Assembly (NCBI GenBank): GCA_903857685.1
Contig: CAIOFO010000015.1
Coordinates: 1 to 40,543 of the forward strand
Source of the DNA: an uncultured Alphaproteobacteria bacterium
GTDB taxonomy: Bacteria; Pseudomonadota; Alphaproteobacteria; Micropepsales; Micropepsaceae
DNA length: 40,543 nucleotides
Direction: 5' to 3'
How positions within the stretch are numbered: the stretch's first letter is position 1; the number at the start of each line of letters is the position of its first letter. The position numbers were made by a program, and so were the translations under genes. The notes below the pieces were generated by a model. That model ran no database searches, was not told where the DNA came from, and saw only the letters and a program-made list of their open reading frames with translations. Positions 1 through 40,543 of the stretch are shown here, one piece after another.

Positions 1-880
1 GTTCCCGCAAAGCCGGCAGGCGCAGGTTCACGACGTTGAGCCGGTAGAGAAGGTCTTCGCGGAAGGTGCCGCGCTTGACCGCCTCGGTGAGGTCGCGGTT
101 CGAGGTGGCGATGATGCGGATGTCGACCTTGACCGGTTTGGTGCCGCCGACGCGGTCGATCTCGCGTTCCTGGATGGCGCGCAGCAGCTTGGCCTGCAGG
201 CGGGCATCCATCTCGCTGATTTCGTCCAGCAGCAGGGTGCCGCCATTGGCTTCCTCGAACTTGCCGATGCGCCGGGCGATGGCGCCGGTAAAGGCACCCT
301 TCTCATGGCCGAACAATTCGGATTCCAGCAGATTTTCCGGAATGGCGGCGCAGTTGACCGAGATGAAGGGCTTTTCGTGGCGCAGGGATTTCCTGTGGAC
401 ATAACGCGCCACCACTTCCTTGCCGGTGCCGCTTTCGCCGGTGATCAGGATCGAGGCTTCGCTGCCGGCGATCTGGTCGGCCAGCGACAGCACCGCCGTC
501 ATGGCTTCGTCTTCATGAATCAGCTGGTGCGATTCATCGGCCACGGCGGCCAGCACGGCGGCGATGAGTTCGGCATCGGCCGGCAGGGGCAGATATTCCT
601 TGGCGCCGGCGCGGATGGCGTCCACCGCCCGGCGGGTGTCGGTGCCGACGCCGCACGCCACCACCGGGGTGCAGATGCGCTCGGCAGCCAGGCCCTTGAC
701 CAAGGCGCTGATGTCCAGCGTCACATCGCAAAAAACCAGGTCGGCGCCCGAGCCGCCGCGCAGGCTGTCGAGCGCCTGTTCGATCGAGGCCGCGTGGGTG
801 ACTTTCGCGCCCCGATCCATGGCGATCTTGGTCGCCGCGCCGATTTGGCCGTTCAGTCCGCCGACAATGAGTAAACGCAT
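1..880 (-). CDS. flbD: FlbD, sigma-54-dependent flagellar regulator (partial, C-terminus off window)
   Basis: Transcriptional activator/repressor of flagellar genes that works with sigma-54 RNA polymerase. About 293 N-terminal residues are visible, beginning at the ATG whose complement ends at 880 ([12 protein letters not shown]). A receiver-like domain covers roughly residues 1-115 but is degenerate: the usual acidic pair is replaced by GGLNG and the KP motif by LPLP, while an aspartate remains at about D52 (FCD). The AAA+ domain follows, with Walker A GESGTGKE near 148-155, the sigma-54 contact loop GAFTGA near 195-200 and Walker B GGTLLLDE near 213-220. The DNA-binding C-terminus lies beyond base 1. 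It is the last gene of the fliF-fliG-fliH-fliN-flbD operon, the same order as in Caulobacter. A degenerate receiver is also known for Caulobacter FlbD, which is controlled by FliX; no fliX is in this window. Confidence 0.93.
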
Positions 881-900
881 GGGATGTTCCTTTGATGCTC

Positions 901-1260
901 TTACGAACCGGATCCGGCCTTGATGATTTCCGTCATGGTGATGCCCAGCCGGTCCTCGACCAGCACGACTTCGCCGCGCGCCACCAGGCGGTCATTGACG
1001 TAGATGTCGATGGCTTCGCCGACCTTGCGGTCCAGCTCCACGATGGTGCCCTTGCCCAGCTTGAGAAGCTGGCTGACTTCCATGGCGGACTTGCCCAGCA
1101 CCGCCGAAACCGTCACCGGCACGTCGAACACCGCTTCCAGGTCAACGGCCGAGCGTTTCGGCGCGGCCTCGCCGGCGCCGTCATTGTTCAGAAGCGCTGC
1201 GGGCACGCCAGCCGGGGTGTCGTGGCTCAGGTCGGGCAGGTCCACATTGTCGGTGGCCAT
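901..1260 (-). CDS. fliN: FliN, flagellar motor switch C-ring protein
   Basis: Component of the cytoplasmic C-ring that takes part in torque generation and switching. The 119-residue product has a short variable acidic N-terminus (about 1-38) and a C-terminal SpoA/FliN fold with the family signature [18 protein letters not shown] around residues 65-82 and [20 protein letters not shown] after it. Length is normal for a FliN. It starts at the ATG ending at 1260, three bases after the fliH stop, and is followed 20 bases later by flbD, so it belongs to the fliF operon. Confidence 0.95.
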
Positions 1261-1263
1261 AGT

Positions 1264-1920
1264 TTATCCTTTCAACGCGTTTGAATCAGAAGAAGCAGGC
1301 GAATTGGAAAAGCGCCGTTCGATCAGGGCGTCGAGCGCGGCTTCGATCGCCGCCTCGCTGCGTTCGCTGCCGCCGCCGCGCCATTCGATGCGGCAATCGG
1401 CGCCGGTCACGGCCGGGTCGGCGGCGATCATTACGCGGCCCTCATAACCTTCTTCCAGGGCGATGGCCTGGATGCGGGGCTCAAGCGCGGCAACAACGGC
1501 GGGAGAAGCGCGCAATGTGATGCGGGGTTCGCCGATCGCCTGGTGCATGGCCTCGCGCAGGGCGGCTTCGACATCGCCGGCCGGAAGCGCCGCCAGGGCG
1601 GCGGGAGCGATTTTCTTGGCGGCGGCGAAGGCCAGCTCGGTGGCCTCGGCGCGGATTTCCTCGATCGCCATGCGGCTCTGGTCCAGCACGGCGCGGATCG
1701 AAATCACCAGCGCGGCGATGGTACGCTCGACATTTTCCGTGGCCTGCACCTGGCCTGACTCGGCGCCTTCCTGCTTGGCGCGGGCGCACATGGTCTCGAT
1801 TTCATCGGTGGTGAGGACCTTCTTCTGCCGGCCGCGGGCAGCCGGCGAGGCCACCTCGCCGCCGTCGCGGAATTCGGTGTCGAAGGTGAATTTGGCGGAT
1901 TTTACGGAGGAGGGGGCCAT
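1264..1920 (-). CDS. fliH: FliH-type flagellar export apparatus protein (FlbE-like)
   Basis: Regulator/stator of the flagellar export ATPase FliI. The 218-residue product is poorly conserved in sequence, as is usual for FliH. It has an N-terminal segment up to about residue 45, an alanine/glutamate-rich helical middle (about 45-110) and a C-terminal domain with RITLRASPAVVAALEPRI and the ADPAVTGADCRIEWRGGG motif that is typical of FliH C-termini. The ATG at 1920 shares its A with the fliG stop (TGATG), which argues for translational coupling. A TTG one codon upstream is possible but less likely. Its place between fliG and fliN supports the call; in Caulobacter the gene here is flbE/fliH. Confidence 0.88.
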   Translation of the reverse strand: MAPSSVKSAKFTFDTEFRDGGEVASPAARGRQKKVLTTDEIETMCARAKQEGAESGQVQATENVERTIAALVISIRAVLDQSRMAIEEIRAEATELAFAAAKKIAPAALAALPAGDVEAALREAMHQAIGEPRITLRASPAVVAALEPRIQAIALEEGYEGRVMIAADPAVTGADCRIEWRGGGSERSEAAIEAALDALIERRFSNSPASSDSNALKG

Positions 1921-2954
1921 CAATACACCAGCTCGTCTTCGGCGCTGCCGCCGGCGATCATGATCTCGCCCTTGTTGGCCAGGTCTTTGGCGATGTTGAC
2001 CATCCGCATCTGGGCCTCGTCCACATCCTTCAGGCGCACCGGTCCCATCGCTTCCATGTCCTCGCGCAGGATCTTGCCGGCGCGTTCGGACATGTTGGAG
2101 AAGAACACGTCGCGCAGCCCGTCGGTGGCGCCCTTCAGCGCCAGGCCCAGCTTGTCCTTCTCGACATTGCGCAGCAGGGTCTGGATCGAACCCGGATCCA
2201 GCTTGGACAGGTCCTCGAAGGTGAACATCAGGGCCTTGATGCGCTCGGCGCTGTCGCGCGAACGCTCTTCCAGGGCGGTGATGAAGCGGCTTTCGGTCTG
2301 GCGGTCGAAATTGTTGAAGATTTCCGCCATCTGCTCATGGGCGTCGCGCTTGGCGGTGCGGGCGAGGTTGGACATGAACTCGATGCGCAGGGTGTTTTCC
2401 ACCTTGTCGAGAATGTCCTTTTGCACGCTTTCCATGCGCAGCATCCGCTGCACGACTTCCAGGGCGAATTCTTCCGGCAGCGCGCCCAGCACGCGGGCGG
2501 CATGTTCCGGCTTGATCTTGGACAGCACCACGGAAACGGTCTGGGGATATTCGTTCTTCAGGTAATTGGCCAGCACAGTTTCGTTCACGTTGGCCAGCTT
2601 GTCCCACATGGTGCGGCCGGCCGGGCCGCGGATTTCTTCCATGATGGAGCCGACCTTGTCCTCGGGCATCATGCAGGCGAGCAGGCGCTCGGTGGATTCA
2701 TAGGAACCCATCAGCGAGCCGGTGCCCGACATCTGGCCGACAAAGTCCACCAGCAGTTTTTCGATCAGGCCGGAACTCACCGAGCCGAGATTGGACATCA
2801 CCTGGGAGACTTCCTTGATCTCCTCTTCGTCCATCATGCTCCAGATCTTGGCCGAGTGATCCTCGCCCAACGACAGCATGATGACGGCGGCGCGCTCGGC
2901 CCCGGAGAGGGAGCGGATATCGTCTTTGACGGCGGCTTTTGCGACTTTTGACAT
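1920..2954 (-). CDS. fliG: FliG, flagellar motor switch protein
   Basis: C-ring protein that binds the MS-ring protein FliF through its N-terminus and interacts with the MotA stator through its C-terminus. The 344-residue length is normal. The middle domain contains the [15 protein letters not shown] segment. The C-terminal domain contains [20 protein letters not shown] followed by the charged torque helix region, where [19 protein letters not shown] and [19 protein letters not shown] are the classic signatures. It lies two bases downstream of the fliF stop and overlaps fliH by one base. Confidence 0.97.
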
Positions 2955-2956
2955 GA

Positions 2957-4570
2957 TTATACCGGTTGATGCAGCCAGGTGCGGATGATCGCCAGCGCTT
3001 CCTCGGGATGCGCGTCAACCACTTCGCCAATTTTCTTGATCGAGGATTCCCGCACCTGGCCTTCGATCTGGCTGATGTCGATCGAACTTGCCGGCGTTAT
3101 GCTCAATTGCGCGGATGCGCCGGATTGCTGAGAGCCCGCGGGTGCGGGCAGGGCGCCGGCCGATGGCGCGGACCCGCCGATCTGCTGCGGGGTGGTGTAA
3201 TTGTTGTTGGGGGCGAACATGCGCGCAATCAGCGGCCGGGCCACGAACAGCCCGATCAGGAGCGCGGTCACGCTCATGATCGCCGCCTCGATGATCTTGA
3301 ACCAATAGGAACTGTCCAGGCCCAGCAGCGGCTTGGGCGCGGGGGTGGCGTCGCCGGCGTCGACGCGGGCGAAGGCCATGTTGGTGACCTGCACCTGGTC
3401 GCCGCGGGTGGTGTCGAAACCCATCGCTGATTTCACCAGGCTGGTGATCTGGGCCATCTCGGCAGTGCTGCGCGGCTTGTAGCTGGCCGCATCGCCCGAG
3501 CCGTCCACCACCACGGCAACGGAGAGGCGCTTGACGTCGCCGCCATCCTGGGTGCTGGTCTTCACCGTCTTGGAAATCTCGTAATTGGTGGTTTCCTCGG
3601 TGTGATCCGAAACCGATTTGCTGCTGTCTGCACCGCCGCTCTGGGCCGCGCCGGGCAGGGCACTGGCGACCGAGACGGCCGCGCCGCCGCCGGCGCCGTT
3701 ATTGTCGGCGGAATTCTGCTCCACCGTCTGGGTCGAGCGGATCACCTTGGAATCCGGATCGTAGCTTTCCGAGGTGGTGCTGACATGGTTGTAGTTCATG
3801 TCGGCGGCGACCTGCACCCGCACATGACCGGTGCCCACCACGCTGGCGAGAATGGATTCGATGCGCTTGCGCAGCCGGTCTTCGTAATCGGTTGTGCTCT
3901 GTTCCTGGTCGGCGCTGGTGGCGTCGGCGCCCGACTTGTCGTCGCCGCCGGCCAGAAGATTGCCGTGATCGTCCACAATGGCGACGCGGTCGGCGCTCAG
4001 GCTGGCGACCGCGGCCGCCACCAGATGCTGGATGGCGGACACCTGTTCATGGCCCAGCACATTGCGGGTCTTCAGGACCACCGAGGCGGACGGGGTCTGG
4101 TCGTCGCGGCTGAAAACCTGGCGCTCGGGAATGACAAGATGCACCCGGGCGCTCTCGATGCCGTCTATGGTCTGGATGGAACGGGCCAGCTCGCCTTCCA
4201 GGGCGCGCAGGCGATTGATGTTCTGGACGAAGGCGGTGGTGCCAAAGGCATCCGACTTGTCGAAGATTTCATAGCCGACTCCGGCAGCGGGCAGATTCTC
4301 CTGGGCCAGCGCCATGCGCAGCTTGGTAACCTGGTCGGCGGGCACCAGGATCGTGCCGCCATCGCCCTTGGCGTCGTATTTGACATTCATCGCATCCAGC
4401 TTGGCGGTGACGGCGGCGGCATCGCGCGCTTCCAGCCCGGCATACAGGATGGTCTTGGGCGGCTCGGTGATGGCGCCCGCGATATAGAGGAAGAAGGCGG
4501 TCAGGACGGCGGCGACACCGGCCATCACGCCGAAGCGCGCTGCTCCAACCGCTTTGAAGAATTCCGGCAC
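2957..4570 (-). CDS. fliF: FliF, flagellar MS-ring protein
   Basis: Inner-membrane ring protein on which the basal body assembles. The 537-residue product has an N-terminal transmembrane segment (about 12-34), the periplasmic ring-building domains with [18 protein letters not shown], a second transmembrane segment near residues 420-445 (ending [10 protein letters not shown]) and a short cytoplasmic C-terminus. The last roughly 40 residues ([19 protein letters not shown] onward, ending RTWLHQPV) are the FliG-binding tail. The start is GTG, chosen because AGGAGG sits seven bases upstream of it and the protein begins PEFFKAVG. It is the first gene of the operon. The preceding 173 bases hold two CtrA-like boxes and a palindrome proposed below as an FlbD operator. 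Confidence 0.96.
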
Positions 4571-4624
4571 GACAAACCCTCCTGGCGGAAAGGCGCTGGG
4601 AGAAGTCCCTTCGCAAGTCCGCTA

Positions 4625-4638
4625 GGCAAACATTGCCG
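4625..4638. promoter_or_regulatory. Candidate FlbD (ftr-like) operator in the fliF promoter region
   Basis: GGCAAACATTGCCG is a near-palindrome (GGCAA-N3-TTGCC). It lies 55-68 bases upstream of the fliF GTG and nine bases downstream of a CtrA-like box. The identical 14-mer occurs at 17415-17428, upstream of the motA operon, and a 12/14 match occurs at 8816-8829 between the fliK and flgK sigma-54 promoters. In Caulobacter FlbD represses fliF from a site (ftr4) near the transcription start, so the position fits. The assignment is inference. Confidence 0.55.
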
Positions 4639-4647
4639 CGTTTAGGG

Positions 4648-4662
4648 TAAAGTTTGGCTTAA
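4648..4662. promoter_or_regulatory. Candidate CtrA box upstream of fliF
   Basis: TAAA-N7-TTAA on the plus strand (TTAA-N7-TTTA read toward fliF) matches the CtrA consensus TTAA-N7-TTAA at 7 of 8 positions. It sits 78-92 bases before the fliF start. Class II flagellar operons such as fliF are CtrA-activated in Caulobacter. Confidence 0.5.
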
Positions 4663-4691
4663 GGCCGGGGGCCGGGATTTGATGTCTTTTT

Positions 4692-4706
4692 TTAGTCTTT
4701 TGTTAA
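4692..4706. promoter_or_regulatory. Second candidate CtrA box between sciP and fliF
   Basis: TTAG-N7-TTAA matches the CtrA consensus at 7 of 8 positions. It lies about 30 bases farther from fliF than the first box, in a T-rich stretch (poly-T at 4687-4693). Either box alone is weak evidence; two in a 173-base gap are more convincing. Confidence 0.4.
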
Positions 4707-4743
4707 GAAGCGCGGCGCGGCCCCAGCCGCCGCCCGCTCCTTC

Positions 4744-5016
4744 TCAGTTGCGATACTGCTGCACGCGCGTCGCGCGCAGGCCCGCCAGGCCGAAACGATC
4801 AATTGCATGCTGCCAGGCGAGGAATTCCTCCACCGTCAGCGTATAGCGCTTGCAAGCATCGTCCAGGCTGAGAAGGCCGCCACGCACGGCTGCGACAACT
4901 TCGGCCTTGCGCCGGATCACCCAGCGCCGCGTCGAAGGCGGCGGCAGATCGGCGAGCGTCAACGGAGACCCATCGGGTCCGATGACATAGCTCACGCGGC
5001 CTTTGCGCTCTTCCAT
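4744..5016 (-). CDS. sciP: SciP, CtrA-inhibiting regulator (DUF1153)
   Basis: Small helix-turn-helix-like protein that in Caulobacter binds CtrA and blocks activation of CtrA-dependent genes, including flagellar genes. The 90-residue product begins MEERKGRVSYVIGPDG and contains PPPSTRRWVIRRKAEVVAAV, LLSLDDACKRYTLTVEEFL and the end GLAGLRATRVQQYRN, a close match to SciP over its whole length. The ATG ending at 5016 is preferred over an in-frame start 45 codons upstream. Family members begin here, and GGGAG lies seven bases before it. It sits directly upstream of the fliF promoter region and in the same orientation, so regulator and target are neighbours. Confidence 0.9.
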   Translation of the reverse strand: MEERKGRVSYVIGPDGSPLTLADLPPPSTRRWVIRRKAEVVAAVRGGLLSLDDACKRYTLTVEEFLAWQHAIDRFGLAGLRATRVQQYRN

Positions 5017-5120
5017 TGCTAACTCCCGACTACTGCACGGCGAAGATAAGCCTGCCCCTCCTAAGAAAGGGCCAAGAACCGTGGTAAACAAATCCCTATA
5101 CGCAACCGTCAAATTGATCT

Positions 5121-5147
5121 GAAAAGCCCTATTTTTAAGAGCTTTTC
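5121..5147 (-). terminator. Hairpin after flgE, probable terminator
   Basis: GAAAAGCCC and GAGCTTTTC form a nine-base-pair stem (one G-T pair on the minus-strand RNA) around a nine-base AT-rich loop. It starts eight bases past the flgE stop and ends the hook operon transcript before sciP. The T residues are in the stem rather than in a free tail, so efficiency is uncertain. Confidence 0.45.
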
Positions 5148-5154
5148 TCACGCA

Positions 5155-6459
5155 TCAGTTCGTCGGCAATTGTTCCAGCTGGGTCAACATCTGATCGGCC
5201 GTGGTGATAATGCGCGCCGATGCGGAATAAGCCCGCTGGGTTGTGATCAAGTTGGTGAACTCTGTCGCCAGATCCACGGTCGAACCTTCCAGCGAATTGG
5301 ACTGGATGCCGCCCGCCGAACCGGAATTGGCCAGGTTGATGTTGGCCGCGCCCGACGCCTTGGTGGCGCTATAGGCATTGCCCGTCATCTGGCCCAGGCC
5401 GTCCGGATTGGTGAAGGTGGCGATCGGCACCTTGTAAACGTCCTGCGACAGGCCGTTGGAGAACTGCGCCGTTACGGTGCCGTCCTTGCCGATGGTCACG
5501 CCGGTGACGCTGCCGAAAGCGGAGCCGTCCGAGGTCGAGCCGCTCAGCTCCGACGGCGTGTCATACTGCGTCAATCCGCTGGTGCCGGTGACGGTGCCCA
5601 GATTGACGGCGAGCGCCTGCGACGCCAGGCCGGAGCTGGCCGACCAGGGAATCGTCATGGCGATGTTGCCGGAGGCCGGTGAGGCGCCATTGACGTTCTT
5701 CAGTGTGCCGTCGGAATTAAAGGTGACCGTGCCCTGGCTGAGCGCCGTTGAGGTGACGTTCGACGCGGTGCCGGCATAGTTGGCTTCATAGGCCCAGGTG
5801 TTCGCCGCGGTCTTGATGAAGGAGAAGGTAATCGGCTGCTGGCCGCCCTGGCTGTCATAGATGTTGACGGTGCGGGTGAAGTCCGGCGTGACATTGCCGG
5901 CCGCCATGTCGCCCGCGGTATACGAACCGTCAACGGTCGAACTGGCCTGCAAATTGGCCTGCAGCGACATTTTCGTTGAAGCCGCCGCGGTACCTGACAG
6001 GCTGGAGACATTTATCAGGCTGAGGTTGGAGGTGTTGGTCGGCACATTGCCGGCCGCGTCCAGCTTGTAGCCCTGCAGATACAGCCCGGCCGAGTTCACC
6101 AGGTTGCCGCTCGAGTCCGGCGTGAAACTGCCGGCGCGGGTATATTCCTGCGTCGCGGTGGCGCTGGCATTCGACGCGACCACGAAAAAGCCATTGCCTG
6201 AAATCGACAGGTCGGTGGGCGACGAGGTCGTGGTCGGCAACCCTTGTGTCGTCACATTCTGGCTGATGGCGGCAGTGACGCCCGCCGAGGCGTTGCTGCC
6301 GACGCCCGCATCCGCGTTCATGAATGTCGAGAAACTCGCGGTCGCGTCCTTATAGCCGACGGTGTTGACGTTGGCGATGTTGGATGACGTCGCGCTCAGG
6401 GCCTGGCTGTTGGCGTTCAGGCCGGCGATGCCGATTGCTAATGCACCATAGAGACTCAT
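5155..6459 (-). CDS. flgE: FlgE, flagellar hook protein
   Basis: Subunit of the flagellar hook, secreted through the flagellar export apparatus. The 434-residue product opens with the rod/hook N-terminal motif (LYGALAIGIAGLNANSQAL, then SSNIANVNTVGYKDA) and closes with the matching C-terminal motif (EGSTVDLATEFTNLITTQR, YSASARIITTADQMLTQLEQL). The middle is low-complexity, rich in Ser, Thr, Ala and Asn, as usual for hook proteins. The start has GAGGGAAG upstream. It is the last gene of fliK-flgD-flgE. The 86 bases between flgD and flgE carry small GC hairpins (for example GGGC-TTC-GCCC near 6486) but no convincing promoter. Confidence 0.95.
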   Translation of the reverse strand: MSLYGALAIGIAGLNANSQALSATSSNIANVNTVGYKDATASFSTFMNADAGVGSNASAGVTAAISQNVTTQGLPTTTSSPTDLSISGNGFFVVASNASATATQEYTRAGSFTPDSSGNLVNSAGLYLQGYKLDAAGNVPTNTSNLSLINVSSLSGTAAASTKMSLQANLQASSTVDGSYTAGDMAAGNVTPDFTRTVNIYDSQGGQQPITFSFIKTAANTWAYEANYAGTASNVTSTALSQGTVTFNSDGTLKNVNGASPASGNIAMTIPWSASSGLASQALAVNLGTVTGTSGLTQYDTPSELSGSTSDGSAFGSVTGVTIGKDGTVTAQFSNGLSQDVYKVPIATFTNPDGLGQMTGNAYSATKASGAANINLANSGSAGGIQSNSLEGSTVDLATEFTNLITTQRAYSASARIITTADQMLTQLEQLPTN

Positions 6460-6545
6460 TGTTTTGCTTCCCTCAGGGGTGTTTGGGCTTCGCCCGCCTT
6501 CCCCGTGATTGGAGCGCCGCTTTCTGGGCGCCGTGGTTTAAAAAA

Positions 6546-7229
6546 TCAGTTCGCGATTGCCGCGATGGCGGTAAGCGGGACTTCCATGTTTCCGATGACG
6601 AGTTGCGGCGTGCCGGTGGTCATGTCGATCTGGGTGACCGTGCCGGCGCTGGCGACCGAGGTGGTGATGGGCGAGCCATCCGCCGCCGTGGCGGTGACCG
6701 CCAGTTTGTAGGTGCCGTCCGCCAGGCTGTTGCCGTTATTGTCCTGGCCGTTCCAGCTGAAACTGTTGCTGCCCGCCGCCGTCTGGCCGGCGCCGGTATA
6801 GACGACCTTGCCATTGGCATCGGTGACGGTGACCTGCGTGGCCGCGGCGGCGGCGCCCAAAGTGTAGCTCCAATTGGCCTTGCCGCCCGTCAGCGACCCA
6901 TCGCCATTGGTGACGGAAACATTCTTGCCCAGATAGGTGGTGGCATTGATGCCGGCCTGGCTGGTGCCCTGGGAGATCAGGGTCTTGAGATTGGTGTTGG
7001 TGTTGATCTGCTGCTCGACCTGGCTGAACTGCACCAGCTGCTGCGTGAACTGGTTGGAATCCATCGGCGCGGTGGGATCCTGGTTCTTGAGCTGGGTGGT
7101 GAGCAGGGTCAGGAAGGTGCTGAAATTGCCCGACAGCTGGGCCATTGCATCCGGCGCGCTGGTGCTGGCCGCCGCCGTCTGGGCGGTGGTGGTCACGGGC
7201 GCGGTGGTCGCAGGCGTTGTGCTGGTCAT
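6546..7229 (-). CDS. flgD: FlgD, hook assembly (capping) protein
   Basis: Scaffold that caps the growing hook so that FlgE can polymerise. The 227-residue product has a Thr/Ala-rich N-terminus, then the conserved block FLTLLTTQLKNQDPTAPMD with SNQFTQQLVQFSQVEQQ (about residues 39-75). The C-terminal part holds the FlgD Ig-like region, including GSNSFSWNGQDNNGNSLADG and the end PLTAIAAIAN. It lies 12 bases after fliK and upstream of flgE, the normal hook operon arrangement. Confidence 0.94.
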   Translation of the reverse strand: MTSTTPATTAPVTTTAQTAAASTSAPDAMAQLSGNFSTFLTLLTTQLKNQDPTAPMDSNQFTQQLVQFSQVEQQINTNTNLKTLISQGTSQAGINATTYLGKNVSVTNGDGSLTGGKANWSYTLGAAAAATQVTVTDANGKVVYTGAGQTAAGSNSFSWNGQDNNGNSLADGTYKLAVTATAADGSPITTSVASAGTVTQIDMTTGTPQLVIGNMEVPLTAIAAIAN

Positions 7230-7241
7230 GGGATTTGATCC

Positions 7242-8696
7242 TTAAACGTGAATATCGAGGCGGCCGTCGGCAACGCCGCCGGTGAAGGAGATTGCCGTTG
7301 CCGCGCCCTGCACCGCGTCGATCGCGCGGCTGGCGGTGAGATTGGCGCGCGTGCCGCGGTCAGAACCGGTGTCGCCGCTCTGCCCGTTCTGGCTGCGCAA
7401 CGAGAAATTCAGGCCGCTGTTCGAAACGTCCAGGCCGGCATCGCGCAGCGCCTGGGTCAGGCTGCTGGAGTCTTTCTGCAGCAAATTCAGGGTTTCGGGC
7501 TGGTCGGCGGTCATGTGCGCCTCGGTCTTGCCGCTGGCGTCAATCGAAAGGCGGACCTCGACCCGGCCAAGTTCCGGCGGGTCCAGGCGGATATCGAACT
7601 GGCGGGCGCCGCTTTGCGTTCTGGCGGCGATGGCCACGGCCAATGTGTTCACGGTGGCGGCGGTGTCGGCGCCATGGGCGGAAATCTGGACGGTATTGGA
7701 CAGGGAAGCGGCGGGGCTGTTCTGCACCGGAGCGCCGAAATTCAGGGCGGGAACGGCAGCCGGGTTTACTGTGGAGGCTGGCTGTGTCTGCGGTGCGGGC
7801 TGGGCCTGAGGCGCATGGACTTGCGGCTGCGGCGCGGCATCGGCCGTTTGCGCCGCGACTTTTCCGCTTCCGTCCGGACCGGACGCTGATTTGCTGTCGC
7901 TGACCGCACCCTTTATGGCGGCCTGAGCTGCCGCGGTCGGGTTTTTTGCGCCGGATGGCACGCCGGGAAGCTGCGATGCGGCGCCGTTGGCGGCATCTTG
8001 CCCGGCGGCGTTCGGCGTGACGGAGCCCGCCAGCGGTGTCGCGGCGGCGGCGTCCGCCGATGCTTTTCCGGAATCGGCGCCGACCGCGCCGACATTGGCG
8101 CCGGTATTGGCACTGGTTGCGTCATTGGCGGCTGCCGCGATCTGCGGGCCGGGCGGTGTGGCGCCGGCCTGGGCCTGCGCCAGCGCCAGGGCGTTCGGAT
8201 CGGGCAGCGGCGACGGCGGGGGGACTTGCGGCTGCTGGGCCGGCTGCTGCTGGTCGGGCTGCTGCTGCGCCTGGGCGGTCTGGTCCGCGCCATTATTGTC
8301 GTTGGCGGCGGCACTATCCTTGGCGAGCGCCTTGCCATCGGCGGCTTTTGAGTCCGTGGCTTTGGTGTCAGCGGTTTTGGCGTCTGTGTTCTTGCTGCCG
8401 GATGTCTTGGCTGCCCCGGCCGGGGCGGCGCCGTGATGGTCCTTGGGCGCGGCGGACGCATCGTTGCCGGCGTCATCGGATTTCTTGACTGCCTCATGAT
8501 GGTCTTCGTCGGAAACCGGCTTGGCGGCTTGCGGTTTTGCCTGCAATGCGGCGGTTGCGGCCAGCATCACGCCGAAAGGCGAGCGATCGGCCGCATTCTT
8601 GTCGTCCACGGCATTCGATTTGCCCGGCAACTTGCCCGCATTGTTCGAAGCCGCGATCGCACTGGTCGAGAGAGATGCCAAAACAAAAACTCGCAT
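7242..8696 (-). CDS. fliK: FliK, flagellar hook-length control protein
   Basis: Secreted molecular ruler that ends hook growth and switches export specificity. The 484-residue product is low-complexity over roughly 1-330 (Ala, Pro, Gln, Asp-rich). Its conserved C-terminal domain has FDIRLDPPELGRVEVRLSID and AHMTADQPETLNLLQKDSSS, then LTQALRDAGLDVSNSGLNFS. The ATG at 8696 has AGAGG nine bases upstream. However, the sigma-54 promoter at 8715-8729 would put the transcript start near 8703, leaving too short a leader for that site. Initiation at the in-frame TTG at 8681 (MASLSTSAIAAS) is a real alternative. First gene of fliK-flgD-flgE. Confidence 0.9.
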   Translation of the reverse strand: MRVFVLASLSTSAIAASNNAGKLPGKSNAVDDKNAADRSPFGVMLAATAALQAKPQAAKPVSDEDHHEAVKKSDDAGNDASAAPKDHHGAAPAGAAKTSGSKNTDAKTADTKATDSKAADGKALAKDSAAANDNNGADQTAQAQQQPDQQQPAQQPQVPPPSPLPDPNALALAQAQAGATPPGPQIAAAANDATSANTGANVGAVGADSGKASADAAAATPLAGSVTPNAAGQDAANGAASQLPGVPSGAKNPTAAAQAAIKGAVSDSKSASGPDGSGKVAAQTADAAPQPQVHAPQAQPAPQTQPASTVNPAAVPALNFGAPVQNSPAASLSNTVQISAHGADTAATVNTLAVAIAARTQSGARQFDIRLDPPELGRVEVRLSIDASGKTEAHMTADQPETLNLLQKDSSSLTQALRDAGLDVSNSGLNFSLRSQNGQSGDTGSDRGTRANLTASRAIDAVQGAATAISFTGGVADGRLDIHV

Positions 8697-8714
8697 TGAA
8701 CCGAACCTCTCGTA

Positions 8715-8729
8715 GCAAGGGCCGGACCA
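8715..8729 (-). promoter_or_regulatory. Sigma-54 promoter of the fliK-flgD-flgE operon
   Basis: On the minus strand the sequence reads TGGTCCG-GCCC-TTGC. It matches the -24/-12 consensus TGGCACG-N4-TTGC at 9 of 11 positions with exact GG-N10-GC spacing. The predicted transcript start is near 8703. Hook operons of Caulobacter are sigma-54/FlbD dependent. Confidence 0.7.
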
Positions 8730-8815
8730 GAATTTTTGCCGCCGGAATCCCGGGATTTTTTCGTTAGTGCGTGTTCACGAAGAGCAGAAAGGGGCGGGCA
8801 TGAACTGCCGCACTG

Positions 8816-8829
8816 GGCAAACTCTGCCG
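8816..8829. promoter_or_regulatory. Candidate shared FlbD enhancer between fliK and flgK
   Basis: GGCAAACTCTGCCG matches the fliF and motA-operon element GGCAAACATTGCCG at 12 of 14 positions. It lies about 98 bases upstream of the predicted flgK start and about 120 bases upstream of the predicted fliK start, normal distances for a sigma-54 activator site. A further TGCCG/GGCAA pair overlaps it from 8806. Confidence 0.5.
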
Positions 8830-8894
8830 CCTCCTGGGACGGATGGGGAAGCATAAAACCCCATGTTTCCCGGGCTAAAACGCGCCTTTCGGCA

Positions 8895-8909
8895 TGGCAC
8901 GGCCCTTGC
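8895..8909 (+). promoter_or_regulatory. Sigma-54 promoter of flgK-flgL
   Basis: TGGCACG-GCCC-TTGC is a perfect match to the sigma-54 -24/-12 consensus. GG is at 8896-8897 and GC at 8908-8909. The predicted start is near 8921, giving a leader of about 26 bases to the GTG at 8947. It rules out the upstream in-frame ATG at 8863 as the flgK start. Confidence 0.92.
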
Positions 8910-8946
8910 GACATTCGTCCCGGAACCAAAGTATCCGGACCGCCCC

Positions 8947-11085
8947 GTGAGCCTGAACGGAATCACTGCCAGTGCCCTGTCTGCGCTCAAGACCAACAGC
9001 GCGGCGCTGGGCGTTGTCTCCAACAACGTCTCCAACATCAACACCGCGGGCTATGCCCGCCGGGTGGTGAATGAGCAGACCTTGTCGGCCGGCGGCCAGC
9101 TGATGGGCGTGGACATTGCCAGCGTGCAGCGCGTCGCCGACCAGTTCCTGCAACAGGAAACCCTGTCGGCCAGCGGCACCGCCTCGCAATATGACACCAT
9201 GGCGGGACTGTTCACCCAGCTCAACGGCCTGCTCGGCGCGCCGGGCGACAACCAGTCGCTGGCAACCGGCCTGACAAATCTTTCGGCGGCTTTCGCTACC
9301 GCCTCCCAGGCGCCCGGCTCCTCGTCCAGCCACACCGCCATCTTCAATTCGCTGCAGAGCGTTTCGTCCGACATTACCAATGTCTCCAATTCGATCACCT
9401 CGCTGCAAGGCCAGATTGACGGCCAGGTGGTCAGCTCCATCTCTCCCACCAATGCGCTGATCAAGCAGGTTTTCGACCTCAACCAGCAGATCAAGACCGC
9501 CAACGCCGCGGGCGACACCTCCTCGGCGTTGCTCGACCAGCGCGATGTGGCGCTGAGCAGCCTGTCCAAGACCATGGGCATCAAGGTGACGCAGCAGTCG
9601 GACGGCAGCGTCAATGTCGCCACCACCGACGGCATCAACCTGGTCAGCAATACCTACGCGACCCTGTCCTATTCGGGCGGCGGCAAGAACGGCGCCTACG
9701 GCAATATCCAGATTCAGGATATCAGTCCGGTGTCCGGCCAGGCGCTGGGCCAGTCGGTTGCGCTGGATCCGCATCTGGGCAGCGGCACGCTCAAGGGTCT
9801 GATTGACATGCGCGACCAGACGCTGGGCGGCCTCGCCCAGTCCCTGGGAAATTTCTCGCAGAATGTCGAACAGGCCTTCAACGCCCAGTCCAACGTCAAT
9901 GCCGCCTATCCGCCGCCCGCCTCGCTGACCGGCCGCGATACCGGCCTGCTCGCCGCCGATGCGCTCAATTTCTCCGGCAAGACCACCATCGCCGTCACCG
10001 ACCCCAGCGGCAATCTGGTCAGCCGGGTGGATGTCAATTTCGGCGCCGGCACCTTGTCGGTGGACGGCGGCCCGACCGCCAGCATCGGCGCCACCCTGGG
10101 CAGCTTCACCACCGCTCTGAACACCGCGCTGGGCGCCAATGGCAGCGCCAGTTTTTCCGCCGGCAAGCTTTCCATATCCGCCAGCGGCAGCAATGGCGTG
10201 GTGGTTCAGGAAGACGCCTCCACCCCGTCCGCCCGCGGCGGCCTGCCTTTCTCGCAATTGGTCGGACTCAACGACCTGTTCCAGTCCGCCGCGCCGTCCA
10301 CATTGGCGACCGGGCTTTCGGGCAGCGACGCCAGCGGCCTTGCCGCCGGCGGTCAGATTGCCATGTCGCTCAAGGGGCCGGACGGCGACATCGTCAAGCA
10401 GGTCTCGGTCACCACCGTAGCGGGCATGACCATCGCCAATGTGGCCACGGCGCTCAATTCCGCGATGGGCGGGGCGGCGACCTTCACCCTGAAGAGTGAC
10501 GGCTCGATCGCCACCGCCACCAGCGCGCTCTATCCCAGCTATCAGCTCAACGTCACCACCGACACCACCCAGCGCGGCGTCACGGGGATGAGCTTCACCC
10601 AGCTGTTCGGCATCGGCGCCAACCAGACCGCCAACCAGGCCGCCAGCTTCACCGTGGTACCGGCCATCGCCGGCGCGCCCCAGCGCATCGGCCTGGCCAC
10701 GCCCGGCATCACGTCCGGCACCGTGGCGGGCGGCACTGTGGTGCTGGGCGGCGACAATTCCGGCGCCATTGCGCTGCAGAATGTGATCACCAAGACGCGC
10801 AGCTTTTCGGCGGCGGGCGACATCGCGGCCCAGACCGCCTCGCTTTCGGATTATGCGGCGACCTTTTACCAAAACGTCTCGACGCAATCGAACAATGTCA
10901 CCCAGAACCAGACCACCCAGGATGACCGGCTGACCCAGGCCCAGACGCGCCAGTCGTCGGACGCGGGCGTCAATCTCGACGAAGAGCTGACACATCTTTC
11001 CACATATCAGCAGGCCTATAGCGCCGGCGCGCGCATCCTGTCGGTGGTGGACCAGCTTTACACCACCCTGTTGCAGATCCAGTGA
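8947..11085 (+). CDS. flgK: FlgK, hook-filament junction protein HAP1
   Basis: Joins hook to filament; exported by the flagellar apparatus. The 712-residue product begins SLNGITASALSALKTNSAAL and carries the rod-type motif VSNNVSNINTAGYARRVVNE near residues 24-43. The C-terminus has DEELTHLSTYQQAYSAGARI followed by LSVVDQLYTTLLQIQ, as in FlgK. The start is the GTG at 8947: an ATG 28 codons upstream is in frame but precedes the sigma-54 promoter. The region between about 300 and 560 holds repeated filler-like domains, making the protein longer than the enteric form. It is divergent from fliK and ends 11 bases before flgL. Confidence 0.95.
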   Translation: MSLNGITASALSALKTNSAALGVVSNNVSNINTAGYARRVVNEQTLSAGGQLMGVDIASVQRVADQFLQQETLSASGTASQYDTMAGLFTQLNGLLGAPGDNQSLATGLTNLSAAFATASQAPGSSSSHTAIFNSLQSVSSDITNVSNSITSLQGQIDGQVVSSISPTNALIKQVFDLNQQIKTANAAGDTSSALLDQRDVALSSLSKTMGIKVTQQSDGSVNVATTDGINLVSNTYATLSYSGGGKNGAYGNIQIQDISPVSGQALGQSVALDPHLGSGTLKGLIDMRDQTLGGLAQSLGNFSQNVEQAFNAQSNVNAAYPPPASLTGRDTGLLAADALNFSGKTTIAVTDPSGNLVSRVDVNFGAGTLSVDGGPTASIGATLGSFTTALNTALGANGSASFSAGKLSISASGSNGVVVQEDASTPSARGGLPFSQLVGLNDLFQSAAPSTLATGLSGSDASGLAAGGQIAMSLKGPDGDIVKQVSVTTVAGMTIANVATALNSAMGGAATFTLKSDGSIATATSALYPSYQLNVTTDTTQRGVTGMSFTQLFGIGANQTANQAASFTVVPAIAGAPQRIGLATPGITSGTVAGGTVVLGGDNSGAIALQNVITKTRSFSAAGDIAAQTASLSDYAATFYQNVSTQSNNVTQNQTTQDDRLTQAQTRQSSDAGVNLDEELTHLSTYQQAYSAGARILSVVDQLYTTLLQIQ

Positions 11086-11096
11086 GGATTTGAGCT

Positions 11097-12056
11097 ATGA
11101 GCATTGATCGCGTCGCCACCGCCCAGCAGACCGCCTATTTCCTCAGCCAGATCAACCAGGCGGGCGCCACGCTGGACAAGACCAATGCGCAGATTGCCAG
11201 CGGCAAGATCGCCACCACCTATGCCGGTTTCGGCAATCAGGCCCAAGTGCTTCAGGCCACGATATCGGCCAAGGCGCGCAACGATTCCTATTCCACCGCC
11301 ACCACGCTCGCCACCACCCAGGCGGATGTGCAGGACACCCAACTCACCAGCCTGTCCAGCCTGGCGTCGCAGCTCTCCAAGGCGGTGTCGGATGCGGTCG
11401 CCAACAATGACCCCACCACCCTGATGAGCCAGGTGTCGAATATCTTCGACCAGGCGAGTTCGATCCTAAATTCCAAGGATGCCAATGGCGACTATATCTA
11501 TGCCGGCGGCAAGACCGACACCGCCCCGGTGACGGTCTCGTCCCTCACCGCCCTTGTGGCGCTGCCCGCGGTTTCCGGCGCCTTCGCCAATGGCGACAAC
11601 AAGAAATCGGTGCAGGTCGCCGACGGCCAGACGGTCACCTATGGCGTCAATGCCTCGGATGTCGCCACCGGGTTGATGCAGTCGCTGAAGGACATCGCCG
11701 CCTTCGACGCCGGCGGCAGCGGCAATTTTTCCGGCAGCACCAATCTTAGCCAGGCGCAGAACACGTTCCTCAGCGGCCAGATCACCTCCATCGGCACGGT
11801 GTCCACCGGCCTCAACAACGTCACGGCCCAGAACGGCAATGTCTATAACCAGCTGAAGAACGCCACGACGCAGCAAAGCTCCATGTCCACGCTCTATTCG
11901 GGCTTTGTCTCGAATATCCAGGACACCGACATGGCCACCGCCGCCACCCAGCTTTCGCTGAACCAGACGGCGCTGCAGGCCGCTTTGCAGGTCACCTCGA
12001 CGCTTAACCACCTGACCTTGCTGAATTATTTGTCGCCAGTGAGCGCCGGGGGCTAA
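11097..12056 (+). CDS. flgL: FlgL, hook-filament junction protein HAP3
   Basis: Second hook-filament junction protein, flagellin-like in fold. The 319-residue product has the N-terminal flagellin-type coiled region (FLSQINQAGATLDKTNAQIA, then SGKIATTYAGFGNQAQVLQA) and the C-terminal one (ATAATQLSLNQTALQAALQ, then VTSTLNHLTLLNYL). The variable middle includes SILNSKDANGDYIYAGGKTD, a standard FlgL signature. It follows flgK closely and is probably co-transcribed from the same sigma-54 promoter. Confidence 0.94.
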   Translation: MSIDRVATAQQTAYFLSQINQAGATLDKTNAQIASGKIATTYAGFGNQAQVLQATISAKARNDSYSTATTLATTQADVQDTQLTSLSSLASQLSKAVSDAVANNDPTTLMSQVSNIFDQASSILNSKDANGDYIYAGGKTDTAPVTVSSLTALVALPAVSGAFANGDNKKSVQVADGQTVTYGVNASDVATGLMQSLKDIAAFDAGGSGNFSGSTNLSQAQNTFLSGQITSIGTVSTGLNNVTAQNGNVYNQLKNATTQQSSMSTLYSGFVSNIQDTDMATAATQLSLNQTALQAALQVTSTLNHLTLLNYLSPVSAGG

Positions 12057-12101
12057 GCCTTTTTCTTGCGATTTGGTGGCGCCGCGCATATAGCAGCGCC
12101 C

Positions 12102-13220
12102 ATGAACGCGCCCGGCAAAACACGCATCGTCGTCGCCATGTCCGGCGGCGTGGATTCCTCCGTCACCGCCGCGCTTCTCAAGCGCCAGGGCCATGACGTG
12201 GTGGGCGTGACGCTGCAGCTTTATCCCGGCGATGTGGCGAAGAAAAAAGGCGCCTGCTGCGCCGGCCAGGATATCTATGACGCCAAGCGCGTCGCGGAAG
12301 CGCTCGGCATTCCCCATTACGTCCTGGATTATGAGAGCCGCTTCCGCAAGAACGTGATCCAGGACTTCGCCGATTCCTATGCCCGCGGCGAAACCCCGAT
12401 CCCCTGTATCCGCTGCAATGAAAAAGTGAAATTCGCCGACCTGATGCAGACGGCCCGCGAGCTGGGCGCTGCGGCGCTGGCCACCGGCCATTATGTCCGC
12501 CGCGTGGAAGGCCCGCGGGGCGCCGAACTGCATGCCGCCGCCGATGCCGCGCGCGACCAGAGCTATTTTCTTTTCTCCACCACGCAAAACCAGCTTGATT
12601 ATCTGCGCTTTCCGCTTGGCGACATGGAAAAGCCCGCCGTGCGCGCCATCGCCGCCGAGCTCGGCCTGGTCAACGCCGCCAAGCCCGACAGCCAGGACAT
12701 CTGCTTTGTGCCGGAAGGCCGTTACAGCGACATTGTGAAAAAGCTGCGCCCCGATGCCACCCGCCCCGGCGAGATCGTGGACCAGGCCGGCCGGATAGTC
12801 GGCCGGCATGACGGCATCATCCATTTCACCATCGGCCAGCGCAAAGGCCTGGGCCTGTCCGGCAACGAAGAGCCGCTTTTTGTCCTCAGCCTCGATGCCG
12901 CCCGGGCGCGGGTGGTGGTGGGACCGCGCGGCGCCCTCGCCGCTTCGGCGATCACGCTCAAGGATGTAAATTGGCTGGCCTCCCTTGATGAGGCGATGGG
13001 CGCCGACCAGCCTTTCGAATGCACGGTGAAGGTCCGCTCCATGCGCCCGCCGGTGGCCGCCAGGGTGACGCCGCTGTCCGCCGGCGCGGCGCGGGTGAAA
13101 TTGCTGGGGCCTGAGGATTCCGTGGCGCCCGGCCAGGCCTGCGTCTTTTACCAGGACCAGCGGGTGCTGGGCGGCGGCTGGATCGCGCGCGCCGACCCGG
13201 CGGAAATGGCCGCGGAATAG
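12102..13220 (+). CDS. mnmA: MnmA, tRNA-specific 2-thiouridylase
   Basis: Cytoplasmic ATP-dependent enzyme that puts sulfur on U34 of tRNA Lys, Glu and Gln. The 372-residue product begins [20 protein letters not shown], with the PP-loop SGGVDSS at 14-20. The catalytic cysteines are C102 ([11 protein letters not shown]) and C201 ([11 protein letters not shown]), and ATGHYVRR lies near 127. The C-terminal beta-barrel includes [13 protein letters not shown] and ends [15 protein letters not shown]. The ATG at 12102 is preferred; an in-frame TTG 12 codons upstream adds residues absent from the family. A weak ribosome site precedes it. The gene lies 45 bases after flgL but is not related to it. Confidence 0.97.
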
Positions 13221-13309
13221 ACGGACTCCCTGCCAAACTTGACAGGCAAGCCGCCCGAACCCTACATCCCCCGCCTGTTTATCGACTTTTTTTGGCCGGA
13301 AGGGCCTTT

Positions 13310-13384
13310 GGCACCGTAGCTCAGTGGTAGAGCAGGGGAATCATAATCCCTTGGTCGGCGGTTCAAATCCGTCCGGTGCTACCA
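13310..13384 (+). tRNA. tRNA with CAT anticodon, probably elongator tRNA-Met
   Basis: The 75-base gene folds as a full cloverleaf. The acceptor arms are GGCACCG and CGGTGCT (first pair G-T), the D arm is GCTC/GAGC, the anticodon arm is GGGGA-ATCATAA-TCCCT, and the T arm is GGCGG-TTCAAAT-CCGTC. An encoded CCA ends at 13384. The first pair and D-stem differ from initiator tRNA-fMet. The variable loop TGGTC resembles that of lysidine-modified tRNA-Ile2 (CAT), so the isotype is not certain; a tilS-dependent Ile2 role is the alternative. Confidence 0.95.
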
Positions 13385-13418
13385 TTTCAAATCGCCCATC
13401 GGGTGGGCGATTTGAAAT
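13384..13418. terminator. Perfect 15-bp hairpin immediately after the tRNA
   Basis: Arms ATTTCAAATCGCCCA and TGGGCGATTTGAAAT are perfectly complementary around the loop TCGGG. The first arm starts on the last base of the tRNA CCA. There is no T-run after it, so it may act as a processing or termination hairpin for the tRNA transcript rather than a standard Rho-independent terminator. Confidence 0.6.
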
Positions 13419-13513
13419 GACAAGCGGCCCCGCGCGCCAGCGCGGCCACCACGCTGTCGCTAAGCCGCTCGGGGCCGCGCGTCAGCGCAGAAGAGAAGTG
13501 CTATGCAATACTC
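13419..13513 (+). other. ilvA leader with alternative stems and a four-codon reading frame
   Basis: AGCGGC at 13423-13428 can pair with GCCGCT at 13464-13469. The overlapping GCGGCCCC (13424-13431) can pair with GGGGCCGC (13471-13478), so the two folds exclude one another. At 13503-13517 a mini-frame ATG CAA TAC TCA TGA has GAGAAG close upstream. Its stop overlaps the ilvA ATG (ATGA), so it would couple translation. No run of Ile, Val, Leu or Thr codons is present, so this is not a classical attenuator peptide. Confidence 0.35.
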
Positions 13514-14725
13514 ATGAGCACTCTTCCCGTCACCCTCGCCGATATTCGCGCCGCCGCCGCGGCGATTGACGGCGCCGTGGTCCGCACCCCCACCCGCCAT
13601 TCCCGCACCCTGTCCGGCATTGCCGGCTGCGAAATCTGGCTCAAGTTTGAAAACCGCCAGTTCACTGCCTCCTTCAAGGAACGCGGCGCGCTGAATTTCC
13701 TCCTGTCGTTGGATGATGCCGCCCGGGCGCGCGGCGTCGCGGCAATGAGCGCGGGCAATCACGCGCAAGGCGTCGCCTATCACGCCGGGCGCCTGGGCAT
13801 TCCCGCCGTCATCGTGATGCCGCTGTCCACGCCTTTCAACAAGGTCAAGCATACCCGCGATTTCGGCGCCGAAGTCATTCTGGAAGGCCAGGATCTGGCC
13901 GCAGCCAACGCAGTGGCGCGCGCCATCGCCGCGCAGCGCAATCTCACTTTCATCCATCCTTACGACGACACCAAGGTGATCGCGGGCCAGGGCACCATCG
14001 CGCTCGAGATGCTGGCCGACGCGCCGCAGCTCGATACGCTGGTGGTGCCGGTCGGTGGCGGCGGCCTGATTTCGGGCGTCGCCATCGCCGCCCGGGCCCT
14101 CAAGCCCGCCATCGAAATCTTCGGCGTCCAGACCGATCTCTATCCGGCCATGGCCGACGCGCTGCACGGTGTCCCGCTGCCGGCGACGCCGCCGGCCCAG
14201 ACCATCGCGGAAGGCATCGCCGTCAAGCAGCCCGGCATTCTCACCACGGCCATCGCCAGGGCGCTGGTGAAGGACATCCTGCTGGTGAGCGAGCCGGCCA
14301 TTGAACATGCCCTGGCGATGATCCTGGAAATCGAAAAGACCGTGATCGAAGGGGCGGCAGCGGCGGGCTTTGCCGCCGTGCTGGCCAATCCCGGCCTCTT
14401 CAAGGGCCGCAAGGCCGGCATCATCATGTCGGGCGGTAATATCGACATGCGCCTGCTCTCCAACGTGATCCTGCGCGAGCTGACGCGCGAAGGCCGCATC
14501 ATGACTTTGGAAGTGGCGATTGCCGACCGCCCCGGCGCCCTGGCCCAGGTTGCGGCGCTGGTGGGCGAGGCCGGCGGCAACATCCTGGAAGTTTCCCACA
14601 ACCGCATGATGATGGGCATTTCCGCCAAATCGGCCACGCTGGCGCTGGTGATCGAGGCGCGCGATGCCGAACATGGCGCGGAAATCCGCGCCCGGCTCAT
14701 CGAAGGCGGTTTTCCGCTGGTTTAA
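13514..14725 (+). CDS. ilvA: Threonine ammonia-lyase (dehydratase) with C-terminal ACT domain
   Basis: PLP enzyme that turns threonine into 2-oxobutanoate and ammonia, the first step toward isoleucine. The 403-residue product has the PLP lysine in TASFKERGALN (K55), SAGNHAQGVAYHA near 77-89 and the phosphate-binding glycine loop VPVGGGGLISG near 177-187. A C-terminal ACT domain occupies about 325-403 (VAIADRPGALAQVAALVGEA, then GGNILEVSHNRMMMG). One short ACT domain at this length fits the TdcB/IlvA form of many alphaproteobacteria, which may be biosynthetic or catabolic. No other ilv gene is adjacent. The start overlaps the stop of a four-codon frame. Confidence 0.93.
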   Translation: MSTLPVTLADIRAAAAAIDGAVVRTPTRHSRTLSGIAGCEIWLKFENRQFTASFKERGALNFLLSLDDAARARGVAAMSAGNHAQGVAYHAGRLGIPAVIVMPLSTPFNKVKHTRDFGAEVILEGQDLAAANAVARAIAAQRNLTFIHPYDDTKVIAGQGTIALEMLADAPQLDTLVVPVGGGGLISGVAIAARALKPAIEIFGVQTDLYPAMADALHGVPLPATPPAQTIAEGIAVKQPGILTTAIARALVKDILLVSEPAIEHALAMILEIEKTVIEGAAAAGFAAVLANPGLFKGRKAGIIMSGGNIDMRLLSNVILRELTREGRIMTLEVAIADRPGALAQVAALVGEAGGNILEVSHNRMMMGISAKSATLALVIEARDAEHGAEIRARLIEGGFPLV

Positions 14726-14753
14726 CGGCCGGTGGATATTAACCCTGAAAATA

Positions 14754-14806
14754 TTGTCCCAGTTACTCGCCCCCACCGCTGTCCTAATTTGGGACAAATG
14801 GGTGGG
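14754..14806 (+). promoter_or_regulatory. Interleaved inverted repeats around the start of the small membrane protein
   Basis: TTGTCCCA (14754-14761) pairs with TGGGACAA (14790-14797), and CCCACC (14772-14777) pairs with GGTGGG (14801-14806). The order A-B-A'-B' is that of a pseudoknot or of two exclusive hairpins. The in-frame ATG at 14798 lies between A' and B'. TGTCC at 14779 offers a third partner for A'. Chance cannot be excluded in sequence this GC-rich. Confidence 0.3.
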
Positions 14807-14815
14807 TCTCTGGAA

Positions 14816-14983
14816 ATGCCGAAAAGCGTTGCGCAACTGACGGGGATTCTGGTCACCGCCATCGTCACCTTTGGCACCGACCTGGACCTGACCTACGCCA
14901 TGCTGCTGGGCGTCGGCGCCGGAGCGCTGGCGACCTTCTTTGTTTCGCTGTCGGAAGCCAAGCGGGCGATGATGGAGGAGTGA
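14816..14983 (+). CDS. Small membrane protein of unknown function
   Basis: I do not recognise the family. From the ATG at 14816 the product has 55 residues and begins MPKSVAQLTGILVTAIVTFG. Hydrophobic stretches lie near residues 6-18 and 24-44 (YAMLLGVGAGALATFFVSLS), followed by a charged end (EAKRAMMEE). Longer versions start at the ATG at 14798 (61 residues) or the GTG at 14732 (83 residues). I prefer the short form because the extra N-terminus looks non-coding and carries inverted repeats. It sits 90 bases after ilvA, in the same direction, and faces motA across a hairpin array. Confidence 0.45.
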   Translation: MPKSVAQLTGILVTAIVTFGTDLDLTYAMLLGVGAGALATFFVSLSEAKRAMMEE

Positions 14984-15265
14984 GGAGTGGTGCGGCGTAG
15001 CCGCACGAGCATTTCCTGTGGGTCCGTAACGCCAGCGTACGGACGCGAGAGCGACGAATGGTCCATAGCGCCAGCGTATGGACGCGCAAGCGGAGGGCAG
15101 GGAGCGGCGCGTTGCGCGCCAGCCCGACTATCATTCCTGCGGAAGCGGAAAGCCAATTAGCGAAAAAGAAGACCGCTTGTATTTACCCCCGGCGCCTCGC
15201 CCAAGCTCGGCGCGAGCTTCACTCGAAACGGTCCACCGGACCGTTTCGTCAGCTACGCTGACCGT
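14984..15265. repeat. Array of seven short hairpins in the gap facing motA
   Basis: The convergent gap between the small membrane protein and motA holds perfect or near-perfect hairpins. They are 14990-15006 (GTGCGGC/GCCGCAC), 15022-15044 (GTCCGTA/TACGGAC), 15061-15083 (GTCCATA/TATGGAC), 15106-15120 (GGCGCG/CGCGCC), 15203-15219 (AAGCTCG/CGAGCTT), 15224-15248 (CGAAACGGTCC/GGACCGTTTCG) and 15248-15262 (GTCAGC/GCTGAC). The second and third are 39 bases apart and form a tandem unit with similar spacers. The 12-mer CGCCCAAGCTCG at 15198-15209 recurs at 18202-18213 in the other array. No gene is seen here. The last two hairpins could terminate motA transcription. Confidence 0.75.
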
Positions 15266-16138
15266 TCAGCCCCCATCCGGCGGGATGGATCCCAGTGACG
15301 CTTCCAATTCCTGGAAGGTCGGCTGATATTCGGATGGCACGCTGCCGCGGCCGATCTCGACCGAAACCTGCGCCGCATTGCCGTGCAGATGCGCCACCAG
15401 GATGTCGCGGATGACGTGATAGAAAAGCGCGTCCTCGTCCACCACGGCTTTCAGCCGCACGCCCATCGGTCCGACCACGCCATAGGCCAGGAACACGCCC
15501 AGGAAGGTTCCCACCAACGCCGAGCCGATCATGCCGCCCAGCACTTCCGGCGGTTCGCTGATCGCGCCCATGGTCTTGATGACGCCCAGCACGGCGGCGA
15601 CGATGCCCAGCGCCGGCAATCCGTCGGCCATCGAGCTCAGCGCATTGGCGCCGACCAGGGCTTCGTGGTGATGTTTTTCCAGCTGCTTGTCCATCGCCTG
15701 CTCGACCTGGTGCGGGTCTTCCAGGCTCATGGTCATCATCCGCAGCGTGTCGCAGATGAAATCCAGCGCGAAATGATCCTTGGTGATGCGCGGATAGCGC
15801 TTGAAGATCGAGGAATCCTCGGGCTTTTCGATATGCGCTTCCAGCGCGATCAGGCCCTTGGATTTCATGGTCTTGGTCAGGAGGAACAACAGGCAGAGCA
15901 GGTCGCGGTAATCGCCGGGCTTCCAGGCTGGGCCGGAAATCACCTTGCCCAGCGAACCCCCGATCTTTTTGAGGTTGTAAACCGACCCGGCGATCAGCAT
16001 TGCCGCCAGCGCGGCGCCGAAGATGGTCAGCATCTCGTGCGGCAGGGCTTCGAACACGACGGCCAGCGAGCCGCCGGTCATCATGTAGCCGCCGAAAACG
16101 CAGGCGAAGAGAACGACAAGACCGCCGATTTGAAGCAT
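15266..16138 (-). CDS. motA: MotA, flagellar motor stator protein
   Basis: Inner-membrane stator subunit that with MotB conducts ions and drives FliG. The 290-residue product from MLQIGGLVVLFACVFGG has four membrane segments. Two are N-terminal and separated by a short loop; two follow a large cytoplasmic domain. The family signatures GLPALGIVAAVLGVIKTMG and PEVLGGMIGSALVGTFLGVF each carry the conserved proline that couples ion flow to FliG. The start at 16138 is chosen because MotA proteins begin with this first membrane segment; an in-frame ATG 20 codons upstream has no ribosome site. No motB is present in the window. It follows a response regulator and an Hpt protein in the same orientation. 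Confidence 0.95.
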   Translation of the reverse strand: MLQIGGLVVLFACVFGGYMMTGGSLAVVFEALPHEMLTIFGAALAAMLIAGSVYNLKKIGGSLGKVISGPAWKPGDYRDLLCLLFLLTKTMKSKGLIALEAHIEKPEDSSIFKRYPRITKDHFALDFICDTLRMMTMSLEDPHQVEQAMDKQLEKHHHEALVGANALSSMADGLPALGIVAAVLGVIKTMGAISEPPEVLGGMIGSALVGTFLGVFLAYGVVGPMGVRLKAVVDEDALFYHVIRDILVAHLHGNAAQVSVEIGRGSVPSEYQPTFQELEASLGSIPPDGG

Positions 16139-16268
16139 GAAGTGAAACGCCCCGATAATTCCTGAAACGGCATTTCGCGATGGAAATCCCGAGAGCATTC
16201 ATTATTAACGTCAGGGCTTAAGGACGCGTGAATTCCGCTGTGGCGCGGCGGCGCGGAATGTTAACGCT

Positions 16269-16763
16269 TTATGAGTTTTTGGCGGCCTTGCGGCTCTCCG
16301 CCAGCTTGCGGCCGGCCAGTTGGGCCAGCTCCCTGGCCACCATGTCGTTCATCTGGCTCAGCGCGTCGGTGTCGCGGGCGGTGCGGGTGATGGCGCTGAC
16401 ATGCAGGGCGACCACGGCGGCATCCGGCCGCACGCCGGACTGCTCGGCTTCGTCGAAATAGCGGCACAGCCCGTCGGCGATGCGGCCGGTCGAAAGCATG
16501 CCGGCGGTTTCGGCAAAGCCCCGGATTTCATGGGCCTTGTCCGACAGGATCGCGAAATCCATGCCGGCCTCTTCCAGCTCGCCGACATAGCCGCGGACCG
16601 CATCGCGCAGCATTTCACCATTGTCCTCGATCACCCGCGTGGCGGTGACGGCGGTGACATTGCTGCGCAGGGTGCGCGCCATGACCGCGGCATGGGCCTT
16701 GCTGACCATCTGGGGATAGGCGTCCGGCGGGATCATCTGCGCTTTGATATTCGGTTTGGACAT
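16269..16763 (-). CDS. Histidine phosphotransfer (Hpt)-like protein
   Basis: The 164-residue all-helical product carries AHEIRGFAETAGM at about residues 77-89, which matches the Hpt active-site pattern H-x-(I/L)-(K/R)-G and makes H78 the candidate phosphorylated histidine. The preceding helix ends GMDFAILSDK and the following one includes GRIADGLCRYFDEAEQSG, consistent with the Hpt four-helix bundle. The C-terminus is basic. Its ATG lies eight bases after the response regulator stop, with AGGA overlapping that stop, so the two are co-translated. It probably passes phosphate to or from the adjacent CheY-like protein. The exact family is not known to me. Confidence 0.7.
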   Translation of the reverse strand: MSKPNIKAQMIPPDAYPQMVSKAHAAVMARTLRSNVTAVTATRVIEDNGEMLRDAVRGYVGELEEAGMDFAILSDKAHEIRGFAETAGMLSTGRIADGLCRYFDEAEQSGVRPDAAVVALHVSAITRTARDTDALSQMNDMVARELAQLAGRKLAESRKAAKNS

Positions 16764-16771
16764 GTTCGATC

Positions 16772-17284
16772 CTATTGCACCTGGAGGTCCTGGAAATCGT
16801 CATGGCGCCGCCAGGGGCCGGCATAGCTATCAATGGTTCGGCGCCGCCGGTCGGGACCGAAATAGGATTCGCAGCGCACAAAGGCGCGCGGCCGCTCGAC
16901 GATCTCGGCGATGCGGGAAAACAGGCTGTGGGCGGTAATCGGCTTGACCAGGAATTCGGTGACGCCGGCATCGCGCGCCGCCTCTACCTGGTGCTTTTCG
17001 GTGTGGCCGGTGATCATGATGATCGGGACAAAGGGGTTGGGGCTGTTGCCGGCGGTGCGCACGGTGCGGCTGAATTCCAGGCCGTCCATCGGCTTCATCG
17101 CTAGGTCGCTGAGCACCAGGTCGCATTTTTTTTCGCGCAGCACCGTCAGCGCGGTGCCGCCGTTATTGGCTTCGGAGATTTCGCGGATGCCGGCGGAATT
17201 CAGCAGTGCGCGCAGCAGCGAGCGCATATGCTGATTGTCCTCGACAATCAGGATCTTCAGATGCTCCAGCGCCGACCCAGACAT
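16772..17284 (-). CDS. CheY-like response regulator with arginine-rich C-terminal tail
   Basis: The 170-residue product has a complete receiver domain. It contains the acidic pair in ILIVEDNQH, a phosphorylatable aspartate in DLVLSDLAM (about D59), a threonine in IIMITGH and a lysine in FLVKPI. There is no DNA-binding domain. Residues from about 135 read FVRCESYFGPDRRRRTIDS, followed by a tail with another RR pair. This F-V-R-x-x-x-Y-F-G-P-D-R-R-R tail recurs in alphaproteobacterial regulators. Arginine-rich CheY-like proteins of Caulobacter (Cle) bind cyclic di-GMP and act on the flagellar motor; a similar role here is inference, supported by hpt and motA downstream. The start has GAGGG only three bases upstream, a short spacing. 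Confidence 0.88.
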   Translation of the reverse strand: MSGSALEHLKILIVEDNQHMRSLLRALLNSAGIREISEANNGGTALTVLREKKCDLVLSDLAMKPMDGLEFSRTVRTAGNSPNPFVPIIMITGHTEKHQVEAARDAGVTEFLVKPITAHSLFSRIAEIVERPRAFVRCESYFGPDRRRRTIDSYAGPWRRHDDFQDLQVQ

Positions 17285-17389
17285 ACGCCCTCAACACACT
17301 GCGCCGGTGGCCCCGGCCCACGAAATTTTCTGGTCGCGCGAACGCACGCGCAAATCATAAAATTGCTACCTGAGGTTACATACGGTTGG

Positions 17390-17404
17390 TTAGCATTCGG
17401 TTAC
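17390..17404. promoter_or_regulatory. Weak CtrA-like box upstream of the response regulator-hpt-motA operon
   Basis: TTAG-N7-TTAC on the plus strand reads GTAACC-N5-CTAACC toward the operon, an imperfect CtrA-type direct repeat with an 11-base period (6 of 8 core bases). It overlaps the inverted repeat GCATTCGG/CCGAATGC (17393-17400 and 17426-17433), which itself spans the FlbD-like element. Confidence 0.3.
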
Positions 17405-17414
17405 AAATGGCCAT

Positions 17415-17428
17415 GGCAAACATTGCCG
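17415..17428. promoter_or_regulatory. Candidate FlbD operator upstream of the motA operon
   Basis: GGCAAACATTGCCG is identical to the element in the fliF promoter region (4625-4638). It lies about 131-144 bases upstream of the response regulator start and about 60 bases upstream of the divergent acetyltransferase. No sigma-54 promoter was found in this gap, so if it binds FlbD the effect could be repression, as proposed for fliF. Confidence 0.45.
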
Positions 17429-17489
17429 AATGCGGTGAAAGCCCGCCAAACGCCTTGTTTTTGGCCGCCGGTCCCGCTACGGCCAGCCC

Positions 17490-18044
17490 ATGAATGACGC
17501 GCACCCCGCCCAAAGCTGGCAGGTCCGGCCCGAAGGCCCGGACGATGCCGCCGGCGTGGAAGCCCTGAACCGCTCCGCCTTCGGTCCCGGCCGTTTCGCC
17601 AAATCGGCCTATCGCCTGCGCGAAGGCGTGGCGCCGGCGCCCGGCCTTTCCTTTGTCGCGATGGAAGATGGCGTGCTGCGCGGTTCGGTGCGGTTCTGGC
17701 CGATCCGCGTCGGCGGTCACGAAGCACTGCTGCTCGGCCCGCTGGCGGTGGAAATGGCGCAGCGCAACCGCGGCCTGGGCATCGCCCTGATGCAGGCGGG
17801 AATCGAGGCGGCGCACCAGGGGCCCTGGGGCGCCATCCTATTGGTCGGCGACGAGCCCTATTACGCCAGGGTGGGATTTTCGCGCCTGCCGCCGGGGCGG
17901 GTGAAGTTTCCCGGGCCGGTGGACCAGAACCGCATTCTGGGCCTGTCGCTGAAAGCGGGCGGGCTACTCAATCTGTCGGGGCAGATAAGGCGCGCGCATA
18001 TTGATGATGCTGTATGTGCCGACGGAGCCGGACTCGGTTCATAG
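17490..18044 (+). CDS. GNAT-family N-acetyltransferase
   Basis: Acyl-CoA-dependent acetyltransferase of unknown substrate, resembling the YhbS group. The 184-residue product has the GNAT core. Strand 4 and motif A appear as LLLGPLAVEMAQRNRGLGIA around residues 77-96, where QRNRGLG fits the acetyl-CoA pyrophosphate loop Q/R-x-x-G-x-G/A. Motif B follows with AILLVGDEPYYARVGFSRL. The N-terminus (VRPEGPDDAAGVEALNRSAF) is typical of the family. It is divergent from the motility operon and converges on the vWA gene across the second hairpin array. Confidence 0.85.
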   Translation: MNDAHPAQSWQVRPEGPDDAAGVEALNRSAFGPGRFAKSAYRLREGVAPAPGLSFVAMEDGVLRGSVRFWPIRVGGHEALLLGPLAVEMAQRNRGLGIALMQAGIEAAHQGPWGAILLVGDEPYYARVGFSRLPPGRVKFPGPVDQNRILGLSLKAGGLLNLSGQIRRAHIDDAVCADGAGLGS

Positions 18045-18314
18045 GTCCTCATCCTGAGCCTGTCGAAGGATGAAGGCGTCTCCGCTCGCTTCACCGCGTC
18101 CGGCCGCTCGCCTAGCTTTTCTTAACGAGCGATAGCGCGTTTAGAAAAACTGGCCCCATGGCCTAGCGACAGCGTAGTGGCCATGAGCGAAGCGAGTGAG
18201 GCGCCCAAGCTCGCGGCGCGCTGGCGGTCCGGCCCCTCGCTTGTGCTCGGGGCGCGCTATGGCTCTCGCATGTCCGTCAGGACATGCTCGCGCACCACTT
18301 TGCGGTGCGCCGCC
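18045..18314. repeat. Second hairpin array, with a REP-like element, in a convergent gap
   Basis: No gene is seen. 18049-18074 is a TCATCCTGAGCCTGTCGA plus AGGATGA element, a palindromic repeat that is common in alphaproteobacterial intergenic DNA. It is followed by hairpins at 18117-18148 (TTTTCTTAACG/CGTTTAGAAAA, one mismatch, loop AGCGATAGCG), 18157-18185 (CATGGCC/GGCCATG, inner TAGCGACAGCGTA), 18268-18287 (GCATGTCC/GGACATGC) and 18290-18310 (GCGCACC/GGTGCGC). The 12-mer at 18202-18213 is shared with the array at 14984-15265. The last hairpin sits four bases from the stop of the vWA gene and may terminate it. Confidence 0.72.
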
Positions 18315-20378
18315 TTAGCGCCCCTCCATCCTCCAGGCAAGGAGCAGCGATCCCACGATCAGCAGAAGCGCTGCCCAGGCCGGCAGCAAAGGCTGCTGCG
18401 TCAGCGACGTGACGCGATAGGCGCCGTTGCGGCGCAGCCCGATCCAGTCCGAACCGCTGGCGCTTTGTCCCGGCACCACGCGCCGCACTCCCGGAATGCC
18501 GTCGGCCAGCCAATGCACGCCGCCGCCATGGGCCTGCGCATCCGGCTTTAATATCTCCTCGGTGGCGCGCATATCGGCCACTTCCTTCGGGTTCAGCGGC
18601 CCCGCCGCCGTGACGGTGGAAAGCGTGCCGTCGCTGATGCGGTAGAGGCCCAGCTCGCTCACCTTGGTCGCGGCGCGCCAGATGCCGGGACCGGCTTTCT
18701 CCATTGTCAGCGTCATGGTCTTGCCCGACGGCATGGTCAGCGTCACCGGCGCCGCGCTCTGCGCCATGCTGCGGCGGGTGACAACGATTTCGCCCTCCGT
18801 CACCGTGGCCGACAGGCTTTCGGCTTCCAGTTCCGGCTCCTTCATCAGCCAATGCGCCAGGCGGCGCAGCAATTCCGCCTGCGGCCCGCCGCCTTCAAAA
18901 CCGCGCGCCCACAGCCAGGCCTGGTCGGAGAGCAATTCCGCCACCCGGCCTTTCTTGACATTGTCCAGCACCAGCAGCGGCTTGCCGCCCGGTCCGCTCA
19001 TCACCGTCTGTCCCGACACCGGCACCGCGCCGATCAGGCGGAACCAGCGGCCCCAGCTGGCCGCAACATTGTCGCCATTGCTTTGCGGCAGGTCGCGCGT
19101 CACCGGATGGGCCTGGCCCAGGGTGGTGACCTGCGGCTTGAAGCCTTGCGTCACGATCTCGCCGGTCGGCTGGGCGGGCAGAACTCCCGCCAGCGGCGTG
19201 CGATAGGTGCTGGTGGGACCGGCAAATTCCGGACCCGACGACAGCAGCAGCGCGCCGCCCTGCTCGACATATTGGGCGATATTCTCGAAATAGATCATCG
19301 GCAGGATGCCCTGCTCGCCATAGCGGTCGAAGATCACCAGGTCGAAGCTGCTCAGCTTGTCGCTGAACAATTCGCGGGTGGGAAAGGCGATCAGCGACAA
19401 TTCGTCGATCGGGGTGCCGTCCTGCTTCTCGGGCGGCCGCAATATCGTGAAATGCACCAGATCCACCGACGGATCGGCCTTGAGCAGGTTGCGCCACACC
19501 CGCTCGCCGGCATGCGGCTGGCCGGAAATCAGCAGCACCCGCAGGCGGTCGCGCACGCCCGACACCGTCACCACGGCGCGGTTGTTCTGCAGCGTCAATT
19601 CCGCCGGGCCGGCGGCGGCGGCCAGCTCGACGATATTCTCGCCTTCATGCGTCACCGGCACGGCGATGCTGGTGTCCTTGCCGATGGGGATGGAGCGGCT
19701 GCCCAGCGCATGCCCGTCCACCGACAGGCTGACATCGGCGACGGCACCGCTTTCATCGCCGCCGAAATCATCCACCCGCACCACCATCTGCGCCGCCTGG
19801 CCGACAATGGCGAAGCGCGCGGCATTGACGATGCTGAGCTTGCGGTCGCGCTCGCCGCGCTGTCCCGCGATCACCACATGCAGCGGCGCCTTCAGGCCCA
19901 TCTGCTCCGGCGGCGGCGCGTCATGCACCTCGCCATCGGTGATCAGGATGGCCCCGGCAATGCGCGCCGGCGGCACATCGGCCAGCGCCGCATTCAGCGC
20001 CGCGAAAGCCTCCGTGCCGTTATTCTCGCCGCTGGTGGTGGTGGTGATCTCCGCCTGGCGGACAATGAGGTCGGGCTGGCCCGCAAGCTCTTTGCGAATT
20101 TGCGCCAGCGCCTTTTCCGACTGGGGCAGGCGGTCGCCGATGCCCATGCTCTGGGACCGGTCCATCACCACCGCCACCACATCGGGCAGCGGCACATGGT
20201 TTTCATGCACCAGCATCGGCCCCGCCAGCGCGAAGAGCAGGATGGCGAAGGCCAGGCCGCGCGCCCAGGCGCCCCGCGCGCCGGCATAAAGGGCATAGGC
20301 CGTCAGTCCCAGCGCGGCCAGCGCCAGGATGGCGATCAGCACCAGCGGCACATGCGGATCGAAGGCCAATCTTGTCAT
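18315..20378 (-). CDS. vWA-domain membrane protein of the MoxR/DUF4159 cluster
   Basis: Function not established. The 687-residue product has two N-terminal membrane segments (about 12-35 and 42-60), then a von Willebrand A domain. That domain has an intact metal site, DRSQS in VVAVVMDRSQSMGIG near residue 73, and ITDGEVHD later. A glutamine-amidotransferase-like region follows (about 270-460, including LRVLLISGQPHAGERVWRN and YVEQGGALLLSSGPEFAGP), and one C-terminal membrane segment ends LLLAWRMEGR. The start MTRLAFDP at 20378 lies 13 bases after the previous stop; an in-frame ATG 17 codons upstream would overlap that gene and add non-conserved residues. Last gene of MoxR-DUF58-DUF4159-vWA. 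Confidence 0.8.
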   Translation of the reverse strand: MTRLAFDPHVPLVLIAILALAALGLTAYALYAGARGAWARGLAFAILLFALAGPMLVHENHVPLPDVVAVVMDRSQSMGIGDRLPQSEKALAQIRKELAGQPDLIVRQAEITTTTSGENNGTEAFAALNAALADVPPARIAGAILITDGEVHDAPPPEQMGLKAPLHVVIAGQRGERDRKLSIVNAARFAIVGQAAQMVVRVDDFGGDESGAVADVSLSVDGHALGSRSIPIGKDTSIAVPVTHEGENIVELAAAAGPAELTLQNNRAVVTVSGVRDRLRVLLISGQPHAGERVWRNLLKADPSVDLVHFTILRPPEKQDGTPIDELSLIAFPTRELFSDKLSSFDLVIFDRYGEQGILPMIYFENIAQYVEQGGALLLSSGPEFAGPTSTYRTPLAGVLPAQPTGEIVTQGFKPQVTTLGQAHPVTRDLPQSNGDNVAASWGRWFRLIGAVPVSGQTVMSGPGGKPLLVLDNVKKGRVAELLSDQAWLWARGFEGGGPQAELLRRLAHWLMKEPELEAESLSATVTEGEIVVTRRSMAQSAAPVTLTMPSGKTMTLTMEKAGPGIWRAATKVSELGLYRISDGTLSTVTAAGPLNPKEVADMRATEEILKPDAQAHGGGVHWLADGIPGVRRVVPGQSASGSDWIGLRRNGAYRVTSLTQQPLLPAWAALLLIVGSLLLAWRMEGR

Positions 20379-20391
20379 GACGTATGCCGGG

Positions 20392-23118
20392 TCATCTGTG
20401 GCCCAGCCTCTCCAGCAGCGCCGGGGCATGCACCTGGTCGGTCTTGTAATTGCCGGTCAGGGCATACATCACCAGGTTGATGCCGAAGCGCAGCGCCATT
20501 TCGCGCTGGGCATCGCCGCCCGGCACCGGCTCGGTCAGCGGCCTGCCATCGCCGTCCACCGCCCAGGCGGCGGCCCAGTCATTGCCGCCGATCAGCACCG
20601 GCGAAACGCCGTCGCCGCCCCGCGCCGGACCGTTCTCGCCATTCTTGGTTTCGGGCGGCAGCGCCTCGATCCACAATTGCCCGCCGTCCCAGCGGCCGGG
20701 AAAGTCGCGCAGGATATAAAAGGATTTTGTCAGCACATGATCGGCGGGCACCGGCTCCAGCCGCGGCATGTCCAGCCCGGCGGTGAGGCGGCGCAGGGTC
20801 TGCTGGCCCGGATTGCTGTCGCCGCGCACCGCCCCCAGCGTGAGGTCGCGCGTGTCGAACAGGATGGTGCCGCCCAGCCGCATATAGTCGGCGATTTTCG
20901 ACAGCGCCGCCGGGGTGAGATTTTTCTCGCGCGGGTCCATCGGCCAATAGAGCAGCGGATAGAAGGAAAGATCGTCGCGCGCCAGGTCCACGCCCACCGG
21001 GTCCACCGGCTCGTAGGAGGTGCGCTGGCGCAGGGCATAGCCCAGGCCGGTCAGCCCCGCCTTGCTCATCGCATCCACATCGGGCAGGCCGGTCACGACA
21101 TAGGCCAGCCGCGTGTCCAGCGCCGCCTGCATGTTCATCGCCTCGTCGGCATGAACCGGCCGCGCCAGCAGCAGCAGCAACAGCGCCGCGCCGGCCGGAC
21201 GCAGGTTGGAAATATAGCCGCGCAGCCACAGCGCGATGAAGGCGTCCAGGCACAGCAGCGCCGCGCCCAGCGCCAGCAGCCAGGGCTCCAGCGCCAAGGT
21301 ATGGACTTCGCCGTAATTGAACTGGCCGGACAAGGTCAGCGGCAGCAGCGTGTCATGCGCGGTCAGCGTGTTCAGCGCATTCTCCACCCCCTTGGCGCCG
21401 TAAAGGCCGGGCGGGTGCCTGGCCGAGACTTCGGTGCGGGCGAAATCCTTGGCCGGGATGGGAAGCAGTTCGGCGGGCGCGGGAATGGTGCGGCCCATGC
21501 CGTCCAGCACGCTTTCCGGCGCCAGGCTGGAAAGCTGCGCCAGTTCGGCCGCCGGCGTACCGGCCGACAGCGCCAATATGCGCTTGAGCATGTCCACATA
21601 AAGTCCCGACAGCGGCAGCGACGACCAGGCCGGGCTGGCAGTGACATGGAACAGCACGATCCAGCCCTGGCCTTGCTGCCGGGCCGTCACCAGCGGCGTG
21701 CCGTCGGCCAGCCGCGCCCAGCTGCGATCCGACAGGGCGGCGCTGGGTTCGGCGAGAATTTGCTGCGACACCGTCACTTCATCGGGCGCGACCAGGCCGT
21801 TGAACGGACTGGCGGCGGGAAAGGGCGCCAGCTTCTGCGGCCTGTCCCAGGACATGGCGCTGCCCAGGAAGCGCCCGCCCACCCGCAGCGGCACCGGCAC
21901 AAGCGCATCTGCGCCGCCGGTCATGCGCGGCCCCGCGAAGCGCACCAGCACGCCGCCGTTTGAGACGAATTTGTTCACCGCGTCGGCGTCACTGCCGCCG
22001 ATCTTTCCGATATCGGCCAGCAGCAGCACCGAGACATGGCGCGCGATCAGCTCGGAAATTGTGCCGGTCTGCGCTTCGGCAAACGGCGCCAGCGCCCGCT
22101 GCAGGTAATAGACGTCGGACAGAAGCGGCTGCTCATTCTCGGCGGTCGCAGCCGAGACGATGCCCGCCTTGCGTTCCACCCCGCCCGAATCCAGCAGCTG
22201 CACCGCCCCGGCGCTGTCCTCGCCGCGGATTTCCAGCCGCGCCGTCTGGTTGCGGATCTCCAGCGGCATCGCAACATGGCCCTGGCCGCGCGTCTCGCCG
22301 GGTTTGAAGATCAGCGCCGCGTCGCCCAGGGTTTCGCCATTGCGGCCGATGGCGGCGGCGATGGCTTCGCGCGCGCCGCCGACCGCCGCCCGCACCGCCG
22401 TCAGTTGAAAGCCGGTGCCGTCGCGCACCGGCGGCAGCAGGCCCAGCGCGCTGATCTGCGGCGCGAAAATCCGCACGCTGCCGATGCGCGCCAGGGCAGC
22501 CTGGAATTTTGCGCCGCTGCCGTCATCAATGCCGTCGCTCAGCCAGAAAATCTGCGGCGGCGCCGAAAAATGCGTCCGCGCCAGGCTGGCCGCCGCCGCC
22601 ATGCGGTCGCCGGGCCAGGACATGGGCTGCAGTTCCCGCACCTGCCGCGCGGCGGCGCCGGCATCCAGCAGCGTGACGGGCGCGTCGGTCGCGATCGGCA
22701 CGATGGCCACCGGCCTTGTCCCCGCGCCGCGCAGCAGGTCGGCGATCACGTTCTGGCGATCTTCCCAGCCCTTGGCCGCGGTCCAGCCATTGTCGATCAC
22801 CAGCACCAGCGGACCGTCGCCCGCCACTTGCGGCGCGCGGCCCAGCAGCGGATCGGACAATGCCGTGATCAGCAGCGCCGCCGCCAGCAGCCGCAGCAGC
22901 AGCAGCCACCAGGGCGTATGCGCGGGCGTCTGTTCCTCGTTGCGCAATCCCAGTAGCAGGCGCAGCGGCGGAAAGGCGATCCGGCGCGGTTGCGGCGGTG
23001 TGACTTTCAGCAGCCACCACAACACCGGCAGCACGGCCAGGCCGGCCGCGACCCAGGGCGCGCCGAAACTCAATTGTGAGAAAAGCGAAAGCAAGTCAGG
23101 CCATGCCGATCGCGGCAT
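20392..23118 (-). CDS. BatA/DUF4159 double-domain membrane protein
   Basis: The 908-residue product has a BatA-type N-terminus with two membrane segments (about 18-38 and 62-82, with VLWWLLKVTPPQPRRIAFPP). Next comes a vWA-like region whose metal motif is degenerate (VIDNGWTAAKG instead of DxSxS). Near residues 620-680 there are two more hydrophobic stretches, the second ending LLLLARPVHA like a signal peptide. The DUF4159 domain (about 680-905) has LSFYPLLYWPMDPREKNLTP and YMRLGGTILFDTRD. The ATG overlaps the DUF58 gene by 23 bases. Many relatives start at the equivalent of the TTG at 23094 (LLSLFSQLSFGAPW), so the start is open. Confidence 0.85.
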   Translation of the reverse strand: MPRSAWPDLLSLFSQLSFGAPWVAAGLAVLPVLWWLLKVTPPQPRRIAFPPLRLLLGLRNEEQTPAHTPWWLLLLRLLAAALLITALSDPLLGRAPQVAGDGPLVLVIDNGWTAAKGWEDRQNVIADLLRGAGTRPVAIVPIATDAPVTLLDAGAAARQVRELQPMSWPGDRMAAAASLARTHFSAPPQIFWLSDGIDDGSGAKFQAALARIGSVRIFAPQISALGLLPPVRDGTGFQLTAVRAAVGGAREAIAAAIGRNGETLGDAALIFKPGETRGQGHVAMPLEIRNQTARLEIRGEDSAGAVQLLDSGGVERKAGIVSAATAENEQPLLSDVYYLQRALAPFAEAQTGTISELIARHVSVLLLADIGKIGGSDADAVNKFVSNGGVLVRFAGPRMTGGADALVPVPLRVGGRFLGSAMSWDRPQKLAPFPAASPFNGLVAPDEVTVSQQILAEPSAALSDRSWARLADGTPLVTARQQGQGWIVLFHVTASPAWSSLPLSGLYVDMLKRILALSAGTPAAELAQLSSLAPESVLDGMGRTIPAPAELLPIPAKDFARTEVSARHPPGLYGAKGVENALNTLTAHDTLLPLTLSGQFNYGEVHTLALEPWLLALGAALLCLDAFIALWLRGYISNLRPAGAALLLLLLARPVHADEAMNMQAALDTRLAYVVTGLPDVDAMSKAGLTGLGYALRQRTSYEPVDPVGVDLARDDLSFYPLLYWPMDPREKNLTPAALSKIADYMRLGGTILFDTRDLTLGAVRGDSNPGQQTLRRLTAGLDMPRLEPVPADHVLTKSFYILRDFPGRWDGGQLWIEALPPETKNGENGPARGGDGVSPVLIGGNDWAAAWAVDGDGRPLTEPVPGGDAQREMALRFGINLVMYALTGNYKTDQVHAPALLERLGHR

Positions 23119-23950
23119 GCAGCGCGATCAGGGCGTGCAGCGGTGCGTGATCGGTGCGGTGGGTGGTGCAGGTCCAGCCCAGCCGCATCGCCGCATGCGC
23201 CAGCGCCTCGCCATGGGCGCGGAAGCGGGCGCGATAGGCATCGCCCACGCTTTCCGCCCGGCCGAACAGCGCGGTATCGTGGCCGCGCATCGATTCAAAC
23301 CGCGCCCGTCCGTGATAGGGAAAATCCTCTTCCGCCGGATCGACAATGCGCACCAGATGGCCGCTGATCCCGGCGCGCGCCAGGCCGCGCAAGGTCTCGA
23401 TCGCGCCTTCCTCCAGGAAATCGCCCAGCCAGACCATGGTGGCGCCGCGGGTGATCGCGCTATCGGGCGGCATCGCCTCGGCGCGCTTCTTGCTGTCCAG
23501 AAGACTATGGGCGATGCGGATCAGCGCCAGGCGCGAGGCGGCAGGCCGCTCGCCGCCGCCCAGAAAACCGACGCGCTCGCCGCCGCGCACCAGGAGCGAT
23601 GCCAGCCCCAGCAGCAACAACTCGGCGCGCTCGCGCTTGCTGACCTCGCCGGAAGTAAAATCCATGCCCGGGCCGCCATCGCGCCACAGCCACACCGTCT
23701 GCGCCGATTCCCATTCGCGCTCGCGCACGAAGAGATGCTGCGACTTGGCGGACTGGCGCCAGTCGATGCGCGCGGCGTCTTCGTTCTGATAGCGCCGGAA
23801 TTGCCAGAAATTTTCGCCGATGCCGGCGCGGCGGCGGCCGTGCACGCCCAGGCTGATCGAGGCGGCCAGGCGATCGGCCGCCACCATCAGCGGCGGCAGC
23901 CCGGCGCCCAGGCCGTCCGCTTCATGCTGCAGCGGTGAAAATCCCGTCAT
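23096..23950 (-). CDS. DUF58 family protein
   Basis: Cytoplasmic DUF58 proteins are usually encoded next to MoxR ATPases and BatA-like membrane proteins, and are thought to work with them in protein assembly or maturation. The 284-residue product carries the family signature around residues 50-70: FWQFRRYQNEDAARIDWRQS followed by AKSQHLFVRE. The C-terminal half is a vWA-like fold with MVWLGDFLEEGAIETLRGL. It ends overlapping the DUF4159 gene and lies 91 bases after the MoxR gene; that spacer shows nothing notable. Confidence 0.9.
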   Translation of the reverse strand: MTGFSPLQHEADGLGAGLPPLMVAADRLAASISLGVHGRRRAGIGENFWQFRRYQNEDAARIDWRQSAKSQHLFVREREWESAQTVWLWRDGGPGMDFTSGEVSKRERAELLLLGLASLLVRGGERVGFLGGGERPAASRLALIRIAHSLLDSKKRAEAMPPDSAITRGATMVWLGDFLEEGAIETLRGLARAGISGHLVRIVDPAEEDFPYHGRARFESMRGHDTALFGRAESVGDAYRARFRAHGEALAHAAMRLGWTCTTHRTDHAPLHALIALHAAIGMA

Positions 23951-24041
23951 TCAAACACCCAAGAAGTGTCGGCCCGGAAAAGTGTGGCGGCGGCTCGGAA
24001 ACACAATGACGTCCGCGGTTTTCCGAAAGGCCGCACGACCG

Positions 24042-25049
24042 TTACAAAAGAGTGCGGCAGAGCTTTTCGATCACGCTGGCTGTGGTGGCGCCTTCGGCGC
24101 GGGCGGCGAAATTGAGCGCCATGCGATGGCGCAGCACCGGACCGGCCAGGGCGGCGATATCGTCGCTGGACGGCGCCAGCCTGCCGTCCATCAGGGCGCG
24201 GGCGCGCACCGCCAGCATGAAGGCCTGTCCGGCGCGCGGACCGGGACCCCAGGCGATCTGGCCGCGCGCATCGTCATGTTCGGAATCGGGCCTTGCCGCC
24301 CGCACCAGCCGCAGGATGGCGTCCATCACGCTTTCGCCCACCGGCATGCGCCGCACCAGCGCCTGCGCTTCCATCAAGTCCTCCGGGCCGCAGACCTTGG
24401 TGGCGCGTTTCTCCTCGCCGATGGTGGTGGCGGTCAGCATGCGCCGCTCGGACTCCAGGTCGGGATAGCCGACATCGATCTGCAGCATGAAACGGTCGAG
24501 CTGGGCTTCGGGCAGGGGATAGGTGCCTTCCTGCTCCAGCGGATTCTGCGTCGCCAGCACATGGAACAATTGCGGCAGGTCGTGGCGGGCGCCCGCCACC
24601 GTGACATGCTTTTCCTGCATCGCCTGCAGCAGTGCCGACTGGGTGCGCGGACTGGCGCGGTTGATCTCGTCGGCCATCAGCAGCTGGGTGAACACCGGAC
24701 CGCGGATAAAGCGAAAGCCGCGCGCGCCCGAGGCGCTCTCCTCCATCACTTCCGAACCGGTGATGTCGGTGGGCATCAGGTCGGGGGTGAACTGGATGCG
24801 GCTGGTCTCCAGCCCCAGCACGATCGCCAGCGTCTCCACCAGCTTGGTCTTGGCCAGGCCGGGCACGCCGATCAGAAGACCATGGCCGCCCGCCATCAGC
24901 GTCACCAGGGTCTGCTCGACGACATCGTCCTGGCCGAAGATCACCTCCGAAATGCGCCGCCGCACCCGGGTGAAGGTTTCGGCCGCCTTTTCCAGTTTTG
25001 CGGGTGCTTTTTCGACAAGGTCGGCGGATTGGGACATGCGGGGATCCAT
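24042..25049 (-). CDS. MoxR-family AAA+ ATPase
   Basis: Chaperone-like ATPase that heads the cluster. The 335-residue product has Walker A as GVPGLAKTKLVE (a MoxR-type P-loop), Walker B as LLMADEINRASPRTQSALLQ and sensor 1 as VLATQNPLEQEGTYPLPEAQ followed by LDRFML. The lid domain follows with WGPGPRAGQAFMLAVRARAL. The ATG at 25049 (MDPRMSQS) has AGGA seven bases upstream. ATGs at 25070 and 25037 are in frame and cannot be excluded. It is divergent from the DUF1285 operon. Confidence 0.93.
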   Translation of the reverse strand: MDPRMSQSADLVEKAPAKLEKAAETFTRVRRRISEVIFGQDDVVEQTLVTLMAGGHGLLIGVPGLAKTKLVETLAIVLGLETSRIQFTPDLMPTDITGSEVMEESASGARGFRFIRGPVFTQLLMADEINRASPRTQSALLQAMQEKHVTVAGARHDLPQLFHVLATQNPLEQEGTYPLPEAQLDRFMLQIDVGYPDLESERRMLTATTIGEEKRATKVCGPEDLMEAQALVRRMPVGESVMDAILRLVRAARPDSEHDDARGQIAWGPGPRAGQAFMLAVRARALMDGRLAPSSDDIAALAGPVLRHRMALNFAARAEGATTASVIEKLCRTLL

Positions 25050-25160
25050 ATGACTGTCCTGGGGGGCCATCTTGATAGATCGCAGGGTAATACTGCACCC
25101 TGATACGCAGCATTCTGCACCGTGGCGCACCCCGCGCAAGGTGCGGGCAAGTGACTTAAC

Positions 25161-25166
25161 TATAAT
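25161..25166 (+). promoter_or_regulatory. Possible -10 element for the DUF1285-cca operon
   Basis: A perfect TATAAT lies 28 bases before the DUF1285 start, in otherwise GC-rich DNA. No good -35 is seen at 16-18 bases spacing, so the promoter call rests on the -10 alone. Confidence 0.35.
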
Positions 25167-25193
25167 GGAAATAGCGGCGCAAGGACGGCAACC

Positions 25194-25709
25194 ATGCTGA
25201 CAGCAGGGGCTCTGGGAGCGGGGCGCGGCCTGCCGCCGGTGGAGGATTGGCATCCGGAGCATTGCGGCGACAGCCAGATGCGGATCGCCCCCGATGGCAC
25301 CTGGTTCCATCAGGGCTCCCCCATCGGGCGCCAGGAACTGGTGCGGCTTTTCTCCATTTTGCTGCGCAAGGACGAGACCGGCTTTGTGCTGGTGACCCCG
25401 GCCGAGAAACTGTCCATCGCGGTGGACGACGCGCCCTTCATCGCGGTGCTGTTGGAGGTGCAGGGCAGCGGCCTGGAGCAGCGGCTCTGTTTCACCACCA
25501 ATGTCGGCGAGGTGGTGACGGCGGGGCCCGGCCATGCGCTGCATTTCAAAACTGTGGACGAGACCCCGCTGCCCTATCTGCATGTCCGGCGCGGCCTGAC
25601 GGCCAAGGCGGCGCGGCCGGTCTATTACCAGCTCGCCGACCTGGCGGTGACGCACCGGGACCGCCTGGGTGTGTGGAGCGGCGGCATCTTCTTCGACTTC
25701 GGCGCATGA
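25194..25709 (+). CDS. DUF1285 domain protein
   Basis: Conserved alphaproteobacterial protein of unknown function. The 171-residue product has PVEDWHPEHCGDSQMRIAPD with GTWFHQGSPIGRQELVRLFS near residues 15-55, the hallmark of DUF1285. It also has KDETGFVLVTPAEKLSIAVD and the end DRLGVWSGGIFFDFGA. The W-x-H and the G-S-P-I segments suggest a small ligand-binding fold, but no activity can be assigned. The stop overlaps the next start (ATGA), so it is translationally coupled to the NUDIX gene. Confidence 0.88.
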   Translation: MLTAGALGAGRGLPPVEDWHPEHCGDSQMRIAPDGTWFHQGSPIGRQELVRLFSILLRKDETGFVLVTPAEKLSIAVDDAPFIAVLLEVQGSGLEQRLCFTTNVGEVVTAGPGHALHFKTVDETPLPYLHVRRGLTAKAARPVYYQLADLAVTHRDRLGVWSGGIFFDFGA

Positions 25710-26356
25710 AAGCGCTTAGCGAAAAATTTCTGGTCGAAAATCCCCTGGCCGCCTTGCGCGCCGCGCTGCCGCAAATTCCCGGCGACAGCATCGGCCGTGA
25801 CGAGTTCGCGCTTTATCCCGAGATGCGCAGCCCGGGGCAGGCCGCGCCCATCGCCGCCGCCGTCCTGATTCCAGTGATCGCACGCCAGGCCCCCACCATC
25901 CTGTTCACGCGGCGCACCGAGCATCTGGCCAGGCATAGCGGCCAGATCAGTTTCCCCGGCGGTCGCAGCGAGGCGTCCGATCTTTCGCCGGGGGAAACCG
26001 CCCTGCGCGAGACAATGGAGGAAACCGGCATCGCGCCCTCTTTTGTCAGCATTGCCGGCTACCTGCCGCGCTATCGCACCGGCACCGGCTTCGACATCGC
26101 CCCGGTGGTGGGCGTGGTGGCGCCGGGCTTTGCGCTGGTGCCGGACAGAAGCGAAGTGGCCGAGATATTCGAGGTTCCGCTGGCTTTCTTTCTCGACCCC
26201 GCCAACCTTCGGGACGGCAGCCGCGACATGGCGGGCCGCGCCCGGCGCTATCATGTCTTCGAGCCGGACGGGCATTATATCTGGGGCATCACCGCCGCCC
26301 TGCTGTTCGATTTCGCAGGCTTGCTGCGGGCCGTGCATGGTATGCAGGCGCCATGA
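25706..26356 (+). CDS. NUDIX hydrolase, CoA pyrophosphatase type
   Basis: Likely hydrolyses CoA or its derivatives to phosphopantetheine and 3',5'-ADP. The 216-residue product has the Nudix box FPGGRSEASD followed by LSPGETALRETMEETGI (about residues 86-112). It is preceded by FTRRTEHLARHSGQISFPGG, the upstream motif of the CoA-type (NudL/YeaB) group. The C-terminus includes FEVPLAFFLDPANLRD and YHVFEPDGHYIWGITAAL, also typical of that group. It starts in the DUF1285 stop (ATGA) and its own stop overlaps the cca start (ATGA). Confidence 0.9.
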   Translation: MKALSEKFLVENPLAALRAALPQIPGDSIGRDEFALYPEMRSPGQAAPIAAAVLIPVIARQAPTILFTRRTEHLARHSGQISFPGGRSEASDLSPGETALRETMEETGIAPSFVSIAGYLPRYRTGTGFDIAPVVGVVAPGFALVPDRSEVAEIFEVPLAFFLDPANLRDGSRDMAGRARRYHVFEPDGHYIWGITAALLFDFAGLLRAVHGMQAP

Positions 26357-27576
26357 GAATTGACCCCGCCAAGCATGGCTGGCTGGAAGAGCCGGAGACC
26401 CGCGCCGTGATGCAGGCGCTGGGGCATGCGCGCTTTGTCGGCGGCGCGGTGCGCAATGCCCTGTTGGGCGCGCCGGTGATGGATATCGACATCGCCGTGC
26501 CGGTGCCGCCGGACCAGACCGTCAAGCTTCTGGAAGCCGCGGGCATCAAGGCCATCCCCACCGGCTTCGATCACGGCACCGTCACCGCGATCAAGAACGG
26601 CAAGGTGTTCGAGGTCACCAGCCTGCGCCGCGATATCGCCACCGACGGCCGTCACGCGGTGGTGTCCTACACGACGCAATGGGACGAAGACGCCGCAAGG
26701 CGCGATTTCACCATCAATGCGCTTTACGCCGCCGCCGATGGCGAGATTTTCGATTACAACGGCGGCATCGAAGACCTGATCGCCGGCCGGGTGCGCTTTG
26801 TCGGCGATCCGCGCGCCCGCATCAAAGAGGATTATCTGCGCATCCTGCGCCTGTTCCGCTTTCATGCCTGGTACGGCAAGGGCGAGATGGATGCGGAGGC
26901 CCTGCGCGCCGCCGCGGAAGGCAAAGCCGGCCTGGCGCAACTCTCCGGCGAACGCATCGCCAAGGAATTGCTGCGCCTGCTGGAATGTCCCAATCCCGCG
27001 CCCGTGCTGCGGACCATGGCGGCAGCGGGCATCCTGCCGGAACTGCTGCCTTTCGCCCTGCAATTGCCGCGGCTGGAGCGTTTGATCCATGCCGATGCCG
27101 ACAATTTCTTTCCCCCCGACGGACTGCTGCGCCTGGCCGCGCTGCTGCCGGACGATCCGAGGGCGGCGCGGACGGTGGCGGAACGGCTCAGGCTTTCCGG
27201 CGCCGACCGGGACAGGCTGGAGGCGCTGGCAGGCGCGGCGGAAAAAATGCCGGCGCATCTGTCGGCGCAGGATGTCCGCAAGCTGCTCTATCGCCTGGGC
27301 GCAGGCGCCTTCAAGGACAGGGTGCGGCTGAACTGGGCGGCGGCTTCGCCCGGCGCCAACGCGATACCCTGGCGCATGCTGCTCTCGGTCGCCGACGTCT
27401 ATGAGAAGCCGCGCTTTGCGCTCACCGGCCATGACGTGATGCAGGCGGGCGTTCCAGAAGGCCCGCAGGTGGGAAAAATCCTCACCCGGATCGAAGACTG
27501 GTGGATCGAACAGGATTTCCCCGACGATGAAACCGCGCTGGCGCAGCAGTTGAAAGCGCTCACCGGTCCCAAATGA
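26353..27576 (+). CDS. cca: CCA tRNA nucleotidyltransferase (class II)
   Basis: Adds or repairs the 3' CCA of tRNAs. The 407-residue product has the nucleotidyltransferase motif RFVGGAVRNALLGAPVMDID with catalytic D44 and D46, the motif RRDFTINALYAAADGEIFDY around 116-135, and RIKEDYLRILRLFRFHAWYG in the neck. A helical body follows. The C-terminal region (about 300-407) is longer than in minimal enzymes, as is common in alphaproteobacteria. The ATG overlaps the NUDIX stop and the stop overlaps the phosphatase start. Tandem ATGA overlaps at every junction indicate a single translational unit. Confidence 0.95.
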   Translation: MRIDPAKHGWLEEPETRAVMQALGHARFVGGAVRNALLGAPVMDIDIAVPVPPDQTVKLLEAAGIKAIPTGFDHGTVTAIKNGKVFEVTSLRRDIATDGRHAVVSYTTQWDEDAARRDFTINALYAAADGEIFDYNGGIEDLIAGRVRFVGDPRARIKEDYLRILRLFRFHAWYGKGEMDAEALRAAAEGKAGLAQLSGERIAKELLRLLECPNPAPVLRTMAAAGILPELLPFALQLPRLERLIHADADNFFPPDGLLRLAALLPDDPRAARTVAERLRLSGADRDRLEALAGAAEKMPAHLSAQDVRKLLYRLGAGAFKDRVRLNWAAASPGANAIPWRMLLSVADVYEKPRFALTGHDVMQAGVPEGPQVGKILTRIEDWWIEQDFPDDETALAQQLKALTGPK

Positions 27577-28421
27577 CTTTTGTCCTGCTGGAGTCCCTGT
27601 CGTTGCCCGGCGATCCCGCCAAAACCAACGAAGACGCTTACGCGCATGCGGACAACGCCGCGCTGGTGCTGGACGGCGCCACGCCGCTAGGCGATCCCTT
27701 GATGCCGGGCCCCAGCGACGCCGCCTGGCTGGCCCAGTTCGGCGCCCGCCGCCTGATGGCGCATCTGAAGGACGGCGATGCGCCGCGTGATGCATTGGCC
27801 CACACGCTGGCCGATGCCGCCAAGAGCTTCGAGGCCCTGCGCCGTCATCCGGTCCGCGAGAAATGGCAGACGCCCTGTGCCTCCATGATGCTGGCGACGC
27901 AGGCGCAGGCGGAGGGGGAAATTGAATTTATGTGGTACGGCGACTGCACGGCGCTGCTTCAACAGGGTGATGAAAGCGCCATCATCGGCGACGCTTTTGA
28001 ACGGCGGGGCCTCGAAGCCTACAGCGCCCGCCGCATGGCCCAGGAAAAAAATCTCGCGCCCGCGCCCGATCTCAATCGCGCCGCGATGATGCAAACCATG
28101 CGGGCCTCGCGCAATCGCATCAACAGCGGCAAGAACTGGCTGTTCAGTCCCGAACCGCGCGCCGCTGCGCATGTCTCCAGCCTGCGCGCTGCGGTTGCTC
28201 CTGGCGCCGTGCTGCTGATCGCCTCGGACGGTTTTCTCGCCCTGGCCACCGATTACGGCGCCTATGATGAAATGAGCCTGGTCACAGCGGCGCGGGTAAA
28301 AGGCCTTGCCGCCCTGGGCGCCGAACTGCGCGCCATCGAGAATGCCGACGCCATGGGCGAGAAATTCGCCCGCTTCAAGAAGTCGGACGATGCTACCGCG
28401 CTGCTGTTGGAAGTTAAGTGA
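27573..28421 (+). CDS. PP2C-like serine/threonine phosphatase domain protein
   Basis: The 282-residue product carries the metal-binding positions of the PPM/PP2C family: KTNEDAY (N19, E20, D21), LVLDGAT (D34, G35), IASDGFLAL (D219) and a final KSDDATALLL. The segment CASMMLATQ with WYGDCTALLQ matches the core strands. It is a single domain without membrane segments, so presumably cytoplasmic. The substrate is unknown. It closes the DUF1285-NUDIX-cca operon with an ATGA overlap and converges on the TerC-like gene, overlapping it by eight bases (28414-28421). Confidence 0.82.
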   Translation: MTFVLLESLSLPGDPAKTNEDAYAHADNAALVLDGATPLGDPLMPGPSDAAWLAQFGARRLMAHLKDGDAPRDALAHTLADAAKSFEALRRHPVREKWQTPCASMMLATQAQAEGEIEFMWYGDCTALLQQGDESAIIGDAFERRGLEAYSARRMAQEKNLAPAPDLNRAAMMQTMRASRNRINSGKNWLFSPEPRAAAHVSSLRAAVAPGAVLLIASDGFLALATDYGAYDEMSLVTAARVKGLAALGAELRAIENADAMGEKFARFKKSDDATALLLEVK

Positions 28422-29019
28422 ACGCCGCAATGACGTCATGCGAGCCACGCCAGATCATGGACAACGCGACATAGACCACGATCAGCAGCCCGGCATAACT
28501 CACCCAGCGCCGCCGCTCCAGCAGCCTGGCGATCATCTCCGCCGCCACGCCCATCAGCGCCACCGACAGCAGCAGGCCGATCACCAGCACATCCAGGTGC
28601 CCGATCGCCGCGCCCGATACCGCCAGCACATTGTCCAGCGACATGGAGATATCGGCGATCACGATCTGCAAAATGGCGCGCCGCAGCGATGTGTTGGCGT
28701 CCACCGCGTGATGTCCCGCCTTGTGCGATCCGGAAATATCGCGCCAGAAACGCCAGCTCACCCACAGCAGCAGGATGCCGCCCGCCAGCGTCAGCCCGAT
28801 CACCTGCAGCCGCGACACCGCGATCAGGGCCAACCCCACCCGCAGGCCCACCGCCGCCACCAGGCCCCAGAAAATGACCTTCTTGCGCAGGGCCGCCGGC
28901 ACCCTTGCGGCGGCCAGCCCGATCACCACGGCATTGTCGCCCGCCAGCATGATGTCGATCATCAGCACTTGGGCGAGCGCGATCAGGCCGCTGGATGTGA
29001 ACAGGGTCAGTTGGAACAA
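28414..29019 (-). CDS. TerC family membrane protein (YjbE-like)
   Basis: Integral membrane protein, probably a metal exporter or metallation partner. The 201-residue product has about six membrane segments and the TerC signature LMIDIMLAGDNAVVIGLAA with the acidic pair in the membrane. The second copy of the signature is IVIADISMSLDNVLAVSGAA. The start appears to be TTG at 29019 (LFQLTLFTSSGLIAL): GGAGG lies about five bases upstream, no nearby ATG fits, and the family begins at this point. It overlaps the end of trmL by 13 bases. Confidence 0.88.
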   Translation of the reverse strand: MFQLTLFTSSGLIALAQVLMIDIMLAGDNAVVIGLAAARVPAALRKKVIFWGLVAAVGLRVGLALIAVSRLQVIGLTLAGGILLLWVSWRFWRDISGSHKAGHHAVDANTSLRRAILQIVIADISMSLDNVLAVSGAAIGHLDVLVIGLLLSVALMGVAAEMIARLLERRRWVSYAGLLIVVYVALSMIWRGSHDVIAAFT

Positions 29020-29471
29020 ATCGCCTCCAGGGCGGGGAAAAGTCCAGTTTGGCGCAGGGCCTCGCCCAGCACCATGGCGGCGGCCTGGGCGACATTGAGG
29101 GAGCGCATGCCTGCCCGCATCGGAATCAGCAGCCGGGCATCGGCGGCCTGATGCACGCTTTCCGGAACCCCGGCGCTTTCCCGCCCCACCAGGATGGTGT
29201 CGCCGGGGGCGAAATCGAAGCCGGCATAGGGCTGGGCCGCCTTGGTGCTCAAAAGCACCAGCCTGCCGCGCTTTTGGGTTGAAAATGCCTCCCAGGATTC
29301 ATGCCGGGTCAGATCCCCGCGATAATCCAGCCCCGCCCGGCGGAAATTGCGGTCGCTGAGCAGAAATCCACAGGGCTCTATGATGTCCATCGCCACCCCC
29401 AGGCAGGCACATAGCCGCATCAGGCTTCCTGCATTCTGGGGAATGTCGGGCTGATACAGCGCCAGCCGCAT
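29007..29471 (-). CDS. trmL: TrmL, tRNA (cytidine/uridine-34 2'-O-)-methyltransferase
   Basis: SPOUT-class enzyme that methylates the wobble ribose of tRNA-Leu isoacceptors using SAM. The 154-residue product begins MRLALYQPDIPQNAGSLMRL, the standard N-terminus. It has motifs LVGRESAGVPESVH and IPMRAGMRSLNVAQAAAMVL, which form the trefoil-knot SAM site. The ATG at 29471 is used because homologues start there and GGAG lies eight bases upstream; a longer in-frame extension of 36 codons is not conserved in character. It is divergent from petABC; the 207-base gap has no clear promoter consensus. Confidence 0.94.
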   Translation of the reverse strand: MRLALYQPDIPQNAGSLMRLCACLGVAMDIIEPCGFLLSDRNFRRAGLDYRGDLTRHESWEAFSTQKRGRLVLLSTKAAQPYAGFDFAPGDTILVGRESAGVPESVHQAADARLLIPMRAGMRSLNVAQAAAMVLGEALRQTGLFPALEAICSN

Positions 29472-29678
29472 GGGATTTGCTCCGCTTTCGCTCAAGTTAC
29501 GGGAGGAAAAGGCATTTTCTGCGTCATCGTGCCGCAAGACCCTCGAAATTCGACTCTCTATTTTACCGCGCGGACACACAAGAGTGCCGGGATTCGCGGG
29601 GACCGGCGCGTCACTGCGTCAATTCGGTTCCGCGCTCGAATGTGGCAATAGTCTTCAAGTTCTCAAAGGGTGGATGAC

Positions 29679-30248
29679 GTGACAGACACGACGCACGACG
29701 CGGGCACCAGGCGCGACTTTCTTTATGTGGCGTCGGGCGCGATGGGTGCCGTGGGCGTTGCCGCCGCGGCCTGGCCGCTTATTGACCAGATGAATCCCTC
29801 CGCCGCCGCCCTGGCGCTGGCCTCCACCGAAATCGACATCTCGGCCGTCCAGGCGGGCCAGCAGATCGTTTACAAATGGCGCGGCCATCCCTTGTTCGTG
29901 CGCCGCCGCACCCCGGCGGAAATCGCCGCCGCCAAGGCGGTGGATGTCAGCTCGCTGCCCGATCCCCTGGCGCGCAACGCCAACCTGCCCGACAACGCCC
30001 AGGCCACCGATGCCGACCGCACCATCAAGCCGGAAGTGCTGGTGCTGATCGGCGTCTGCACCCATCTGGGCTGCACCCCCACCGTTTCGACGCCGACCGC
30101 GGTGGAAGGCGAATATGGCGGCTGGCTCTGCCACTGCCACGGCTCGCAATACGACACGGCAGGCCGCATCCGGAAGGGACCCGCACCGCAGAACCTCGCT
30201 GTGCCGCCATACGCCTTCCTGTCTGACACGCGCATCAAAGTCGGTTGA
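29679..30248 (+). CDS. petA: Ubiquinol-cytochrome c reductase Rieske iron-sulfur subunit
   Basis: Rieske 2Fe-2S subunit of the cytochrome bc1 complex. The 189-residue product has a Tat-type N-terminus [14 protein letters not shown] with one membrane anchor, and the cluster motifs CTHLGC and [20 protein letters not shown]. The start is taken as the GTG at 29679, because AAAGGG sits eight bases upstream. An in-frame GTG at 29670 overlaps that site and lacks one of its own. The protein is exported folded by Tat and stays anchored in the inner membrane. First gene of petABC. Confidence 0.96.
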
Positions 30249-30259
30249 GGAGCAAAGAT

Positions 30260-31516
30260 ATGTCCGGTCACTCGACCTATACCCCCAAGTCCGGTTTTGA
30301 GAAGTGGATCGACCAGCGCCTGCCGCTGCCGCGCCTGATGCATGACACGATGCAGACCTTCCCGACGCCGCGGAACCTGAACATCTGGTACACCTTCGGC
30401 GGCATCCTCACTTTCTGCCTCGCGGTCCAGATCGTCACCGGCATCGTGCTGGCGATGCACTATGTCGCCAATGCCGACCTGGCCTTTGAGTCCGTCGAGC
30501 GCATCATGCGCGACGTCAATTACGGCTGGCTGATGCGCTTCGTTCACTCCAACGGCGCCTCGATGTTCTTCCTCGCCGTCTACATCCACATGTTCCGCGG
30601 CCTCTATTACGGCTCCTACAAGGCGCCGCGCGAGCTGATCTGGATCCTGGGCGTGCTGATCTATCTGCTGATGATGGCCACGGCCTTCTTCGGCTATGTG
30701 CTGCCCTGGGGCCAGATGTCCTTCTGGGGCGCCACCGTCATCACCAACCTGTTCAGCGCCATTCCCTATGTCGGCCCCCATATCGCCACCTGGCTGTGGG
30801 GCGATTTCGCGGTGGGCGACGCCACCCTGAACCGCTTCTTCTCGCTGCATTACCTGCTGCCGTTCATCATCGCGGCGGTGGTGGGCCTGCATATCTGGGC
30901 GCTGCACGTGCCGGGCAACAACAATCCGCTGGGCATCGACGTCAAGTCGCCCCAGGACACGCTGCCCTTCCACCCCTATTACACGGTGAAGGACGCCTTC
31001 TATCTCTGCCTGTTCGTGATCGTCTTCGCGGGGTTCGTCTTCTACGCGCCGAACTTCTTCGGCAACCCGGACAATTACGTCCAGGCCAATCCGCTGGTGA
31101 CGCCGCCGGACATCGTGCCGGAATGGTACCTGCTGCCCTTCTACGCCATGCTGCGCTCCATCCCGAACAAGCTGATGGGCGTGATCGTGATGGGCGGCGC
31201 CATCGTCACCCTGTTCCTGATCCCCTGGCTCGACACCAGCCGGGTGCGTTCCTGCCGCTTCCGCCCCCTGATGAAGCAGTTCTTCTGGGCGCTGGTGGTG
31301 GACTGCATTATCCTGGGCTATTGCGGCGCGCAGAGCGTGGACGCGGCGGCCTTCGGCATTCCGCTGGTCTGGGTGGCGCGCCTGGCCTCGGTTTACTACT
31401 ACGCCTTCTTCTGGCTGATCATGCCCATCGTCGGGTTGATCGAGACGCCCAAGAAGCTTCCTGCCTCCATCGCCCAATCCGTGCTCGGCGATTCCGCCGC
31501 GGCCGCTGCCGAATGA
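30260..31516 (+). CDS. petB: Cytochrome b of the bc1 complex
   Basis: Membrane subunit with two b hemes and the quinol sites. The 418-residue product has about eight membrane helices. The heme ligands are H96 and H110 on helix B ([16 protein letters not shown]) and H197 and H211 on helix D ([17 protein letters not shown]). The Qo-site PEWY motif is in [18 protein letters not shown]. The start at 30260 has GAGGAG seven bases upstream and matches the usual N-terminus ([18 protein letters not shown]). It lies 11 bases after petA and overlaps petC by four bases. Confidence 0.98.
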
Positions 31517-32322
31517 GAAACACGATGCGCATAGCCCTTCCTGCCGGTGTCGCTCTCGGACTGCTCATGGCGGCGCCCGCCTCGGCGATAGACACCACTC
31601 GCCTACCGCTCAAGCCGGTGGACTTCTCGTTTGAAGGTCCCTTCGGCACCTATGACCGCGGCGCCCTGCAGCGCGGCTTTCAGGTCTACAAGGAAGTCTG
31701 CTCGACCTGCCACAACCTCGACCATATCGCCTTCCGCAATCTGGCGGACGAAGGCGGCCCCGGCTTTTCGGAGGCCCAGGCCAAGGCCATCGCGCTGGGC
31801 TACAAGGTGCCCGCCGATCCCAATGACAAGGGCGAGGTATTCGACGAAAGGGGCGTGCGCCTGACCCGCGCCGCCGCCCTTGCGGACTATTTCCCGGGGC
31901 CCTTCCCCAATGAACAGGCGGCCCGCGCCAACAATGGCGGCGCCCTGCCGCCCGACCTTTCCATGATCGTCAAGGGGCGCGAAGGCGGCGCCCATTACGT
32001 CTATTCGATCCTGACCGGCTTCCATGAAACGCCGCCGCCCGGCTTCACCGTCACCGCCGGCAAATATTACAATCCCTATTTCGAGGGCTGGAACATCTCC
32101 ATGCCCAACACCGCCCTGACCGACAAGGCGGTGACCTTCACCGACGGCACACCTGCCACCATCGACCAGGAAGCCCATGACGTGGCCACCTTCCTGGCCT
32201 GGGCCTCCGATCCCAAGATGGAAGAGCGCAAGCGGATGGGCTTTGGCGTCATCATCTTCCTGCTGGTCCTGTCGGGCCTGCTGTTTGCCGCTTATCGCAA
32301 GGTCTGGAAGAGCGCGCATTAG
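31513..32322 (+). CDS. petC: Cytochrome c1 of the bc1 complex
   Basis: Membrane-anchored c-type cytochrome that passes electrons to soluble cytochrome c. The 269-residue product has a signal peptide (cleavage after about residue 25, APASA), the heme motif CSTCH at C63-C66-H67 and the sixth ligand M197 in [11 protein letters not shown]-terminal anchor near 245-262 ([20 protein letters not shown]) ends in basic residues. The ATG overlaps the petB stop (ATGA). It is a separate gene, not fused to cytochrome b as in Bradyrhizobium-type fbcH. Confidence 0.97.
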
Positions 32323-32331
32323 CGTCACGGT

Positions 32332-32348
32332 TCCGGGCATTGCCCGGA
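32332..32348. terminator. Hairpin after petC
   Basis: TCCGGGC and GCCCGGA form a perfect seven-base-pair stem with loop ATT, nine bases past the petC stop. It precedes the stronger terminator and may protect the 3' end of the transcript. Confidence 0.5.
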
Positions 32349-32362
32349 CGACCTGAAATGCT

Positions 32363-32394
32363 AAAAGGGCGCTCCTTGCGGAAGCGCCCTTTTT
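32363..32394 (+). terminator. Rho-independent terminator of petABC
   Basis: AAAAGGGCGCT and AGCGCCCTTTT form an 11-base-pair stem with loop CCTTGCGGA, followed by a further T. The symmetrical A and T tracts could make it work in both directions, but no convergent gene is present. Confidence 0.9.
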
Positions 32395-32430
32395 GCTGAG
32401 CGTCCGCGATAGCGGGAGCGACCATTAAAG

Positions 32431-33309
32431 ATGACCAAAACAGTGCTCGGCGTCATCGGCGGTTCCGGGGTCTATGAAATCCCCGGCCTTCAAAACGCCA
32501 AATGGCAGACGGTCGCAAGCCCCTGGGGCCAGCCGTCCGACCAGCTTCTCACCGGCACCTTTCACGGCGTGGACATGGTATTCCTTCCGCGCCATGGCCG
32601 CGGCCATGTCCAGACCCCCACCAGCATCAATTACCGCGCCAATATCGACGCCCTCAAGCGCGTCGGCGTCACCGACGTGATCTCGGTCTCGGCCTGCGGT
32701 TCCCTGAAGGAGGAGCTTCCTCCGGGCACCTTCGTGATGGCCGACCAGTTCATTGACCGCACCTTCGCCCGCGAGAAAAGCTTTTTCGGCCCCGGCTTTG
32801 TCGCCCATGTCCCCATGGCCCATCCGGTCTGCCCGCGCCTTTCCGGCGCCCTGACCCTGGCGGCGCGGGAACAGAAGATCAGCCACGGCGAAGGCGGCAC
32901 CTATATCTGCATGGAAGGCCCGCAATTCTCCACCCGTGCCGAAAGCTTTCTCTATCGCGGCTGGGGCTGCGATGTGATCGGCATGACCGCCATGCCGGAA
33001 GCCAAGCTGGCGCGCGAGGCCGAGCTGCCCTACGCCATCGTCGCCATGGTGACCGATTTCGACTGCTGGCACGACGATCACGAGCATGTCACGGTCGAGG
33101 CCGTGATAAAGGTGATGCAGGGCAATGCCGCCAATGCCCGCACCCTGATCATGGCGGTGGCGGAAAAGCTGGGCCCGCAGCGGCAGAATTCTCCGCTGGG
33201 TGTGGAAACCGTTCTCGACATGGCGCTGATTACCGCGCCGGACAAGCGCGATCCCGCGCTCACCGCCAAGCTCGATGCCGTGGCGGGCCGCGTTCTAAGA
33301 AAAGGTTGA
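32431..33309 (+). CDS. mtnP: S-methyl-5'-thioadenosine phosphorylase
   Basis: Cleaves methylthioadenosine with phosphate to adenine and methylthioribose-1-phosphate. The 292-residue trimer-type purine phosphorylase has [13 protein letters not shown] near 7-19 (phosphate site), [20 protein letters not shown], and [20 protein letters not shown] with [18 protein letters not shown], all standard for MtnP. It heads a five-gene operon with apt, a GST, mtnA and an aldolase/SDR fusion. A small hairpin (32403-32416, with GATA loop) lies just upstream and touches the GGGAG that could serve as ribosome site. Confidence 0.96.
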
Positions 33310-33313
33310 ACCG

Positions 33314-33841
33314 ATGGATTTCAAGAGCGTCATCCGCACCATTCCGGACTATCCCAAGAAAGGGATCATGTTCCGCGACATCACCACTTTGCTGGGCCAT
33401 CCGCGCGCCTTCCGCGCCGCCGTGGACCAGCTGGTGCAGCCTTGGTGCGGCATGAAGATCGACAAGGTGGCGGGCCTGGAAGCGCGCGGCTTCATTCTCG
33501 GCGGCGCCGTGGCGCACCAGCTGGGCGTCGGCTTCGTGCCGGTGCGCAAGAAAGGCAAGCTGCCCCACACCGTGATCGGCGAGGATTATGCCCTGGAATA
33601 CGGCACCGACCGGGTGGAGATCCACACCGACGCCATCAAGCCGGGCGACCAGGTGCTGCTGATTGACGATCTGATCGCCACCGGCGGCACCGCCATGGCG
33701 GGCATCAAGCTGCTGGAACGGGCAGGCGCCAAGGTGATCGGCTGCTCCTTCGTGATCGACCTGCCGGAACTGGGCGGCTCCGACAAGCTGCGCGCCCTGG
33801 GCAAGCCGGTCAGCGCGCTTATCGCGTATGAAGGTCACTGA
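33314..33841 (+). CDS. apt: Adenine phosphoribosyltransferase
   Basis: Converts adenine and PRPP to AMP, recycling the adenine released by MtnP. The 175-residue product has [20 protein letters not shown] at 7-26, [20 protein letters not shown] at 52-71 and the PRPP loop [17 protein letters not shown] at 114-130, all diagnostic. It lies four bases after mtnP and shares one base with the next gene (TGATG). Confidence 0.97.
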
Positions 33842-34428
33842 TGAAGCTCTACGGTTCGCCGATCTCGCCTTTCACCCGCAAGGCGATGGTGGTCGCCCGC
33901 GAGCTAGACCTGAAATTGACGGTCCTGCCGCGCCCCGAGGATGCGGCGGAATTCCGCCGCATCAATCCCCTGGGGAAAATCCCGGCGCTGGTGCTTGATG
34001 ATGGTTCAGTGCTGATCGACAGCCCGGTGATCTGCGAATATCTCAACCATGTCGGCGGCGGCAAATTTTTCCCCGGCATGAGCCTGTGGAAGGAAAATAC
34101 CGGCCGCTGGAAGGCGCTGGGACTGCAGGCGCTGGCCGACGGCATCGCCGATGCGGCGGTGGCCCGCATCGTCGAGGGCCGCCAGCCCGCTCCCAATGAC
34201 GCCCACATCACCCGCAACATGCTGGCGGTGGAAGCGGGGCTGAACGCCCTGGAACGCAGCAAGATGGCCGATCCCCCAACCATCGGCGAAATCGCCGCCA
34301 GCTGCACCCTGGGCTATATTGATTTTCGCATGCCCGAGCTCGATTGGCGCGCCGCCCGCCCCAATCTTTCCGCCTGGTACGCAAAATTCTCGCAATTCAA
34401 GTCCATGCTGGCGACGCAGCCGAAATAG
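33841..34428 (+). CDS. Glutathione S-transferase family protein
   Basis: The 195-residue product has a thioredoxin-like N-domain (KLYGSPISPFTRKAMVVARE, INPLGKIPALVLDDG, then LIDSPVICEYL, with the cis-proline and the glutathione-binding Asp-Ser). A helical C-domain ends LSAWYAKFSQFKSMLATQPK. The likely catalytic residue is the serine in SPISPFTRK. The substrate is unknown. Its place between apt and mtnA, with a one-base overlap, hints at handling a reactive product of this pathway, such as a methylthio-aldehyde, but that is speculation. Confidence 0.9.
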   Translation: MKLYGSPISPFTRKAMVVARELDLKLTVLPRPEDAAEFRRINPLGKIPALVLDDGSVLIDSPVICEYLNHVGGGKFFPGMSLWKENTGRWKALGLQALADGIADAAVARIVEGRQPAPNDAHITRNMLAVEAGLNALERSKMADPPTIGEIAASCTLGYIDFRMPELDWRAARPNLSAWYAKFSQFKSMLATQPK

Positions 34429-34440
34429 AAGTCTGATTTC

Positions 34441-35523
34441 ATGAAAGTGAACGGCAAGCATTACCGCTCCGTCTGGCCAATTGGGGACGATGCCTTCGGC
34501 ATCATCGACCAGACCAGGCTGCCGCATGAATTCGTCACCCTGACGCTGCGCTCGGCTGCTGAAGCCGCCCATGCCATCACCACCATGCAGACCCGCGGCG
34601 CGCCGCTGATCGGCGCGGTGGGGGCCTACGGGTTGGCGCTCGACATGCGCCGTGATCCCTCCGATGAAAATCTCGCCAAGGTTCACGACATGCTGGCGGA
34701 AACCCGCCCCACCGCCATCAATCTGCGCTGGGCCCTGGGCCGCATGCGGGACGCGCTTTTGAACCGCCCCCGCGACCAGCGCGCCGCGCTGGCTTGGGCC
34801 GAGGCCGCGGCCATCGCCGACGAGGATGTGGCGATGAGCAAATCCATCGGCGAACACGGCCTGAAAATCATCCAGGACCTCGCCGCCAAAAAGCCCGGCC
34901 AGAAACTCAACATCCTCACCCATTGCAATGCCGGCTGGCTGGCGACGGTGGATTACGGCACGGCGCTTGCGCCCATCTACCTGGCGCATGACGCGGGCAT
35001 CCCGCTGCATGTCTGGGTGGACGAAACCCGCCCCCGCAACCAGGGTGCTTCGCTCACCGCGTTCGAGTTGGGCGGCCATGGCGTGGACCACACCATTCTG
35101 GCCGACAATGCCGGCGGCCATTACATGCAGGCAGGGCAGGTGGACATGGTGATCGTCGGCACCGACCGCGTCACCGCCAATGGCGATGTCGCCAACAAGA
35201 TCGGCACTTATCTGAAGGCGCTGGCGGCGAAAGACAACGCTGTGCCTTTCTATGTCGCCCTGCCCAGCTCGACCATTGACTGGACGATTGCCGATGGCCG
35301 CGACATCCCGATCGAGACCCGTTCCGCCGACGAAGTGCTGAAAATGACCGGCCGCCTGCCCAACGGGTCGGTGGCGCTGGTGGAAATTGCCGCTCCCGGT
35401 TCCCCCGCCGCCAATCCCGGATTCGACGTCACCCCCGCCCGGCTGGTGACGGGCCTGATCACCGAACGCGGCACTTGCGCCGCCACACCCGAAGGCTTAC
35501 GCAGCCTTTTTCCAAAAGCCTGA
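34441..35523 (+). CDS. mtnA: S-methyl-5-thioribose-1-phosphate isomerase
   Basis: Isomerises methylthioribose-1-phosphate to methylthioribulose-1-phosphate. The 360-residue product has [20 protein letters not shown] near 48-67, the catalytic cysteine C162 in [19 protein letters not shown] and the catalytic aspartate D242 in [19 protein letters not shown]. This separates it from eIF2B subunits. It begins 12 bases after the GST and is followed seven bases later by the aldolase/SDR fusion. No mtnB, mtnC, mtnD or mtnK is nearby. Confidence 0.96.
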
Positions 35524-35530
35524 GAGCAAG

Positions 35531-37588
35531 ATGCAGTCACGCTGGAACGCCGCCGAAGCCCGGAAATTCGCCGCCGATTACGCCCCCAAGGGCGTCAATG
35601 AAGATCTGGCGGTGCGCACCTACACCACCCGTCTCCTCGGTTCCGACCCGCGCATGGTGCTGCATGGCGGCGGCAACACCTCCGTGAAAACCACGGTCAA
35701 GGACATGCTGGGCGAGGATGTGGACGTCATCTGCATCAAGGGCTCCGGCTGGGACATGGGCAGCATCGAACCGGCGGGACTGCCCGCCGTGCGCCTCGAA
35801 CCCCTGCGCAAGCTGCGCAAGCTGGACAAGCTCTCCGATGAGGACATGGTCAATTTCCAGCGCATCAACCTGCTGGACAGTTCCTCGCCCAACCCCTCCG
35901 TCGAAACCCTGCTGCATGCCTTCCTGCCGCACAAATTCGTCGACCATGTCCATTCCACCGCCGTGCTGGCCCTGACCGACCAGCCCGACAACAAGGCGCT
36001 TGTGCATGAGGTGTATGGCGACCGCGTTGCCTACGTCCCCTACACCATTCCCGGCTTCGCCCTGGCCAAGTCGGTGGCCGATGTCTTCGACAAGAATCCC
36101 AAGGTCGAAGGGCTGGTGCTGCTTCAGCACGGCATCTTCACCGTCGGCGACACGGCGGAGCAGGCTTACAGCCGCATGATCGAATTCGTCACCATGGCGG
36201 AAGAACGTCTCACCCGTCAGCGCAAGACCATCGCCCCCGCCCAATTGCCCGCGAAAATCGCCAGCCTACCCGAGATCGCCCCTATCCTGCGCGGCGCGGT
36301 GGCGATTGAGAAAAACGCCCTGGCCGGCACCGCCAAGCGCCAGATCCTGGATTTCCGCACCAACGACATCATTCTCAATTATGTGAACGGCGCCGAAGTA
36401 GCCCGCTACAGCCAGGTCGGCGTCGTCACCCCCGACCACACCATCCGCACCAAGAACTGGCCGCTGGTCGTGCCCGCGCCGGAAGCCGGCAAGCTGACCG
36501 AATGGACCGCCGAAGTGCACGAGGCGGTGGCGGCCTTTGTCGCGCGTTATCAGCGTTATTTCGAGGTTAACAACGCCAAGAGCCCGGTCAGGAAGACCGC
36601 GCTCGATCCCCTGCCGCGCGTCATCCTGGTGCCGGGCGTCGGCATGTTCGGGGTCGGCGCTTCCGCCAAGGACGCCGCCATCGCCGCCGACATCGCCGAA
36701 AATGCGGTACAGGTGATCACTGATGCCGAAGCCATCGGCGAATACCGCTCCATCTCCGACTTCGACATGTTCGAGGTGGAATATTGGTCGCTGGAACAGG
36801 CCAAGCTGGGTAAGTCCAACGAGAAATCCCTGGCCCGCCAGGTCGCAATCATCACCGGTGGCGGCTCCGGCATCGGCGCCGCCACCGCCAGGGCCATGGC
36901 GAAAGAGGGTGCCGAAATCGCCATCCTCGACCGCGACGAAGACGCCGCCAGGGCGGTGGCCAAGAAGATCGGCGGCAAGGCGCTGGCCGTGGCCTGCGAC
37001 GTCACCGATCCCGCAAGCGTCAAATCGGCCTTCGACAAGGTGGTGAGCAAATTCGGCGGCGTGGATATCGTGGTGTCCAATGCCGGCGCCGCCTGGCAGG
37101 GCACCATCGGCAAGGTGGATGACGAAACCTTGCGCAAGTCTTTTGAGCTGAATTTCTGGGCGCATCAGAGCGTGGCGCAGAACGCCGTCCGCATCATGCA
37201 GGCCCAGGGCACTTTCGGCTGCCTGCTGTTCAACACCTCGAAACAGGCCGTCAATCCCGGCAAGGATTTCGGCCCCTATGGCCTGCCCAAGGCGGCCACT
37301 CTGTTCCTGGTCAAGCAATATGCTCTCGACCACGGCAAGGACGGCATCCGCGCCAATGCCGTGAATGCCGACCGCATCCGCACGGGGCTGCTGACGGATG
37401 AAATGGTGGCCGCCCGCTCCAAGGCGCGCGGCCTTAGCGAAAATGATTACATGAGCGGCAATCTCTTGAAGCGCGAAGTCACCGCCGAAGACGTCGCCGA
37501 TGCCTTTGTGTATCTGGCCACCGCCACCAAGACCACGGCGGCGGTTGTCACCGTCGATGGCGGCAATATCGAAGCGAGCATGCGCTGA
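35531..37588 (+). CDS. Class II aldolase fused to short-chain dehydrogenase (PRK08324 / RhaD-like)
   Basis: The 685-residue product joins two enzymes. The aldolase part (about 1-340) has HGGGNTS at 45-51, KGSGWDMG at 70-77, catalytic-type E125, the zinc ligands H139 and H141 in DHVHS, and H200 in LLQHGIFTVG. The dehydrogenase part (about 432-685) has the nucleotide loop TGGGSGIG at 442-449, NAG at 517-519, and the catalytic S570, Y583 and K587 (YGLPK). Relatives are usually annotated as rhamnulose-1-phosphate aldolase/lactaldehyde dehydrogenase. Here no rhamnose gene is present and mtnA lies seven bases upstream, so methylthioribulose-1-phosphate is a better substrate guess. That would give DHAP plus methylthioacetaldehyde, the latter then reduced or oxidised by the second domain. 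Confidence 0.92.
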   Translation: MQSRWNAAEARKFAADYAPKGVNEDLAVRTYTTRLLGSDPRMVLHGGGNTSVKTTVKDMLGEDVDVICIKGSGWDMGSIEPAGLPAVRLEPLRKLRKLDKLSDEDMVNFQRINLLDSSSPNPSVETLLHAFLPHKFVDHVHSTAVLALTDQPDNKALVHEVYGDRVAYVPYTIPGFALAKSVADVFDKNPKVEGLVLLQHGIFTVGDTAEQAYSRMIEFVTMAEERLTRQRKTIAPAQLPAKIASLPEIAPILRGAVAIEKNALAGTAKRQILDFRTNDIILNYVNGAEVARYSQVGVVTPDHTIRTKNWPLVVPAPEAGKLTEWTAEVHEAVAAFVARYQRYFEVNNAKSPVRKTALDPLPRVILVPGVGMFGVGASAKDAAIAADIAENAVQVITDAEAIGEYRSISDFDMFEVEYWSLEQAKLGKSNEKSLARQVAIITGGGSGIGAATARAMAKEGAEIAILDRDEDAARAVAKKIGGKALAVACDVTDPASVKSAFDKVVSKFGGVDIVVSNAGAAWQGTIGKVDDETLRKSFELNFWAHQSVAQNAVRIMQAQGTFGCLLFNTSKQAVNPGKDFGPYGLPKAATLFLVKQYALDHGKDGIRANAVNADRIRTGLLTDEMVAARSKARGLSENDYMSGNLLKREVTAEDVADAFVYLATATKTTAAVVTVDGGNIEASMR

Positions 37589-37626
37589 ACAGAATTCTCA
37601 TTCTGATCAGCGGCGGGCAATGAATG

Positions 37627-38637
37627 TCAGATCGCCAGGGGGCGGACCTGTTCGCGTAGGGCGCCAACGAACGCGCCCGGGTTGGTGAAGCAGGCGTAAT
37701 GGCCACCGTCCAGTGGCACGAAAGCCTTTTTCTGTGCGCGTGCATCTTCAGCATAGAGCCGGGCAGGCTCAAAGCCGGTGATGTGATCGTCCCGTCCCTG
37801 CATAATGAAAAAGGGAACGGGCATGTCGAGGCCCAGTGTGCGCATATCCATGGTGACCATAGTGGGGCCGATTGTGTTGCCGCTGAAATTACCGCCATTG
37901 ACCCAATCGGCCACATCGCCCGCCGGATAAGGCGGATGGCCACGGAAATCCTCAATCATCTTCGTGTAAGGCAGGTCCGAAATAGAAGCGGCCCATTTGC
38001 TGGACGCCTTGCGCATCGCGCCCAGCTTGGCCGGGTCCGCCAGAGCCGCAGCAGCATCCAATGCAGCGAGCGTGGCCGTGTCGCCCGTTTCGGCCGCCTG
38101 CTGCCGGGCATAGCGCGCCAAGTCGGCGATGGTGGCGGGGATGCTTACCACTTGCGCCGTACCGACATAGGCATGAAATAATTCGGGGTGGCGCTTGATC
38201 GCATACACCCCCAGCAAGCTGCCCCAGGATTGGCCAACCAGAATCACCTTGCGCTGCGCAAAACGAGTACTGACTCCATGCGCGATTTCGGCAACGTCTT
38301 CAACCAGTCGATCCACGGTCATGCCGGGTGTCGTCGCGCCGTTGCGGCCAAACGTTTTCCCGGCTCCGCGCTGGTCCCAGTTCACCACGGTGAAATCGCG
38401 CTGCCAGGGCAGAAATTGCTGGAGGAAGGGCGACTGCGCCTCGCCTGGCCCGCCATGCAGATACAAGATCAGGGGATTGCGTCTGTCATGGCCTTGGACG
38501 GCGACCCACTGGTCGATACCCCCAATGCGTATGAAGCCGGTTTCATCAATTGCTTCAGCAGCGAATGATCGGCTCGCAAGGCAAGAGGACGCGGCGGCAG
38601 CCATTTGCAAGACACGACGACGTGAGACTTGTGTCAC
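37627..38637 (-). CDS. Tat-exported alpha/beta hydrolase, proline iminopeptidase-like (S33)
   Basis: The 336-residue product begins with a twin-arginine signal (SRRRVLQMAAAASSCLASRS, cleavage near AEA), so it should act outside the cytoplasm. The hydrolase fold has ILYLHGGPGEAQSP (oxyanion loop), VVNWDQRGAGKTFGRNG, the nucleophile elbow VGQSWGSLLG, and probable acid and base in IMQGRDDHITGFE and LDGGHYACFTNPG. The HGGPG and DQRGAG motifs are those of prolyl iminopeptidases, but many esterases share them, so the substrate is open. It converges on the aldolase gene with a 38-base gap. Confidence 0.87.
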   Translation of the reverse strand: MTQVSRRRVLQMAAAASSCLASRSFAAEAIDETGFIRIGGIDQWVAVQGHDRRNPLILYLHGGPGEAQSPFLQQFLPWQRDFTVVNWDQRGAGKTFGRNGATTPGMTVDRLVEDVAEIAHGVSTRFAQRKVILVGQSWGSLLGVYAIKRHPELFHAYVGTAQVVSIPATIADLARYARQQAAETGDTATLAALDAAAALADPAKLGAMRKASSKWAASISDLPYTKMIEDFRGHPPYPAGDVADWVNGGNFSGNTIGPTMVTMDMRTLGLDMPVPFFIMQGRDDHITGFEPARLYAEDARAQKKAFVPLDGGHYACFTNPGAFVGALREQVRPLAI

Positions 38638-38710
38638 GAACCCCCCGGCCTGGACCGGACGAAATTATCTCTGTTCGGGGGCTCGGGTCAAAGGACCATG
38701 ACAGTGGGGT

Positions 38711-39808
38711 TTATGTATTAAACCGGAAGTGCATCACGTCGCCATCGGCGACGACGTACTCCTTGCCTTCCAGCCGGAACTTGCCCGCATCGCGCGCCCC
38801 CGCTTCACCCTTGTTCGCAATGTAATCGGCAAAGGCGATGGTTTCGGCGCGGATGAAGCCATGCTCGAAATCGGTATGGATCGCGCCCGCCGCCTGCGGC
38901 GCCCGGCTGCCCTTGGTCACCGTCCAGGCCCGCGTTTCCTTGGGTCCCACGGTGAAAAAGGTCAAAAGCCCCAAGAGATCATAGCCGGTGCGGATCAGCC
39001 GGTTCAGCCCCGGCTCGTCCAGGCCCAGGCTGTCGAGAAAATCCTTGCGCTCTTCACCCGGAAGCTGCGCGATCTCTTCTTCCACCTTGCAGGAAATCAC
39101 CACCGCCCGCGCGCCTTCGGCCTTGGCCTTGGCCTCCACCTGCCTGGAATAGTCGTTGCCCGTGGCGGCGGCGCTTTCCTCGACATTGCAGACATAGAGC
39201 ACAGGCTTGGCCGTCATCAGGCCAAGCTGGCTATAGGGGCCGCGCTCTTCCGCCGCCAGCTCCGCCTGCCGCGCCGGCTTGCCTTCGCGCAGCAGCACCA
39301 CCGCCTTCATCATCAGCGCCAGGGCTTCCTTGGCTTCCTTCTCCCCGGAATTGGCTTTCTTATCCAGCGGCTTGATGCGCTTTTCCAGGCTTTCCAGGTC
39401 GGCCAGCATCAATTCTGTTTCCACCACTTCGGCATCGCCGATGGGGTCAATCCGGCCCTCGACATGGGTAATGTCGTCGTCCTGGAAACAGCGCAGCACA
39501 TGCGCCACCGCATCCACTTCCCGGATGGTGGCGAGAAACTGGTTGCCCAGCCCTTCACCCTTGGACGCGCCGCGCACCAGCCCGGCAATGTCCACGAAGG
39601 TAATGCGGGTGGGAATGATCTCCTGCGACCCGGCGATCCTGCACAGCGTCTCCAGCCGCGGGTCCGGCACCGCCACGTCGCCGACATTGGGCTCGATGGT
39701 GCAGAAGGGATAATTGGCCGCCTGCGCCGCCGCCGTCTGGGTGAGGGCGTTGAACAGGGTGGACTTGCCGACATTGGGCAGGCCCACGATACCGCATTTG
39801 AAACCCAT
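38711..39808 (-). CDS. ychF: YchF/OLA1 family redox-regulated ATPase
   Basis: Ribosome-associated P-loop ATPase of the Obg superfamily that prefers ATP over GTP. The 365-residue product begins MGFKCGIVGLPNVGKSTLFN (G1 at about 9-16) and has FVDIAGLVRGASKGEGLGNQ (G3) and a C-terminal TGS-type domain (AGAIHTDFEHGFIRAETIAF). It ends ADGDVMHFRFNT. The base at 39808 is shared with the pth stop (TAATG), giving translational coupling, a frequent pth-ychF arrangement. Confidence 0.97.
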   Translation of the reverse strand: MGFKCGIVGLPNVGKSTLFNALTQTAAAQAANYPFCTIEPNVGDVAVPDPRLETLCRIAGSQEIIPTRITFVDIAGLVRGASKGEGLGNQFLATIREVDAVAHVLRCFQDDDITHVEGRIDPIGDAEVVETELMLADLESLEKRIKPLDKKANSGEKEAKEALALMMKAVVLLREGKPARQAELAAEERGPYSQLGLMTAKPVLYVCNVEESAAATGNDYSRQVEAKAKAEGARAVVISCKVEEEIAQLPGEERKDFLDSLGLDEPGLNRLIRTGYDLLGLLTFFTVGPKETRAWTVTKGSRAPQAAGAIHTDFEHGFIRAETIAFADYIANKGEAGARDAGKFRLEGKEYVVADGDVMHFRFNT

Positions 39809-40428
39809 TATTGCTCGTCTTTCTTCTTGTCTTGTTTTGACTTTTCAGGCTTCTGCGGCGCCAGCAGCAGCGCCACCTTCGTCATGAATCCGGCATCGTC
39901 GTCCTTGGCCAGCAGCGGCGCCGCTTCCACCATCGCGTCCAGCATCGGCTTGAACCATTCCAGATCCGCCTTGGAGAAATTCTGCAGCACATGGCCGGTG
40001 ACCCGCGCCTTCTCGCCGGGATGGCCGATGCCGATCCGCACCCTGCGGTAATCCGGCCCCAGCGCCGCCGTGACCGAACGCAGACCGTTCTGCCCGGCAT
40101 CGCCGCCGCCCGTCTTCACCTTCAGCTTGCCCGCCGCCAGGTCAATCTCGTCATGCGCCACCACCAGCGCGCCGAGCGGCAGCTTGAAAAACCCCAGCGC
40201 CGGCCCGACGCTGTTGCCGCTGTCGTTCATGAAGGTCTGGGGCTTGAGAAGGTATGTCTTGCGCCCGCCCAGCTTGCCTTCCGACACCAGTCCCTGGAAT
40301 TTTACCCGCCACGGCCCAAAGCCGTATTCGGCATGGATCGCGTCCACCAGGATGAAACCGGCATTGTGGCGGTTGAGCGCATACTGCGCCCCCGGATTGC
40401 CCAGCCCTGCCAGCAACAACGCATCCAT
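39808..40428 (-). CDS. pth: Peptidyl-tRNA hydrolase
   Basis: Releases peptides from prematurely dissociated peptidyl-tRNA. The 206-residue product begins MDALLLAGLGNPGAQYALNR, with the catalytic histidine at H21 (NRHNAGF), the partner N11, YLLKPQTFMNDSGNSV, VVAHDEIDLAAGKLKVKTGG and GQNGLRSVTAALG. A lysine-rich tail (KSKQDKKKDEQ) extends beyond the usual end. It lies between rplY and ychF, a common gene order. Confidence 0.97.
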   Translation of the reverse strand: MDALLLAGLGNPGAQYALNRHNAGFILVDAIHAEYGFGPWRVKFQGLVSEGKLGGRKTYLLKPQTFMNDSGNSVGPALGFFKLPLGALVVAHDEIDLAAGKLKVKTGGGDAGQNGLRSVTAALGPDYRRVRIGIGHPGEKARVTGHVLQNFSKADLEWFKPMLDAMVEAAPLLAKDDDAGFMTKVALLLAPQKPEKSKQDKKKDEQ

Positions 40429-40455
40429 CGAAGGCTTGCGCCTCCGCGCGCGTGG

Positions 40456-40543
40456 TTACTTCTTGGCCGGAGCGGCGGCGGGCTTGGCGCCCGGCGCGGC
40501 CTTGCCGCCAGCGGCGGGAGCGGCGGCACCGGCGGCACCGGCA
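40456..40543 (-). CDS. rplY: C-terminal end of ribosomal protein L25 (Ctc type), partial
   Basis: Only the last 28 codons and the TAA are visible. They encode an Ala/Pro/Gly/Lys-rich tail ending KPAAAPAKK. Such a tail directly upstream of pth is typical of the long (Ctc/TL5) form of ribosomal protein L25 in alphaproteobacteria. The call rests on this tail and on gene order, since the core domain is outside the window. Confidence 0.65.
   Translation of the reverse strand, partial: AGAAGAAAPAAGGKAAPGAKPAAAPAKK

Follow-up and report, generated by a model that had tools for sequence, protein, structure and literature searches.

E. coli BIMEs bind gyrase, IHF and Pol I. In PMC3116915 and PMC8266576, E. 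coli BIMEs and REPs and Pseudomonas REPINs appear as mosaics of palindromes, and REPINs also show compensatory changes in their hairpins. The repeats described here resemble them in these respects, but their modules have no GTAG tag, a PF01797 search found no RAYT in the host genome, and the modules belong to several dissimilar families instead of being built as inverted doublets of a single REP. According to PMC3733652, CGTC-tagged REPs of alphaproteobacteria are palindromes of 20–40 bp that are mostly intergenic, form families of differing stems and show no association with a transposase gene. Our modules are similar, except that no CGTC abuts the stem (M1, M4), the stems start differently, and several families are combined in a mosaic within one gap. 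The untagged REP-like families of Bordetella, Brucella, M. tuberculosis, Deinococcus and Cyanobacteria are, as summarized in PMC3733652, palindromic and without conserved terminal motifs; the present modules fit this description and differ in being nearly confined to one alphaproteobacterial genus. REPs are also reported to favor intergenic sites near 3' ends, chiefly convergent and codirectional ones (PMC3733652), and the distribution of our modules is similar. The REP literature does not settle by what means untagged and CGTC-type families spread when no enzyme is associated with them (PMC3733652); since CGTC-tagged REPs reportedly also lack a transposase, the enzyme question is a general one.

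The window analyzed here is a stretch of 40,543 nucleotides, contig C15 of the host genome G000 (2.995 Mb, 160 contigs). Its MotA is 78–91% identical to the 36 best-matching MAG loci (L028–L063), one of them labelled Rhizomicrobium sp. The initial annotation had observed two hairpin-packed gaps, and this observation was confirmed, whereas its interpretation was partly supported. The genes on either side of both gaps converge. Elsewhere in the window, convincing convergent junctions are, as had been stated, overlapping (here by 8 bases, 28414–28421) or 38 bases apart (37589–37626). A weak called ORF (7117–7245) likewise overlaps its neighbor. Searches of G000 with the two arrays matched 15 other places for array 1 and ten others for array 2, and the gaps around these matches combine a few modules in different ways. 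The long perfect palindrome M1 surrounds GGTCCACCGGACC and has a conserved core, M2 forms an imperfect hairpin of 50 nt, M4 has a constant loop region between arms that match each other but are otherwise free in sequence, and M3 is a linker bearing the 12-mer CGCCCAAGCTCG; smaller G+C-rich hairpins are interspersed. M1, M2 and M4 are represented by covariance models R1, R2 and R3, respectively.

Array 1 (14984–15265, 282 bases) fills the convergent gap between a small + strand ORF (14798–14983), which encodes 61 aa and follows a PALP enzyme gene (13514–14725), and motA (15266–16198, − strand). The seven hairpins with stems of 6–11 bp reported earlier were all located by an inverted-repeat scan as perfect inverted repeats with loops of 3–9 nt. 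The first is a small hairpin, GTGCGGC-GTA-GCCGCAC (14990–15006). The next two (15022–15044 and 15061–15083) lie in M4 modules on the + strand, one in which the arms GTCCGTA/TACGGAC enclose the conserved loop region (15018–15048; R3, 34.8 bits) and one with arms GTCCATA/TATGGAC (15057–15087; R3, 37.4 bits). They are followed by a small hairpin, GGCGCG-TTG-CGCGCC (15106–15120), and by AAGCTCG-GCG-CGAGCTT (15203–15219), which overlaps linker M3 with its 12-mer (15198–15209, + strand). The 11-bp perfect stem of M1 (repeat 15224–15248; module 15220–15252, + strand; R1, 48.8 bits; alignment A1) is abutted by the small hairpin GTCAGC-TAC-GCTGAC (15248–15262), the two repeats overlapping by one base. 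A weaker M4 copy is present outside the two arrays, upstream of the same gene cluster (13441–13471, − strand; R3, 28.0 bits).

Array 2 (18045–18314, 270 bases) fills the convergent gap that separates a GNAT acetyltransferase gene (17490–18044, + strand) from a − strand gene (18315–20429), whose 704-aa product has no Pfam match. At least five hairpins had been claimed here; they correspond to three perfect hairpins (18049–18073, 18268–18287 and 18290–18310), a 7-bp inverted repeat (18157–18185) and an imperfect pair of 17-nt arms (18114–18151). The hairpin TCATCCT-GAGCCTGTCGA-AGGATGA (18049–18073) is followed on the + strand by an M2 module of ~50 nt, an imperfect long hairpin (18109–18158; R2, 65.9 bits; alignment A2), by M4 in an offset-stem form (18155–18185; R3, 30.4 bits) and by the M3 12-mer (18202–18213), found by motif match; as claimed, this 12-mer is common to both gaps, and it also occurs in other module-bearing gaps. 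In G032, the nearest relative, array 2 is partly shared (122 bases), and M2, M4 and the TCATCCT hairpin are missing from the orthologous gap. A 4-bp stem, CCCC/GGGG (18233–18252), is CCGC/GCGG in G032, a compensated change when the two are compared by eye. The hairpin GCATGTCC-GTCA-GGACATGC (18268–18287) has 8 of 8 pairs the same in G032, and GCGCACC..GGTGCGC (18290–18310) has six pairs the same and one compensated.

The seed alignments (A1, A2 and A4) were hand-chosen among intergenic motif matches, and coding motif matches without pairing arms were excluded. Genome-wide searches scored the best 121–150 candidates per genome, which makes match counts lower bounds, and one place of the palindromic M1 or M2 may be counted on both strands. 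On these terms R1, R2 and R3 have at least 54, 21 and 54 matches in G000. In a G000 sample of 605,863 bases including the window (~606 kb; 562 genes called with a purpose-written gene caller), 17, 11 and 18 matches correspond to 12, 7 and 18 places. The models matched at least 20, 13 and 26, respectively, of 31 genomes of the genus (E up to 0.05). Among 60 genomes sampled across the order, M4 was present in at least 38 of 47 from the same genus (G000 included) and, weakly, in at least one of 13 from other genera; the modules are thus nearly confined to one alphaproteobacterial genus. Motif counts across MAG relatives were too sparse for use. Of the 23 gaps with modules in the G000 sample, 5 contain both M1 and M2 and 5 contain both M1 and M4, and M3 recurs beside modules. 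A search for an Rfam RNA family was negative for the arrays: over 13200–18600 only a tRNA (13310–13381) exceeded the gathering score, and Yfr1 stayed below threshold (E 0.27). The M1, M2 and M4 families were not found in the literature by title or abstract opening, and a search with six core words returned only an unrelated rice paper; to the extent of these searches, they add new families to a known kind of element, the bacterial palindromic repeats.

All 37 places of M1, M2 and M4 in the G000 sample are intergenic, as located with models that rest on intergenic copies because their seeds were chosen from intergenic matches. Twelve are in convergent, 20 in codirectional and 5 in divergent gaps, which (at ≥40 bases) total 4.5, 34.4 and 25.2 kb, respectively; modules occur in 6 of 28 convergent and 17 of 252 other gaps (Fisher p 0.018). 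In the G032 sample (798 kb), 28 of 28 M1 and M4 places are intergenic, distributed 10/15/3 over 13.4/54.1/25.2 kb of convergent, codirectional and divergent gaps. Places per base are thus most frequent in convergent gaps in both genomes. Hairpins with stems ≥7 follow the same order in G000, with 4.69 per kb in convergent (0.91 expected), 1.89 in codirectional (0.77) and 1.27 in divergent gaps (0.67), and are at expectation in coding DNA. The G032 values are 5.75 (0.75 expected), 2.12 and 1.11 per kb, with expectations of 0.71–0.75. The initial annotation had made its reading depend on an excess of hairpins over shuffled sequence in convergent gaps elsewhere, and by this test the reading is not refuted. 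Such gaps of ≥40 bases in the G000 sample hold 21 stem-7 hairpins against 4.1 expected, and 13 against about 3.7 (by subtraction) when the two window gaps are removed. GNA and GNNA loops are unusually stable; GNNA loops occur in 7 intergenic hairpins against 0.9 in shuffles (G000) and 29 against 0.1 (G032), an excess that carries no conclusion because repeat copies inflate the counts and GNA in G000 reaches only 2 against 0.9.

Orthologous junctions are filled in some genomes and tight in others. At the motA junction, 12 of 25 loci judged in the genus are convergent with a gap of ≤30 bases, and five (G000 included) have gaps of 44–305 bases with hairpins; two have longer gaps, probably with an uncalled ORF inside, and six have a different neighbor. 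At the array 2 junction, 14 of 30 loci are convergent and tight and seven (G000 included) are convergent with 79–616 bases, the others having a different neighbor (6) or no called neighbor (3). G000 and G032 share 121 orthologous neighbor pairs, 16 of them convergent. Nine of these 16 junctions have a gap of 42–161 bases with hairpins in G032, whereas the G000 gap exceeds 30 bases at two of the 16; at eight of the nine, array 2 being the exception, G000 has −29 to 34 bases. The earlier idea of mobile palindromes therefore holds in the sense of DNA that comes and goes. We infer that the two arrays were probably made by insertion rather than deletion, with the polarity taken from the many tight relatives on an undated tree; a target-site duplication or exact insertion boundary is not readable because the flanks are too diverged.

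Taken as dispersed, intergenic, palindromic and 3'-end-biased sequences, the modules form a REP-like family in the broad sense, multicopy and extragenic, as the initial annotation had suggested; they also show the BIME type of mosaic, palindromes combined with short motifs. We consider it likely that untagged, REP-like extragenic palindromic modules make up both gaps as BIME-like mosaics, with gains and losses at the 3' ends of genes. Several families of short palindromes would be copied into many intergenic places, and the copies that persist would be those just past the 3' ends of genes. Convergent junctions, having neither promoter nor ribosome-binding site, would tolerate them best, and selection against disruption would then account for the 3'-end bias. 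Arrays would probably grow and shrink module by module, and pairing would be kept at the DNA level, by paired-arm copying or by selection for perfect palindromes. Since this genus has both empty and filled orthologous junctions, multi-family mosaics and stems whose changes are almost always pairwise, it permits a direct count of gains, losses and paired-arm changes.

Other origins for the arrays were also considered. G+C-rich spacers of this size might hold such hairpins anyway, and the perfect stems of array 2 would agree with this at stem ≥6, as its count of three was equalled in 58 of 1000 shuffles; at stem 7 it was equalled in one of 1000, so that the number of perfect stems in array 2 exceeds chance only modestly. 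Array 1, however, has six non-overlapping stems ≥6 and five ≥7, equalled in 1 and 0 of 1000 dinucleotide shuffles, respectively. The DNA folds have z-scores of −3.32 (array 1) and −3.61 (array 2), with 0 of 200 shuffles as low in either case. Among the 280 intergenic gaps of ≥40 bases in the G000 sample, array 1 has the highest hairpin count (5, stems ≥7), and array 2 (3 hairpins) ties with four others for fourth while being shorter than most gaps with 3 or 4. Family membership and covariation add to this, and chance, rejected by the dispersed copies, has virtually nothing to recommend it. A classical REP or BIME moved by a RAYT (TnpA-REP) transposase that G000 has since lost would match the modules in size, intergenic location and palindromic form, and PF01797 matched 8 of 21 genomes searched, with RAYT-like genes in 5 of 12 relatives of the same genus. 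Coexistence is possible, since G008 has one PF01797 match and at least 65 M1 matches. However, the PF01797 profile search of G000 found no RAYT-like gene, and G003 and G004, with six and five PF01797 matches, have neither M1 nor M4 among the best candidates scored. At eight RAYT-like loci, the five with a called gene have other flanking sequences, and three have no called gene. Neither GTAG nor CGTC abuts the stem at any of 44 M1 places (a duplicate retained) or 43 M4 places; at 19 of the 43, a reverse-strand CGTC overlaps the M4 stem, and M2 copies have neither tag near the stem foot in 9 of 10, with GTAG nearby in one. The modules are thus not tagged REPs. RAYT, which the initial annotation had proposed to look for as the agent, is rejected as the driver in G000, and past movement by an enzyme since lost appears quite improbable to us.

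The hairpins could also be RNA elements, namely bidirectional terminators or 3'-end stabilizers of convergent transcripts under selection for RNA folding, which we regard as possible but tentative. The bias of modules to 3' ends, the strong folds of both arrays and the retention of pairing where G000 and G032 share a junction agree with such a role, but many orthologous junctions are hairpin-free, and T runs do not follow the stems of either gap. Six terminator-like sites were found in 14700–18600, none of them inside either gap, so the statement that this is not a simple terminator pair stands, and intrinsic terminators were rejected for both gaps. RNA should in addition tolerate G-U, yet G-T accounts for only 2 of 473 pair cells in M1 and 6 of 258 in M4. 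A putative binding platform for gyrase, IHF or another nucleoid factor, placed where convergent transcription piles up positive supercoils, would fit the position of the arrays between convergent genes, the long perfect dyad of M1 with its conserved core, and the factor binding of E. coli BIMEs. The arrays are, however, often missing from orthologous convergent junctions, and modules also occur in codirectional and divergent gaps, which leaves this explanation unlikely in our view.

For the preferred reading, a mosaic of untagged REP-like modules gained and lost at 3' ends, the way in which stems change is informative. The M1 covariation score was equalled by none of 500 shuffles, and the same was true for M4 with 43 copies (43 rows of R3, 41 distinct). 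After removal of 16 second-strand matches, one duplicate place and one of odd length from 61 R1 matches, 43 M1 copies were analyzed; R1 and a second row collection had up to 88 and 90 sources, respectively. The M1 cells, which are non-independent events because the copies are related, comprise 448 Watson-Crick pairs, the two G-T and 23 neither, with 80 double changes, and a single shorter-stem subfamily accounts for 18 of the 23 unpaired cells (columns 6–7). The 30 copies outside the model seed gave 313 Watson-Crick, 2 G-T and 15 neither, with 52 double changes. In M4, 240 cells are Watson-Crick and 12 are other (nine being the built-in mismatch of one form), and all six G-T cells lie at two loop-proximal positions. 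Pairing is thus kept by double changes, and the almost exclusive Watson-Crick exchange in M1 stems points to maintenance at the DNA level, possibly by template switching, which can alter both arms in one event, as stated in PMC8794818. G-U is scarcer than would be expected from RNA selection alone. The better fit is with template switching or with selection that favors perfect DNA palindromes, although the data do not separate the two. A rather doubtful extension is that the palindromes are self-perfecting, in that template switching at the replication fork would make one arm a copy of the other, such that loops and cores would stay constant and arms would change pairwise in one step. If so, maintenance and perhaps array growth would need no dedicated transposase, and untagged REP families would be self-correcting DNA. 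Five well-aligned G000 hairpins, two of them non-module, were compared with G032 at orthologous places, and 40 pairs were the same, four compensated, none G-T and none broken. The remaining G000 hairpins in those gaps were missing in G032 or lay in poorly aligned gaps, some of which do show G-T and broken cells (2 and 3 in L135, for instance), and a non-module hairpin at L003 had one broken pair relative to G032.

The median convergent gap was 60 bases in G032 (sample L238-L277), the nearest relative of the present genome (G000), as compared with 9 in G000 itself, and the G032 genome is the smaller of the two; repeat load therefore differs between related species. In a codirectional gap at L006, an M1 hairpin module with linker occupies 93 bases (1488-1581); the G032 ortholog of this gap is a 4-base gene overlap. 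The G032 locus orthologous to the L004 junction, L270, carries an insert containing GTCATTCCCGCG..CGGGCAT palindromes, which we take to resemble the dRS3/CGTC-1 repeat, and this likeness suggests that the same kind of junction is used by unrelated repeat families.

Hairpin modules were not found flanking the RAYT-like (TnpA-REP transposase) genes at L021, L022, L025 and L026 in same-genus relatives, where the flanks had GGGTCAGAGT/TGACCCC-type or AAGTATA-type ends.

In the window, a tRNA gene (13310-13381; Rfam, 68.4 bits) lies just upstream of the PALP enzyme gene, with a weak copy of the M4 module (13441-13471) between them.
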